Origin: Actinomycetota bacterium
GTDB lineage: Bacteria > Actinomycetota > Actinomycetes > Nanopelagicales > Nanopelagicaceae
Direction of reading: 5' to 3'
Length of the DNA: 57,151 nt
Assembly: GCA_026392825.1 (NCBI GenBank)
Contig: JAPLBF010000029.1
Coordinates: 1-57,151 of the forward strand
Both the position numbers and the translations under genes were made by a program. The number at the start of each line of letters is the position of its first letter. Position 1 is the stretch's first letter. This document shows, in pieces, positions 1 to 57,151 of this stretch. The notes beneath the pieces are model-generated. The model had not been told where the DNA came from and searched no databases. It saw only the letters and a list, made by a program, of their open reading frames with translations.

Positions 1-593
1 CGCAAATCAGCGAATTGATCAGTTGGTGAAACAGGGAAGTAACCGCCCTTGATGCGTGTGCGATATCCACGGTTTGGAGTTCCATCGGGATCTGCAACGA
101 TGCCTGTGTTCCAAGCACCTTCGTAAGAATCAATGTGGTGGTATGACTCATTCATTCCAGTTTTAAAACGTACTGCATCAAAAACATAAAATTCAGCTTC
201 AGGTGCGAAGAATGCCTGATCAGCGATTCCGGTTGATTTCAGGTAATCAACTGCCTTGGCCACTACTCCACGAGGATCACGTGAGTAAGGAGTGTTATCA
301 GATGGGTTATGTACTGAGAAAAGAATTACTAGCGTCTTTTCTAGACGAAACGGATCGATGAATGCAGATGAAGGAATTGGTAGCAACTTCATATCTGATT
401 CGTGAATTGACTGGAAGCCACGGATAGAAGAGCCATCAAACATTAGGCCATCTGTGAATACTGCTTCGTCGAATGATTCAACTGGAACATTGAAGTGATG
501 CTGAATACCTGGAAGATCGGTAAAGCGAACATCAACAAGTTTGACATCTTCCTTCTTAATAAAAGCGAAAATTTCTGCGGAATTCTTAAACAT
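1..593 (-). CDS. glnA: Glutamine synthetase type I, N-terminal part (cut by window edge)
   Basis: Makes glutamine from glutamate, ammonia and ATP in the cytoplasm, the central nitrogen-assimilation step. The frame is open from the ATG at 593 to the window edge, about 197 codons of an expected 470 or so. Visible GSI landmarks are the beta-grasp N-terminus, the FDGSSIRGF segment, the PEAEFYVFD metal-binding segment (the E in EAEF) and a KGGYFPVSPTD stretch. A GAGGAGC ribosome site lies about 10 nt before the ATG, so this gene has a leader. A GlnR-like site lies about 90-115 nt upstream. The C-terminal half, with the adenylylation-site region, is outside the window. Confidence 0.97.
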   Translation of the reverse strand, partial: MFKNSAEIFAFIKKEDVKLVDVRFTDLPGIQHHFNVPVESFDEAVFTDGLMFDGSSIRGFQSIHESDMKLLPIPSSAFIDPFRLEKTLVILFSVHNPSDNTPYSRDPRGVVAKAVDYLKSTGIADQAFFAPEAEFYVFDAVRFKTGMNESYHHIDSYEGAWNTGIVADPDGTPNRGYRTRIKGGYFPVSPTDQFADL

Positions 594-681
594 AAAGTTT
601 GCTCCTCGTATATTCGAATGGGCCATCATCATTGAGGGCGACCGATCTGGGTAAACCCTAAGACTCCAGAGGGCATTTGGC

Positions 682-708
682 ATAACTGGTGTGTTACAGC
701 CATGTAAA
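682..708 (-). promoter_or_regulatory. GlnR-like binding site upstream of glnA
   Basis: Read on the minus strand this is TTTAC-n6-GTAAC-n6-GTTAT. It matches the conserved bases of the actinobacterial GlnR pattern (TnAC, 6 nt, GnAAC, 6 nt, GTnAC-like). It lies in the gap between the divergent glnA and RDD genes, on the glnA strand. Match judged by eye; the fourth half-site is poor. Confidence 0.4.
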
Positions 709-733
709 ACATGCAGCGCTAACGCCTGGTCTG

Positions 734-746
734 TAGGCTCACCCAT
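734..746 (+). promoter_or_regulatory. Leaderless-type promoter of RDD gene
   Basis: The -10 box TAGGCT (734-739) ends 7 nt before the ATG at 747 and no Shine-Dalgarno sequence fits between, so the transcript probably begins at the start codon. No convincing -35 box. Confidence 0.6.
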
Positions 747-1133
747 ATGAAACACGAGATCAGTTTGGGTCGCCGCTTCCTAGGTCTGACCATCGATTGG
801 CTGATGTGTTACGCGATCGCCCTTGGCTTCTTTGGAGGCAGCGCCTCATTCGCCGAAAGGGCGCCTCAGGCCCGAGTTCCACACCTGATCATCTTCTTCA
901 TTGAGGTCTTGGTTTTAACCGCCTTCGGTGGCGCGACCGCAGGACATCGCGTCGTTGGTTTGAGAGTCGTCCAATTTAGCGATGGTGGAAACCCAACTCC
1001 GGTTCAGGCGCTAGTCAGAACGATTTTGCTCTGTCTAGTAGTGACCGCCATTACCTACGACGAAAATGGTCGCGGTATTCACGAGCGACTTAGTGGAACT
1101 AGATTGGTTGATTCGCGAAAAGGTAAGAAGTAA
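747..1133 (+). CDS. RDD family membrane protein
   Basis: Small integral membrane protein of 128 residues with three hydrophobic segments (about 12-32, 45-65 and 85-102). The family-defining R near the N-terminus (GRRFLGLTIDW) and a D later in the first helix are visible, and the third region carries the TPVQALVRT segment typical of RDD proteins. Function of the family is mostly unknown; some members affect ion transport. An RDD gene beside glnA is a familiar actinobacterial arrangement. Its TAA at 1131-1133 directly abuts the stop of the converging DUF4191 gene. Confidence 0.85.
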   Translation: MKHEISLGRRFLGLTIDWLMCYAIALGFFGGSASFAERAPQARVPHLIIFFIEVLVLTAFGGATAGHRVVGLRVVQFSDGGNPTPVQALVRTILLCLVVTAITYDENGRGIHERLSGTRLVDSRKGKK

Positions 1134-1811
1134 TTAGCGTTTTGGAACGCGAATTCCTTTTGGCATTGGACCCTTTGGTATTGGCATAGACATTCCGCCA
1201 ACTGCTTTAAAGCGGGCACGCACTTCGCGCATTTGATGAGCCGATAATTTCTTAGGTAATTTAGCGACACGCTTCTGCAACTTACGAAGCGGAACTTGGT
1301 CAGCGCCATCACCAACGTAAATTTCGATCACCGGAACCCCAGGAGCAAAACGCTCAGCTTTTCTGCGCTCGTCCTGCAACATTCCGCGTATCGCTTGGGT
1401 TCCTTCTCCGGTTAGTACGATTCCTGCACGGCCGATGCTGCGGTGAACCATGTCTTGGTTCTTGGTTACTGCAACAGCTGGAGTAGTGATCCAACCTTTA
1501 CGAATAGCCATAAGAACGCTGGCGGCTGCACCCATTTGTCCTTCGATAGAAACATAAGCGGCAGAAGATGCAATGCGCGTGAAGAAGAACATCGCGGCTA
1601 GGACTGCAACGGGAAGAGAAACGAAGCCAAGGTAAATCGGATGGCTAATGAAAATACCAATCGCAATTCCAATTGCCCAAGTGATCGCGAAGACACCAAA
1701 TATGCCAGCACCAATCCAAGGCTTTACGCTCTTGGTTACTTTGTATGCGTCGCGGAAAGTTTGGAAACGAACCTTTTTAATCTTGGGCGCTTTCGCCTTC
1801 TTTTTAAACAT
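1134..1811 (-). CDS. DUF4191 family membrane protein
   Basis: 225 residues. A very basic N-terminus (MFKKKAKAPKIKK) is followed by two hydrophobic helices at about 33-53 and 58-80, and a long cytoplasmic tail rich in Lys and Arg that ends in a Pro-, Gly- and Met-rich segment. This matches the actinobacterial DUF4191 family, which I recall next to lipA in many genomes; its role is unknown. The ATG at 1811 has its own leaderless-type promoter just upstream. It lies downstream of plsC with only 4 nt between the genes, so it may also be reached by read-through from the lip operon. Confidence 0.85.
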   Translation of the reverse strand: MFKKKAKAPKIKKVRFQTFRDAYKVTKSVKPWIGAGIFGVFAITWAIGIAIGIFISHPIYLGFVSLPVAVLAAMFFFTRIASSAAYVSIEGQMGAAASVLMAIRKGWITTPAVAVTKNQDMVHRSIGRAGIVLTGEGTQAIRGMLQDERRKAERFAPGVPVIEIYVGDGADQVPLRKLQKRVAKLPKKLSAHQMREVRARFKAVGGMSMPIPKGPMPKGIRVPKR

Positions 1812-1823
1812 GGCGTCAGTTTA
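1812..1823 (-). promoter_or_regulatory. Leaderless-type promoter of DUF4191 gene
   Basis: Minus-strand -10 box TAAACT (1823-1818), 6 nt before the ATG at 1811. Confidence 0.55.
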
Positions 1824-2514
1824 GGGGAGCGGGCGCTGTACCACCAAGACGAGCCGGTGCCCAACGCTGACCTTGGTGGTTATCGGGGTATTTTCCTTGC
1901 ACGCCATGCAGGAGATTTAAAAGTGTTTCACGGAGGGCTTTCTCACCTGCCTCAACATCTGCAGATTTATCAAAGTACATAGGTGCCCCAAATGTGACAA
2001 AAATTGGAAAGTTACGGCGGCCCAAGTCACGCTTTACGCCTTTAGTCCAAATGCGTTGGGATCCCCAAATAACCGCTGGAACCACAGGAACGTTCGCTCC
2101 CATAGCAAGACGTACCGCACCGGATTTCAACTCTTTAATTTCGAAGCTCTTTGAAATTGTGCCTTCTGGAAAAATTCCCACAATTTCACCTGAGCGAAGT
2201 GCGCGAAGGGCAGCAACAAAAGATGCAGAACCATTACTGCGGTCAACATTTATATGGTGCATTCCGCGCATCAGTGGACCAGCTAATTTATTGTCGAAGA
2301 TTTCCTTCTTTGCCATAAATCTAACTAAGCGATTCGCAGGAAGTGCTGCCGTGCCGATTAAAGCAAAATCTAGATAGCCGATGTGGTTCATCGCCAGAAT
2401 CGCTCCACCTTTACGTGGGATATGGGCTTCACCCTCGAAATGAAATCGCAACCCGAGATATTTCCAAAATGACTTAAGAACCAAAATTACTGGCGGATAA
2501 ACAACTTCAGCCAC
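1816..2514 (-). CDS. plsC: 1-acyl-glycerol-3-phosphate acyltransferase (PlsC family)
   Basis: Transfers an acyl chain to lysophosphatidic acid to give phosphatidic acid at the inner membrane face. About 232 residues. The acyltransferase motifs are present: NHIGYLDF (the H-x4-D catalytic pair) and FPEGTIS (phosphate-binding block III). An upstream TTG at 2544 is also in frame, but the GTG at 2514 is preferred because it overlaps the lipA stop by 8 nt, as expected for translational coupling. It sits between lipA and DUF4191 in one minus-strand unit. Several PlsC paralogues usually exist, so the exact acceptor lipid is not certain. Confidence 0.88.
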
Positions 2515-3451
2515 GCAGGGATCCCAGATTTGCGCGCGCTTCAACGGCTTGCTTATACAGACGACCAGCGCGGTAACTCGAGCGAACCAGCGGTCCGCTC
2601 ATTACGCCCAAGAATCCAGCGGCAGTTGCTTCGGCGGCTAACTCCACGAATTCTTCTGGCTTTACCCAACGTTCAACCGGGTGATGTTTATTGGTTGGGC
2701 GGAGGTATTGCGTAATTGTTATCAAGTCGCAACCTGCATCATGAAGATCGATGAGAGCTTGTGAAATTTCTTCACGGGTTTCGCCCAAACCAAGGATTAA
2801 ATTAGATTTAGTAACCATACCGAAATCGCGAGCCATGCTAATTACCTGGAGAGACTTCTCGTAAGTAAAGGCAGGACGTATACGTTTGAAAATGCGAGGA
2901 ACTGTTTCAAGATTGTGTGCGAAAACTTCTGGACCAGCTTCAAAAATCTGATTCAAGAGTTCAGCTTTTGCGTGAAAATCTGGTGCCAACATTTCAACAC
3001 CACAACCAGGATTTAATTCGTGGACTTGACGAATTGTTTCTGCATACAACCACGCGCCTTCATCAGGCAGGTCATCACGAGTTACACCGGTGATAGTTGC
3101 GTATCTCAACCCCATTGACTTTACTGATTCTGCAACTTTGCGTGGTTCTTCGCGATCGATGGGCAATGGTTTACCGGTATCAATATTGCAAAAGTCGCAA
3201 CGTCGAGTACATCGATCTCCGCCAATTAAGAAAGTTGCTTCTTTATCTTCCCAACATTCAAAAATATTTGGACAGGCTGCTTCTTGACAGACCGTGTGTA
3301 GACCTTCGCTCTTAACTAGCGAACGGAGCCTGGTGTATTCCGGTCCCATATTTGCGCGCGTCTTAATCCACTCTGGTTTACGTTCAATTGGAGTTTCGGC
3401 ATTGCGCGCTTCGATCCGGAGTAGCTTGCGGCCATCAGGTGCCAGGGTCAT
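2507..3451 (-). CDS. lipA: Lipoyl synthase
   Basis: Radical-SAM enzyme that inserts two sulfurs into a protein-bound octanoyl chain to make lipoate. 314 residues, normal length. Both iron-sulfur cluster motifs are intact: the auxiliary cluster C-x4-C-x5-C at Cys55, Cys60 and Cys66, and the radical-SAM C-x3-C-x2-C at Cys81, Cys85 and Cys88. The C-terminal SSY segment (VRSSYRAG) contains the serine that ligates the auxiliary cluster in characterised enzymes. The ATG overlaps the lipB stop by 4 nt (ATGA). Its targets include the E2 protein encoded about 5 kb away. Confidence 0.97.
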
Positions 3452-4116
3452 AGGCTTACCTTACCCAGTGCTTCAACGAGATGCTTCTCAACTATTGGGC
3501 TAATTTCGGCGATATCCACGGTTCGATCAAGTTCAATCGCCAGAGAAGTCACTGCCGCATCATCAATCCCGCAGGGAACGATCTGGCTAAATTTTGAAAG
3601 ATCAGGAGATACATTTAAGGCAAAGCCGTGCATGGTTACGCCACTTGCCACCCGTATTCCAATCGCGGCGATCTTGCGGTCACCGTTACTGTCAGAAATC
3701 CAAACACCTGATCGCCCGTCGACTCGCACCGCCTTAACGCCAACTTCTGCGCAAACTTTAATCAGTGCACTTTCTAGAGTTCGTACAAATCCAACGAGTT
3801 CGGTTGGCTTTAACAATTTAACAATTGGATATCCGACCAATTGACCTGGCCCGTGCCAAGTAATTCGCCCACCGCGATCAACTTGGACTACAGGGGTTCC
3901 ATCGGTTGGCAATTCAAAACTTTGGGTACGTTTTCCCGCGGTATAAACCGATGGATGTTCCAGCAAGAGCAATGTATTTACTCGAGTTCCTGATGCAACT
4001 TCGCCGTGGATTTTTCGCTGTAACGCCAGAGCGCTCTCATATTCCATCAACCCGATGTGATCTACAACAATATTTGGTGCACTTTGAGCGGTGCTTACGG
4101 GCGAGTGAAGGGGCAC
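3448..4116 (-). CDS. lipB: Octanoyltransferase (lipoyl(octanoyl) transferase)
   Basis: Moves octanoate from acyl carrier protein to the lipoyl domains of E2 and GcvH proteins, the first step of lipoate synthesis. The family segment [17 protein letters not shown], the catalytic Lys region (KIAAIGIR) and the catalytic Cys in IVPCGI are all visible. The GTG at 4116 is chosen because a TAGGCT -10 box ends 6 nt before it, the leaderless spacing seen throughout this window; a GTG two codons earlier (4122) would touch the -10 box. Overlaps lipA by 4 nt, so the two are one operon. Confidence 0.95.
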
Positions 4117-4145
4117 GGACACAGCCTAAAGGTAGGCTCTACTCC
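4117..4145. promoter_or_regulatory. Divergent promoter pair with mirrored -10 boxes (lipB / MMPL)
   Basis: A perfect inverted repeat AGCCTA-AAGG-TAGGCT at 4123-4138 provides a TAGGCT -10 box on each strand, 4 nt apart and pointing outward. The minus-strand box serves lipB as a leaderless promoter. The plus-strand box would start RNA near 4145, about 50 nt before the MMPL gene. Confidence 0.55.
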
Positions 4146-4194
4146 TAGCGAAATCTGCTCGAACTCAAGCCCGAAAGGCCCTTCTATCGTGACT

Positions 4195-6342
4195 ATGCAA
4201 CGCGCCCAAAAGAATCGTAAACCTTATGCCATAGCAATGTTGGTGGTGATCGCTTGGTTCATTATTACCGGCGTATTCGGGCCGCTATTTGGAAAGTTAA
4301 CTTCGGTTCAAGAAAATAACAATTCTTCATTTCTACCGAAAGGCGCTGAAGCAACCTTAGCTGCGGATGAGATTAAGAATTTCTCGACACAAGATTCTTT
4401 TAATTTCCCAGCACTCATACTTTTTGAGGGTAGCTTTACGCCGGCCACGATAAAGGCAGTGAGTGATCACGTTTCCAAAATTGGTGATTTAACTTTGGCG
4501 GGCACCTCTGCCAAAATTGGTGATTACTTAGCTCCAGGTCAAGTGATCTCTGTATTCCCTGCTCAAGACGGGAAAGCGCTGTTAGCAAATATTCCACTAG
4601 ACGGAAACGCGATTTCTAAGCTGCTTCCTAATGACGAGCCTGTTCTTCCGGCCGCGATTGAAGCGCTGCGTGAGGATATTAAACCGATCGCCGAAGCCAA
4701 CGGATTTACACCGTATGTCACTGGCCCAGGAGGATTGTTAGGTGACTTATTTGGAGCCTTTGGTGATATCGACTCAACTTTATTGCTAACTACGCTTGCT
4801 GTTGTTGCGGTTATCTTGATCGTTGTTTACCGTTCTCCAATTTTATGGATCATTCCTTTGCTTTCAGCGCTATTTGCTCTCTCGACCGCTGGTGGAATCG
4901 TTTATTTACTTGCCAAGAACGACATTATTGATGTCGATGGGCAGTCGCAAGGAATTCTATCCGTATTAGTCATTGGAGCGGCAACAGATTATGCGCTCTT
5001 GCTTATTGCGCGTTATCGCGAAGAATTACATTTCACCGACAATAGATTTGAGGCTATGCGCGCCGCGTACAAGGGCGTCTGGGAACCAATTCTTGCATCT
5101 GGTTCAACAGTGGCGATATCACTTTTAGTTCTGCTCTTTAGCCAGTTAACAAATACTGCAGGCCTTGGTCCAATTGGAGCAATCGGAATCGTGGTTTCAA
5201 TGATTACGATTTTAACTTTACTTCCAGCACTGCTTTTGATATTTGGACGCTGGATATTCTGGCCACGTGTTCCCAAAAATGACGGTGATGATCACGTTAT
5301 GACTGGCGCATGGTCAAAAGTTGCCAACGGGATAGGCCGTAACCCGCGCAAATCTTGGGTGATCACAGGAATTGTTCTGTTGGGTTTCGCTCTTACGTCG
5401 ACAACCCTCAAGGCCGACGGAATCGGAACAGTGGATACATTTACAGGTAATCCAGAGTCTGTTGTAGGGCAGCGATTACTCGTTAAACACTTCCCAGGTG
5501 GCGAAGGAGATCCAACTCAAATTGTTGTTGATGCAAATAAAATCGGAGTAGTTTCTGCCGCAATGAAATCGGCACCTGGTGTCACGGAAGTGGTTCCAAT
5601 GCTCAATGGAGCACCTGTTGCGGGACAACCAGCACCAGAAGTTAAAGTGGTAAATGGGCGTGCAATTCTCAATGTCACTCTTGATGCTGCTCCAGATAGC
5701 GTTGAAGCGGGAAATGACATCCCGAAAATTCGCGAACTTGCGAAAGCCGCTGATGCTTCAGCCCTCGTTGGGGGAACAAGTGCGGTCTACTTTGATGTGC
5801 GCACCGCAAATAATCGCGACAATAAAACTATTATTCCGATTATTTTATTGGTGATTACTCTGATCCTCGGAGTCCTGCTGCGCAGCATTCTTAGCGCAGT
5901 ACTATTACTTGGTACGGTTGTTCTAAGCTACTTTGCAACGCTCGGTGTTTGTGCTTTGGTCTTTAATCACATATTCGGTTTCGCGGGCGGAGATAATTCG
6001 TTCCCATTATTTGCGTTCATTTTCTTAGTTGCTCTGGGAATTGATTACAACATCTTCCTTATGACACGCGTTAGAGAAGAGAGCGCGAAGATTGGAACTC
6101 GCGCAGGAGTCATAAAGGGCGTCACGGTTACAGGTGCAGTAATCACCTCCGCCGGAGTCGTCTTGGCAGCTACATTCGCCGTACTTGGTCTTCTTCCGCT
6201 AGTGCCGCTTGCCCAACTTGGCTTCGCAGTTGCCTTCGGAGTTTTGCTAGATACCATCATTGTTCGCTCCGTCTTGGTTCCAGCGTTAGTACACGACATT
6301 GGACCAAAAATCTGGTGGCCATCTAAATTACAAAATAAGTAA
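4195..6342 (+). CDS. MMPL family (RND-type) membrane transporter
   Basis: Proton-driven membrane exporter related to MmpL/ActII-3, about 715 residues from this ATG. It shows the expected two-fold layout: one N-terminal helix, a large outer loop (about 40-180), five helices, then a second helix, outer loop and five more helices. The charged helix motifs AATDYALLLIARYREEL and ALGIDYNIFLMTRVREE carry the proton-relay Asp-Tyr pairs. The GTG at 4189 is an equally possible start; further in-frame upstream codons run into the lipB promoter. Substrate cannot be told from sequence; lipid-linked compounds are usual for the family. Divergent from lipB, 12 nt before an FAD enzyme. Confidence 0.9.
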   Translation: MQRAQKNRKPYAIAMLVVIAWFIITGVFGPLFGKLTSVQENNNSSFLPKGAEATLAADEIKNFSTQDSFNFPALILFEGSFTPATIKAVSDHVSKIGDLTLAGTSAKIGDYLAPGQVISVFPAQDGKALLANIPLDGNAISKLLPNDEPVLPAAIEALREDIKPIAEANGFTPYVTGPGGLLGDLFGAFGDIDSTLLLTTLAVVAVILIVVYRSPILWIIPLLSALFALSTAGGIVYLLAKNDIIDVDGQSQGILSVLVIGAATDYALLLIARYREELHFTDNRFEAMRAAYKGVWEPILASGSTVAISLLVLLFSQLTNTAGLGPIGAIGIVVSMITILTLLPALLLIFGRWIFWPRVPKNDGDDHVMTGAWSKVANGIGRNPRKSWVITGIVLLGFALTSTTLKADGIGTVDTFTGNPESVVGQRLLVKHFPGGEGDPTQIVVDANKIGVVSAAMKSAPGVTEVVPMLNGAPVAGQPAPEVKVVNGRAILNVTLDAAPDSVEAGNDIPKIRELAKAADASALVGGTSAVYFDVRTANNRDNKTIIPIILLVITLILGVLLRSILSAVLLLGTVVLSYFATLGVCALVFNHIFGFAGGDNSFPLFAFIFLVALGIDYNIFLMTRVREESAKIGTRAGVIKGVTVTGAVITSAGVVLAATFAVLGLLPLVPLAQLGFAVAFGVLLDTIIVRSVLVPALVHDIGPKIWWPSKLQNK

Positions 6343-6354
6343 GTTTTACATTAG

Positions 6355-7521
6355 ATGTATGTAGTAATTGGTGCCGGTCTTGCTGGTTTGAGCGCTGCTT
6401 TAACTTTGCAAGATGCTGGTGCTGAAGTCACCGTTCTGGAATCTTCAGATAGGCCCGGTGGTCGAGTGGCTAGCGACCTGATTGATGGTTTTATCCTCGA
6501 TCGAGGGTTCCAGCTGATTAATTTGAATTATCCGGAAGTAAAACGCTGGGGGATTGAGAGCGAGTTAGATTTTAAGGAAGCGCCGCGTTCTGTTCGTATC
6601 TCATTCGATTCAGATTACGTAATTCTTGGTGATCCACGTAGCGCAATCTTTTCAGCTTTTTCTGGGAAGTCAGGTTCGTTGGTTTCCAAGATAGCCTTTT
6701 TGAAGTATCTCTTTTCTAAACCACTTCAAGCCGAGAGCGTTGAAGCTCATTTATTGCGATGTGGAACCGCAGATTTATACGAGAAAGTATTGAAACCTTT
6801 TTTGCAAGGAGTGTTTCTTGCCGATCCCGCACGAGTTAGTGCAGTAGTTGGCAGGGAGATCATCGGTAGTTTCATCTACGGCCGCTCCGGTATTCCATCA
6901 GATGGCGTGAGCGCCCTTCCCATTGCGCTGGCTAAGCGCGTGAAAAACTTGCAGTTAAATACTCTTGTTGAGGAAATTCGCGGTAGTTCAGTAATTACAA
7001 GCAACGGAGATTTTTCAGCAAAGAAGATTATTTTGGCAACCGATCTAACAACCGCCGCTCAGATCTTGGGATCCGATCAGGTAACACCGTTGTTGAGTTC
7101 GATAACTTGGTATCACACCGCAGATAATGCGCCTACTAAAGAAGCACAATTAGTTCTTGATTCTCAACATCGCGGACCGGTAGTTAATTCCATAGTAATT
7201 TCGAATCTATCTTCTCGTTATGCACCAAGCGGACAATCGTTAATTTCTTCTACAACAATTTCACACGCATCCGAATCAGAAGTCCGCAGGCACTTAGCGT
7301 TAATGTGGGGTAAATCAACGGGGGATTGGCGCTTCTTAGCAAAGTATGAAATTCACTCCGCGCTTCCATTATTTGCTCCAGGCGCAGAACAAGTAAAGAG
7401 TTTGCGCTTCAATGAAAACGTCTACCGCGCAGGTGATTACTTAACCGCCCCGTCACAGAATGGTGCGTTACTTGCCGGCCGTTTGGCAGCCGAAGAGTTA
7501 TTGTTCGACGAGGGCTTGTAG
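6355..7521 (+). CDS. FAD-dependent amine oxidase/phytoene desaturase-like oxidoreductase
   Basis: 388-residue flavoprotein. The Rossmann dinucleotide motif [10 protein letters not shown] lies at residues 6-15, followed by an acidic strand end (ESSDRPGGR, about 29-37) and DRGFQLIN. The C-terminal FAD segment [20 protein letters not shown] is also typical of the NAD(P)/FAD superfamily that includes protoporphyrinogen oxidase and carotenoid desaturases. No carotenoid genes are adjacent, so a substrate cannot be assigned. It follows the MMPL gene by 12 nt and is probably cotranscribed. Its end overlaps the converging TIGR01777 gene by 24 nt. Confidence 0.85.
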
Positions 7522-8388
7522 CGCCGTTGAAATATGCGGGTAATCCCATTTAAAACCTGCATCTGTTAACGCATTAGGCATTACTTTTTTAGAGCCGAGG
7601 ACTTCACTTGAAAAGCCGCCTAGCGCAATCTTTAACGCAATCGCAGGAGCGGGAAAGAGAGCAGGTCGTTTCATTGCACGCGCGAGCGCAGCGGTAAATT
7701 CTTGATTTGTGACCGGGTTCGGTGAAGTTAAGTTCACGGGACCAGAAATTTTCTTTTCTAGTGTAAAAACAATGGCGCGCACGACATCGTGCAAAGTGAT
7801 CCAAGACCACCATTGCTGACCAGAACCTAATTTACCGCCAAGTCCGAATCTAAAGAGTGGCAGCATGCGACCTAGCGCTCCGCCGGTTGGATCAAGGACC
7901 AGTCCAGTACGTAGTTTCACCGTACGAACATCGCCTGCTAAATCTGCGGCACTTTCCCATTCGCGACAAACTGCGGCTAGAAAATCGTGACCCACGGAAT
8001 CACTCTCTACGACAGCGCGGTTTCCAGAATCTCCGTACCAGCCAATTGCGCTAGCGGAGATAAAAACTTGTGGCTTAACTTCGGCCACAGCGTTTGCAAT
8101 AGCTGTTGTACCGAGTAAACGAGAATTCAAAATCTCTGATTTATAGCGTTTAGTCCAACGCTTATCACCAACACCAACTCCGGCAAGGTGAATAACTGCA
8201 TCTACGCCGCGAAGTGCTTCGATATCTACATAACCAGTCTTTGGATCCCACTTGATTTCATCAGGAGCAACGGTTGCACGACGTACTAGGCGTTGCACCG
8301 TGTGACCTTCGGATTTGAGATATCCAACGAGGGCGCTACCGATTAAACCGGATGCACCTGTAATGGCGATTCTTTGAGCAACAGCCAT
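7498..8388 (-). CDS. TIGR01777 family (YfcH-like) NAD-dependent epimerase
   Basis: 296-residue short-chain dehydrogenase/epimerase-like protein. An N-terminal Rossmann motif ([16 protein letters not shown]) is followed by [14 protein letters not shown] and [12 protein letters not shown], all typical of the YfcH subfamily. No substrate is established for the family. It lies 5 nt downstream of sucB on the same strand, an association I recall in other actinobacteria that also have lipA/lipB nearby. The 3' end overlaps the converging FAD oxidoreductase by 24 nt. Confidence 0.9.
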
Positions 8389-8393
8389 TTGAG

Positions 8394-10061
8394 TTAGAGA
8401 CCCAAATCTGATTCGAAGGCGCCGCCTTCGAGACGCTCCTTCAAAGTAACTAAGAATCTCGCAGCATCTGCACCATCTACTACGCGGTGATCATAAGAAA
8501 GTGCAAGATAGACCATTGAACGAATCGCAATTGTTTCGCCGCCATCTTCGCCCTTTACAACCATTGGACGTTTCACAATCGCGCCTAGACCAAGGATCGC
8601 AACTTGTGGTTGGTTAATGATTGGCGTATCAAAGAGCGCGCCGCGGCTGCCGGTATTTGTCAGCGTAAATGTTCCGCCACCGAGTTCATCAGGAGATACT
8701 TTATTTTCACGAGTGCGCGCAGCAAGATCAGAAATCTTACGTGCGATTCCGCCCATATTTAAATCACCGGCGCTATGGATAACGGGCACCAAAAGTCCGC
8801 GTTCCGTGTCGACAGCGATACCCAAGTGCTCTGTACCGTGATAAATAATCTGATCATCTTCAACGGATGAGTTAAGCACTGGATGTTGTTTAAGAGCTTC
8901 ACAAACTGATACTGCAAAGAAAGGCAAGAAGGAGAGTTTGACGCCTTCACGTGCTTCGAAAGTTGCTTTTGAACGATCACGCAATCGCGCAATCTTCGTA
9001 ACATCTACTTCAATGACAGTAGTTAGTTGTGCGCTAACTTGAAGCGACTCAACCATGCGAGCGGCAATTACCTTGCGAAGTCGAGACATTTTTACAGTGG
9101 TACCGCGCAACGGTGAGACCGGAACTACCGCATTGCTGCGTTGGGCAGGAGCAGCCTGTGCAGCCGGTGCCGACACTGCAGGCACTGAAACTGGTGCAAC
9201 GGGTGCGGCCTTTGGCGCAGCAGCTTGTACATCTTCCTTGCGAATTCGACCGCCCACACCTGTTCCGGTGACGCTGGCGAGATTTACTCCGAGTTCAGAG
9301 GCAAGCTTGCGAACAATTGGAGTTACGTAAGCATCGAGAGGTTGTGATGCAGCAACTGGAGCAGCAGCAGCAACTGGTGCAGCAACAACTGGCGCAGCAG
9401 CAATAACTGGCGCAGCAGCAACAACTGGCGCAGGTGTGCTCGGTGCAGCTGGAGCAGATGCTGCACCGGCGCTACCGATAACTGCAAGACGCGCACCAAC
9501 GGGCACAGTTGTATCAACTGGAACATCGATTGAAATAATCGTTCCGGCTACTGGTGATGGAATTTCAGTATCAACTTTATCTGTAGAAACTTCTAGTAAT
9601 GCTTCATCAACTGCAACGCTATCTCCAACGTTCTTTAACCAACGAGTGACAGTTCCTTCACTAACGCTCTCGCCAAGTGCCGGCATAGTAATTATTGTTC
9701 CCGCGCTGGTTGCAGCTGGTGCCGTTGCCACTGGAGCAGGAGTAGTTGGTGCTGCGGCAACTGGAGGAGTAACTGGTGCAGAGGCAACAGGAGCAGCTGG
9801 TGCTGCTGTAGACGCAGGAGCTGCGCCATCGGCGATTATTGCAAGTTCAGCACCTACTGGAACTGTCTGATCAATTGCGACAACAATTTTTTGCAGTACG
9901 CCAGCAACGGGAGAAGGAATTTCGGTATCAACTTTATCGGTTGACACTTCAAGGAGTGGTTCGTCCATTGCAACATGGTCGCCTTCAGCCTTTAGCCAAC
10001 GCGTGACCGTTCCTTCACTGACACTTTCACCGAGTGCAGGCATGGTTACTGAGAAAGTCAT
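8394..10061 (-). CDS. sucB: 2-oxoacid dehydrogenase E2 (dihydrolipoamide acyltransferase)
   Basis: Core acyltransferase of a 2-oxoglutarate or pyruvate dehydrogenase complex. 555 residues from the ATG at 10061, which has an AAAGGAA ribosome site; an upstream in-frame extension into lpdA is not supported. Domain order: lipoyl domain 1 (lipoyl Lys43 in TDKVD), Ala/Pro-rich linker, lipoyl domain 2 (Lys162), second Ala/Pro linker, E3-binding domain ([15 protein letters not shown], then [11 protein letters not shown]), and the catalytic domain ending in DHRVVDG with its active-site His. Actinobacterial SucB proteins commonly have two lipoyl domains. Operon with lpdA, 19 nt upstream. Which 2-oxoacid it serves is inferred from family resemblance. 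Confidence 0.93.
9353..9432. repeat. Imperfect short tandem repeats coding the second Ala/Pro linker of sucB
   Basis: Units of about 15-18 bp built on AACTGGCGCAGCAGCAA are repeated about four times. On the coding strand they give alternating Ala-Pro-Val runs. Such flexible linkers let lipoyl domains swing between active sites; slippage could change linker length. Confidence 0.7.
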
Positions 10062-10080
10062 AGCTATTCCTTTTCCTAAA

Positions 10081-11448
10081 TCAACCGTGAGCGTGTAATG
10101 GTTTGCCGGCAAGTGCCATATGAGCTTCGCCCATCGCCTCGGAAAGCGTTGGGTGAGCATGGATTAGTGGTGCAACATCATCTGCTGATGCTTCCCAATT
10201 AAAAATCAACTGCGCTTCTGCTAGAAGTTCTCCAACGCGTGAACCAACCATATGGATTCCAAGGACAGGTCCACCCTTTTGCGAAACCAATTTGATTGAT
10301 CCGGCAGTGCGCAAGATTTGTGCTTTGCCATTACCTGCCAAGTCGTAGTTAAGTTCAACAACATCAAATCCGCGTTCTTTTGCTTGGGCGGTTGTGAGGC
10401 CAACAGATGCAACTTCCGGTTCTGAATATGTTACGCGTGGAACACCGTCGTAATTAATTGGTCGGGGATTAAGTCCGGCGATCTCTTCAGCGACGAGAAT
10501 TCCTTCACCAAATCCGACGTGCGCTAGCTGCAAAGTAGGGATTAGATCGCCTACTGCCCAGATTCCTGGGACATTAGTGCGGCACTTGTCATCAACCAAG
10601 ATATAGCCACGGTCCATAGTTATTCCTTGTTCTTCATAACCTAGGTTGGCTGAGACTGGACCGCGACCGACTGCGACCAGAAGCACTTCTGCGGTAAATG
10701 TCTTATCGTCTTCCAAGGTCACTGTAACTCCGTCAGCGTTGACTGAGTGAGATTTAAAGCGGACACCTAGTTCGAAGTTAATTCCACGTTTGCGATAAGC
10801 CCGTTCTAACTGCTTGCTGGAAGATTCGTCTTCCAAAGCAACTAGATGTGAGAGTCCTTCAATAATTGTTACTTCAGCGCCGAAAGATTTCCAAACAGAG
10901 GCAAACTCACAACCGATGACGCCGCCACCGAGAACTATGACGCTCTTAGGCACGTAATCCAACTTAATCGCATGCTCCGAAGTCATCACTCGCTTGCCAT
11001 CTACATCTAAACCGGGAAGTGTTTTTGCGTAAGAACCCGTTGCTAGGACGATATTTTTTCCTGTGTACTTCGTACCGTTTACTTCGACAGTGTCTTTAGC
11101 GACGAGCTTTCCGTGCCCCTCAATAAAGGTGATGTTGCGGGATTTAACTAAACCTTGCAGACCTTTATGGAGTTTTGTGATCACACCATCTTTATAAGAA
11201 TTTACACCAGCCATATCAATTGAGTTAAAGGTTGCGTTAATACCAAAATGGCTTGCATCGCGAGTTCCGTCTGCAATCTCACCGGCGTGTAGAAGTGCTT
11301 TAGTAGGAATACATCCACGGTGTAGACAGGTTCCGCCGAGCTTGTCTGCTTCGATCAAGGCTACGTTTAAGCCGAGTTGGGCACCACGTAGGGCTGCTGC
11401 GTATCCGCCGCTGCCGCCGCCTAGAATTACGAGATCAAAGTTGGACAC
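10081..11448 (-). CDS. lpdA: Dihydrolipoamide dehydrogenase (E3)
   Basis: FAD enzyme that reoxidises the dihydrolipoyl groups of E2 (and GcvH) and passes electrons to NAD+. 455 residues, normal length. The N-terminal FAD motif GGGSGG (10-15), the redox disulfide [13 protein letters not shown] (Cys41 and Cys46), the NAD-binding GGGVIG and the C-terminal catalytic HAHPTLSEA are all present. The start is GTG at 11448 with an AAGGAG ribosome site 9 nt away. Directly upstream of sucB; E1 is not in the window. The same protein probably also serves the glycine cleavage system, whose T protein lies 1.6 kb away. Confidence 0.96.
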
Positions 11449-11484
11449 CTGTTCGAGCTCCTTCGTAAAGTGATCTACTGAATG

Positions 11485-11490
11485 AGCCTA
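11485..11490 (-). promoter_or_regulatory. -10 box of the lpdA-sucB operon
   Basis: TAGGCT on the minus strand, 36 nt before the lpdA GTG. Unlike most promoters here it leaves a leader of about 30 nt, which carries the AAGGAG ribosome site. Confidence 0.5.
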
Positions 11491-11512
11491 TCTTGCCAGT
11501 TCAGCCCTGCGA

Positions 11513-13024
11513 TTACGAAATTGCGGCGGATTGAGCCAGAGCGACCAAAGATCTAAGGGCCATACCCGTGCCACCAACTGGCGTATAGCCATATGGCTCA
11601 CCTTCGTTATAGGCAGGGCCTGCAATATCGAGGTGAAGCCAAGGTAACTCTGGTGAAATAAATTCTTTTAGGAAAAGACCGGCAACCAACATCCCGCCCA
11701 TTCGCTCTCCGATATTTGCCATATCTGCAACTGGCGAATCCAGTGAAGCGCGAAGTTCAACTGGCAATGGCATTGGCCAGAAAGCTTCACCGGCAGTTTT
11801 GCTAATTGCAAAGAAGTGGTGACTGAAATCTTGGTTATTGGTCATAATTGCAGCGGTTCGTGTGCCGAGAGCAACAACTTGGGCTCCTGTAAGTGTTGCC
11901 ACATCAACAATTCCATCAAGTGATTTATTCTCTTGCGCCTTAACCAGCGCATCGCCGAGCACAAGTCGACCTTCGGCATCTGGATTAAGCACTTCTATTG
12001 TTTTACCACCGTACATCGTGATTATGTCACTTGGTCTGGTCGCATTATCGCTAACCATATTTTCAGCGAGTGGTGCATAGCAATCAATTGCTACTGGAAG
12101 CTTCATCATCGCGATTGCAATTGTCGCAGCGCAAACAGCTGCCGCACCTGACATATCTGATTTCATAGCCTCCATTCCGGCAGCGGGCTTTAGCGCCAGC
12201 CCACCGGAGTCAAAGGTGATTCCCTTGCCAACGTATGCGTAAGTCTTTCTCGCCTTTGCTTTAACGGGACGATATGAAATATGCAGCAGTCTTGGCGGAT
12301 TTGCCGATCCTTGTCCTACCGCTGTAATTCCACCGTAGCCCTTACTTTTAAGTTGCGATTCATTCATCACTGAAATCTTCAATCCTGCCGCTGCGCCACC
12401 AACTTTTTTAACTAAATTTGTAAATTCTTTGCAGAATGAATCTGGATTCAAGTGACTTGGGGGAGTGTTAATTAAGTCGCGGGTTAGCGCTGTATACTGA
12501 CCGATAATGCTGGCACGCTTGATCGCATCCTTAGCACCCGCACTCCCAGCCTGCTTTGAATGAATAGTGACTGACTTCAAGCTGGGGTTGCGTTGGGCCA
12601 GAGAATCAACGCGAAATTTATTGAATACGTAAGCGCCTAGTAGAACGCCTTCTGCGATCGCCTCTAGAGATGAGACTTTTTTCGCAGGTAGAGAAAATGT
12701 TGCACTTGCATTTCCGCACAGCGCCCGTGAAGCTGCGCCGGCTGCCCGTCTTAGTACTTCATCATCCAGAACAGTTTTTTGCTCTCCCAGTCCAGTGAAG
12801 ACCAGCAGACGCGTTGTAACTCCAGGAACCTTAATTACTTCATCTGACTTTCCAGTTGCTCCCATATCAGCCAAGATGGGAAGAAGTTTTTTGCTGTCGA
12901 GTGCAATATCGCCACTTTCAATTACCAAATTTACTTTGCCATCTCGCGCTAATTTTTTATGAGATAAACCGACAACTAGGATCTCATCCTTGATAATTCC
13001 ATCAGATAGATGAAGCGTGGTCAT
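11513..13024 (-). CDS. pepA: Leucyl aminopeptidase (M17)
   Basis: Cytosolic dinuclear-metal aminopeptidase that trims N-terminal residues from peptides. 503 residues from the ATG at 13024, which has an AAGGGAGA ribosome site; the open frame extends 96 codons upstream through gcvT and its promoter, which is spurious. The catalytic domain carries VGKGITFDSGGL (metal-ligand Lys and Asp, about residue 268), KSDMSGAAAV, and NPDAEGRLVLGDAL (metal-ligand Asp and Glu plus catalytic Arg; most family members read NTDAEGRL). Divergent from gcvT with 70 nt between them. Confidence 0.95.
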   Translation of the reverse strand: MTTLHLSDGIIKDEILVVGLSHKKLARDGKVNLVIESGDIALDSKKLLPILADMGATGKSDEVIKVPGVTTRLLVFTGLGEQKTVLDDEVLRRAAGAASRALCGNASATFSLPAKKVSSLEAIAEGVLLGAYVFNKFRVDSLAQRNPSLKSVTIHSKQAGSAGAKDAIKRASIIGQYTALTRDLINTPPSHLNPDSFCKEFTNLVKKVGGAAAGLKISVMNESQLKSKGYGGITAVGQGSANPPRLLHISYRPVKAKARKTYAYVGKGITFDSGGLALKPAAGMEAMKSDMSGAAAVCAATIAIAMMKLPVAIDCYAPLAENMVSDNATRPSDIITMYGGKTIEVLNPDAEGRLVLGDALVKAQENKSLDGIVDVATLTGAQVVALGTRTAAIMTNNQDFSHHFFAISKTAGEAFWPMPLPVELRASLDSPVADMANIGERMGGMLVAGLFLKEFISPELPWLHLDIAGPAYNEGEPYGYTPVGGTGMALRSLVALAQSAAIS

Positions 13025-13082
13025 TAAATCTCCCTTAGGACTGTTAGGCGGCAACTTACCTGCTTTATGCTGAGGGTAAGTG

Positions 13083-13094
13083 TAAGTTGTCGCT
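13083..13094 (+). promoter_or_regulatory. Leaderless-type promoter of gcvT
   Basis: TAAGTT (13083-13088), 6 nt before the ATG at 13095. No ribosome site in the gap. Confidence 0.5.
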
Positions 13095-14183
13095 ATGAAA
13101 AATTCACCACTTGCCGATAGACACATCCAACTTTCGGCAAAGATGGCCGATTTCGGTGGATGGCTAATGCCAATTGAATATCCTGGCGCTGGCGTTTTAG
13201 CTGAGCACGCAGCTGTTCGCGAAAAAGTCGGAATTTTTGATGTTTCCCATTTAGGCAAAGTCAGCGTAAAAGGTCCGGGTGCTTTGGATTTTCTCAATTC
13301 AATCTTCACCAACGATTTAAATCGAATTTCAGATGGTCAAGCCCAATACACCCTTCACTGCAATTCCAGGGGAGGGGTTATTGACGACCTGATTGTCTAT
13401 CGCAATACAAAAGATGATCTCTTCCTAATACCAAATGCCTCGAACACTAGTGATGTCGTTGCAGACTTATTAGCCACGGCACCAGCCAATATTGAGATCG
13501 TAAATCTGCACGAATCTTTTGGTGTGATTGCAGTACAAGGTCCGCTCTCCAAAGATGTCATCAAGAGTTTTGGAATCAACCCGGCAATGGATTACATGGC
13601 CTTTGAGCATGTCAAAATCGCGGGATGCGATGTGATTCTCTGCCGAACTGGGTACACCGGTGAACACGGATATGAAATTGTTCCTAGGTGGAAAGATGCC
13701 GAAAAAGTTTGGGATGCCTTGGTAACGGCGATCACTCCACTTGGGGGACTGGTCTGTGGCTTGGGTGCTCGCGACACTCTTCGCACCGAAATGGGGTATC
13801 CATTACACGGACACGAATTAACTTTAGAAATTACACCAGTTCAAGCAGCAGCAACTTGGGCAATAGGTTGGGATAAAAGTGGTTTCAGCGGGAGAGAAGA
13901 ATTGTTCAAAGAGAAGAGCGCGGGGATTCATCCGCGAATTCGTGCTCTAGTCAGCCAAGACCGCGGAATTCCACGCGCGGGTATGCAGGTGAAAAACTCC
14001 GCTGGTGAATCAATCGGCATTGTTACTAGCGGGACTTTCTCACCAACGCTAAAGAAAGGAATCGCTCTAGCCCTTATAAGCAACTCAATTAAATTGGGCG
14101 ATCAAGTAGTAATTGATGTGCGTGGGCGCGACTGCGTAGCGGAGGTTTCTAAACTTCCCTTGGTTAACTCAAACGTTCGCTGA
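13095..14183 (+). CDS. gcvT: Glycine cleavage system T protein (aminomethyltransferase)
   Basis: Releases ammonia from the aminomethyl group carried on lipoyl-GcvH and gives methylene-tetrahydrofolate. 362 residues, normal length. The N-terminal KMADFGGWLMPIEYPG, the FDVSHLGK segment (the Asp-containing folate site), RTGYTGEHGYEI, and the C-terminal GTFSPTLKKGIALA are family hallmarks. It stands alone here, with gcvP and gcvH elsewhere. Functionally tied to lpdA (shared L protein) and lipAB (lipoylation). Its 3' end overlaps the converging ECF S-component gene by 20 nt. Confidence 0.95.
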   Translation: MKNSPLADRHIQLSAKMADFGGWLMPIEYPGAGVLAEHAAVREKVGIFDVSHLGKVSVKGPGALDFLNSIFTNDLNRISDGQAQYTLHCNSRGGVIDDLIVYRNTKDDLFLIPNASNTSDVVADLLATAPANIEIVNLHESFGVIAVQGPLSKDVIKSFGINPAMDYMAFEHVKIAGCDVILCRTGYTGEHGYEIVPRWKDAEKVWDALVTAITPLGGLVCGLGARDTLRTEMGYPLHGHELTLEITPVQAAATWAIGWDKSGFSGREELFKEKSAGIHPRIRALVSQDRGIPRAGMQVKNSAGESIGIVTSGTFSPTLKKGIALALISNSIKLGDQVVIDVRGRDCVAEVSKLPLVNSNVR

Positions 14184-14967
14184 ACTCAATAGGTGTTAAG
14201 AAAGCTGCATGCTTTTTAGTTCTACGAAGCGCGGCTAAGACAGCTGGACCCGTTGTTATTACCAGAACGCTAGTCAGTATCGCTCGTGGAATATCCCAGG
14301 CCATAGAAGATAGGAAATGAAAAGATATGAAGCGGCGTACATTAATTTGAATCTCGCCACCTGGAATAAATGAAAGCTGGGTATTGGTACCGAGTGCCCA
14401 TGGCCAGAACTGAAGATTCATCAGCAGTCCGTAACCTAATGCTGAAACTATTGCGATGAGGAGTAGGTAAATCTGTTCCCACCAGCCGCGTAGATCTTTG
14501 GCGAATGCGCCTGCCAGAAGCCCAATCACACCCGCTGCAAATATTTGATAAGTAAGCCAAGGTCCAACGCCTCCCGTAAATAGCGCTGATGCCAGCATTC
14601 CCAGTGCGCCGAGCAGAAAACCAAATGCACTTCCGAAAACTCGCGCGGCCAATATAAGCAAGAACCACATTGGTTCTATACCTATGGCACCAGCGCCGAG
14701 TGGTCGAAGTGCAGCCAGAAGTGCAGCGAGCATCCCAAGAAGGGCGACAGATTTTGCATCGAGACTGCGATCACTTAATTGAGTTAGCAACAGAACAAAG
14801 GCGAATGGCATTGCAACCCAGAAAAAATATTGTGCGAAACGAGCGCTCTCCATATCGGAGGCGAAGAATGGCCAGGTAAAGCCGGCCGCGGCGAATAGAG
14901 AAGTAAGAGACAGGGCTATTTTGGAAGAGAGAGAAAATTTATAGATATCAGATGTAAAGGTCTTCAT
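14164..14967 (-). CDS. ECF transporter substrate-specific (S) component
   Basis: Membrane protein of 267 residues with about six or seven helices. It has the S-component pattern of small residues ahead of a long amphipathic stretch (LRPLGAGAIGIEPMW, then SAFGFLLGALGMLASALFTGG and WLTYQIFAAGVIGLLAG). It captures the substrate and hands it to the EcfT/ATPase module encoded just upstream. The ATG at 14967 overlaps the ATPase stop by 4 nt (ATGA), which decides the start over an in-frame codon further upstream. The cobalamin riboswitch at the head of the operon makes a corrinoid or its precursor the likely substrate (inference). Overlaps gcvT 3' end. Confidence 0.85.
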   Translation of the reverse strand: MKTFTSDIYKFSLSSKIALSLTSLFAAAGFTWPFFASDMESARFAQYFFWVAMPFAFVLLLTQLSDRSLDAKSVALLGMLAALLAALRPLGAGAIGIEPMWFLLILAARVFGSAFGFLLGALGMLASALFTGGVGPWLTYQIFAAGVIGLLAGAFAKDLRGWWEQIYLLLIAIVSALGYGLLMNLQFWPWALGTNTQLSFIPGGEIQINVRRFISFHFLSSMAWDIPRAILTSVLVITTGPAVLAALRRTKKHAAFLTPIEFSERLS

Positions 14968-16562
14968 TCTGCAACTGCCCGCATTACATCTGAGACGGTA
15001 AGCCACGGACGAGGCGACATAACTTTAGCCACTTGGGGCGCAAATGCAGGCGAAGATAGAAGGATGTCAAGGGTTGGACCATCTGCGACTACTTCACCTT
15101 CGGCTAGGAAGATAACGCGATCACAAAGTTCGGCAACTAGCTCCACATCGTGAGTTGCAATCAAAACTGAACGGTTTAGTTCTTTGGCGAAGTTCTTAAG
15201 TAAGGAAATCAGTAAAGCCTTTGACTGATAATCCAGTCCGCGGGTCGGTTCATCTAAAATCAAAACTTTTGGTTGTGCGGATATAACTATCGCAAGTGCC
15301 AGAGCCAGACGCTGACCCTCAGATAGATCGCGCGGATGCGTCTCCTGATTTATCGATGGAACAATACGTTTCAAGAGTGCAAAGGTTGAACCCGGAGCAC
15401 TTTGGTTATCTTTATCTGCTTGTTGGCATTCGCTTTGAACGCTCTGTCCGTACAACAAATCACTCGGTTCTTGCGGAATGAAGCCAACTGTTTCTCGTCT
15501 AACTTGCCCTTTTAAGTCAACAGATTTAATCCCATTAATCTCGGAACTGCCACTGGAAAGTTTATTTATACCAACTAGCGTCGTGAGTAGCGAACTCTTT
15601 CCCGCACCATTTCTGCCCATTAATGCGACAATTTCTCCACTATGTATCTGAGTTGATACCTCATTCAGTGCTTTCTTCTCGCCGTAATTCAGTGATAACT
15701 TATTAGTTCTTATGGCGATCTCGCCGAGTTGACCCGCTTCTCTCGGTATATCTTTTCCGTTGGCGCGAATTTCTTCAGTCATTCTTCTAACATCACGCAC
15801 GCTAAGGCCAACATCGGAAAGTCCCAGTGCGCGGGCTAGATGAACAATGGGCGGTGCAATTTCAGAGCGCTTTAGTATTTCCTCTGGCAAGTTTATTTCA
15901 GCGCTGCCATCACCGGCGATATGAATTATGCGATCAGCAAAACCGATTACTCGCTCGAGTCGATGTTCGGCAATCACTACGGTAAGACTTAAGTCGTGGA
16001 CTAAGCGATGGAGAATCGAGAGCACTTCTTCGGCGGCGATTGGGTCAAGTGCGCTAGTTGGTTCATCTAGTACCAACACCTTCGGATTCATTACCAACGC
16101 ACTGCCTATAGCAACGCGTTGTTGTTCGCCTCCGCTGAGGGTGGAGATCGCGCGATTGCGAAGATGGGCAAGGGCTAACAAATCTAAAATTTCTTCAACG
16201 CGTTTGCGCATGACATCCGGGGCGATGTTCAGCGCTTCCATTCCGAAGGCTAATTCCTCTTCAACGATATCGGTAACAAAACCTTGCGCGGGATTTTGGC
16301 CGACGATGCCAACTAAATGAGCCAGTTCACCCGGTCGCACCAACTGTGTAGAAACGCCATCAACCGTGATATCTCCAGCGAGAATTCCTCCAGTGTGATG
16401 GGGGACTAGGCCATTTATCAAACGCAAAAGTGAAGATTTGCCAGTGCCAGTTGAACCGATTACTAAGACCATTTCGCCTTCAGCTATTTCAAAAGAGAGA
16501 TCTTCCAAAATTGTCTTCGTCGAAGTTGGGTAAACCAGTGAGACTCTCGAAAAATTAATCAT
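14964..16562 (-). CDS. ECF transporter energising ATPase, two fused ABC domains
   Basis: 532-residue tandem ABC ATPase that powers an ECF importer. Domain 1: Walker A GSTGTGKSS (about 36-44), signature LSGGEQQRVAIG, Walker [14 protein letters not shown]-loop IAEHRLERV. Domain 2: Walker A GRNGAGKSS, a diverged signature DLSEGQRLALALA, Walker B VLILDEPTRGLD, H-loop IATHDVELV. The fusion of the usual EcfA1 and EcfA2 into one chain is common in actinobacterial cobalt/cobalamin-type ECF systems. Start overlaps the EcfT stop by 4 nt; stop overlaps the S-component start by 4 nt. Confidence 0.93.
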   Translation of the reverse strand: MINFSRVSLVYPTSTKTILEDLSFEIAEGEMVLVIGSTGTGKSSLLRLINGLVPHHTGGILAGDITVDGVSTQLVRPGELAHLVGIVGQNPAQGFVTDIVEEELAFGMEALNIAPDVMRKRVEEILDLLALAHLRNRAISTLSGGEQQRVAIGSALVMNPKVLVLDEPTSALDPIAAEEVLSILHRLVHDLSLTVVIAEHRLERVIGFADRIIHIAGDGSAEINLPEEILKRSEIAPPIVHLARALGLSDVGLSVRDVRRMTEEIRANGKDIPREAGQLGEIAIRTNKLSLNYGEKKALNEVSTQIHSGEIVALMGRNGAGKSSLLTTLVGINKLSSGSSEINGIKSVDLKGQVRRETVGFIPQEPSDLLYGQSVQSECQQADKDNQSAPGSTFALLKRIVPSINQETHPRDLSEGQRLALALAIVISAQPKVLILDEPTRGLDYQSKALLISLLKNFAKELNRSVLIATHDVELVAELCDRVIFLAEGEVVADGPTLDILLSSPAFAPQVAKVMSPRPWLTVSDVMRAVAE

Positions 16563-17305
16563 CTAAAGATCGCCAATGCAAAGGAGAGAATCAAAACTGC
16601 AGCCAGAACCACAGCTGAATCGATTCCTTGCCAACTTATTGGGCGATACCTAGATCGTTTGCGACTCACGCCATAGCCCCGAGCATCCATTGCTGCCGCT
16701 AATTCCAAAGATCTCGAAAGGGAGTCTTCTAAGAGCGGTAGAGCAATTGAACGCCAAGACGGATTCTCATCTCCGCGCAACAATCTAGCGCGACGTATGC
16801 GCGAAATACTTTGCACAAGGTTGGGCAGAGCCGAAGTAGCGATAACCGTTGCAACACCAAACTCATAAATAACTATTGGGGTCACGCGAAGTAATTTATG
16901 TGGACTTGTTAGCGAAACCGCTGCGCCGAAGAGCGAGATTACGGCGACAATTATCAAGCCTTCGTGTATTGACGAAAATAGACGCTCCTGCGTAATTACT
17001 CCACCTATGCGAACTCCTGCTAACCAACTCGGCAGTGGCAGAATCGGTAGCTCAAAGAGTTTGGTTCCGGGAATCGGAACGCCAATTAAAAGCCCAACTA
17101 AGGTGCGAATTATCAGAATGAATGCGCCGATCTTTAGCGAAAACCAGAAGCTGCGTGCCCACGGAGCATCAGCTGCGAATCGCCAAACCAGAATCGTTGC
17201 ACCCGCAATGGAGATTCCGGCCAGCCAAGAACTGTTAGCGCTGATTACCGCGCCAACTATCAAGAGCGACCAGATCCACCAAGTCAGCGGATGCAACGAT
17301 TTCAT
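16559..17305 (-). CDS. ECF transporter transmembrane coupling protein EcfT (CbiQ family)
   Basis: 248 residues with about five hydrophobic helices. The cytoplasmic coupling region has two Ala-Arg-Gly-type motifs, ARLLRGDEN and AAMDARGYG, which insert into grooves of the ATPases and identify the family. It couples ATP hydrolysis to toppling of the S component. The ATG at 17305 follows the secreted-protein gene by 9 nt, and its stop overlaps the ATPase start by 4 nt, so all four genes form one riboswitch-controlled operon. Confidence 0.92.
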   Translation of the reverse strand: MKSLHPLTWWIWSLLIVGAVISANSSWLAGISIAGATILVWRFAADAPWARSFWFSLKIGAFILIIRTLVGLLIGVPIPGTKLFELPILPLPSWLAGVRIGGVITQERLFSSIHEGLIIVAVISLFGAAVSLTSPHKLLRVTPIVIYEFGVATVIATSALPNLVQSISRIRRARLLRGDENPSWRSIALPLLEDSLSRSLELAAAMDARGYGVSRKRSRYRPISWQGIDSAVVLAAVLILSFALAIFR

Positions 17306-17314
17306 CTACGGGAG

Positions 17315-17854
17315 TTATCTTTTGAAAGCATATGGCGTTGGTATCTCTACGCCACACTCTTTTGCTGGATAACCATTTATGCCACAGATCAGTCCGCTGT
17401 TTGCGGCGCGGATTTTCACAGCTTGGCCAAGTACATCGATGCCTTGGGCCGACTTTGCAATTTGCACGCACTTGGTAAAACTCTTCTGAACTTTTTCACC
17501 TTTTGGTGCATAAGCAGATCGACCGAAGTCAACTACTAAGGCGATCCGCTTTAAGTTCTTATCGGCATTAACTCTTCGGCAGATCGAGGCAAAGTCAGGC
17601 TTTATGGATGGAGCAATAGTTGGTACATCACTTGCATCAAAGACAAAGGACCAACCTTCAACTGCACCATCTTGTACATCGACGGTAGGTCCGGTCATTG
17701 CCGCAGTCCATGTTTTTGCATTTGGAGCGGCTTGGTAATAGGCCCAATATCGCCAACCCTTTCCTGCGGCGTTGGCAGGAGCAGTAAAGGCAAAAGTCGT
17801 TGTGAGTAAAAGGGCGATTGTGATAAATCCCGATATTTTTTTCTTAGTATTCAT
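17315..17854 (-). CDS. Secreted SCO2322 family protein, first gene of the ECF operon
   Basis: 179 residues. A Sec signal peptide (basic MNTKKK, hydrophobic core, cleavage likely after TAPANA at about residue 29) leads into a mature domain starting GKGWRYWAYYQAAP, with GAVEGWSFVFD and a closing region containing Cys residues (ICRRV, KCVQIAK, LICG, ECGVE). This resembles the SCO2322 family that I recall beside ECF genes in Streptomyces. Function is not established; being exported and first in a B12-riboswitch operon suggests a role outside the membrane in corrinoid capture or handling (inference). A GAGAGG stretch lies about 14 nt before the ATG. Confidence 0.75.
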   Translation of the reverse strand: MNTKKKISGFITIALLLTTTFAFTAPANAAGKGWRYWAYYQAAPNAKTWTAAMTGPTVDVQDGAVEGWSFVFDASDVPTIAPSIKPDFASICRRVNADKNLKRIALVVDFGRSAYAPKGEKVQKSFTKCVQIAKSAQGIDVLGQAVKIRAANSGLICGINGYPAKECGVEIPTPYAFKR

Positions 17855-17929
17855 TGAATTCTGTAGAACCTCTCATAATGAAAGAGCCTCACAGGGGTAG
17901 CTGCAATAAAAGTAGATAAATACTTTCCT

Positions 17930-18075
17930 TGTGACTACGCCCCGCAAACCTCGGCGGGTGTCTGTCTGTATTCACTTGGCGATTCAGGTAATCCGACTTA
18001 AGCGCTAATGCGCTCTTACGGTTGCGGGTCAGCGTCGGATTTTCACCGACTTCCCCTGAAAGGCAAGCTGTAAAG
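17930..18075 (-). promoter_or_regulatory. Cobalamin (B12) riboswitch controlling the ECF operon
   Basis: On the minus strand the conserved cobalamin-aptamer blocks occur in order: GGGAAgtcGGTGAAAATCC near 18045, then GCTGACCCGCAACCGTAAG near 18020, and the B12-box-like AAGTCGGATTACCTG near 17990. A GC-rich hairpin (CCCGC...GCGGG) follows near 17940 and an A/T-rich hairpin near 17918. The gene start is about 75 nt further on. High cobalamin should lower expression of the SCO2322-like/EcfT/ATPase/S-component operon. No clear U-tract follows the hairpins, so translational control is as likely as termination. Edges approximate. Confidence 0.92.
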
Positions 18076-18164
18076 CATTTGTAAGGTTGTGCTGTTCTTA
18101 CGTGCGTAGCAAACCATAAGGGTGGGGTAATTGCAACAGAACACGCAAGGCTTGACAGCGCAGG

Positions 18165-18177
18165 TATGGTCAGCGCT
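18165..18177 (+). promoter_or_regulatory. Leaderless-type promoter of aldo-keto reductase gene
   Basis: TATGGT (18165-18170), 7 nt before the ATG at 18178; this argues for 18178 rather than the in-frame ATG at 18166, which lies inside the -10 box. Confidence 0.5.
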
Positions 18178-19179
18178 ATGGAATATAGACGCCTCGGCTC
18201 TTCAGGAATGTATGTCTCAGAAATCGCTTACGGAAATTGGATCACTCACGGTTCACAAGTTGAATCAGAGGCCGCGATTAAGTGTGTTCGCACTGCATAC
18301 GATCTCGGAATCACTACCTTTGATACCGCCGATGTTTACGCTGGCACAAAGGCCGAATCCGTATTAGGGAAAGCTCTTAAGGGAATCAGAAGAGAGTCGT
18401 ACGAGCTTTTAACCAAAGTTTATTGGCCAACCGGTCCAGGAAAAAATGATCGTGGCTTATCGCGCAAACACATTATTGAATCTTGTAATGCGTCGCTAAA
18501 GCGTTTAAATACCGATCACATTGATTTATATCAAATGCATCGTTTTGATTACGAAACGCCACTTGAAGAATCACTTAGCGCATTTGATGATTTGATCCGA
18601 TCTGGAAAAGTTCATTACATCGGATTCTCTGAATGGAACGCCCAACAGATTTCGGAAGCTTTGAAGATTCAAGATGCGAAGGGTTACAACCGTTTTATAT
18701 CTAGTCAGCCGCAGTACTCAGCCCTCTGGCGCGTAATCGAAAGCGAAGTTGTTCCTTTGAGCAAGAAAGAGGGCATCGGACAGATCGTTTGGTCACCAAT
18801 GGCGCAAGGAGTTTTAACTGGAAAATACCTTCCAGGAAAGAAGCCACCTGCCGGCTCACGAGCAACAGATAAGAAATCTGGCGCCGGAATGATCTCCAAT
18901 TGGTTGCGCGAGGAAGTGCTTACCGCGGTACAAAACTTGGCTCCTATTGCCAAAGAAGCTGGTTTAACAATGGGTCAATTGGCGATCGCTTGGGTTTTGC
19001 AAAACCCAAATGTATCTAGTGCGATTATGGGTGCTACCAAACCTTCGCAAGTTAAAGAGAATGTGAAGGCTGCCGGCGTAAAGCTTTCGGAAGATCAGAT
19101 GAGAGCAATTGATAAGGCTCTTGGAGTACTGCCAAATACCGACGCAAAGGCGACGAAGAGCCCGAATCCGCGAGCTTAA
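18178..19179 (+). CDS. Aldo/keto reductase
   Basis: NADPH-dependent (beta/alpha)8-barrel oxidoreductase, 333 residues. The catalytic tetrad is in place: Asp49 and Tyr54 (FDTADVYAG), Lys80 (LLTK) and His121 (QMHRFD). The C-terminal cofactor motif SSAIMGATKPSQVKENV is also present. It most resembles the potassium-channel-beta/YghZ-like subgroup. Physiological substrate unknown; such enzymes often reduce methylglyoxal or other aldehydes. Preceded by the divergent B12 riboswitch region and converging on DUF3043, with the two stop codons sharing a TTAA. Confidence 0.92.
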   Translation: MEYRRLGSSGMYVSEIAYGNWITHGSQVESEAAIKCVRTAYDLGITTFDTADVYAGTKAESVLGKALKGIRRESYELLTKVYWPTGPGKNDRGLSRKHIIESCNASLKRLNTDHIDLYQMHRFDYETPLEESLSAFDDLIRSGKVHYIGFSEWNAQQISEALKIQDAKGYNRFISSQPQYSALWRVIESEVVPLSKKEGIGQIVWSPMAQGVLTGKYLPGKKPPAGSRATDKKSGAGMISNWLREEVLTAVQNLAPIAKEAGLTMGQLAIAWVLQNPNVSSAIMGATKPSQVKENVKAAGVKLSEDQMRAIDKALGVLPNTDAKATKSPNPRA

Positions 19180-19715
19180 TTAAATTTTTCGCCAGGCTTT
19201 ATTTGTGGCTTTGGTGCGCGCATGCGTCGCATCTGGGTAGACCGGAGCCATCCGTAAAGACCTAAACCCTTTGTGCTCTTATCCGGAAAACGCTGAGCAA
19301 CTTCGGCTTTGATTTTCCGTGAGAGAAAAATTCCGTCGAAGACAGAAACGAGCAGAACGCTATACATAATTGCGATTCCAGCGACTGCAAATGTGCTTAC
19401 TGGAATCAGCGAAAGAATAAGTACGAAGCCAATTATGGGTAAGAAGTACTCGCCTATTGAGCGACGTGAATCAATATAATTACGAACAAATCTTTTCTCG
19501 ACTCCGCGATCGCGTAACGGCAGCGCCGCTTCATCTCCCCGTAGGTAAGCAGCACGTTGATTCATTCGCGCTACACGGGCAGCGTCTTTGGCGCGCTTCT
19601 TCTCAATTTTGGTTGAAGCTGGCGCTAGCGAAGAAATCTTTGTTGCAGCCTGAGCTTCTTTACGCTTTGGGGTAGGTCGGCCTTTTTTCTGAGAGCCATC
19701 TGCAGGAGTTGTCAT
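19176..19715 (-). CDS. DUF3043 family membrane protein
   Basis: 179 residues. The N-terminal half is highly charged and basic (KKGRPTPKRKEA, the family signature, then KKRAKDAARVARMNQRAAYLRGDEA). Two hydrophobic helices at about 92-112 and 116-135 follow, then a basic tail. It matches actinobacterial DUF3043, of unknown function, whose members are usually found in this respiratory/Fe-S neighbourhood. It has its own leaderless-type promoter overlapping the nadA stop codon. Confidence 0.88.
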   Translation of the reverse strand: MTTPADGSQKKGRPTPKRKEAQAATKISSLAPASTKIEKKRAKDAARVARMNQRAAYLRGDEAALPLRDRGVEKRFVRNYIDSRRSIGEYFLPIIGFVLILSLIPVSTFAVAGIAIMYSVLLVSVFDGIFLSRKIKAEVAQRFPDKSTKGLGLYGWLRSTQMRRMRAPKPQIKPGEKFN

Positions 19716-19728
19716 AGCGCAAACTATA
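19716..19728 (-). promoter_or_regulatory. Leaderless-type promoter of DUF3043 gene
   Basis: Minus-strand TATAGT (19728-19723), 7 nt before the ATG at 19715. The box overlaps the nadA stop codon. Confidence 0.55.
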
Positions 19729-20899
19729 GAGCGAGCATCTGCTCTAGAGCCAACTTAGAGAAGCGGGCTACATCAGGTGCCACCTTAATCTGATTAACGA
19801 CATGGCCTGCGACTAGAGATTCCATCGCCCAAACTAGGTGAGGAAGATCGATGCGGTTCATTGTCGAGCAGTAACAAACCGTTTTATCGAGGAAGACAAT
19901 CTCTTTGTCTGGATGCGCTTTTGCCAATCTAGAAACTAAATTAAGTTCAGTGCCGATCGCCCATTTGCTTCCCGCGGGGGACTCTTCGACAGTACGGATA
20001 ATCGCTTCGGTACTGCCTACAACATCAGCGATAGATACAACTTCGTGTTGGCACTCGGGATGAACTAAGACTTTAACTCCGGGCAGAAGGTTGCGAACTT
20101 CGTTTACTGCATCAACTGTGAACCGCCCGTGGACGGAACAGTGACCGCGCCAGAGAATAACTTTTGCTGCGCGAAGTTGATCGGCGGTAAGTCCTCCCAT
20201 CGGCTTCCAGGGATTCCAGAGGACGCAATCGGATAGAGATAAACCAAGTGAAAGTAAGGCGGTATTTCGTCCTAGGTGTTGATCGGGCAGAAAGAGAATC
20301 TTTTCGCCTTTACTTAACGCCCATTCCATAGTTTTTTTCGCATTCGATGAGGTACAAATAGTTCCACCGTGTTCGCCAGTAAAACTCTTAATCGCTGCAG
20401 ATGAATTCATATAAGTGACAGGAATAGTTTTATCTGCAATTCTAATTTGGGAAAGTTGGTTCCAACATTCCTGTACCTGATTTGCAGTTGCCATATCCGC
20501 CATTGAGCATCCAGCGGCCAAGTCAGGCAAGATAACTTTTTGATTGGCTGAGGTTAAAATATCTGCGCTCTCTGCCATAAAGTGAACGCCACAGAAGATT
20601 ATGTATTCAGCAGTTGATTGCGCCGCAGCTGCTTGCGCTAATTTAAAGGAATCTCCAGTGATATCTGCAAAGGCAATTACTTCGTCGCGTTGGTAGTGAT
20701 GACCAAGAACTAGCGCTCGATCACCAAGTGCAGCACGTGCAATCGTTGCGCGAGTGACTAACTCTGGATCGCTGGCTTCTGGAAGCTCGCCAGTGCAGGA
20801 AACGCCTCGTTCTGATTCCAAGTCTTGGCCGCGACCAAGTAGCAAAAGATTGGTTAGCGATCCGCTTTGGGATGTGGACATGACCACATTCTCGCTCAT
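19724..20899 (-). CDS. nadA: Quinolinate synthase
   Basis: 4Fe-4S enzyme that condenses iminoaspartate with dihydroxyacetone phosphate to quinolinate in NAD synthesis. About 391 residues from the ATG at 20899; an in-frame ATG at 20881 is also possible, and a longer frame running to 20977 would enter the divergent erpA-like gene. Landmarks: GHHYQRDEV, the cluster Cys in IIFCGVHFMAE, AGCSMADM, HPECQHEVVSIAD and KTVCYCSTMNRI. nadB and nadC are not in the window. Fe-S maturation by the neighbouring ErpA-like protein would be relevant to it. Confidence 0.95.
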   Translation of the reverse strand: MSENVVMSTSQSGSLTNLLLLGRGQDLESERGVSCTGELPEASDPELVTRATIARAALGDRALVLGHHYQRDEVIAFADITGDSFKLAQAAAAQSTAEYIIFCGVHFMAESADILTSANQKVILPDLAAGCSMADMATANQVQECWNQLSQIRIADKTIPVTYMNSSAAIKSFTGEHGGTICTSSNAKKTMEWALSKGEKILFLPDQHLGRNTALLSLGLSLSDCVLWNPWKPMGGLTADQLRAAKVILWRGHCSVHGRFTVDAVNEVRNLLPGVKVLVHPECQHEVVSIADVVGSTEAIIRTVEESPAGSKWAIGTELNLVSRLAKAHPDKEIVFLDKTVCYCSTMNRIDLPHLVWAMESLVAGHVVNQIKVAPDVARFSKLALEQMLAL

Positions 20900-20936
20900 A
20901 AATGGCGTTGCTGTCGCATTGAGGCAGGGGGACAGG

Positions 20937-20948
20937 TAGGCTGACCCT
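20937..20948 (+). promoter_or_regulatory. Leaderless-type promoter of erpA-like gene
   Basis: TAGGCT (20937-20942), 6 nt before the ATG at 20949. Confidence 0.65.
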
Positions 20949-21308
20949 ATGACTACTGAGACAACTGAGACAAACACAACTACAACAGCGATCGCTCTGA
21001 CCGATGTTGCTGCCGCAAAGGTAGCTGCACTACTCGCTCAAGAGGGTCGCGATGACCTTTACTTGCGCGTTGCAGTGCAGCCAGGTGGATGTTCAGGTCT
21101 TCGTTACCAGCTCTACTTCGATGAACGCAATCAAGAAGGCGATATCGCCCGTGAATACGGTTCCGTAAAAGTTGTCGTAGACAAGATGAGCGATCCATAC
21201 CTTATGGGCGCAACAATTGATTTTGTGGACACTATCGAAAAACAAGGATTCACAATCGATAATCCAAATGCAGGCGGTTCTTGTGCTTGCGGCGATTCAT
21301 TTAGTTAA
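20949..21308 (+). CDS. erpA: HesB/IscA-type iron-sulfur insertion protein (ErpA-like)
   Basis: A-type carrier that receives Fe-S clusters and passes them to apo-proteins. 119 residues. The three cluster-binding cysteines occur as PGGCSGLRY and GGSCACGDSFS, the C-x(n)-C-G-C family signature. The N-terminal 15 residues are a Thr/Glu-rich extension. Divergent from nadA, an Fe-S enzyme, and followed 29 nt later by an adenosine kinase-like gene; the same set occurs near ctaC in mycobacteria, where the erpA homologue is Rv2204c (recalled). Confidence 0.93.
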   Translation: MTTETTETNTTTTAIALTDVAAAKVAALLAQEGRDDLYLRVAVQPGGCSGLRYQLYFDERNQEGDIAREYGSVKVVVDKMSDPYLMGATIDFVDTIEKQGFTIDNPNAGGSCACGDSFS

Positions 21309-21325
21309 AGCTAAGTACTTTCTTT

Positions 21326-21337
21326 TAATTTAGCCTT
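21326..21337 (+). promoter_or_regulatory. Leaderless-type promoter of PfkB kinase gene
   Basis: TAATTT (21326-21331), 6 nt before the ATG at 21338. Confidence 0.45.
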
Positions 21338-22318
21338 ATGAAAATTGGCGTTGCAGGCTCGGTAGGTCTTGACCATTTAATGACCTTTTCTGGAAAATTT
21401 ACCGATTCACTCGTCGCCGGTTCTCTCGAAAAAGTTTCGCTCTCATTTTTAGTTGATGGTTTGGAAGTTCGTCGTGGTGGATGCGCGGCAAATATTGCAT
21501 ACGGCATGGGAGTGTTAGGGTTAAATCCAATCCTGATCGCTGCAGTTGGAATTGATTGGCCAGATTACGATGCGTGGTTGGTGCGACATGGCGTGGATAC
21601 ATCGCACATTCATATCTCAACAACTCTACACACCGCACACTTCATGGTCACTACTGATACCGAGCTAAATCAAATTGCTAGCTTCTTTCCAGGCGCAATG
21701 TCTGAAGCGAGAAATATTGAATTGACGCCAATTATGGAAAAGACCGGCAAGCTCGATTTACTTGTTATTTCACCAGATGATCCCGCAGCGATGCTGCGCC
21801 ACACCGAAGTCGCCCGCCAGACAGGGGTAGCGATCGCCGCCGATCCTTCGCAGCAGATGGCACGTATGAACGGTGAAGAGATTAAGCAATTAATTTCTGG
21901 TGCGACATATTTATTCTTAAATGAATATGAGTTGGCACTTGCCATTCAGAAGACCGGTTGGAGTGATCGTGAAATTTTGGAGCAGGTAAAATTCCGAATT
22001 GTAACTTTGGGCTCTGAAGGCGCGCGCGTTGAATCTCTGAACGGCGAGACAATTAAAGTTGGTTGCCCAAAGGAAAAGGGCAAAGTTGATCCAACAGGTG
22101 TAGGCGATTCATTTAGATCAGGATTTGTGGCAGGCCTTGCTTGGGGCCTTGGGCACGAAAGATGTGCTCAATTAGGCGCGATGATTGCCACTTATGTAAT
22201 TGAAACTACTGGCACTCAGGAGTACCGATTTACTGCAGATGAATTCATAGAGCGCTTTACTTTGGCCTACGGTGCTAGCGCTGCTGCTGAGATCCAACCG
22301 CATCTAGTAACGCGCTAA
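21338..22318 (+). CDS. PfkB family sugar/nucleoside kinase, adenosine kinase-like
   Basis: 326-residue ribokinase-fold kinase. The N-terminal PfkB signature region (RRGGCAANIAYGMGVLG) and the C-terminal catalytic motif DPTGVGDSFRSGFVAGL, whose Asp is the catalytic base, are clear. Overall pattern and neighbours resemble mycobacterial adenosine kinase (Rv2202c, recalled), which phosphorylates adenosine to AMP; other sugars are possible. It ends inside the 3' part of the converging cysteine desulfurase-like gene (44-nt overlap). Confidence 0.85.
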   Translation: MKIGVAGSVGLDHLMTFSGKFTDSLVAGSLEKVSLSFLVDGLEVRRGGCAANIAYGMGVLGLNPILIAAVGIDWPDYDAWLVRHGVDTSHIHISTTLHTAHFMVTTDTELNQIASFFPGAMSEARNIELTPIMEKTGKLDLLVISPDDPAAMLRHTEVARQTGVAIAADPSQQMARMNGEEIKQLISGATYLFLNEYELALAIQKTGWSDREILEQVKFRIVTLGSEGARVESLNGETIKVGCPKEKGKVDPTGVGDSFRSGFVAGLAWGLGHERCAQLGAMIATYVIETTGTQEYRFTADEFIERFTLAYGASAAAEIQPHLVTR

Positions 22319-23363
22319 TCAAATCTGAAACTTCACGCTCACTACTATCGGCGTGAAGTGTAACTCTTATATTTCCATCTGTTGGGTGACCCATTGCCGC
22401 TAAGACATGGCTTGGTTGCAGATTCATAGCGGTACAGGCAGAACCAGAATCAACCGCAAATCCCTTAGTTGCTAAAGCTCGCAAAATTTCTTCGCCATTT
22501 GTATTCGGAAATACAATCGAAATTAAGTGCGGCATAGCCAAATCTAGATCTCCAGCAATAATCGCATCAGGCATTGCTGATCGAATCGCAGTGCGAATCT
22601 GCTTATTCATTCCGCGGATTGCCAAATCATCTGGGTGGAAATTTTCCAAAGCGACTGCACTGGAAAGCAGCAGTGGAAGCGAATAAGTTCCGTAGGTTCG
22701 CCGCGTACTAGAAATATGGGGGAGCGGATTCTTCCAATTCGCTGGCTTACCAATCGCAACCAAGGCCAGTCCGGCCGGACCACCCCAAGTGCGTGAATCA
22801 AAAACCGCACTTGCCCAATTAGCGGGCAGTGGAACGCGTGCGCCAGAGGCGGTCGCATCAACAGCAATTAGCAAATCTTTGGGAAGTTCAGTCGGGAGTG
22901 AGTTGATAACTCCAGTCTCACCGTTGGCGAGTTGAAAGGCTAAGACCGAATTTTTCTCAATGTTCACACGGGTGAAATCTATGGTGCCATCACCGCGTAA
23001 TGGGATTTCTGAGATTGAACCTTGGTGTGATCGAACAGTTGCAATCACGCCGCTGCGATCTCCGGCTCCAAAGTGCAGGACTTTTTCCGGGGCTAACAAA
23101 CCAGCTAACGAGAGAAAATAGCCAAGCCCGACTTCGCCTGTTACTTCAATTTGATCCGGTGTTATTCCGAGACGATTTGAAATCGATTCAAGTGCGTTAT
23201 TTCGCAGAAGGGCTGCGCGATTGGGGTGCTGGCCAATCTTCTTAGGGTCGGCCCAGCCAGATTCGAAGGCAGCAAGTAGCGCCTCCTGAGCCAGCGGGTT
23301 GAGTGCTGTCTCGGCTTGGAAATTTCCTGTGACTGGAACCACCCCGCGAACGCTACTAGCCAA
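22275..23363 (-). CDS. Cysteine desulfurase-like (class V aminotransferase fold) protein lacking the PLP lysine
   Basis: 362 residues with the NifS/IscS fold: the cofactor-ring Asp region (LLIAVDATASGA, Asp169) and the SGSACTAMN loop with the would-be catalytic Cys are kept. At the Schiff-base lysine the usual H-K-x-x-G-P is replaced by DSRTWGGP, putting Thr192 at the lysine position, and the ring-stacking His appears replaced (GAGDRSGV). It may be inactive in desulfuration, use PLP differently, or be a scaffold. It is divergent from ctaC by 38 nt. Start taken as the ATG at 23363. Confidence 0.75.
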   Translation of the reverse strand: MASSVRGVVPVTGNFQAETALNPLAQEALLAAFESGWADPKKIGQHPNRAALLRNNALESISNRLGITPDQIEVTGEVGLGYFLSLAGLLAPEKVLHFGAGDRSGVIATVRSHQGSISEIPLRGDGTIDFTRVNIEKNSVLAFQLANGETGVINSLPTELPKDLLIAVDATASGARVPLPANWASAVFDSRTWGGPAGLALVAIGKPANWKNPLPHISSTRRTYGTYSLPLLLSSAVALENFHPDDLAIRGMNKQIRTAIRSAMPDAIIAGDLDLAMPHLISIVFPNTNGEEILRALATKGFAVDSGSACTAMNLQPSHVLAAMGHPTDGNIRVTLHADSSEREVSDLISALLDAVGSQQQR

Positions 23364-23388
23364 TGAGCAGATGAGGGAAATGCGGCAC

Positions 23389-23401
23389 TATCCTTAGGCC
23401 T
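23389..23401 (+). promoter_or_regulatory. Leaderless-type promoter of the ctaCDF operon
   Basis: TATCCT (23389-23394), 7 nt before the ATG at 23402. Confidence 0.55.
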
Positions 23402-24154
23402 ATGCCTGTTAAGCCAACCCGCCCTTTTTTGCGGGCGTTACTTTTAGCGCCGCTAGCGCTCTTGTTAACTGGATGTGCAAAGGTTTCTGGCCTTGGATTT
23501 GAAGAAGGCGTAACAAGTGTTAACGATGTTTCTCTCTCACTTTGGCAGGGCGCGTGGATCGCTGGAGCAGTAGTCGGCGTCTTCACGCTAATTCTAATTT
23601 TATGGCCTGCGGTCTTTCATCGCGCCAAAGCGGGTAAAGGCGAATTCCCAAAGCAGACGCAATATAACGTCCCGGTTGAAGTTGCCTACACAATTATTCC
23701 ATTCATAATCGTTGCAGTTCTCTTCTACTTCACCGCCGTTAAGCAGACCGAAATTTTCGAAAAGACATCAAATTACAAACACGAAATTCTGGTAGACGGA
23801 TTCCAATGGTCTTGGCAATTTTCTTATCCTGAAGCGGGACCAAAAGCTGTAGTTACTGGAACGCCCGCAAATCCGCCGACACTTTACGTTCCACTAGGTG
23901 AAAAAGTTCGCTACACAATTACCTCAAATGATGTTGTTCACGGTTTCTGGGTTCCGGCATTTATGATTCAAATGCAGAACTTGCCGGGAGTAACAAATTA
24001 TTTAGAATTTACGGCTAAAAAACTCGGCACTTATCCCGGGCGCTGCAACATTTACTGCGGACGTAATCACTCCCAAATGCTTTTCTCAGTAAAAGTTGTA
24101 ACCCCAGCAGAATATAAGACCTATCTAGAAACCCTGAAGGCGAGTGCAGCATGA
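23402..24154 (+). CDS. ctaC: Cytochrome c oxidase subunit II (lipoprotein)
   Basis: CuA-bearing subunit of the aa3 oxidase that takes electrons from the cytochrome bc1 complex. 250 residues. A signal sequence ends in lipobox LLTGC (lipidated Cys25). Two membrane helices follow (about 48-70 and 92-112), then a cupredoxin domain with the CuA ligands His (VVHGFW) and [12 protein letters not shown] (two Cys, His, Met). The stop overlaps the ctaD start by 4 nt. Confidence 0.97.
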
Positions 24155-25803
24155 CAACTTATGCAGAACGTCCGACCATAGAGACTTTTGTGCCGGCACC
24201 TCCAATTAAAGGCAAGAATTTTGTAAAGTGGATTACCTCAACCGATCACAAGACGATCGGATATATGTATTTGATAACCACCTTTGCCTGGTTCTTAATT
24301 GGCGGCTTACTGGCGCTCATCCTCCGCGCCGAACTATCTCGCCCCGGAATGCAATTTTTAAGTAACGAGCAGTACAACCAAATCTTCACAATGCACGGAA
24401 CCATCATGCTCTTGATGTTTGCAACTCCGCTCTTTGTTGGATTTGCCAACGTAATCATGCCGCTGCAAATCGGCGCCGCAGATGTGGCCTTCCCTCGATT
24501 AAATATGTTGTCCTTCTGGTTATTCACCTTCGGTAGCATCACCGCTGTCGCTGGATTTTTAACACCAGGTGGAGCAGCATCATTTGGATGGACCGCTTAC
24601 GCGCCTCTTGCTAACTCAACTTACTCTCCAGGTATCGGAGGTGACCTTTGGGTGATCGGCCTTGCAGTCTCTGGTCTTGGAACAATTCTGGGCGGCGTTA
24701 ACTTCATTACGACAATTTTCACAATGCGCGCACCGGGTATGACTATGTTCCGTATGTCGATCTTCTCTTGGAACGTTTTGCTTACTTCGATTCTTGTTCT
24801 TCTTGCATTCCCGCCACTTGCAGCGGCACTACTTGCGCTCGAATCGGATCGCTTATTTGGTTCGCATATCTTTGATCCAGCCAATGGCGGTGCAATGTTG
24901 TGGCAGCACTTATTCTGGTTCTTCGGGCACCCTGAGGTTTACATCTTGGCGTTGCCATTCTTTGGTATCGCAACTGAAATTTTGCCAGTATTTAGCCGCA
25001 AGCCAATCTTCGGTTACAAAGGTTTAATTGCCGCAACAATCGCAATCTCGGCGCTCTCTGTCGCAGTCTGGGCACACCATATGTTTGCCAGCGGCCAAGT
25101 TCTATTGCCGTTCTTCTCCTTTATGACTTTCTTAATCGGTATTCCAACCGGTGTTAAGTTCTTTAACTGGATCGGAACAATGTGGCGCGGTCACGTAACC
25201 TTTGAGACCCCCATGCTTTGGGTAATGGGCTTTTTAGTTACCTTCTTATTCGGTGGAATTACCGGAATTATTTTGGCCTCACCGCCACTTGATTTTGCAG
25301 TCTCTGCTTCTTACTTCGTTGTTGCGCATTTCCACTACGTGCTTTTTGGCACTGTGGTCTTTGCAATGTTCGCCGGATTCTATTTCTGGTGGCCAAAGAT
25401 GACGGGCCGAATGTTAAATGAGCGACTTGGAAAGATTCACTTCTGGACACTCTTCATTGGCTTCCACACAACTTTCTTGATTCAGCACTGGCTGGGAATT
25501 AAAGGCTTCCCACGTCGTTACGCGGATTATCTAGCGACCGATGGATTCACCGGAATGAATATGATTTCAACTGTTGGATCGGCTCTTCTTGCTCTCTCTA
25601 TGATTCCATTCTTCGTAAATGTTTGGATCACTCGTAAATCACCTCTGGTTAATTGTGATGATCCTTGGGGTTACGGATCTTCCTTGGAGTGGGCGACTTC
25701 ATGTCCTCCACCGCGCCATAACTTCTTGACGATGCCGCGCATTCGCTCAGAGCGCCCCGCCTTTGATCTACATCATCCACACATTAAGACAGAAGGTCAT
25801 TAA
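24151..25803 (+). CDS. ctaD: Cytochrome c oxidase subunit I
   Basis: Catalytic subunit with heme a, heme a3 and CuB. 550 residues and twelve helices. Key segments: the low-spin heme His in TMHGTIMLL, the CuB/His-Tyr cross-link motif [19 protein letters not shown] with two CuB histidines, and [11 protein letters not shown] with the heme a3 and heme a histidines. The proton-uptake residues of the K path ([11 protein letters not shown] region) are also visible. Second gene of ctaCDF; its TAA shares one base with the ctaF ATG. Confidence 0.98.
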
Positions 25804-26210
25804 TGAAAACGAACTGGAGCCTCTTTGTAGGTCTCTCCATTTTCTACGTCATTATGGCGATTATTTATTATTATGTAGGCGGAGAAGCAGTCGGTATTAC
25901 CGGAATGATCCTGGCTGCTTGTCTAGCAGGCATGGTTGGTTTCTATATTTGGTTTACCGCTAAGCGCATCGGGCACGATCTTCCGGAAGATCGTCCAACA
26001 GCTGAAATTGCTGAGGGCGCAGGGGAGTTAGGTTTCTATAGCCCTCACTCTTGGTGGCCACTTCCTGTAGCACTAAGTGCAATCGTCATGGGGGTTTCCC
26101 TGGTTGTCGGTTGGTGGCTAACGTTGATCTCACTCGGAGCTCTCGTAATAAGCATCATCGGCTTTGTTACAGAGTATGAAAAGCCACAGCCAGAGAACGC
26201 TTCTCACTAA
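25803..26210 (+). CDS. ctaF: Cytochrome c oxidase subunit IV (actinobacterial CtaF)
   Basis: 135 residues with four predicted helices in two hairpins (about 7-25, 30-50, 85-105 and 108-125). It resembles the small subunit IV that is specific to actinobacterial aa3 oxidases within the bc1-aa3 supercomplex. Translationally coupled to ctaD by a TAATG overlap. Contains the family segment GELGFYSPHSWWPL. Confidence 0.93.
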   Translation: MKTNWSLFVGLSIFYVIMAIIYYYVGGEAVGITGMILAACLAGMVGFYIWFTAKRIGHDLPEDRPTAEIAEGAGELGFYSPHSWWPLPVALSAIVMGVSLVVGWWLTLISLGALVISIIGFVTEYEKPQPENASH

Positions 26211-26233
26211 CTCTTTGGCCCTAGGCAACAAAA

Positions 26234-26707
26234 ATGGATAAAGTCCGAGCTCAAATTCTTGAAGTAACCATCCCGCGTACCGCTTCAGCGCGTATTGTTA
26301 TAAATGCTCCAACACAACAAATCTTTGACCTAATTGCCGATCCAAGGTGTCATCCACTATTTGATGGCTCCGGTACTTTACAAGGAAATATTTCGGGTCC
26401 AGAGCGCCTGCATCTCGGGGCAAAGTTCGGTATGGCTATGAAAATAAAAGTCCCTTATCGAATCACCAACAAAGTTGTTGCCTTTGAAGAAGGTCGCAAG
26501 ATTTCTTGGTGCCACCTGATGAAGTGGACCTGGAGCTATGAACTAAAGGATTTAGGCGCCGGCCGAACCGAAGTCACAGAAACTTTTGATGCAAGTGAGA
26601 TTCCGTGGCTGGCAGGAAAATGGTTAGCAGCGTCGGGTGCGATCAAGCACAATCCAAAGTGGATGGCGAAGAGTTTGGTGCAGCTTAAGGCGATTTGCGA
26701 AAGTTAG
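26234..26707 (+). CDS. SRPBCC superfamily protein (polyketide cyclase/dehydrase-like)
   Basis: 157-residue soluble protein with the START/SRPBCC helix-grip pattern: a first strand (ASARIVINAPTQQIFDLIADP), a central Gly-rich segment and a long C-terminal helix. These proteins bind small hydrophobic ligands in a cavity; no substrate can be assigned. It follows ctaF by 23 nt and may be read from that operon; a TAGGCA 6 nt before the ATG is a weak leaderless candidate. Its stop TAG overlaps the qcrB stop on the other strand (TTAG). Confidence 0.75.
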   Translation: MDKVRAQILEVTIPRTASARIVINAPTQQIFDLIADPRCHPLFDGSGTLQGNISGPERLHLGAKFGMAMKIKVPYRITNKVVAFEEGRKISWCHLMKWTWSYELKDLGAGRTEVTETFDASEIPWLAGKWLAASGAIKHNPKWMAKSLVQLKAICES

Positions 26708-28290
26708 TGGTGTTCGATCTCTTTTAGATCTTCAGCAGTTGCCTTAGGTATCGATACCGCATGTGCCTTGCTCAATCGAGCGCGTAACTTGTTCTTGAGA
26801 ACACCGGGACGACGTACGCCACGTAGATCACTCTCTTCCAGAGCGAGCGGTGGGTTCTGTTCATGCTGGGTCAAGAGCCAAGCCTTCTCAGGTGAGATTG
26901 GTTCGTGAACTTCTACGAATTCTCCGTGCGGCATCATTACCAAACGACCAGTTTCGCGACCGTGCAGCACGAGTTCGCGATCAGCGCGCTGAAGTGAGAG
27001 ACAAAGGCGTTTAGTAATTACAAATGCGAGCGGTGGCAGAACGAAGATACCGATACGCGAGAACCACATAATCTGATTGATTGTGAGATCAAAAGTGGTA
27101 GCAATAATGTCATTACCGCCGTTGATTAGCGCAACTAACATAAAGGTTAGAGACATAACGCCGAGTGCGGTGCGGTTTGGTGCATTTCGCGGACGATCAA
27201 GGAGGTGATGCTCTCGCTTATCTCCGGTAATCCAACTTTCGATAAATGGATAGAGCGCCATTCCAGTAAATAAAATGCCTGGAACAATCAGCCCTGGAAT
27301 CAAGATATTCCAAGAGATGGTGTAACCAAAGATATAGCTTTCAAGCGGCGGCGCCATGCGCACCAGACCATCTAGCCAACCCATATACCAATCGGGTTGT
27401 GAACCTGCAGAGACTTGAGCCGGTGTGTAAGGACCGTATAACCAGATTGGGTTAATCGATGCGACCGCTCCCAAGAATGCAGTAACACCAAAGACAATAA
27501 AGAAGAAACCTCCAGCTTTTGCCATGTAGACCGGCAACAGGGGATACCCAACAACATTCTTTTCGGTGCGCCCCGGACCTGGATATTGAGTGTGCTTCTG
27601 GTACCAGACGAGCATTAAGTGCACTGTGATTAAAGCAAGAAATGCACCAGGTAAAAGAAGAACGTGCACGGTGTAGATACGTGGGATAAATGCTTCACCT
27701 GGGAATGCTCCACCGAAAGCAAAGAAAGCTAGGTATGAACCAACTAAGGGGAGCGCTTGAATAATTGCTTCTGCGATGCGAATACCGGTTCCGGAGAGCA
27801 GGTCATCAGGAAGTGAGTAGCCCAAGAAACCTTCAACGATTCCGAGTGTTAAAAGTCCGACACCGATGATCCAGTTGAATTCACGTGGCTTGCGGAATGC
27901 GCCAGTGAAATAAACGCGCATTAAGTGCACAACGATCGCAGCCATAAAAATTAGTGCGGCCCAGTGGTGAATCTGGCGCATCAAGAGACCGCCACGAATT
28001 TCAAATGAAATATCAAGAGTAGATGCGTAAGCTGCTGACATTTCCAAACCTTGCAGCGGCTCATAACTCCCGTCATAGATAACTTCACGCTGTGAAGGAT
28101 CAAACCAGAATGTTAGAAATGTTCCAGAAAGAAGCAAGATAACAAATGAGTAGAGCGCGATTTCGCCGAGAAGGAAAGACCAGTGATCTGGGAAGACTTT
28201 AGTTAAATTCTTCTTCATCCATTTGGCGGCGCCAGTTCTCTCGTCAACGTAATTCGCTACGCTGCCTGCGATTCTTTCACGTGCTGTCAT
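26704..28290 (-). CDS. qcrB: Cytochrome bc1 complex cytochrome b subunit
   Basis: Di-heme b membrane subunit that oxidises menaquinol. 528 residues with the long C-terminal extension normal for actinobacteria. Heme ligands lie in RQIHHWAALIFMAAIVVHLMR and in VHVLLLPGAFLALITVHLMLV, and the quinol-site PEWY motif appears as QPDWY. Last gene of ctaE-qcrCAB; start overlaps the qcrA stop by 4 nt. The C-terminal about 100 residues are cytoplasmic and charged. Confidence 0.97.
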   Translation of the reverse strand: MTARERIAGSVANYVDERTGAAKWMKKNLTKVFPDHWSFLLGEIALYSFVILLLSGTFLTFWFDPSQREVIYDGSYEPLQGLEMSAAYASTLDISFEIRGGLLMRQIHHWAALIFMAAIVVHLMRVYFTGAFRKPREFNWIIGVGLLTLGIVEGFLGYSLPDDLLSGTGIRIAEAIIQALPLVGSYLAFFAFGGAFPGEAFIPRIYTVHVLLLPGAFLALITVHLMLVWYQKHTQYPGPGRTEKNVVGYPLLPVYMAKAGGFFFIVFGVTAFLGAVASINPIWLYGPYTPAQVSAGSQPDWYMGWLDGLVRMAPPLESYIFGYTISWNILIPGLIVPGILFTGMALYPFIESWITGDKREHHLLDRPRNAPNRTALGVMSLTFMLVALINGGNDIIATTFDLTINQIMWFSRIGIFVLPPLAFVITKRLCLSLQRADRELVLHGRETGRLVMMPHGEFVEVHEPISPEKAWLLTQHEQNPPLALEESDLRGVRRPGVLKNKLRARLSKAHAVSIPKATAEDLKEIEHH

Positions 28291-29285
28291 GATGAGCGCT
28301 CCCAGAAGCTAGGTCCTACCGGTTCGTTAAATGGACTTTGTGCGACCAAGTATCCCTCAGAATCCACTGTTATCGCGAGTTGAGGCAAAGGGCGGGCAGC
28401 TGGTCCAAATATGACTTTCGCCGCACGGGTCACATCAAATGTTGATTGATGGCAAGGGCAGAGCAGGTGTTTGGTCTGCTGCTCGTACAAGGCAACCGCA
28501 CAACCCATATGTGAACAGATCTTTGAGAAGGCGATGATTCCTTCGTGAGTCCAAGATAAGCGTTCAGCATCTAGGTTAAATTCTTCGGGACGTAGACGAA
28601 TAAGCAAGACAGCATCTTTAGCGATATCTGAGAGTTTGCGATGCTCACCAGGTGCCAGCACTACTGCAGGAAGTGTTTGGGCAACCGCGCCAACTTCCAT
28701 ATCTTCTGGACGGATTGGTCGATCGCCCGGATCTGTGACTAAACGAGTCCCTGCTTTCCAAGATGTCTTGGTTAATGAATTACCTGGAAGTGGACCAAGA
28801 TCACGGAGCAAGATAAGTGGCGATAGCCCGACTAATCCAAGTGAGAGACCAAGGGATCGCTTAATAAGTGAGCGACGACCTAAACCTGCAGCGGCTGCGC
28901 CCTCTTTTGCAGTCCGAATAAAGTCAGCACGGTCTTCATCAGGTGAACGAAATTCGTGGCGCTGAATAACTACTTCTTCATCGGGCATAAGAGTCTTAGC
29001 CCAATGAATTGCTCCCATTCCAATAAAGAAGAGAGAAGCCGCCATACCAAGACCAAGGAAGAGTTGATGGGCATTTGTATTTCCTAGGACAGGAAAGAAG
29101 ATGAAGACATTTTGTGGGATAAAAATATATGAGCCAATTAAAGTAATTGTGCCTAGAGCGGAAAGTAGAAAGAGAATCGCAACTTGGCGCTCTGCTTTTT
29201 TGGCAGCCTTTGGATCTGTATCTGCGCGGCGATGAACGTGCGCTGGAAGTCCAGGATCTTTTATCGCTTCAATTTCATTAGACAT
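28287..29285 (-). CDS. qcrA: Cytochrome bc1 complex Rieske iron-sulfur subunit
   Basis: 332 residues. A cytoplasmic N-terminus of about 30 residues is followed by three membrane helices (the actinobacterial form; most bacteria have one) and a Rieske domain whose 2Fe-2S ligands appear in KICSHMGCAVALY and LLCPCHQSTFD (two Cys-His pairs). The third helix is preceded by a twin-Arg-like GRRSLIKRS, consistent with Tat export of the Rieske domain. Transfers electrons from quinol to QcrC. Overlaps qcrB by 4 nt. Confidence 0.96.
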   Translation of the reverse strand: MSNEIEAIKDPGLPAHVHRRADTDPKAAKKAERQVAILFLLSALGTITLIGSYIFIPQNVFIFFPVLGNTNAHQLFLGLGMAASLFFIGMGAIHWAKTLMPDEEVVIQRHEFRSPDEDRADFIRTAKEGAAAAGLGRRSLIKRSLGLSLGLVGLSPLILLRDLGPLPGNSLTKTSWKAGTRLVTDPGDRPIRPEDMEVGAVAQTLPAVVLAPGEHRKLSDIAKDAVLLIRLRPEEFNLDAERLSWTHEGIIAFSKICSHMGCAVALYEQQTKHLLCPCHQSTFDVTRAAKVIFGPAARPLPQLAITVDSEGYLVAQSPFNEPVGPSFWERSS

Positions 29286-29292
29286 TGAGTAT

Positions 29293-30084
29293 TTATCTCG
29301 CCTTCATCGCTAGCCAGACCGCAACGCCCACGAGCATTCCTAGTCCAAGTGTCCAAACTAAAAGTCCTTCTGTAACCGGACCAACACGGCCGAGTGCTGC
29401 TCCACCTAACTGCGGTTCATTTTCAGCAGCTTTAATCCATTTAATGATTGAAAGTTTTTCTTCAGGTGTAATTGTCTTATCTGAAAACACGGGCATTGAT
29501 TGGGGACCCGTGATCATCGCTTCGTAAATGTGACGAGGTTCCACACCCATAACTGTTGGTGCGTATTTGCCTTGAGTTAGCGCTCCACCTTGTCCCGCAA
29601 AGTTGTGGCACATTGCGCAATTTGTGCGGAAGAGTTCGCCGCCTTCGGCAGTTGATCCATCGCGCTCGTAATTTAAGTGTTCCTCACCAGGAATTCCTGG
29701 TCCAGGGGCGAGGGATGCAACGTATGCGGCTAGCGCTTCTACTTCCTTCTCGTTGTAAACCGGTGCCTTGCGCATTGCCTGTGTGCTCATATCCGCCATT
29801 GGCATGCGGCCGGTTGCTACTTGGAAATCAACTGAAGCCGCGCCAACGCCAATTAACGAAGGTGCGATACCGCCACCTTCCGCATTTAAGCCGTGACAAG
29901 AAGAGCATCCCTTGAGAAAGATTCTCTGACCCTCATCAATAAGCGCGCTCTTTTCAGCGGCGGTTAGCGGAGAACTAGTTGATGCTCCAGCTACAGAGAA
30001 AGTCGTGCCAATCGAAAATAAAGCTAGAACTAAAAGAAGGGGTGCAACCGCACGGTGTCTGCGAAATCTGGAGAGACGCTTCAA
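29293..30084 (-). CDS. qcrC: Cytochrome bc1 complex diheme cytochrome c subunit
   Basis: 263 residues. An N-terminal signal-anchor helix (about 12-35) is followed by two c-type heme domains with CSSCHG and CAMCHN motifs, and a C-terminal membrane helix (about 238-258). In actinobacteria QcrC passes electrons directly to CtaC, since no soluble cytochrome c is used. The start is TTG at 30084 with a GAGG-type site about 14 nt upstream; no better start is in frame. Confidence 0.96.
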   Translation of the reverse strand: MKRLSRFRRHRAVAPLLLVLALFSIGTTFSVAGASTSSPLTAAEKSALIDEGQRIFLKGCSSCHGLNAEGGGIAPSLIGVGAASVDFQVATGRMPMADMSTQAMRKAPVYNEKEVEALAAYVASLAPGPGIPGEEHLNYERDGSTAEGGELFRTNCAMCHNFAGQGGALTQGKYAPTVMGVEPRHIYEAMITGPQSMPVFSDKTITPEEKLSIIKWIKAAENEPQLGGAALGRVGPVTEGLLVWTLGLGMLVGVAVWLAMKAR

Positions 30085-30113
30085 GATATTTTCCGTTTCC
30101 TCTTTGTAGGTTC

Positions 30114-30743
30114 TTACTTAATTAAATAAATCGCTGAGAAGAGTGCAATCCATACGACGTCGACGAAGTGCCAGTAATAAGAAACCACAATTGCTGTGGT
30201 TGCTTGGTTATGTGTAAAGCGTCGCGCCTTGGAAACTCGCACCATCACAATCAAGAATGCAATCAAGCCACCGGTTACGTGAAGTCCGTGGAAGCCAGTT
30301 GTCATATAGAAAACTGATCCGTAAGCATCTGAAGAGAGAGTTACTCCTTCGAGTACCAAGTGGGCATACTCGTAAATCTGACCTGCAATAAAGAAAGCAC
30401 CCATTAAGAAGGTGAGAGAGAACCATTCACGCATACCCCAGGATTTGATATTAAATATTGAGCCCGTGCGCTTGGCTTGGAAACGCTCTGCCGCGAATAC
30501 GCCGAACTGGCAAGTGACGGAAGAGAGAACTAGAACCGTCGTGTTAAGTGCTGCAAAAGGAATATTTAAAATCTCGGTTGACTCGGACCAAATAGTTGGA
30601 CCTTGCACAGCACGAGTTGTGAAATACATTGCAAAGAGCGCAGCGAAAAACATCAACTCGCTGGATAGCCAGACAATCGTTCCGACCGCCACCAGATTGG
30701 GGCGGTTGATTTTGTGAGGCGTTGCCAGTGTTGAGCTTGTCAT
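30114..30743 (-). CDS. ctaE: Cytochrome c oxidase subunit III
   Basis: 209 residues with five hydrophobic helices. Family segments include [28 protein letters not shown] and the C-terminal [15 protein letters not shown]. It lies upstream of qcrCAB rather than with ctaCDF, the usual actinobacterial split. Its promoter is of the leaderless type; qcrC follows after 29 nt and has its own ribosome site. Confidence 0.97.
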
Positions 30744-30755
30744 GAGACAAGTATC
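30744..30755 (-). promoter_or_regulatory. Leaderless-type promoter of the ctaE-qcrCAB operon
   Basis: Minus-strand GATACT (30755-30750), a TATACT variant, 6 nt before the ATG at 30743. Confidence 0.45.
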
Positions 30756-30881
30756 CCTGAAAGTAAGCCCTCCTTTCTATTTGGCAGCCTGGTTCCGCCC
30801 CTTAAATTGGTCACTTTTCAGGTGAAACGGGTCACGCTCTTTTCCGACGGAAATAGGGCAGATGTAGCCCCTTCCTTTGAT

Positions 30882-30893
30882 TAGACTTGCCTT
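30882..30893 (+). promoter_or_regulatory. Leaderless-type promoter of receiver-like gene
   Basis: TAGACT (30882-30887), 6 nt before the ATG at 30894. Confidence 0.6.
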
Positions 30894-31322
30894 ATGTCCA
30901 CGCCCCGCAAACCAGTAATCATCGTCTACTCCGATGACTCTTCGGTGCGCTCTGCCATTGTCGCCGCCCTTGGAAAACGCGTCGCCAACGACCTGCCAGA
31001 ACATCAAATCGAGGAGTTTGCGACTGGTCCTGCCCTGCGCGCTTTTGTAGATCGTAAGAGCGTTTCTGGACATTTGCGTGCAGATTTATTTATTCTCGAC
31101 GGTGAAGCGGTTCCCGAAGGCGGAATGGGTATCGCCCGCCAGCTCAAAGATGAAGTGTTCAACTGCCCACCAGTTCTCTTGATTACAGGACGACGTGAGG
31201 ATGCTTGGCTGGCGGCTTGGTCTCGCGCCGAAGCAAGTGTTATCCATCCGATAGATCCATTTACATTGGCAAATACAGTTGCAGATTTGATGCGCTCAAA
31301 TACTGCTGCTGCAATCGGCTAA
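30894..31322 (+). CDS. Degenerate response-regulator receiver-like protein
   Basis: 142-residue protein that looks like a lone receiver domain: VIIVYSDDSS at the first strand end (acidic pair), LFILDGEAV at the phospho-acceptor position, and a fifth-strand region SVIHPIDPF. The conserved Lys of true receivers (usually K-P) is replaced by His-Pro, so ordinary phosphorylation chemistry is doubtful. No output domain and no histidine kinase nearby. It precedes trpD by 13 nt, an arrangement I recall in other actinobacteria close to the qcr/cta genes. Confidence 0.65.
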   Translation: MSTPRKPVIIVYSDDSSVRSAIVAALGKRVANDLPEHQIEEFATGPALRAFVDRKSVSGHLRADLFILDGEAVPEGGMGIARQLKDEVFNCPPVLLITGRREDAWLAAWSRAEASVIHPIDPFTLANTVADLMRSNTAAAIG

Positions 31323-31335
31323 CCAAAGGTTTTTA

Positions 31336-32382
31336 ATGAGCTCTGTTGATTGGGCTTCATCCATCACGAAGATGGAAAACGGTTTGGATCTCAATCCACA
31401 AGAAGCGCAGGATTTAATGCGCGAAGTTTTGGAAGATCGTGCCGATAAAGAAATTTTAAAACAATTTCTGCTGGCGCTAAAGGCCAAGGGTGAAACGGCC
31501 GAAGAGGTCGGCGCGCTGGTTGCTCAAATGTACGAACATTGCGCACCGATAAAAATTGAAGAGCGCGCAGTGGATACCGTCGGCACTGGGGGAGATGGCG
31601 CGCATACGATTAATATTTCAACCACTGCTGCAATTATTGCCGCAGCCGCTGGTGCGCGCGTTGTAAAACACGGTAACCGAGCGGCATCTTCGAAGTCCGG
31701 AGCAGGAGATTTACTAGAAGCACTTGGTGTTGCCATAAATCTGAATGGCGCTAAAGTTGCAAATACCGTATCTGAATTAGGAATTGGTTTTTGTTTCGCT
31801 CCCGTATTCCACCCAGCGATGCGATTTGCAGCGCCTGCTCGTAAAGAGTTAGCCACCGCCACCGTGTTTAACATCTTGGGTCCGTTGGCAAACCCGGCAA
31901 GACCAAAAGCAGCGGCAATAGGCGTAGCAAACGAACGGATGCATTTAGTTATGGCGCAGGTTTTGGCTGATCGCGGCGTCGAGGGTTTTGTCTTTCGTGG
32001 CGATGATGGGCTAGATGAGATGACCCTCGCCACAACTACTTCAGTATTAACAATTGGCAGCGGTGAAATCACCAGTGATCGCATAGATGCTAAAGATTTT
32101 GGATTGGCTAACGCGCCTATTTCGGCACTTGCCGGGGGAGATGCAAACGAGAACGCCAGAATTACAAATTCGATCTTTGCTGGCGAAAAAGGCGCACCGC
32201 GTGATGCCGTCTTGCTAAATGCCGCAGCTGCGCTAGCCGCATTCGATGGAGATAACGGGCTTGGAATCCACGAACGTATTTCTGCATCGCTAATCAAGGC
32301 ATCGACCGCGGTTGATTCTGGGGCTGCAGCAAACCTATTAACCAGATGGGTAAAGCTAAGTCAGGAATTAGCGAACAGCTAA
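31336..32382 (+). CDS. trpD: Anthranilate phosphoribosyltransferase
   Basis: Adds phosphoribose from PRPP to anthranilate, the second committed step of tryptophan synthesis. 348 residues, normal length. PRPP/Mg site motif GTGGDGAHTINIST, KHGNRAASSKSGAGD, and the second metal motif region FRGDDGLDEMTL (usually DG-x-DE) are intact. An AAAGG ribosome site lies before the ATG. It stands apart from other trp genes. Its stop shares CTAA with the stop of the converging exonuclease gene. Confidence 0.96.
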   Translation: MSSVDWASSITKMENGLDLNPQEAQDLMREVLEDRADKEILKQFLLALKAKGETAEEVGALVAQMYEHCAPIKIEERAVDTVGTGGDGAHTINISTTAAIIAAAAGARVVKHGNRAASSKSGAGDLLEALGVAINLNGAKVANTVSELGIGFCFAPVFHPAMRFAAPARKELATATVFNILGPLANPARPKAAAIGVANERMHLVMAQVLADRGVEGFVFRGDDGLDEMTLATTTSVLTIGSGEITSDRIDAKDFGLANAPISALAGGDANENARITNSIFAGEKGAPRDAVLLNAAAALAAFDGDNGLGIHERISASLIKASTAVDSGAAANLLTRWVKLSQELANS

Positions 32383-32999
32383 TCGATTGGTCGGCGCGGA
32401 CGTTTTCTCTTGAACTGCATTAGATCTTCCAGCGTTGTCACGTTGTGAGAACCCAGCCGTTCAAATATTCCGTGCAGTACATCCACGGTGGCGCGGGCAT
32501 CATCTAAGGCGCGATGGTTGGGCGATGTCGGTGAACCAAAGAACGGTGCTAAAGTCGAAAGTTTGCAATTCGTAACTTCATCGCGATCTAAAACGTACCT
32601 AGCAACGCGAGCGGTATCGATCACTTTGTATTCAGGCCACTGGTATGAATGAGCTATGGCAGCAGCTTTCATAAAACTCATATCGAATGGGGAGTTATGA
32701 GCGACCAAGACCGACTCGTCGTGTGATCCGATAAAGTCTAAAAAAGTGGGGAGCACTTGATCAATGGTTAGAGCGCCGAACAACATCGCATCCGTGATCC
32801 CAGTGAGCGTCGTTATAAATTCCGATAAGTAATGTCCAGGATCTACAAAGGTTTGAAACTCGCCGATTATTTCGCCACCCAGTACTTTAACTGCGCCAAT
32901 TTCGGTAACAGCTGCCCCAGTCGAAGGTGCGGCGCCAGAGGTCTCTAAATCAAAGACGACAAATGGCACGTCCTTCAACAAACGCGAGCCACTAGTCAT
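32379..32999 (-). CDS. DEDDh 3'-5' exonuclease (DNA polymerase III epsilon-like)
   Basis: About 206 residues. Exo I FVVFDLETSG (catalytic Asp17 and Glu19), Exo II VAHNSPFDMSF and Exo III HRALDDARATVDV (His-x4-Asp) are all present, so it should be an active proofreading-type nuclease. No polymerase domain and no UvrC-like GIY-YIG extension. The ATG at 32999 is chosen over an upstream in-frame start (33032) because a TAGCCT -10 box lies 7 nt before it. Role could be replication proofreading or DNA/RNA trimming. Confidence 0.9.
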   Translation of the reverse strand: MTSGSRLLKDVPFVVFDLETSGAAPSTGAAVTEIGAVKVLGGEIIGEFQTFVDPGHYLSEFITTLTGITDAMLFGALTIDQVLPTFLDFIGSHDESVLVAHNSPFDMSFMKAAAIAHSYQWPEYKVIDTARVARYVLDRDEVTNCKLSTLAPFFGSPTSPNHRALDDARATVDVLHGIFERLGSHNVTTLEDLMQFKRKRPRRPID

Positions 33000-33012
33000 A
33001 AATCTAAGGCTA
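33000..33012 (-). promoter_or_regulatory. Leaderless-type promoter of exonuclease gene
   Basis: Minus-strand TAGCCT (33012-33007), 7 nt before the ATG at 32999. The divergent hydrolase promoter lies about 30 nt away. Confidence 0.5.
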
Positions 33013-33040
33013 ATGCACGGATATGACACCAACCACTTAG

Positions 33041-33052
33041 TACCCTAAAGAT
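33041..33052 (+). promoter_or_regulatory. Leaderless-type promoter of hydrolase gene
   Basis: TACCCT (33041-33046), 6 nt before the ATG at 33053. Confidence 0.55.
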
Positions 33053-33823
33053 ATGACGCCAACAAGTGCGCCCAATGGATTCATTACTGACTGGTCTGCA
33101 GATGGCTCCGGGGTAAATAAAGAGATCGGTGTTGTTTTGGTTCACGGATACACGGGATCACCCTCATCAATGCGTCCGTGGGCGGAATATTTAAATCAAC
33201 AGGGTTACACAGTGCGTGTTCCATTACTTCCTGGCCACGGAACTAAACCTGAGGATTTAAGTCAAATCAAATGGCAACAATGGCCAGAAAAAATTGAATC
33301 AGAACTGGACGAGCTTCGGAAAAACTGCACGAAAATCTTCATTTGTGGTTTTTCTATGGGTGGTGGAACAACTTTACATGTAGCAACAAAGCGCTCTGAC
33401 AAAATAACCGGAATCATTCTTGTCAACCCAATGATTCATCTCCCTTTCATTGGAACGAAACTTGCATATTTGCTCTCGCGTACAAAGAAATATAGAAGTT
33501 CGGTGGGAGATGACATTAAACGTCCTGGGGTAACTCAAGGGGGATATGAAGTCATGTCAACCGAAGGCATTTATCAGATTCTGCAGATGCTCAAATACAC
33601 AAGAGCTAATTTGCACAGGGTAAGCGTCCCGATGCAACTTTTTCATAGCGTTGATGATCACACATTGCCAGTATCCAATACTGAAATCGTTATGAAGAGG
33701 GTCGGTTCATTGAGTAAAGAGCGAATTGAATTGACAAATAGTTTTCACGTAGCGACTCTTGATTACGACGCCGAGATAATCTTCGAAAACTCTCTAATCT
33801 TTATCGAGAGGCATTCTTCGTAA
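33053..33823 (+). CDS. Alpha/beta hydrolase (carboxylesterase/monoacylglycerol lipase type)
   Basis: 256-residue cytosolic esterase. The oxyanion segment VLVHGYTGSPSSM, the nucleophile elbow GFSMGGG (Ser101), an Asp in FHSVDDHTLP and a His in NSFHVATLD complete a plausible catalytic triad. The pattern resembles Est30-like carboxylesterases. Natural substrate unknown. Its leaderless-type promoter faces away from that of the exonuclease gene. Confidence 0.88.
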   Translation: MTPTSAPNGFITDWSADGSGVNKEIGVVLVHGYTGSPSSMRPWAEYLNQQGYTVRVPLLPGHGTKPEDLSQIKWQQWPEKIESELDELRKNCTKIFICGFSMGGGTTLHVATKRSDKITGIILVNPMIHLPFIGTKLAYLLSRTKKYRSSVGDDIKRPGVTQGGYEVMSTEGIYQILQMLKYTRANLHRVSVPMQLFHSVDDHTLPVSNTEIVMKRVGSLSKERIELTNSFHVATLDYDAEIIFENSLIFIERHSS

Positions 33824-33848
33824 CGGCGTTTTCCGGTGCTGTGTGCCC

Positions 33849-34397
33849 TTACTCGGCGAGTGTCGCCTTAACCATTTGATGAAGCAATTTGGTATCAATC
33901 TGCCAATCACTCGGTATCTGAATCGTCTTTTTATTAACCTTGTAACCTTCAAGTTTGGGCCGTAAATCGTCAAGAACATCGCTGCTCCACGGAGCCATCA
34001 AGAGATAACCCTTAGTCGCTGATATGCCAAAAACGTACTTGCTGCCGTCGCGAAGCATTGGTTGATTCCAAGCTATAACTAACTCCAACTTTGGGAACTT
34101 GCTTTGGATTGCCTTCATAATCGCACGCACTGTTTTGGCCTGAACTGGCGAAATTGATTTGTAGTAATCGGCTGGTGTGTTAAATCTCTGCGCAGATTTC
34201 GACCCACGCGAATACATAACTAGCGCGTTAGCGTGAGCTTGTGAGAACCCATAATTTTCTCGTAAGTGCGCGATTTGTTCTGGATATTTCTTACCCTCTA
34301 GTTTTGCCATCACAGCAAACCAAAATTTCATCTTCTCGCCATACTTCTTTTCGATAGCGGGAAAGTGCGCCTCTCGACTGGGATCTTTAGTCGCCAT
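33849..34397 (-). CDS. DUF4287 / DUF1801 (YdhG-like) domain protein
   Basis: 182 residues in two parts. The N-terminal third (about 5-70) is a DUF4287-like helical segment (KMKFWFAVMAKLEGKKYPEQ region). The rest (about 80-175) resembles DUF1801, with SKFPKLELVIAWNQPML and a YVFGISATKGYL strand pair. Cytosolic, function unknown. It begins 5 nt after the small membrane-protein gene and has an AAAGG stretch ahead of the ATG, so it could be the last gene of the peptide-transporter ATPase transcript. Confidence 0.78.
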   Translation of the reverse strand: MATKDPSREAHFPAIEKKYGEKMKFWFAVMAKLEGKKYPEQIAHLRENYGFSQAHANALVMYSRGSKSAQRFNTPADYYKSISPVQAKTVRAIMKAIQSKFPKLELVIAWNQPMLRDGSKYVFGISATKGYLLMAPWSSDVLDDLRPKLEGYKVNKKTIQIPSDWQIDTKLLHQMVKATLAE

Positions 34398-34402
34398 GCT
34401 TT

Positions 34403-34579
34403 CTAACCTTTCTTACGTTTATCGCGCAGCTTCAAAGAGATGCCATAAACCAAAAAGAGGACTATTGATGGGGGATAGAGGATTACCGGAAGAACAATCA
34501 AGATCGCCGCGACGACCTTCATTTTTGGAGATAGGCGATCCCATTCACCAATAATTCCGGAGCGTGGTTCTTTTTCCAC
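34403..34579 (-). CDS. Small membrane protein, 58 residues
   Basis: Unrecognised short gene: GTG at 34579, TAG at 34405-34403. A charged amphipathic N-terminus (EKEPRSGIIGEWDRLSPKM) is followed by one long or two short hydrophobic segments (about residues 21-48, with a Pro-Pro kink at 36-37) and a very basic end (KLRDKRKKG). The reading frame fits exactly in the gap between the fused transporter ATPase (stop 6 nt before the GTG) and the DUF4287 gene (start 5 nt after the stop), which supports a real coding gene. The topology suggests a cytoplasmic basic tail. Confidence 0.65.
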   Translation of the reverse strand: MEKEPRSGIIGEWDRLSPKMKVVAAILIVLPVILYPPSIVLFLVYGISLKLRDKRKKG

Positions 34580-34585
34580 TTACGT

Positions 34586-36238
34586 TTACTTGCTTGCTAG
34601 GCGGGCTTCGCGTCTAATGCGCTGCGCCTCAGGATTTGGAACCGGAACCGCACCGATAAGGCGCTTGGTGTAATCCTCACGCGGGTTCTTAAGAATCTGA
34701 TCTCGTGTTCCGACCTCAACAAGGCGACCATCTTGCATCACTGCAATTCGATGAGAAAGGATGTCAACGACTGCAAGATCGTGAGTGATAAAAAGACAAG
34801 CAAACTTCAGCTTGTCCTGCAGGTTCTGCAGTAGATCAAGGAAGCGCGCCTGAACAGATACATCCAGCGCAGATGTTGGTTCATCGGCAATTAACAAACT
34901 TGGTGTTAAGGCAAGTGCGCGAGCAATACCCACACGCTGACGTTGGCCGCCAGAGAGTTCATGCGGATAACGGTTGCGATAGGACTTAGGAAGTTCAACG
35001 CTGTCCAACAGATCTTCAACGCGTCGATCGAGTTCCTTACCTTTGGCATCACCTGAAAGAAGTAGCGGTTCTCCAATACTTTCACCGATAGGCAGACGAG
35101 GGTTTAACGAACTGCCTGGATCCTGGAAGACGATGCCGGTAAATCTACGAATTTCACGTAACTCTTGAGGTGTTGGTTTAGTTATATCTCTTCCAACAAT
35201 CTCGATTTTACCTTCGACTGCCGGAAGCAAACCAATAGCTGCGCGACCGACAGTTGTCTTGCCGGATCCTGATTCGCCTACAAGTCCAACGATTTCACCT
35301 GGGAAAATTTCTAAACTGAAATCGGTTACGGCACGGAATGCGGGCACACGACCCTTCTTTGGATATTCGATAGAAACGTTCTGTAGCTTCAGAACTGGCG
35401 GCAATCCAACGAGCTCTGGTTGAAGTTGACGGACCGCTACAGAGCCAAGCTTTGGCACAGCAGCAAGTAGCTCCTGTGTGTATGGGCGCTCTGGTCGGTT
35501 AAAGATCTGATCAGATGTTCCGTATTCAACGGTTAATCCATCCTTCATTACCAAGATGTGGTCAGCTAGATCTGCGACAACACCCATGTCGTGAGTGATT
35601 AGCAAGATTGCGGAATTTAATTTATCGCGAAGATTGCGAATTAGATCAAGAATTTCTGCTTGAACAGTTACGTCCAGAGCAGTGGTTGGTTCATCCGCAA
35701 CAAGCAGACCAGGATCGCAAGCCAGAGATTGCGCAATCATTGCGCGTTGGCGCTGCCCGCCAGAAAGTTGATGTGGATACTTATCGAAGGATCCTTCTGG
35801 ATTTGGAATTTCAACCATCGTGATTAGCTCAATTGCACGAGTCCTTGCTTCCTGCGGGCCCATGTCAAAGTGAGTTCGCAGAGTTTCAACGATCTGGAAT
35901 CCGATTGTGTAGAGAGGATTAAGCGCAGTCATTGGTTCTTGGAAAATGTAAGCGACATCAGCGCCGCGAGTTTTACGAAGCAAAGATTTCTTAGCCCCGA
36001 CCATCTCTACGCCATTTACTTTTACGCTGCCTGAGACTCGCGCGTTAGATGCCAATAGATCCATGAGACCCATTGCAATCGATGTCTTTCCAGAACCGGA
36101 TTCACCGACGATTGCGAGAACCTTTCCTGCCTGTACGTCAAAGTTCATATCGATAGCAGCGGGATACCAGACACCTTCGACCCAGAAGTCGATGTTGAAC
36201 TTAGATACCTGAAGAACCGGCTGATTGGTTGTGCTCAT
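34586..36238 (-). CDS. Peptide-type ABC transporter ATPase, fused DppD-DppF
   Basis: 550-residue chain with two oligopeptide/dipeptide-type ATPase domains. Domain 1: Walker [10 protein letters not shown], signature [13 protein letters not shown], Walker [13 protein letters not shown]. Domain 2: Walker [10 protein letters not shown], signature [13 protein letters not shown], Walker [13 protein letters not shown]. Each has the Opp/Dpp-type C-terminal extension after the H-loop. Energises import by the DppB/DppC-like permeases encoded upstream. Its ATG has an AGGAGAAAG ribosome site, implying a leader. It is separated from dppC by an opposite-strand PH-domain gene, so its RNA must start in or run through that gene in antisense. 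Confidence 0.95.
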
Positions 36239-36252
36239 TTTCTTTCTCCTGC

Positions 36253-36264
36253 AATACTTGGGTG
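36253..36264 (+). promoter_or_regulatory. Leaderless-type promoter of PH-domain gene
   Basis: AATACT (36253-36258), a TATACT variant, 6 nt before the ATG at 36265. It overlaps the 5' leader of the divergent ATPase gene. Confidence 0.4.
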
Positions 36265-36759
36265 ATGAATGAAACCTTTAGACCGCGCAGTAACTTTGCT
36301 TGGGCGGGCACTTCCATTGTCTTGATCGCTCTCTTTGGCGCAAATAGTCTTTGGGTATCTGAGAGCGTCAGCCAAAAGATTTTCGAATTGGCGATTTGCG
36401 GTGCTCTCATTGCTTTGGTTTATATCTTTTGGCTGAGACCAAAACTTGTATTGCGCAGTGACACCGTTGAGATTGTTAATCCGCTGAGAACCGAATTGAT
36501 TGCCTACACCGACATTTTGGACCTTGAAACGAAGTGGAGTCTTGCGATCATTCACACTGGCGGTAAGAGCAGAGTGTGGGTAGCCCCCGCTAGCGGAAAG
36601 CAGCGTTGGGTTGCAGATAAGAAATTTGGCTGGTTTGGCGGGAGCGTTCCACTGACCGATTCCAAAAATGCGGGAATGGAATCGATGAGTGCGAGCCTCG
36701 ATAGTTTGAGTGGTCAAGCCGCCTACATGATTCGCGAAAGAATTAAGCGTTTGCATTAA
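36265..36759 (+). CDS. PH-domain-like membrane protein
   Basis: 164 residues. Two hydrophobic helices (about 12-30 and 35-56) are followed by a soluble beta-rich domain (LRSDTVEIVNPLRTELIAYTDILDLET...) typical of small bacterial PH-like proteins anchored to the membrane. Function unknown. An in-frame ATG at 36229 is rejected because it lies in the ATPase coding region and the -10 box favours 36265. It is inserted, on the opposite strand, between dppC and the ATPase gene of the peptide importer; its stop overlaps the dppC stop (TTAA). Confidence 0.75.
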   Translation: MNETFRPRSNFAWAGTSIVLIALFGANSLWVSESVSQKIFELAICGALIALVYIFWLRPKLVLRSDTVEIVNPLRTELIAYTDILDLETKWSLAIIHTGGKSRVWVAPASGKQRWVADKKFGWFGGSVPLTDSKNAGMESMSASLDSLSGQAAYMIRERIKRLH

Positions 36760-37844
36760 GCGCTGGCCTCGCTTAACTCTCTAGCTTTTTTCCGATCCTT
36801 CATTGTTAGATGACGGCGTTGTCTTGGATCGAATGCATCACGAAGCCCATCTCCGATGAAGTTAATGCAGAGCGCAATCAAAATGATCAGCGTACCTGGC
36901 CACCAAAAGAGCCAAGGGCTAATGCTAAAGCTGCCTTGGTATTCGCTGATTAGGAGACCAAGTGAAACATCAGGTGGTCTCACTCCAAATCCAAGGTAGC
37001 TTAAGGCGGTCTCGGCGAGGATTGCTCCTGATAGAAGAAGTGTGCCTACAACTACGATGATTCCAATTGCATTTGGAAGAATGTGCTTGAAGATAATTCG
37101 GCGATCTGAAGCGCCTGCAACTCTGGCCGCATCAACAAACTCTCGTTCCCGAAGCGTTAAGAATTCGGTTCTAACGAAGCGAGCCAGACCCATCCAGGCA
37201 AAGAGACCAAGCATAATCGCAAGCGGGACTACACCGAGATTTCCAAATCTAAATCCGATTACCGCTCCGATAACAATCGTTGGAGTAACCAAGAACATGT
37301 CAGTGAGTCTCATCAAAACTGCATCAACAACTCCGCCGAAGTAGCCGGCAATCGCTCCAATGACAGTGCCAATCACAATTCCCAAAATTCCAACGATCAA
37401 CATAACTAAGATTGACTGTTGAGCGCCACGCATTACGAGAGCAAAGTAATCCGTACCAATAATGTCTGTTCCAAAAGGATGTGCACCAAATCTGATCCCA
37501 TCACCATCGAGAAACGAGGGAGCTAAATCAAGTGTTGGACATCCGGCCACTCCACCATTACAGATATTTTCCATCGCGCCTTCGGGATCTATCTCGGTAA
37601 TTTTATATGGCCACCATCCAGGGATAGAAAATTTAAACTTGCTAAATCCAATGGTTATTCCCAATGAGGTGTAGACAACTACAAAAATAGAGATCAGTGT
37701 GATGAGCGAAGCCACAGCTGCCTTATGCTTGAAAAAGCGCTTGACAATGATTTGGCGCTGGTTCAGTCCATCGGTTTCTTTGTTCTCAATTCCACTTTCA
37801 TTCGCTTCAGAAGTTGAAACAGTAGATTTCTTCATTTCGTCCAT
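36756..37844 (-). CDS. Peptide-type ABC transporter permease (DppC-like)
   Basis: 362 residues. A hydrophilic N-terminus of about 35 residues and a first helix are followed by an extracellular segment of roughly 75 residues, then five helices. The ATPase-coupling EAA loop appears as DAARVAGASDRRIIFKHILPN. Pairs with the DppB-like protein, 6 nt upstream on the same strand. The ATG at 37844 or the one at 37835 could be the start; both follow a GGAG-type site. Confidence 0.93.
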   Translation of the reverse strand: MDEMKKSTVSTSEANESGIENKETDGLNQRQIIVKRFFKHKAAVASLITLISIFVVVYTSLGITIGFSKFKFSIPGWWPYKITEIDPEGAMENICNGGVAGCPTLDLAPSFLDGDGIRFGAHPFGTDIIGTDYFALVMRGAQQSILVMLIVGILGIVIGTVIGAIAGYFGGVVDAVLMRLTDMFLVTPTIVIGAVIGFRFGNLGVVPLAIMLGLFAWMGLARFVRTEFLTLREREFVDAARVAGASDRRIIFKHILPNAIGIIVVVGTLLLSGAILAETALSYLGFGVRPPDVSLGLLISEYQGSFSISPWLFWWPGTLIILIALCINFIGDGLRDAFDPRQRRHLTMKDRKKARELSEASA

Positions 37845-37850
37845 CTCCGC

Positions 37851-39398
37851 CTACTTCCTAATTCTGATTCTGGGATCGACAACGCCATAGAGAAGGTCTG
37901 CAACGAAGTTGGCTAAAACAGTCAAAGTCGCAGAGATAATAAAGACGCCCATAAATAGATTTAGGTCATAACCTGTGAGCGCATCATTAAACAAACGACC
38001 CATGCCCTTCCAGGCAAAAACTCCCTCAGTGATAATCGCACCGCCGAATAAGCCAGCGAAATCGTTCACTAGAATCGTTGTCAAAGGAAGCATCGCATTG
38101 CGCATTCCGTGACGCGTTACGACGGTGCGCTCACTCAAGCCTTTTGCTCTTGCGGTTCTGATGTAATCCATATTTAAGACTTCCAAAAGACTTCCTCGCG
38201 AGAATCGGATATACCCAGCAAAGGAAATTAGCGTCAAAGCTATCGTTGGAAGAACTAGGTGAAGAGCTGTATCTAATCCAGAGATCCAGAAATTTTCTAA
38301 CTGTTCAGTAGTCAACAGATCATTTGCCTGTCCCAACGTTGGGACTGGTCTTCCGCTGACTGCATCAGAGTTCATATAAGCGGAAAATTCTTGCATGAAT
38401 CTATCGACAAGAATCGGAACTGTGGAAATTAGCGCCGTGAAAAAGCCGATTCTGATATAGACGCGTCGATCGATGTTGCTTGCGAAATAGCCGATCGCGC
38501 TGCCAATTGAGATTGTTATTGCAAAAATTGCCAAGACATTTACTAAAGATGCATCAGCGGACATTAGCGCCTGAAGTGGGAAGTAAAGAACCGCAATAGC
38601 CACAGCCGTTCCGAAGCCAGTGATTCGGCCCTTCTTGCTATCTAGTCCAGAAATTAATTGAACAACAATTGCAGCGTTGCAGAGTGCTAGAAAAGAAACC
38701 CCAAAGATGCCAAGGGATGGCTCGATAAACCACTGAGTAGCGCTTGCGAAAGAAAGTAATCCGGCCGCAAAGAGTGAAGCCCCTCCTAGAACAGAGAAGA
38801 ATTGCAATCTAGCGCCACCAACGAAGCCGGCTGCAATCAACCCAAAGACTGCTGCGAAAATAAGAATCGTAACCGGAGGAATTGTGGGGTCGACTAAGAA
38901 GTCATTGAACTGGATAGCCATAAACTCCTTCAGAAGTACGGCCACCCAGAAAACTGGAAGAGAGAATAAGAGGAAGGAAACAAAGGTCATTGAGTAATCG
39001 AAACGGCTGTACTGGCGAATTGCTGTAATCATTCCAACTGTGATGCCGAGAATGATTGCTAAGAAAGTAGAAGTGATCACCAATTTGACGGTAACAGGAA
39101 GGGCTTGAGCAATAACCTCAAATACCGGCAACTTCATTCGGGTCAGCCCCATATCGAAATCGCCCCATAAACCAGCGACGATGCCGCGCAACCAAGAGAA
39201 ATATCTAATTGGAGGGGGAACATCGAGCTGCAACTCGCGAGTCATTTGCAAAATTAAGTAATCTTTATTTTCGGCTGTACTTTCTCCAAATACCGAAAGC
39301 GGGTCAGATGAATAAGCCTGTAGGTTGTACGCCAAGAAACTTGAGCCAAAAACGATAACAAACATCATTCCCAAGCGACGCAAAATGTACTGTAACAA
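37851..39398 (-). CDS. Peptide-type ABC transporter permease (DppB-like) with large membrane insert
   Basis: 515 residues, far longer than the roughly 310-340 usual for DppB. The N-terminal part (1-165) and C-terminal part (375-515, with EAA loop YIRTARAKGLSERTVVTRHG) match DppB. Between them lies an insert of about 165 residues (about 172-340) with around six hydrophobic segments and little charge. The start is TTG at 39398 with an AGGA site 8 nt away. It follows the binding-protein gene after a strong hairpin, and is 6 nt before dppC. Confidence 0.92.
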   Translation of the reverse strand: MLQYILRRLGMMFVIVFGSSFLAYNLQAYSSDPLSVFGESTAENKDYLILQMTRELQLDVPPPIRYFSWLRGIVAGLWGDFDMGLTRMKLPVFEVIAQALPVTVKLVITSTFLAIILGITVGMITAIRQYSRFDYSMTFVSFLLFSLPVFWVAVLLKEFMAIQFNDFLVDPTIPPVTILIFAAVFGLIAAGFVGGARLQFFSVLGGASLFAAGLLSFASATQWFIEPSLGIFGVSFLALCNAAIVVQLISGLDSKKGRITGFGTAVAIAVLYFPLQALMSADASLVNVLAIFAITISIGSAIGYFASNIDRRVYIRIGFFTALISTVPILVDRFMQEFSAYMNSDAVSGRPVPTLGQANDLLTTEQLENFWISGLDTALHLVLPTIALTLISFAGYIRFSRGSLLEVLNMDYIRTARAKGLSERTVVTRHGMRNAMLPLTTILVNDFAGLFGGAIITEGVFAWKGMGRLFNDALTGYDLNLFMGVFIISATLTVLANFVADLLYGVVDPRIRIRK

Positions 39399-39469
39399 AT
39401 TCTCGTCCTAACCTTGTTTTGCCAAAAAAGAATATCAAATAAAGATAAATGAAAGCCTAGCACTGTAAA

Positions 39470-39507
39470 AAAGAACTGGGATGTCCTTTCAGACATCCCA
39501 GTTCTTT
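39470..39507 (-). terminator. Intrinsic terminator between binding-protein and permease genes
   Basis: Perfect 16-bp inverted repeat (39470-39485 with 39492-39507) around a 6-nt loop, followed on the minus strand by a run of T. It lies 26 nt after the binding-protein stop and 72 nt before the DppB start, so it probably ends most transcripts there and lets a minority read into the permease genes. Confidence 0.9.
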
Positions 39508-39532
39508 ATATTTTACTTTTTATAGCTATTGG

Positions 39533-41410
39533 TTAGTACGACCACTCGAAGTAGTTCCAAGTGACGTTATTTCCAACTGGTGCAGTCTTGACGTTCTTCA
39601 ACGCCTTATTGAATGCAGTAATGGTTGGATTTGCATATAGCGCAAGACCCCAAGCATTTGCGATAACGACCTTCTCAATTGCTGCGCGCTTAGCTGTAAC
39701 TTCCTTCGCAGTGAGAATATCGCTTTCTAGGCTCTTACAGTTAGCGTCTACAGTTGAATCATTCCAACCCCAAACGTTATTCGCGCCATCTGACTTGTAG
39801 ATAGAGCAACCGTTTGATTGTGAAATTGAGCTCAAACCAAAGCCGTGCATGATGATGTCGTATTGAGCACTCTGGTTTGACTTAGTTCCGAAGAGGTCAC
39901 CGATTGAGTTGAGTTCAACATCAAATCCAGCGTTCTTTGCCTCTGCTTGAACTAACTTAGCTAGAGCGGTACGCAACGTTGTGGTTGCGTGAACGAATCT
40001 AACCTTAACCGGAGCCACTGTGGCAGAAGCCGTTGGGTAGTACTTCTTTACGAGTGCCAAAGCAGCAGCTGTGCGCTCTGCTTGTGTGCCATCGGAGAAG
40101 ACGTTAGCCCCAGAAGCCTTTGTGATTGTGTCGTACTCAGGAGTTCCTTGGAACACAAACTGTGAGTTCAAAGGTGTTGCATCTGCCTTAACAGGTGCAA
40201 TCAGGTTCGTAACCATTTGTGCACGTGGTGTTACTAGCAACATCGCCTTACGGAGATCCTTTGCGCGTTGTGAATTACCTGCAAATGGACCTGAGTAAAC
40301 ATCTGTGTTACCGAAACCAGTATCAGTACGCAGGTGGAAGATTGAGCTATTGCCGCCTACTCGTGTTGTGGTTGTGACATTTGGCATTGCAGCTAATGTG
40401 ATCTTGTCATTACCTGTTGGAAGAGTGTTGTAGTAAATATCGATATCACCATTACGCAGCGCTTGAATCATTGCTGTGTTCTCTTGGATGATCTTGATTA
40501 CAACAGTCTTGATTGGGTTCTTAGTAGCCATCGCAGGACCTGAGTTGTACTTAGGGTTACGCACGAAGGTCATTGAGTCACCAAATGTGAACTTGTCAAC
40601 GATAAATCCACCATTGCTGATGAGAAGCAATGCGTTTGTATCTTTATCAACCTTAGTTACGTCGTAACCCTTTGTGTAAAGAGCACCTATCTTCTTTAGG
40701 TTGGCAGAGTTCTTGCTGGTGAAGTCCTTTAGGAACTTAGCCTTAGCAGCTGTGTTAACTGCTGCTGACTGCAGACCCTTTTTGCCATCGGCAATAAGTG
40801 ACATTGCGTGTACAGGACTTGGTCCAGGCGCAAGAAGCTCCCAGTCTGGAAGTGGCTTTGCAAACTTAACTGTCAAAGTCATGTTGCCGTTGCTGAGCTT
40901 AGGCTCACCAACAACGTTGTCATCGTATGCGCCGCCGTAGTTACCGCTATCGAATGCTGGCTTTGTATCTGCATTGCTTGGATCGCCAAGTCCTGCAGCC
41001 TTTGAATACTTTGAAGACGCAACGATGTGCGACAAGAGAAGATCAACGGCATCAATCTTTGTGCCGTCAGACCATGTCTGACCACTCTTTACGTCGTACT
41101 GGATCTGGAAGTCTTTTGGAGCTTGCTTAACAATCTTCATGGTTCCGAACTTTGTGTTCATAACCAATGTTGCATCGCTGTTGTAGTAAGTGAAGCCCAT
41201 GCCAGTAAACGAACCAACGAGTGAGTTGTAAGCAGTGTTGTTGTCGCTTGTGCCTGAGTTCAAAGAAGTGATGTCTCCTTGTGAAAGAACAACCACTGTA
41301 GATCTAGTTGCAGCTTGCGCTGTTGCAAGCGCACCTACAGAAAACGCACCGGCTAGAAGGGCAGTAGATGCCGCTGTAGCCACGGCACGTAATGCCAGGT
41401 TTCTTTTCAT
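39533..41410 (-). CDS. Extracellular solute-binding protein, family 5 (peptide-type)
   Basis: 625 residues. A Sec signal peptide (MKRNLALRAV..., cleavage likely after ATAQA at about 33) precedes a family 5 binding protein, with a domain of the form WSDGTKIDAVDLL characteristic of Opp/Dpp-type receptors. No lipobox Cys at the cleavage site, so how it is retained in a single-membrane actinobacterium is unclear. The ATG at 41410 has an AAGGAGA site; the frame continues 68 codons upstream without support. Ligand is not certain: oligopeptides are likely, but this family also binds nickel, sugars and others. First gene of the importer. Confidence 0.93.
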   Translation of the reverse strand: MKRNLALRAVATAASTALLAGAFSVGALATAQAATRSTVVVLSQGDITSLNSGTSDNNTAYNSLVGSFTGMGFTYYNSDATLVMNTKFGTMKIVKQAPKDFQIQYDVKSGQTWSDGTKIDAVDLLLSHIVASSKYSKAAGLGDPSNADTKPAFDSGNYGGAYDDNVVGEPKLSNGNMTLTVKFAKPLPDWELLAPGPSPVHAMSLIADGKKGLQSAAVNTAAKAKFLKDFTSKNSANLKKIGALYTKGYDVTKVDKDTNALLLISNGGFIVDKFTFGDSMTFVRNPKYNSGPAMATKNPIKTVVIKIIQENTAMIQALRNGDIDIYYNTLPTGNDKITLAAMPNVTTTTRVGGNSSIFHLRTDTGFGNTDVYSGPFAGNSQRAKDLRKAMLLVTPRAQMVTNLIAPVKADATPLNSQFVFQGTPEYDTITKASGANVFSDGTQAERTAAALALVKKYYPTASATVAPVKVRFVHATTTLRTALAKLVQAEAKNAGFDVELNSIGDLFGTKSNQSAQYDIIMHGFGLSSISQSNGCSIYKSDGANNVWGWNDSTVDANCKSLESDILTAKEVTAKRAAIEKVVIANAWGLALYANPTITAFNKALKNVKTAPVGNNVTWNYFEWSY

Positions 41411-41742
41411 GCTTATATTTCTCCTTATAGTTTGGACCGCGAGGGCTGCATCATTAATAGCGAGTGAATAAAGCATTAAACACTCGTGAGTTAGGGATGT
41501 ATTTCGGGCCTTTTGCTGGAAATAGTAAAACAATTCCCGCCTTTTTGCTACCCGCCAGTTATAACGATTTGTGCACGTTTCCAGGGTGATTTCCAGGGGC
41601 TGGGCCACGCTCAAGAGGGGGATTGGTCAGGTTAAGGCTGATTTGGGGCTGATCCACTGGGATTAATTTTTGAGCCTCTGCCTGGATATCTCCCTTGACT
41701 GGTACTTTTCTCCAAATTTATTGGAAAGCACGAGGTGTTCTA
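41411..41742. other. Intergenic region upstream of the binding-protein and methyltransferase genes
   Basis: 332 nt with no supported gene. It carries the AAGGAGA ribosome site of the binding protein and, at 41461-41486, a 6-bp perfect inverted repeat (CGAGTG...CACTCG) spaced by 14 nt about 50 nt before that gene, possibly an operator. The methyltransferase side ends in a GAGGT ribosome site. I see no RNA gene here. Confidence 0.4.
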
Positions 41743-42438
41743 ATGGACAAGAATCGTGAAACCGCAGGCCATGAGTATTTTTCACAACTCTATGGAGCTA
41801 CATCACCGGAAGGTGAACCCCAACAAACGGTCTTTGATAGATGGCGCGACAAGATTCTTTTTAATACCTACAAGAAATACAGCAGCAATGAACTGGCTCA
41901 ATCGGATGTACTCGATGTTGGATGTGGCTATGGATGGCTATTGGATGCATTTGATGGCGCACGAACGCTTTGCGGAGTAGATATCGCCCATCACGCCGTT
42001 GAAGTGGCAGCAGGAAGAAAGCCCGAAAGATTTTTCAAGCAAGGCGACGTTCACGACCCAAGCCCGTTTCCGCAGAAGTTTGATCTGATTTTGGCGATAA
42101 ATATAGTTGAACATTTGTGGAACCCAGAGGCGGGTATTCAATCAATTAGTAGATCAGCAAAGCCTGGCGCGATTGTGCTAGTTCACATGCCCACAATTTC
42201 TAATTGGTTGACTCGCTGGGAATACTCAAAACTCTATGACTCAGATCCAACACATATCTACCGACCTTCAGGAAAGACTGTACGCAAACTCTTCGAGGCC
42301 GAGGGATTTGAAACGCTACGAGATTCTTATCTTCCACACTTTCCAGCTTTTCTCACAAAGCTCTGGCCAATTCATCCAGCGTATTTAGCCGTCTTCAGGA
42401 AGTCTCTCGAAAAATCGCAATCCATCTCTAGCGGATAG
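41743..42438 (+). CDS. SAM-dependent class I methyltransferase
   Basis: 231 residues. The SAM-binding motif VLDVGCGYGWLLDAF is followed by an acidic second strand (LCGVDIAHHAV), the post-I/II region DLILAINIVEHLW and KPGAIVLVHMP. This is the Methyltransf_11/23 pattern of small-molecule or lipid methylases; ubiquinone-biosynthesis-type resemblance alone does not define a substrate. The ATG at 41743 has a GAGGT site 7 nt before it. An APH-type kinase gene follows 11 nt later, probably cotranscribed. Confidence 0.85.
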   Translation: MDKNRETAGHEYFSQLYGATSPEGEPQQTVFDRWRDKILFNTYKKYSSNELAQSDVLDVGCGYGWLLDAFDGARTLCGVDIAHHAVEVAAGRKPERFFKQGDVHDPSPFPQKFDLILAINIVEHLWNPEAGIQSISRSAKPGAIVLVHMPTISNWLTRWEYSKLYDSDPTHIYRPSGKTVRKLFEAEGFETLRDSYLPHFPAFLTKLWPIHPAYLAVFRKSLEKSQSISSG

Positions 42439-42449
42439 CAATCCTGCAC

Positions 42450-43427
42450 ATGCAAATGTCTAAATTCGCGCTTCTAGATCTTCAGGGCCAAAAAGATCAC
42501 GTCCTAGATTTAGCTCGTGCGGTTCTTTTTGAATACCCTTTTGAAGTTCAATCAATCGATATTATTAATTTTGAGTTCAACGCTACATTTAAGGTGGTTA
42601 CAAAAGCGAATCAAATGTTCGCGCTTCGAATTAATATTAATTCCGACCGAACCTACGAAAATCTTCTAGGCGAGATCGCCTTTGTTCGCTTTCTCAATGA
42701 GAAAGGGGCAGTTAATTTGCCAAAACCAATCGCCTCCAAGAAAGGCGAATTTGCTCTTACCGTTGCCTCTGCTCTATTGGAAAGGGATTTGGGCGTTGCG
42801 CTGTATTCCTGGTTGGACGGGGAAGAGCTCGGGGATGAACCAAGTGACGACGCGTTAAGAAAACTTGGCGCAGCCATGGCAGCGATGCATCAAGCAACCG
42901 CCGACTTCACTCTCCCCGTAACTGCGCAATTGCCGTTGTTGAAAGATTTCTTGTGGCAAACACAGGACGTCATTTTGGCTTCTAGCAGCCCACTGTCGAA
43001 AGAAGATATTGAACTGCTAACCAAGGCAAAGATTGAGATCGAAAAAATAGTCGAAAACCTTTATTCGGGAAGCAAAGCAATCGCGATCCATGCCGACCTT
43101 CACGGCGGGAATGTATTTTCCCACGGAGATAAAATCTATATCTTCGATTTCGATGATGCTGGCTTTGGTTTACCAATCCAGGATTTGGCTACAGCCCTGT
43201 ACTACTTGGATACCCCAGAGCAAGATTCCGCACTTTTAGCGGGCTATCAGTCCGTTTCCGAACTTCCACGGCATGACAAACATCAGTTAAATGGGCTTCT
43301 TCTACAACGGAGAATTATTCTGCTTAATTACTTATATGAAACCACGAATCAAGAGCACCGAGACATGGCACCGGAATACCTTGTAGAAACTTTGCGCCGT
43401 GTGCAAGTTTTCCTAGATCAGAGATAA
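42450..43427 (+). CDS. Aminoglycoside phosphotransferase (APH) family kinase
   Basis: 325 residues with the APH/choline-kinase fold: the N-lobe FEFNATFKVVTKANQMFALRI region, the catalytic loop AIHADLHGGNVFS (Asp and Asn), and the metal-binding DFDDAGFG. Family members phosphorylate small molecules such as homoserine, choline or aminoglycosides. Genomic context gives no antibiotic role; pairing with a methyltransferase suggests a metabolite or lipid head-group substrate (weak inference). The first Met may be at 42450 or 42456. Confidence 0.8.
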   Translation: MQMSKFALLDLQGQKDHVLDLARAVLFEYPFEVQSIDIINFEFNATFKVVTKANQMFALRININSDRTYENLLGEIAFVRFLNEKGAVNLPKPIASKKGEFALTVASALLERDLGVALYSWLDGEELGDEPSDDALRKLGAAMAAMHQATADFTLPVTAQLPLLKDFLWQTQDVILASSSPLSKEDIELLTKAKIEIEKIVENLYSGSKAIAIHADLHGGNVFSHGDKIYIFDFDDAGFGLPIQDLATALYYLDTPEQDSALLAGYQSVSELPRHDKHQLNGLLLQRRIILLNYLYETTNQEHRDMAPEYLVETLRRVQVFLDQR

Positions 43428-43430
43428 AAG

Positions 43431-43479
43431 TACGTGGACGATATTTACACGCCACTCCACTGCGTTACGTGGACGATAC
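43431..43479. repeat. 13-bp direct repeat involving the 3' end of tRNA-Val
   Basis: TACGTGGACGATA occurs at 43431-43443 and again at 43466-43478, where it covers the 3' acceptor strand of the tRNA-Val gene. The copy just outside the tRNA looks like a small duplication or a relic attachment-type repeat. Confidence 0.7.
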
Positions 43480-43541
43480 TGGGATCGAACCAGTGACCCC
43501 CACAATGTCAATGTGGTGCTCTACCGCTGAGCCAATCGTCC
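43470..43541 (-). tRNA. tRNA-Val (GAC)
   Basis: 72 nt on the minus strand. Acceptor GGACGAT pairs with ATCGTCC, D-stem GCTC/GAGC, anticodon stem CCACA/TGTGG around loop TTGACAT (anticodon GAC), and T-stem ACTGG/CCAGT around TTCGATC. Discriminator A. CCA is not encoded. A TATACT box at 43581-43586 (minus strand) may be its promoter. Confidence 0.95.
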
Positions 43542-43596
43542 GGGTCTAAATCTTTTCGGTATTTATTAAATTGTTGGGAAAGTATAGCCGAGCGAT

Positions 43597-43941
43597 TTAA
43601 CGCCCGAAATCATCCTCAATACGCTCAATGTCATCTTCACCAAAGTAGGTTCCAGTCTGAACTTCAATGAAGATTACATCGTTCGCTCCGATGTTTTCGA
43701 TTCGGTGTAAATCACCGATTTCGATATCAATCGAATCACCCGTTCCCATTTCAAAGATGTCACCGTTTAAGGTGATGCGCGCATCGCCTTGCACAATGAA
43801 CCAATGTTCAGCACGTTTTTCATGGCGCTGATAGGAAAGACGCTTACCTGGATTTACCCAGATAGTTTTTACTTTATGACAGTCGCCTTCAGCCAAGATT
43901 TCATAACGCCCCCACGGACGTTGTGATTCATCTTTAGACAT
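43597..43941 (-). CDS. Cupin, mannose-6-phosphate isomerase type II C-terminal-like
   Basis: 114-residue single cupin. The pattern RPWGRYEILAEG, VKTIWVNPGKRLSYQRHEKRAEHWFIVQG (metal-ligand His residues) and EIGDLHRIENIG resembles the sugar-isomerase cupin that forms the C-terminal domain of bifunctional GDP-mannose pyrophosphorylase/isomerase enzymes. As a lone domain it may be a phosphomannose isomerase, supplying mannose for PIM synthesis (inference). The ATG at 43941 has an AGGAGA ribosome site; the frame extends upstream through two tRNA genes, which is spurious. Confidence 0.85.
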   Translation of the reverse strand: MSKDESQRPWGRYEILAEGDCHKVKTIWVNPGKRLSYQRHEKRAEHWFIVQGDARITLNGDIFEMGTGDSIDIEIGDLHRIENIGANDVIFIEVQTGTYFGEDDIERIEDDFGR

Positions 43942-43988
43942 CTGCTTCTCCTGATCGACTCTGATCATTTCTTGCTTGTGGTTCCAAT

Positions 43989-44062
43989 TGGAGGCCGGAA
44001 CGGGATTTGAACCCGTGTAGAGGGATTTGCAGTCCCTTGCCTCGCCTCTCGGCCATCCGACC
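43989..44062 (-). tRNA. tRNA-Cys (GCA)
   Basis: 74 nt including an encoded CCA at the 3' end. Acceptor GGTCGGA pairs with TCCGGCC, anticodon stem AGGGA/TCCCT around CTGCAAA (anticodon GCA), T-stem CGGG/CCCG with TTCAAAT. Discriminator U as expected for tRNA-Cys. Confidence 0.95.
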
Positions 44063-44142
44063 AATCTCTTTACTGCTGTCAATCTTTTAACGATAGAGAA
44101 ACCGCCACCTGAAAAATTAATTCCAAAGCGGCGGTTAATCCG

Positions 44143-44215
44143 AGCGGACGACGGGGTTCGAACCCGCGACCTGAACCTTGGCAAGGTTCCGCGCTACCAG
44201 CTGCGCTACGTCCGC
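44143..44215 (-). tRNA. tRNA-Gly (GCC)
   Basis: 73 nt. Acceptor GCGGACG pairs with CGTCCGC, anticodon stem GAACC/GGTTC around TTGCCAA (anticodon GCC), T-stem GCGGG with TTCGAAC and CCCGT. Discriminator U; CCA not encoded. The 80-nt gap to tRNA-Cys contains a 7-bp AACCGCC/GGCGGTT inverted repeat with a wide loop. Confidence 0.95.
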
Positions 44216-44278
44216 ATTTCGTGCGGGGGCAAATCTATCGCAGGCAGGGGCGAAGCGCCAAAGCGAGAACTTTCACCG

Positions 44279-44291
44279 TAGCGTTAGGGCC
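44279..44291 (+). promoter_or_regulatory. Leaderless-type promoter of pabB
   Basis: TAGCGT (44279-44284), 7 nt before the ATG at 44292. Starts inside the tRNA-Gly are thereby excluded. Confidence 0.55.
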
Positions 44292-45290
44292 ATGGATCTG
44301 CGTGATGACTGCTTTTGGATGGGGGGCAGGTTTGCGCATTCGTTAATTGAAGTCAGCGATGACTTATCTCGTTTAGATGATGGCAATTTCTGGGCGGTCA
44401 GCATCTCTTATGAAGGACAAGTTCGGTTAGCAAGGTTTGCAGGGGATTTCTCTGCTCCGTTTCCTTTTGGCTCATCTGACTGGAATCACCAATTAAATAA
44501 GTGGAATTCATCGCTAAACGAATTGGATTATTGCAAATATGTAGAAGAGATTCGCCAAGCGGTAGCAAGCGGTTGGGTCTATCAAGTAAATGCTTGTCGA
44601 GTTTTAAACATTGATTTTTCTGGGACGGAAATTGCCTCGCTCTTCTCGAAGATTCTGCTTGAGAATCCCGCTCCTTATGCTTCCTATCTATCGTTGCCAG
44701 AAATTCAAATCGCCTCCGCATCGCCTGAACTTTTTCTACGCCGCAACCGCCTACAACTGATTACATCTCCCATAAAAGGCACGCAAGAACTTCGCGAGCA
44801 TGGATTTGGAAAGAAAGACCAGAGTGAGAATGTGATGATCGTGGATTTGATGCGCAATGATCTTGGTCAGATATGCGAGCCCGGAAGTGTTGAAGTAGCA
44901 GATCTCTTGCGCAGCGAAGAACATCCTGGTTTGCGACATTTGGTTTCGGATGTACTTGGAACGCTAAAACCAAATCTGAAGTGGGCTGAGATACTGAATC
45001 CTTTGTTACCGGCTGGATCAATTAGCGGAGCTCCGAAGAGTTCTGCTTTGCACGTCATTTCTAAAAATGAAACCGTGCAAAGAGGTCCATACTGCGGAAT
45101 TTTGGGATGGATAAAAGGTGATGCCGCGGAACTTTCGGTTGCAATTCGCACCTTCTGGAACGCTAAAGATGGTCAGTTACGATTCGGAACTGGCGCGGGA
45201 ATAACTTGGGGAAGTGATCCGAGTGCAGAATGGGAAGAGACACAGTTAAAGGCTCGTAAGTTGATTTCAATTGCCGGGGGAGCGCTCTGA
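44292..45290 (+). CDS. pabB: Aminodeoxychorismate synthase component I
   Basis: Chorismate-binding enzyme that makes 4-amino-4-deoxychorismate for folate. 332 residues, a short version that lacks most of the N-terminal region of longer PabB/TrpE proteins. Active-site segments: SPIKGTQELR, the metal-binding ENVMIVDLMRNDLGQICEPG, PAGSISGAPKSSAL and RGPYCGILGWI. Assigned as PabB rather than TrpE because pabC follows with a one-base overlap. No glutaminase (pabA) adjacent. Confidence 0.9.
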   Translation: MDLRDDCFWMGGRFAHSLIEVSDDLSRLDDGNFWAVSISYEGQVRLARFAGDFSAPFPFGSSDWNHQLNKWNSSLNELDYCKYVEEIRQAVASGWVYQVNACRVLNIDFSGTEIASLFSKILLENPAPYASYLSLPEIQIASASPELFLRRNRLQLITSPIKGTQELREHGFGKKDQSENVMIVDLMRNDLGQICEPGSVEVADLLRSEEHPGLRHLVSDVLGTLKPNLKWAEILNPLLPAGSISGAPKSSALHVISKNETVQRGPYCGILGWIKGDAAELSVAIRTFWNAKDGQLRFGTGAGITWGSDPSAEWEETQLKARKLISIAGGAL

Positions 45291-46054
45291 TGAAAATTTG
45301 GGTTAACGATGGATTAGTCGATGCCGCAATTGCCGATGTATCAATTGATGGTTGGCCTGATGGCGCAGGAATTTTTGAAACTATCAAGACGCAAGACGGA
45401 GAAATCTTTGAATTAGGGCGGCACATGCGTAGAGCCCTTGATGCGGCAGATAAGAAAGGTATTTCTCTTCCAAATGAAGATTTAGTCCGAAACGCCATAG
45501 TGGAGTTGTTAAGCGTTGAATCTCACCCAATTGGAAGGCTGCGCTTGCTCTTTTCGGAAGATCGTTTCGTCGTCGTTCACCAACGTTATGAGGAGATCAC
45601 ACGGCCGGCAAAGTTAACTGTTATTGCAGATCCTGCGGAGGCCGAATCGATATCGATAAAAACTTTTCCCTACCAACATCGCTTAGATTTGTTGGCAAAG
45701 GCACAAGCAGAGGGCTTCGATGAAATTATTTGCGTTAACGATAATTTCGCAGTTACTGAAGGAGCGGTCTCGAATTTTCTCTTTCGTATTGATGGGAAGT
45801 GGGTCACGACTCCACTGTCTTCGGGTGTTCTGCCCGGTGTACAACGCGGGATAGTTATCGAGCGATGCGCAGTTGAAGTGCGTTTGGTTGATAGATCTGA
45901 TCTGATGCGGGTGGATGCCGCTTTCGTGTTATCTAGTTTGAAGATTGCGCTTTCTGTCGCCGAAATAGATGGTCGGGTATTGAAAATAGATGGAGATTGT
46001 GCGGCGCTCGAAGCAGATATTCGGGCGAAGACGTTAAAGCATTCGGTAGGCTAG
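45290..46054 (+). CDS. pabC: Aminodeoxychorismate lyase (PLP fold type IV)
   Basis: Releases pyruvate from aminodeoxychorismate to give 4-aminobenzoate. 254 residues. Fold-type IV landmarks: an N-terminal [10 protein letters not shown], the Lys-bearing segment [19 protein letters not shown], and the cofactor cup [10 protein letters not shown]...[12 protein letters not shown] branched-chain aminotransferase-like activity is the main alternative; overlap with pabB (TGATG) favours PabC. The thrS promoter sits on its last codons. Confidence 0.85.
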
Positions 46055-46058
46055 TCAC
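46047..46058 (+). promoter_or_regulatory. Leaderless-type promoter of thrS within the pabC end
   Basis: TAGGCT (46047-46052), 6 nt before the ATG at 46059. It overlaps the last codons and stop of pabC. Confidence 0.6.
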
Positions 46059-48047
46059 ATGTCGCAGATTTCGATCACCGTTGATGGCGCAAAATCCAGC
46101 GTCGAAATCGATGCTCGTCCGACCCAAATTTTTGCAGAACGTAAAGAGATCATAGTTTGTAAGGTAAATGGTGTACTTAAAGATCTCTGGACCGAACTCT
46201 CTGAAGGCGATGCGGTAGAAGGAATCTCAATTTCATCACCTGAGGGTCTCTCGGTGCTACGCCACTCAACCGCGCACGTTATGGCGCAAGCGGTGCAGCA
46301 AGTATTTGCCCAAACTCGTCTCGGAATCGGACCGCCGATCACTGATGGTTTCTATTACGACTTCGATCCAGAGCGACCATTTAATCCAGAAGATCTGGAA
46401 AAGGTCGAAAGTGCAATGCGAAAGATCGTTAAGGATGGACAGAGATTTCGTCGGCGTGTGACTACTGAGGCAGATGCTCTAAAAGAACTTGCACACGAGC
46501 CGTATAAATGCGAATTGATTGGTTTGAAAGCTGGCGCAGGTGATGAGGCAAGTGTTGAAGTTGGCGGCAGTGAGTTAACAATTTACGACAACTTGGGTCG
46601 CGATGGTCAACCTGTGTGGTCAGATCTTTGTCGCGGGCCACATTTGCCCTCGACTAAACATATTCCCGCATTTAAATTAATGCGCAGCGCTGCTGCTTAT
46701 TGGCGTGGCTCCGAAAAGAATCCGATGTTGCAGCGAATTTACGGAACAGCTTGGCCTTCACAAGATGAGTTGACGGCATATTTGGATTTACTCGCTGAAG
46801 CTGAAAAACGCGATCATCGTCGCCTCGGAACTGAATTAGATCTCTTCTCATTTCCAGAGGAGATCGGATCTGGGCTTGCGGTATTTCATCCCAAGGGCGG
46901 AATTATCCGCAGGGCAATGGAAGATTATTCAAGAAAGCGCCACGAAGATGAAGGTTATGAGTTCGTATATTCACCACATCTAACTAAAGCTGCGCTCTTT
47001 GAAAAATCAGGACACTTGCAGTGGTACTCCGAAGGTATGTATCCACCAATGATTATGGATGAAGAACTTCATTCAGATGGAACGATCAAGCGCGCCGGCC
47101 AGCAGTACTACATGAAGCCGATGAACTGTCCTTTCCACAATTTGATTTTCGCATCTCGTGGCCGCTCATACCGTGAACTTCCACTTCGCCTCTTTGAATT
47201 CGGAACCGTCTATCGCTACGAAAAGTCAGGCGTGATTCACGGTCTAACGCGCGCTCGTGGTTTCACTCAGGATGATGCACATATCTATTGCACAAAAGAG
47301 CAGATGGTTGACGAACTTGATTCACTCTTAACCTTCGTTCTCAACTTGCTTCGTGATTACGGTTTAGAAGATTTCTACCTAGAACTTTCCACCAGAAATC
47401 CAGAGAAATCTGTTGGTGAAGATGCTGATTGGGCGGAAGCGACCGAAGCTTTGCGAAAGGCGGCAGTAGCCCAGAAATTAGAATTGGTACTCGATGAAGG
47501 CGGCGCCGCTTTTTACGGGCCAAAGATTTCGGTGCAGGCTAAAGATGCGATTGGTCGTACTTGGCAGATGTCCACCATCCAAGTTGATTTCCAACTTCCA
47601 CAGAGATTCGAACTTGAATATTCCGCAACCGATGGAACACGTCAGCGTCCCGTGATGATTCACCGTGCGCTCTTTGGTTCGATTGAAAGATTCTTCGGCG
47701 TTTTAACCGAGCATTATTCGGGAGCCTTCCCACCTTGGCTTGCACCTGTACAAGTAACTGCAATTCCAGTTGCTGAAGCGTTTGTGGATTATTTAGCTGG
47801 AGTTGTCAAAGCATTTAAATCCGCAGGAATACGTATTGATCTTGACGCGTCAGATGATCGGATGCAGAAGAAGATACGCAATGCGCAAATGCAGAAAGTG
47901 CCTTACATGTTGATCGCTGGTGAAGAGGATCAACTCGCTGGCAAAGTTTCGATTCGCTATCGCAATGGAGAGCAGAAGAATGGAATCGCTGTTGTCGATG
48001 CGATTGCAGAAATTCAGAGCGCAATTCGCGATCGCAAACAGGTCTAA
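46059..48047 (+). CDS. thrS: Threonyl-tRNA synthetase
   Basis: Charges tRNA-Thr. 662 residues. Domain order: TGS domain (about 1-65), editing domain with [15 protein letters not shown] (the H-x3-H zinc/editing site), class II catalytic core with motif 2 ([15 protein letters not shown]) and motif 3 ([14 protein letters not shown]), zinc-ligand Cys in KPMNCPFHN, and a C-terminal anticodon-binding domain. It heads a plus-strand run with the HIT gene 2 nt later. I see no T-box leader; the short gap could not hold one. Confidence 0.97.
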
Positions 48048-48049
48048 AA

Positions 48050-48571
48050 ATGGCGGAGCAACTCCCCGGAATGCCCGATCGTTGGGCACGGCTATGGGCT
48101 CCGCATCGTATGGAGTATTTGAAGGGCGAGAACAGACCACTTTCTGAAAATGGAGTTGATTGTCCGTTCTGCCGAATCCCAACGCTTAGCGATGAAGAGG
48201 GACTAATCGTTGCTCGCGGTGAAAGCGCATACGTTGTTATGAATTTATATCCGTATAACGCTGGACATCTGTTGATCTGCGCCAACCGCCATATTGCTGA
48301 TTTAACTGATCTGACAAAAGCAGAACGAGATGAAATCTCTGATCTAACTGCGCATGCCATGGTTACGCTGCGCAAGGTTTCAGCACCAGCGGGATTTAAT
48401 CTAGGTATGAATCAAGGTGCAATCTCAGGTGCTGGTGTAGCCGAACATATTCATCAGCACGTGGTTCCACGCTGGTCAGGTGATGCAAACTTCATGCCGT
48501 TGATTGGTCAAACAAAAGTTATGCCGGTCCTTTTAGCGCAGAGTCGAAATGAGCTTGCGGCTGCTTGGTAA
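48050..48571 (+). CDS. HIT-family nucleotide hydrolase/phosphorylase
   Basis: 173 residues. Histidine triad HIHQHVVPRW near the C-terminus (about 130-140), preceded by NLGMNQGAISGAGVAEH. An N-terminal zinc-type pair CPFCRIP is also present. The sequence resembles the actinobacterial diadenosine tetraphosphate phosphorylase-like group (Rv2613c, recalled as lying between thrS and pgsA in mycobacteria). Acts on Ap4A or similar dinucleotides, which are by-products of aminoacyl-tRNA synthetases. Follows thrS by 2 nt. Confidence 0.9.
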   Translation: MAEQLPGMPDRWARLWAPHRMEYLKGENRPLSENGVDCPFCRIPTLSDEEGLIVARGESAYVVMNLYPYNAGHLLICANRHIADLTDLTKAERDEISDLTAHAMVTLRKVSAPAGFNLGMNQGAISGAGVAEHIHQHVVPRWSGDANFMPLIGQTKVMPVLLAQSRNELAAAW

Positions 48572-48574
48572 TTT

Positions 48575-49144
48575 TTAAAGCTGAGAAATAAAACTCTTAA
48601 CAACATCTATACCAAGACCATTAGATATAACGATTGGTACCGCGGGAAAAAGTAGACCTGCGGCAAACGCATTTTCTCCGGCTCCAGATATCTCATCTAA
48701 ATATTCTTCGCGAAATTCTGCAACCAACTCTTGATGTTCGGGCTCACTGGCAGAAGATGTTGGAGGGCTAGTGCTGTAATCAGTTATTTGTAGATCGCTC
48801 AAGGAAATCAGCGCGATTGGATTACCTGATTCAGAATGAAGCACAAGGACTGGAGTAACTAGTTGGTCAAAGACTCGATTGGCCAACATAATCGCATCCT
48901 CAAAGTCAGCATCAGATCCGTCTAATTCGTTGACAACTACTAAACGTGGCAACTGAAAATCACTCAGCGCCTGCCATTGATCGATGGTCTTCTGATCAAT
49001 TCCGGCAGCAGGATTTATTGCAAAAATTGCGAGGTCAGAATCGGCGACGATTTCGCTGGCGAGTTGTGCATCGAAGAGATTGGCGATCGCCTGCGGCTGA
49101 GCAGATACGTGGCCGTATATATGGATGCGCTTAAGAGAACTCAC
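48575..49144 (-). CDS. Degenerate EF-G-like GTPase domain protein
   Basis: 189 residues, not a recognised named family. It resembles the G domain of EF-G proteins: RIHIYGHVSAQPQA at the P-loop place, SDLAIFAINPAAGIDQKT at strand G3, LPRLVVVNELD at the NKxD place (residues 72-75), a G'-like middle region with an acidic helix, and a final FPAVPIVISNGLGIDVV segment matching the SA-motif end. The nucleotide-binding residues are gone (no GKT, no NKxD Lys), and about 80 residues holding switch I/II are missing. On the minus strand between the HIT and pgsA genes. The start is GTG at 49144. GTP binding seems unlikely. Confidence 0.6.
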   Translation of the reverse strand: MSSLKRIHIYGHVSAQPQAIANLFDAQLASEIVADSDLAIFAINPAAGIDQKTIDQWQALSDFQLPRLVVVNELDGSDADFEDAIMLANRVFDQLVTPVLVLHSESGNPIALISLSDLQITDYSTSPPTSSASEPEHQELVAEFREEYLDEISGAGENAFAAGLLFPAVPIVISNGLGIDVVKSFISQL

Positions 49145-49157
49145 AGGCGTCAGAATA
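49145..49157 (-). promoter_or_regulatory. Leaderless-type promoter of EF-G-like gene
   Basis: Minus-strand TATTCT (49157-49152), 7 nt before the GTG at 49144. Confidence 0.5.
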
Positions 49158-49179
49158 GGTGAATTTCCGACCTTGAGCC

Positions 49180-49192
49180 TACGATGGTGTTG
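49180..49192 (+). promoter_or_regulatory. Leaderless-type promoter of pgsA
   Basis: TACGAT (49180-49185), 7 nt before the ATG at 49193. An earlier in-frame ATG (49184) lies inside this box and is not used as the start. Confidence 0.5.
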
Positions 49193-49786
49193 ATGTTAAG
49201 CGCTTATTTAAAGCCAGCCGTTACCCGCGCCATCAATCCGATCGCGCGGGGTGCCCTTCGCATTGGTTTAACTCCGAATGCGGTTACTTTCGTTGGCGCA
49301 CTCGGTTTAGTTTCCAGCGCCCTCTATTTTTATCCTCGTCAAGAATTCTTCGTTGGCACCTTATTTATATCTTTCTTCGCACTGAGTGATCTTTTTGATG
49401 GAGCGATGGCGCGCATATCCCAAAGCGGGGCCAGTAAATGGGGTGGATTTTTAGATTCGACTATAGATCGAGTTACTGATTCTGCAATATTGATCGGGCT
49501 GATACTCGCCTTGCTCGATAGCAATGATCCTTTAATTCCGATTGCACTCGGTGCCCTTGTCGTAGGAACCCTGGTTCCATATATACGAGCCAAAGCGGAA
49601 TCAATGGGGATTGAATGCACCGGTGGAATCGCCGAACGCACCGAAAGGTTGATTATCGCGTTAACTGCAATTGGCTTTGAAGGTCTTGGAATTCCGTACG
49701 CACTAGCAATTGGAGTTTGGGTTCTGTTGGCTCTTGCTGCAGTAACAGTGGTTCAAAGAATTTTAATCGTTAAGGCGGCGTTGTAA
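49193..49786 (+). CDS. pgsA: CDP-alcohol phosphatidyltransferase, phosphatidylinositol (phosphate) synthase
   Basis: Joins CDP-diacylglycerol to an inositol (phosphate), the first lipid of the PI/PIM pathway. 197 residues with about six helices. The CDP-alcohol motif D-G-x2-A-R-x8-G-x3-D-x3-D is intact: DGAMAR, then GGFLDSTIDR. Plus-strand operon with the acyltransferase (4 nt later) and pimA, which makes phosphatidylinositol the likely product rather than phosphatidylglycerol. Confidence 0.92.
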   Translation: MLSAYLKPAVTRAINPIARGALRIGLTPNAVTFVGALGLVSSALYFYPRQEFFVGTLFISFFALSDLFDGAMARISQSGASKWGGFLDSTIDRVTDSAILIGLILALLDSNDPLIPIALGALVVGTLVPYIRAKAESMGIECTGGIAERTERLIIALTAIGFEGLGIPYALAIGVWVLLALAAVTVVQRILIVKAAL

Positions 49787-49790
49787 AGTT

Positions 49791-50681
49791 ATGAAATTAG
49801 ATTTTCTGGTTGCTGGCGTTTACTTCACAGGCTGGAAGCTAGTTAGATCTCTGCCCGAAAAATTTGCATATTCTGCTTTCGAGAAAATGGGCGTAATCAC
49901 ACTGCGACGCAACGGTGCTCGGATGCAACGATTGCGCAGTAATTTACAACGGGTATGTCCTGATAAAGATTCTGCGGCAATGGATCTGCTGATGACCGAG
50001 GCAGTTTCGTCTTATATGCGTTACTGGTGCGACACCTTTCGCTCACCTGATTGGTCGAAAGAAAGAATTTTTGCAACGGTCACCGTCACGCGAGAAGAGT
50101 TATTGACTGGTCCAATGAAAGATGGTCGTGGTGTCGTGGTTACGCTTCCGCACGCAGGAAACTGGGACCACGCCGGCGCCTATTTTTGCGCGATGGGTTT
50201 TCCATTAGTGACTGTTGCCGAAAGATTAAAGCCGGAAGCGCTCTTTAATAAGTTTCTCGAATATCGCCAGAACATGGGAATGGAAGTACTATCGACAGAT
50301 AGCAAAGCTATGGGAACGTTGATGCAGCGCGCCCGCGATGGCGCACTCATTGCGTTAGTTGCAGACCGCGACTTATCACGCAGCGGTGTGGATGTTAACT
50401 TCTTTGGACATCCGGCGCGGATGCCAGCAGGAGCTGCACTTCTTGCAGTGCGCACTGGAATACCGTTGATAACTGCATTTGTCACGTATACAAAGAGTGG
50501 AATTCATATTGAATTCAACAGCGTTTCGATAGGGACCGAAGGTGCTGAAACCGAACGTGTATCAAAAGTTGTCCAAAATTGCGCTGATTACTTTGCACAA
50601 GGAATCGCGAGCGCACCGCAAGATTGGCATATGTTGCAACGAATTTGGATCGATGGCGATTTCCAGGAGCGCACCACGTGA
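49791..50681 (+). CDS. Phosphatidylinositol mannoside acyltransferase (LpxL/HtrB family)
   Basis: 296 residues, membrane associated. The H-x4-D catalytic motif is HAGNWDHAG (about 124-129), followed by an RDLSRSGVDVNFFG segment typical of the lysophospholipid/lauroyl acyltransferase family. Between pgsA and pimA, as in mycobacteria (Rv2611c, recalled), where the enzyme acylates mannose of PIM1/PIM2. Its stop overlaps the pimA GTG by 4 nt (GTGA). Confidence 0.92.
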   Translation: MKLDFLVAGVYFTGWKLVRSLPEKFAYSAFEKMGVITLRRNGARMQRLRSNLQRVCPDKDSAAMDLLMTEAVSSYMRYWCDTFRSPDWSKERIFATVTVTREELLTGPMKDGRGVVVTLPHAGNWDHAGAYFCAMGFPLVTVAERLKPEALFNKFLEYRQNMGMEVLSTDSKAMGTLMQRARDGALIALVADRDLSRSGVDVNFFGHPARMPAGAALLAVRTGIPLITAFVTYTKSGIHIEFNSVSIGTEGAETERVSKVVQNCADYFAQGIASAPQDWHMLQRIWIDGDFQERTT

Positions 50682-51856
50682 CTTTAAAAAAATTACGGAT
50701 CGGATTGGTCTGTCCCTATGGATGGGATACGCCCGGTGGCGTACAGAATCACGTGCGCGATCTCGCTGAATATCTCATTGCAAAGGGCCACTATGTATCG
50801 GTTCTCGCACCCGTCATCGATGAAGATGCAATTCCAGAATATGTAACTAGCGCTGGTAAACCAATTTCTATTCCATATAACGGCGCCGTTGCCCGAGTTC
50901 TCTTCGGACCGATCGCTTTTTCTCGGGTTAGACAATGGATATCTAACGGAAAGTTCGATCTTCTACATTTACATGAACCGGCAATCCCATCAATATCCCT
51001 ACTTGCGTGTTGGGCAGCGGAAGGTCCATTGGTTGGAACCTTTCATGCTGCAGCCAAACGTCAGAAAGCGATCTTTGCGATTGGGCCAATACTGGAACCG
51101 GTAATCGAAAAACTGACGGCACGTATTGCGGTAAGCGAAGCTGCGCGTTCAACCCTCACCGAGCATCTAGAAACCGATGCAGTTGTTGTGCCTAATGGAA
51201 TTTATGCAGATTCTTATCGCGATGGTGAAGTACGCGCAGAGTGGAGTGGAAACACGCTCGGATTCATCGGTAGGTATGAAGAGCCGCGTAAGGGCTTATC
51301 AGTTTTGCTCGAGGCGCTTCCAATAATCGCGCGCTTTGCGCCAGATGTACGAGTTTTAGTTGCAGGACCTGGAGATAGCAAGGATGTGCAAGATCAGATT
51401 GATCCGCAGTTGCGTCATCGCTTCGAATTCCTTGGTCGCATTAGCGAAAAAGAGAAAGCTGATTTCTTATCTTCCGTTGCTCTCTACATCGCGCCAAATA
51501 CTGGGGGAGAATCATTTGGAATTATTCTTGCGGAAGCACTCGCCGGGGGAGCAGCCGTTGTTGCAAGTGATATTCCTGCATTCGACTCCTTGTTGGGGCA
51601 CGGAGAATATGGCGCGCTCTTTCAATCAGAGAACCCACAAGAACTGGCGAAGGTTGTAATTGATTTGCTCCGTGAAGATGAAAAGCGTCGCGCTCTTGCG
51701 CAAAGGGGAAAGATCTATGCTCAGCGCTTTGACTGGGATGTTGTTGCAGAAGATATCTTTTCGATTTATGAAATGGCGCTAGTCGGCAGCAACGGCGTCA
51801 CCTTATCTTCAGAAAATCGCGCGTGGAATCGCTTCTTAGGCAGGGAAGGTAATTAA
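50678..51856 (+). CDS. pimA: Phosphatidylinositol mannosyltransferase (GT4)
   Basis: Adds the first mannose from GDP-mannose to phosphatidylinositol on the cytoplasmic face. 392 residues, two Rossmann-like domains. N-terminal RIGLVCPYGWDTPGGVQNHV with the Gly-Gly loop; C-terminal GRYEEPRKGLSVLLEAL and the nucleotide-sugar EX7E region (ESFGIILAEALAGG). The GTG at 50678 overlaps the acyltransferase stop and has an AGGAG site, which rules out earlier in-frame ATGs. The LemA-like gene begins immediately after. Confidence 0.94.
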   Translation: MTLKKLRIGLVCPYGWDTPGGVQNHVRDLAEYLIAKGHYVSVLAPVIDEDAIPEYVTSAGKPISIPYNGAVARVLFGPIAFSRVRQWISNGKFDLLHLHEPAIPSISLLACWAAEGPLVGTFHAAAKRQKAIFAIGPILEPVIEKLTARIAVSEAARSTLTEHLETDAVVVPNGIYADSYRDGEVRAEWSGNTLGFIGRYEEPRKGLSVLLEALPIIARFAPDVRVLVAGPGDSKDVQDQIDPQLRHRFEFLGRISEKEKADFLSSVALYIAPNTGGESFGIILAEALAGGAAVVASDIPAFDSLLGHGEYGALFQSENPQELAKVVIDLLREDEKRRALAQRGKIYAQRFDWDVVAEDIFSIYEMALVGSNGVTLSSENRAWNRFLGREGN

Positions 51857-52360
51857 ATGGAAAAGTATTTCGTTCTCGTATTAGTTGCGATCTTTGCTCT
51901 TTGGTATCTCTCTTATTCGGCTACGCGCTTAGATCGCCTGCATCATCGCGTAGAAACTAGTTGGGCAAACTTAGACGGACTTCTCCAACGTCGCGCTGCA
52001 GTCGCTTTAGAAATTGCTAAAAGCGAGTTAGCCGATCCCGCTTCGTCGCTTCTTTTAACTGCTGCCGCTCATCAGGCAAGAGATGCGCAAATGCAGACGC
52101 GCTCCCAAGCCGAGAGCGGACTATCTGGTGCGCTCGGGCTATTGCTAAATGATGGCCATTTAGTCGAGGGGTTTATCGAAAAAGATTTATTGCGTGAACT
52201 GTCCGAATTAACTAACAAGATTCGAGTGGCAATCGCACTTCACGTTGATGCGGTCACTCGCACCCAGATGGTTCGCCAAAAGCCGGTCTTTAAGATCTTT
52301 CGTTTAGCGGGTACCGCTCCACTACCTGTCACATATGAATTCGAAGCTGATGTTCTTTAA
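51857..52360 (+). CDS. LemA-like membrane-anchored protein
   Basis: 167 residues. An N-terminal helix (about 3-20) anchors a mostly helical soluble part with the LemA-type segment LDRLHHRVETSWANLDGLLQRR. The match is partial: true LemA proteins are usually longer, with more helices. Function of LemA is not established. Starts at the base after the pimA stop and overlaps the DUF3048 gene by 26 nt, so it is part of the pimA operon. Confidence 0.6.
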   Translation: MEKYFVLVLVAIFALWYLSYSATRLDRLHHRVETSWANLDGLLQRRAAVALEIAKSELADPASSLLLTAAAHQARDAQMQTRSQAESGLSGALGLLLNDGHLVEGFIEKDLLRELSELTNKIRVAIALHVDAVTRTQMVRQKPVFKIFRLAGTAPLPVTYEFEADVL

Positions 52361-53405
52361 GAAGGTCGCTAACGGGATAGCAGGAGTAGCCGCTATTGCG
52401 ATCGTGGTAGTTGCACTCATTAACTTCCTTCCAAGTGGGCTATTTTCTTCGCTAGGCCCAGAAATCGAAAAGGTAGAAATCAGAAATTCCTTGAGCGGGC
52501 GTATTGGAAATGATGGACCGATTTTGGCGGTGAAAATAGATGACACTGCTCCCGCTCATCCGCAAGCGGGTTTGGAAGATGCTGACATTGTTTACATTGA
52601 ACAAGTTGAAGGTGGCCTCACGCGACTAGCAGCAATCTTTAGTTCAAAAATTCCGGCAGTAATAGGACCTGTTCGTAGTGCGCGAATTTCCGATCTTGAA
52701 ATACTTGAACAGTTTGGAAATGTTGCATTTGCTTATAGCGGTGCGCAAAAGAAGTTGTTGCCGGTGATTGCTGAAGCCAATGTAATCAACTTAGGCGCAC
52801 AGCGACAGTCGCCGCAGATTTACGCAACTGACCCACTGCGCCGAGCGCCAACTGCGATGATGCTGCAGGCGCAAAAGTTAATGGCCAATGTCGCAAAGGA
52901 TGCGCTACCTGTAGCCATCTCCAAACCGATTGGTTGGAGTTTCGGTGAGATGCCAGAGACTGGAACTGCGATAGCTTCCGTGAAGGTTTCGTGGCCTGCA
53001 AATTCTTACACTGCAACTTGGTCTGAGAAAGAGAAACGCTGGTTGCTCTCGCACGGAGATGCCGCCAATCTAGCCGCTTCAGGATTACATCTTGGTCCGA
53101 CCACATTTGTAATTCAATTAGTTTCGATCACCGATTCAATTTATCGCGACAAGGTTGGTGGAGTTACCCCTTATTCAGAAACAATTGGTACAGGAAAGGG
53201 ATTTGTTTTGCGAGATGGCTTTGCCATAGCAGCGAACTGGAACAGGCCAAGCGGTGATCAAGGAACCACTTGGAGCACAGAGGATGGGGAAGAAATTAAA
53301 TTTGCTGCTGGACAGGTATGGATCGCTTTGACTGATAGAGCGCCGGTTTTTAAGCCTGTTGCCGCTGCCAATAACCAGGATGCGACACCTCCACAGGCAA
53401 AGTAG
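52335..53405 (+). CDS. DUF3048 (YerB-like) secreted/anchored protein
   Basis: 356 residues. A signal anchor helix (about 12-32) precedes an extracellular domain with ILAVKIDDTAPAHPQAGLEDADIVY, EQVEGGLTRLAAIFSS and IGPVRSARISD, the DUF3048 signature blocks. Function unknown; family members are cell-envelope proteins. An alternative start 5 codons later (ATG at 52350) would shorten the cytoplasmic tail. The overlap of 26 nt with the LemA-like gene implies coupling. Confidence 0.85.
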   Translation: MNSKLMFFKKVANGIAGVAAIAIVVVALINFLPSGLFSSLGPEIEKVEIRNSLSGRIGNDGPILAVKIDDTAPAHPQAGLEDADIVYIEQVEGGLTRLAAIFSSKIPAVIGPVRSARISDLEILEQFGNVAFAYSGAQKKLLPVIAEANVINLGAQRQSPQIYATDPLRRAPTAMMLQAQKLMANVAKDALPVAISKPIGWSFGEMPETGTAIASVKVSWPANSYTATWSEKEKRWLLSHGDAANLAASGLHLGPTTFVIQLVSITDSIYRDKVGGVTPYSETIGTGKGFVLRDGFAIAANWNRPSGDQGTTWSTEDGEEIKFAAGQVWIALTDRAPVFKPVAAANNQDATPPQAK

Positions 53406-53453
53406 TATTAAGCCAATATTTTGTTGGTAAGAGCTAAATAAAAGGAGCAAGTC

Positions 53454-54341
53454 ATGTCAGAGGCAGTCGGCACAGCGCGCGTAAAGCGCGGAATGGCAGA
53501 AATGCTCAAAGGCGGCGTCATTATGGATGTCGTTAACTCCGAGCAAGCCAAGATTGCCCAAGACGCCGGCGCCTGTGCTGTGATGGCACTAGAACGTGTG
53601 CCTGCAGATATCCGCGCACAAGGTGGCGTGGCACGTATGTCAGACCCAGACATGATTGAAAAAATTAAAGCAGCGGTGACGATTCCGGTTATGGCAAAAG
53701 CTCGTATCGGGCACTTTGTTGAAGCACGAATTTTAGAATCACTCGGTGTGGATTACATCGATGAGTCTGAGGTTCTAACTCCTGCAGATTATGAGAATCA
53801 CATCGAAAAGTGGGATTTCAAAGTCCCATTTGTTTGTGGTGCAACTAATTTGGGTGAAGCTCTCCGCCGCATCAATGAAGGCGCAGCGATGATCCGCTCT
53901 AAGGGAGAAGCCGGAACTGGCGATGTATCTAATGCAATGATGCATATGCGCAAAATTGGTGGCGAAATTCGTCGGCTATCTTCAATGCGCGAAGATGAAC
54001 TTTATGTTGCTGCGAAAGAACTACAAGCACCATTTGCTCTCGTAAAAGAAGTAGCTGAAACTGGAAAACTTCCGGTAGTTCTATTCACTGCTGGTGGAAT
54101 TGCAACACCAGCCGATGCCGCGCTAATGATGCAGATGGGTGCAGATGGCGTATTCATTGGTTCTGGAATCTTTAAATCTGGAGATCCTGCAACTCGCGCC
54201 GCTGCATGTGTCAAGGCGACAACTTTCTTCGAAGATGCAAAGGTGCTTGCCGATGTATCACGCGGTTTAGGAGATGCCATGGTTGGAATCAACGTGGCAG
54301 ATCTTCCCGCACCACATCGCTTAGCCGAGCGCGGCTGGTAA
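53454..54341 (+). CDS. pdxS: Pyridoxal 5'-phosphate synthase subunit PdxS
   Basis: Synthase half of the ribose-5-phosphate-dependent PLP pathway: condenses ribose 5-phosphate, glyceraldehyde 3-phosphate and ammonia. 295 residues, a TIM barrel. The catalytic lysines sit in [14 protein letters not shown] and [36 protein letters not shown] is the phosphate-binding end. A strong AAAGGAG site lies 7 nt before the ATG. pdxT follows 13 nt later. Confidence 0.98.
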
Positions 54342-54354
54342 CGATTTACTCGCA

Positions 54355-54948
54355 ATGAAGATTGGCGTTCTCGCGCTGCAAGGCGATTTTCGGGAACATA
54401 TTCAGGCGGTTAAGACTTCGGGGCACGCAGGTCTTACTGTGCGACGACCGGAAGAGTTGGCAGAAATAGATGCGCTGATTTTGCCTGGTGGTGAATCAAC
54501 AACAATTGCGCTTCTGGCAGAGACTTTTGACCTACTTAAACCAATTAGAGAAAGAATTTCCGCGGGAATGCCGGTTTATGGCTCTTGCGCTGGAATGATT
54601 TTATTGGCAGATCGAATTCTGGATGGGGCGGATGATCAAGCGACATTTGGCGGAATAGATATGACGGTTCGTCGCAACGCTTTCGGGCGACAAGTTGACT
54701 CCTTTGAAAGTGATTTAATTTTTGATCAAGCCCCATTACGCGCGGTATTTATTCGCGCCCCTTGGGTAGAAGAAGTCGGAAAAGATGTACAAGTCTTAGC
54801 CGAGGTCAAGGGAAGCGATGGAGCAAGCCATCCCGTTGCGGTTCGTCAAGGTTTACTCTTCGCCACATCATTTCATCCAGAATTGACGGGAGATCTACGC
54901 GTACATCGCTACTTCTTTGATCAAGTCTGTGCCGGCGCGATAAAGTAA
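54355..54948 (+). CDS. pdxT: Pyridoxal 5'-phosphate synthase glutaminase subunit PdxT
   Basis: Class I glutamine amidotransferase that supplies ammonia to PdxS through a channel. 197 residues. Catalytic Cys in YGSCAGMI, His and Glu in SFHPELTGD, and the family LPGGESTT. Operon with pdxS. Confidence 0.97.
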
Positions 54949-55000
54949 GCCAGTTATTAAATAAGTGACTTTCCATCAAAAGTTGATTGAGGTGTTTTAA

Positions 55001-55753
55001 ATGTCCGGCCATTCCAAGTGGGCAACGACCAAGCATAAGAAGGCTGTTATCGATAGTCGTCGTGCGAAGAATTTCGCCAAGTTGATTAAGGCGATTGAAG
55101 TTGCATCTCGTAATGGCGGTCCTGATGTAGATGGCAACCCAACACTTTTTGATGCGATCGCTAAGGCAAAAAAGAATTCTATGCCGGCCGACAATATTGA
55201 ACGCGCCGTTAAACGAGGTGCTGGTTTGGAATCTGGTGGCGCCGATTGGCAGACGATTATGTACGAAGGTTATGGACCAAATGGCGTAGCAATAATGATC
55301 GAATGTTTATCTGACAATCGAAATCGCGCCGCTTCAGAAGTTCGCGTTGCTGTAACTCGCAATGGTGGATCGATGGCCGATCCTGGATCAGTTGCTTACC
55401 TATTTAATCGAAAGGGCGTCATCATTGTAAATAAAGTAGATGGCGTGACAGAGGAAAAGATTTTGGAAGCGGTGCTCGAGGCTGGCGCTGAAGAAGTAAA
55501 TGATCTCGGAGAATCATTCGAAGTTGTTTGCGAAGCCAGTGATCTAGTTACCGCGCGTACCGCGCTACAAACAGCTGGCATAGATTATGAATCTGCAGAT
55601 TCTTCTTTCCTGCCGTCTATGACTATTCCTCTTGATGCCGAAGGTGCTACGAAGGTATTTGAACTAATCGATGCCATTGAAGAGTTAGACGATGTGCAGA
55701 ACGTTTTTAGTAACTTCGATGTCTCTGACGAAGTTATGGCGAGCCTTTCCTAA
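55001..55753 (+). CDS. yebC: YebC/PmpR family DNA-binding regulatory or translation-associated protein
   Basis: 250 residues, normal length. N-terminal [23 protein letters not shown] is the family signature, followed by three alpha/beta domains. Historically described as a transcription regulator; some YebC proteins are now linked to translation of poly-proline stretches. Upstream of ruvCAB, a conserved arrangement. A GAGGTG site lies 11 nt before the ATG. Confidence 0.95.
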
Positions 55754-55772
55754 CCCCGTGCACTTGCCCTCG

Positions 55773-55786
55773 TAGGCTATGAAGTT
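55773..55786 (+). promoter_or_regulatory. Leaderless-type promoter of ruvCAB
   Basis: TAGGCT (55773-55778), 8 nt before the ATG at 55787. Confidence 0.5.
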
Positions 55787-56341
55787 ATGAGCCAATCATT
55801 TATGCGCGTCTTGGGAGTCGACCCAGGTCTTACTCGCTGTGGCGTAGGCGTAATAGAAGGCGCACCTGGTCAACCACTGCGCCTGATAAATGTTGGTGTG
55901 ATCCTGACTCCGAGCACGGCAGCACTCGAACTTCGTTTACTTCTACTCGAGCAAGAACTAACGCATTGGATTGATGTAAATCGCCCCGATGTGGTTGCCG
56001 TCGAAAGAGTTTTTTCACAACACAATGTGCGCACTGTTATGGGTACTGGCCAAGCTGCAGGCATCGCGCTACTTGTCGCAGCCCGCGCCGGAATTCCAGT
56101 TGTGATGCACACTCCAAGTGAAGTAAAGGCGGCAGTCACTGGGTCTGGTCGCGCAAATAAGGTTCAGGTCGCTGAAATGGTTAAGCGCCTGCTTGCTCTT
56201 AAAGAGATTCCGAAGCCGGTTGATAGCACTGATGCTCTAGCACTTGCGATCTGTCATATCTGGCGAGGTTCAGGGGATTCAAAGTTAGCGGCGGCTTTAG
56301 TTGCTGAAAAATCTCGCTTAGCGAAGTTGGTTCGTAAATGA
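55787..56341 (+). CDS. ruvC: Crossover junction endodeoxyribonuclease RuvC
   Basis: Resolves Holliday junctions by paired nicks. 184 residues. The acidic catalytic residues are visible in [21 protein letters not shown] and [12 protein letters not shown]. The start at 55787 fits the -10 box; a downstream ATG at 55802 is possible. Overlaps ruvA by 4 nt. Confidence 0.96.
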
Positions 56342-56943
56342 TTTCAATGATAAATGGAATCGTCCGTTCCATCGGCGCTGATCGTGCAGTAGTCGAAGTT
56401 GGGGGAGTAGGACTTTCTATAACTATCACCCCAGCAACTATCGCTCTGTTAAACATCGGAGCACCAGCGCAGTTTTACACCTCACTTGTGGTTCGTGAAG
56501 ATTCACTAACGCTCTTTGGATTTCTAGATGATGATGTGCGAACGCTCTTTGAATTAGTGCAAACCGTCAGCGGTATTGGACCAAAGGTTGCAATGTCTAT
56601 TGTTGCTGCTCTTTCTCCTAGCCAACTTGGAATGGCAGTGGCGCAGGAGGACATTTCCGCAATTGAGAAGGTGCCTGGGATCGGACGTAAAGGTGCGCAA
56701 CGTTTAATTTTAGAGTTGAAGGGTAAGCTCACGGATTTCGGAGCAGGACATAAGAGCGCACATCATCAGCCGGTTTGGCGTGAACAACTTGCGAGTGCGC
56801 TAATTTCACTTGGTTTTTCCGCGAAAGAATCCGATAACGCCATAACAAATGTCGTTAATCAGATTTCTGAAGAAGGTGGCGATGCTAATTCTGCTGAACT
56901 CTCTGATTTATTAAAGCGGGCGCTACAAAAAGGCGGTAGATAA
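56338..56943 (+). CDS. ruvA: Holliday junction branch migration protein RuvA
   Basis: Tetrameric junction-binding scaffold for RuvB. 201 residues: OB-fold domain I (about 1-65), two helix-hairpin-helix motifs ([13 protein letters not shown] and [13 protein letters not shown]) and a C-terminal RuvB-binding domain (about 145-200). Start overlaps the ruvC stop (ATGA); a second ATG three codons later is possible. Confidence 0.96.
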
Positions 56944-56945
56944 GA

Positions 56946-57151
56946 ATGAGCGATGATCGCCTGATATCCCCAGAATTCGCCACCGATGATTCAGCAGCCG
57001 AACATGCTTTGCGTCCGAAAACTCTGAAAGAGTTCATCGGTCAACAACGAGTGTGCGATCAGATCGATGTGTTGTTGACGGCAGCGCGCCAACGCAATTC
57101 CGCGGCCGATCACATCCTTCTCTCTGGGCCTCCTGGTCTTGGAAAAACAAC
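56946..57151 (+). CDS. ruvB: Holliday junction branch migration ATPase RuvB, N-terminal part (cut by window edge)
   Basis: The frame is open from the ATG at 56946 to the window end, 68 codons. It contains the RuvB N-terminus RPKTLKEFIGQ and the Walker A region SGPPGLGKTT. It follows ruvA by 2 nt. The AAA+ sensor and C-terminal winged-helix domains lie beyond the window. Confidence 0.96.
   Translation, partial: MSDDRLISPEFATDDSAAEHALRPKTLKEFIGQQRVCDQIDVLLTAARQRNSAADHILLSGPPGLGKT

Follow-up and report, generated by a model that had tools for sequence, protein, structure and literature searches.

What is a protein of 189 residues that reads like the G domain of an elongation factor and has none of the motifs for binding a nucleotide, and what might it do in the bacteria that keep it? 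The gene in question (48575-49144, minus strand, GTG start) lies in a window of 57,151 nt, by which we mean the whole stretch of DNA that was analyzed. In the first-pass annotation its product was described as a shrunken EF-G-like G domain with a G′ subdomain, encoded by an open gene. The frame is intact, and open frames for the same protein were found across 17 genera. The likeness to EF-G was borne out by NCBIfam, a PDB sequence search, Foldseek, and VIA-align, and could be sharpened: the closest relative is EF-G2 (EFG II) rather than EF-G. The best NCBIfam family match was actinobacterial EF-G2 (NF009377; E = 3.9e-17, 61.9 bits), with residues 36-153 aligned to model positions 102-219; this is below the equivalog cut-off of 890 bits, and the score of a full-length protein is not reached. 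The top match in the PDB sequence search was EF-G2 of M. smegmatis (FusA2, 9k0z), at 3.3e-9 with the single sequence and at 3.5e-15 with a family profile. The Pfam family GTP_EFTU (PF00009) was matched at 21.9 bits, under its gathering cut-off of 26.5, and weak matches to it (E <= 0.01) were seen in 13 of 25 family members. The homology to EF-G2 is beyond chance. No curated family covering the short protein as such was found in Pfam or NCBIfam. Its reading frame stops after domain I, and domains II-V are absent; it has about 190 residues vs. about 720 in EF-G2, with which it is homologous over domain I and G′. It stands outside the EF-G2 equivalog as defined, and is a shrunken descendant of EF-G2.

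The fold was predicted with AlphaFold2 from an alignment of the window protein and 79 short relatives, with no EF-G included. An EF-G domain I core with a G′ subdomain was predicted (pLDDT 94, pTM 0.90). Foldseek matched the model to EF-G and EF-G2 chains (best 3.5e-10), and RF3 was also among the fold matches. In VIA-align, 188 of the 189 residues were superposed on residues 6-279 of EF-G, that is, on domain I (Z 21.1, rmsd 2.3); the top match was the EF-G from the FusB complex. The prediction could owe something to the numerous EF-G structures in AlphaFold's training, a concern that does not touch the sequence evidence. Compared with domain I and G′ of canonical EF-G (EFG I), the short protein has the same fold at about 15% identity; it lacks the nucleotide site, the helical part of its G′ is reduced, and it stands alone.

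The locus order is thrS-HIT-[EF-G2]-pgsA, with the short gene on the strand opposite to HIT and pgsA. A convergent HIT-family gene (48050-48571, plus strand) marks the left side of the EF-G2 slot, and a divergent pgsA, encoding a phosphatidyltransferase (49184-49786, plus strand), marks the right side. Full-length EF-G2 fills this slot in other actinobacterial families, with HIT and/or pgsA alongside (L092, L094, L096, L097); parts of the same EF-G2 neighborhood were seen in L091 and L095, and L093 is an exception. Since the same slot holds full-length EF-G2 in other families, "shrunken" can be made more precise: the short gene is an EF-G2 orthologue, reduced at its original locus at the base of the Nanopelagicaceae. 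In two loci of genus g36 (L083, L102) the short gene directly adjoins thrS, and the HIT gene was not detected.

Earlier states of the gene can still be found within the family. A full EF-G2 of 736 aa lies beside pgsA in the basal genus g38 (G073, L065:3085-5292); it scores 1094 bits on the EF-G2 model and has the intact motifs GHSGSGKT, DTPG, and TKLD. No other member of the family was seen to have EF-G2 at full length. On the other flank of the g38 gene, HIT and thrS are replaced by an ORF of 101 aa and a gene resembling homocysteine S-methyltransferase. Intermediates of 343-349 aa are present in genus g29 (L066:2881-3927, L067:2981-4009, L068). They retain all of G′, helices included, and traces of the switch II region, but have lost the P-loop. 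About 100 extra residues at their C-terminus are faintly like EF-G domain V; this tentative assignment is plausible by eye and alignment but found no support in BLASTP or NCBIfam. In a tree of flanking genes (a 23-taxon subset), all short and intermediate genera grouped together with an ultrafast bootstrap of 100; within this clade g29 was the sister group of the short forms (98), and L065 fell outside it. The simplest reading is that the gene shrank in place by steps, from about 720 residues through 345 to 190; the 345-aa form of g29 could, however, be a side branch instead of a true intermediate.

It was also considered that a full EF-G2 had been relocated. This was rejected: 66 near-complete genomes of the family were found to hold one canonical EF-G each, at 32-35% identity, along with further GTPases (e.g., TypA), and no full EF-G2. 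In the genome of the window itself (G000), which is an incomplete draft, no contig with EF-G or EF-Tu was found, and statements on canonical EF-G rest on the relatives. The best match, the shared slot, and the lack of another EF-G2 in those 66 genomes all point to descent from actinobacterial EF-G2.

Matches to the short protein were found in 146 of 151 genomes of the Nanopelagicaceae (acI/Planktophila) and in all 17 genera, a few of them to canonical EF-G only. The 13 genomes without a short gene look like assembly gaps, because none of them has an intact HIT gene; one holds a contig-end fragment. A single peptide pattern retrieved 190 relatives from genome contigs, of which 80 were kept, all from MAGs or isolates of freshwater actinobacteria including Ca. 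Planktophila. In 296 genomes of the phylum from outside the family, frames of at least 427 aa account for almost all of the matches. Two frames of 229 and 264 aa (G294:C108:8559-8720 and G495:C189:8350-8511) gave a partial EF-G-type match, over positions 40-93 only, and may be contig-end fragments. Two differing copies of the short gene were seen in G096, on two contigs (L099, L100). One of these contigs is probably contamination, since the flanking genes of one copy group with genus g25 and those of the other with g34.

Aligned with full-length EF-G2, the short protein extends from beta1 and the P-loop through the end of domain I. The motif changes read by eye in the first-pass annotation were all confirmed by this alignment. 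Residues 11-18 (49091-49114, minus strand), the former P-loop (G1), read GHVSAQPQ against GHSGSGKT in EF-G2, and the motif GxxxxGK[ST] was present in none of 105 aligned members of the short form; intact motifs occur in full-length relatives, which are EF-G2 themselves, and no homologues with intact GTPase motifs unrelated to EF-G were found. The switch region was said to be deleted. At residues 25-34 (49043-49072, minus strand) about 55 residues of EF-G2 are gone, comprising switch I, beta2-beta3, G3 (DTPG), and switch II. The stretch that follows, beta4 and its loop (SDLAIFAINPAAGIDQ; 48992-49039, minus strand), is the best match to EF-G2 in sequence searches and alignment. The former G4 motif NKxD reads NELD at residues 72-75 (48920-48931, minus strand), as had been noted; it is TKLD in EF-G2 and varies among relatives (NGLD, THLE, TGIE). 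Residues 166-170 (48635-48649, minus strand), in the former G5 region, read FPAVP, and FPAIP in most relatives.

The G′ subdomain has been retained at residues 99-158 (48671-48850, minus strand), as a beta meander and helix A_G′ in the secondary structure of the model and in the alignment. The meander and this first helix are the best-kept region of the new family (TPYLVLHDDxGxPxALIxLxDLxIxDYS...EHxxLVxEFRxEY); 24 residues of the G′ helices that follow are missing in comparison with EF-G2. F144, E147, F160, FPAIP, and GHxSAxP are conserved and specific to the short family, and none of them is an EF-G motif.

A nucleotide might still be bound in a degenerate, non-canonical site. The loop at the old P-loop, GHxSAxP, is nearly invariant in the genus, which speaks for such a site; however, it varies at the family level, the P-loop Lys/Thr is missing from every aligned member, G3 and the switches are deleted, and G4 is variable, which makes nucleotide binding very unlikely. 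The near-invariance of GHxSAxP in the window (49091-49114) and its relatives suggests, at the level of sequence, a new role for that loop.

The gene was said in the first-pass annotation to be retained rather than decaying, and to have its own promoter. The first claim is upheld by a median dN/dS of 0.087 (71 pairs, dS 0.3-1.5) together with the family-wide distribution. For comparison, the values were 0.078 for pgsA, 0.052 for the acyltransferase, and 0.037 for HIT. The promoter was not found in a scan for the generic sigma-70 consensus, but the family-level comparison revealed one: a leaderless -10 element, TATTCT (49152-49157, minus strand), lies 7 nt upstream of the GTG, and in 44 of 47 relatives a TANNNT precedes the start codon by 4-10 nt, most often by 7, vs. 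5.7% at random positions. Leaderless promoters of actinobacteria have this arrangement. The short gene is under selection and is very probably expressed. The neighboring pgsA has an apparent leaderless promoter of its own facing away (window 49172-49195); its -10-like element TACGAT is better placed for translation from the ATG near 49193 than from the ATG at 49184.

If the gene were a pseudogene, a decaying relic of EF-G2, domains II-V and every nucleotide motif would be missing as well. This explanation was rejected as practically impossible: it is contradicted by a dN/dS close to that of pgsA, by open frames throughout the genera, by the conserved promoter, and by a compact fold that is predicted well. 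A GTPase fold that has been kept, nucleotide motifs that have been lost, and purifying selection together support the pseudo-GTPase reading of the first-pass annotation. We regard the EF-G2 origin, the EF-G domain I fold, and the pseudo-GTPase status of the short protein as almost certain.

Translational GTPases dock in a GTP-dependent manner at the sarcin-ricin loop. Because the nucleotide site, the switches, and domains II-V are gone, the short protein should be unable to use this kind of docking, and it would neither dock at the GTPase center nor translocate or recycle. What it has kept, a beta meander and the acidic helix A_G′ within G′, is the region through which EF-G meets the C-terminal domain of L12. 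Since the retained G′ part is the one that meets the L12-CTD in EF-G, binding to the L12 stalk is the most likely activity among those considered, and a role with L12 or a translation factor can be proposed tentatively from this comparison. The mini-protein may bind the stalk, or another partner that has a basic patch like that of L12, independently of GTP, and may tune the recruitment of true translational GTPases or compete with it. A GTP-independent, G′-centered contact with the L12 stalk would then have been part of the ancestral job of EF-G2, and would still be done by the mini-protein. The protein may have a ribosome-associated or EF-G-binding role, as the first-pass annotation had suggested. 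The whole reading, of an EF-G2 orthologue shrunk at the base of the family that is now a nucleotide-free pseudo-GTPase and most likely an L12-stalk binder, is plausible, if somewhat short of probable.

Helix A_G′ carries the evidence on this point. It has been shown that glutamates 221, 225, and 228 of the EF-G G′ (Mtb numbering) contact L7/L12 (PMC8446442), and that the acidic patch of G′ meets the basic alpha4/alpha5 of the L12-CTD (PMC3677378). In the model the helix spans residues 142-155 (48680-48721, minus strand), equivalent to the EF-G helix that contacts L12, with an acidic stripe of E143, E147, and D150. Among the 80 short members, E/D at residue 143, F144, and E147 are each present in all 80, and E/D stands at residue 150 in 72 and at residue 157 in 70. 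The three classical L12-contact positions are acidic in 72, 22, and 70 of the 80, respectively. Against L12 binding, the middle contact glutamate (residue 154) is thus not kept, and at the family level only 13 of 25 members have an acidic residue at the first position. With a net charge of -20 and a pI of 4.1, the short protein is highly acidic; however, this acidity is partly inherited from the G domain of EF-G2, and the neighborhood, likewise inherited, is uninformative on present function. Two properties of EF-G2 bear on the matter. The M. smegmatis protein has no ribosome-dependent GTPase activity (PMC9067457; PMC3832671), yet the title of entry 9k0z describes it as bound to the 70S ribosome; therefore a GTPase-independent role at the ribosome could predate the shrinkage. 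The tip of G′ is conserved more in EFG II than in EFG I (PMC3150367).

The main rival to L12-stalk binding is that the mini-protein has left translation altogether: in a streamlined cell its stable G′/G-core scaffold would now serve as an adaptor to some unrelated partner. Nothing catalytic or rRNA-facing is left in it, the residues and motifs specific to the short family (F144, E147, F160, FPAIP, GHxSAxP) suggest a new interface, and the L12-contact triad is only partly kept. We nevertheless consider such an adaptor unlikely, though a serious competitor: the part that was retained is the part of EF-G that meets L12, and its acidic helix is conserved. Less likely still, the mini-protein could bind canonical EF-G or another translational GTPase and regulate it, as FusB does with EF-G. 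One canonical EF-G is present alongside in every near-complete relative, but we know of no dimerization of EF-G G domains, and the sole link to FusB is that the top fold match happens to be the EF-G of its complex. Proteins that bind or remodel EF-G do exist, e.g., FusB (PMC12008383). The FusB-type proteins are small and stand alone like the short protein, which could act on a translational GTPase; by description, however, FusB is a two-domain protein of other origin (PMC3352095), and no sequence match to it was seen.

Few EF-G duplicates are as common as EF-G2 (EFG II), the function of which has yet to be settled (PMC3150367; PMC9067457). The short gene is a natural deletion experiment, in which a freshwater bacterial group that ranks among the most abundant, with strongly streamlined genomes, has discarded all but a 190-residue core with G′. 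Should the core still do part of the job of EF-G2, this would argue for a GTP-independent, G′-centered role of EF-G2 in general, and the core would be a minimal protein for testing it. If its job is new, the family offers a clear case of a translational GTPase turned pseudo-GTPase, with a surviving intermediate. A family-wide conversion from translational GTPase to a stand-alone, nucleotide-free G-domain/G′ ligand of the L12 stalk or of a translation factor is possible, and is put forward here with reserve. No description of the short form was found in open-access text, nor of a class of ribosome regulator such as a GTP-independent L12-stalk ligand, whose reality here we treat as a tentative proposal. 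The full-length and intermediate states of EF-G2 are still alive in sister genera of the bacteria with the short form. Among known G domains, that of RF3 also has a G′ with an acidic helix and binds the L12-CTD (PMC3677378), a likeness to the acidic-helix G′ of the short protein; RF3, however, has domains 2 and 3 and is active as a GTPase, and the short family is nearer to EF-G2.
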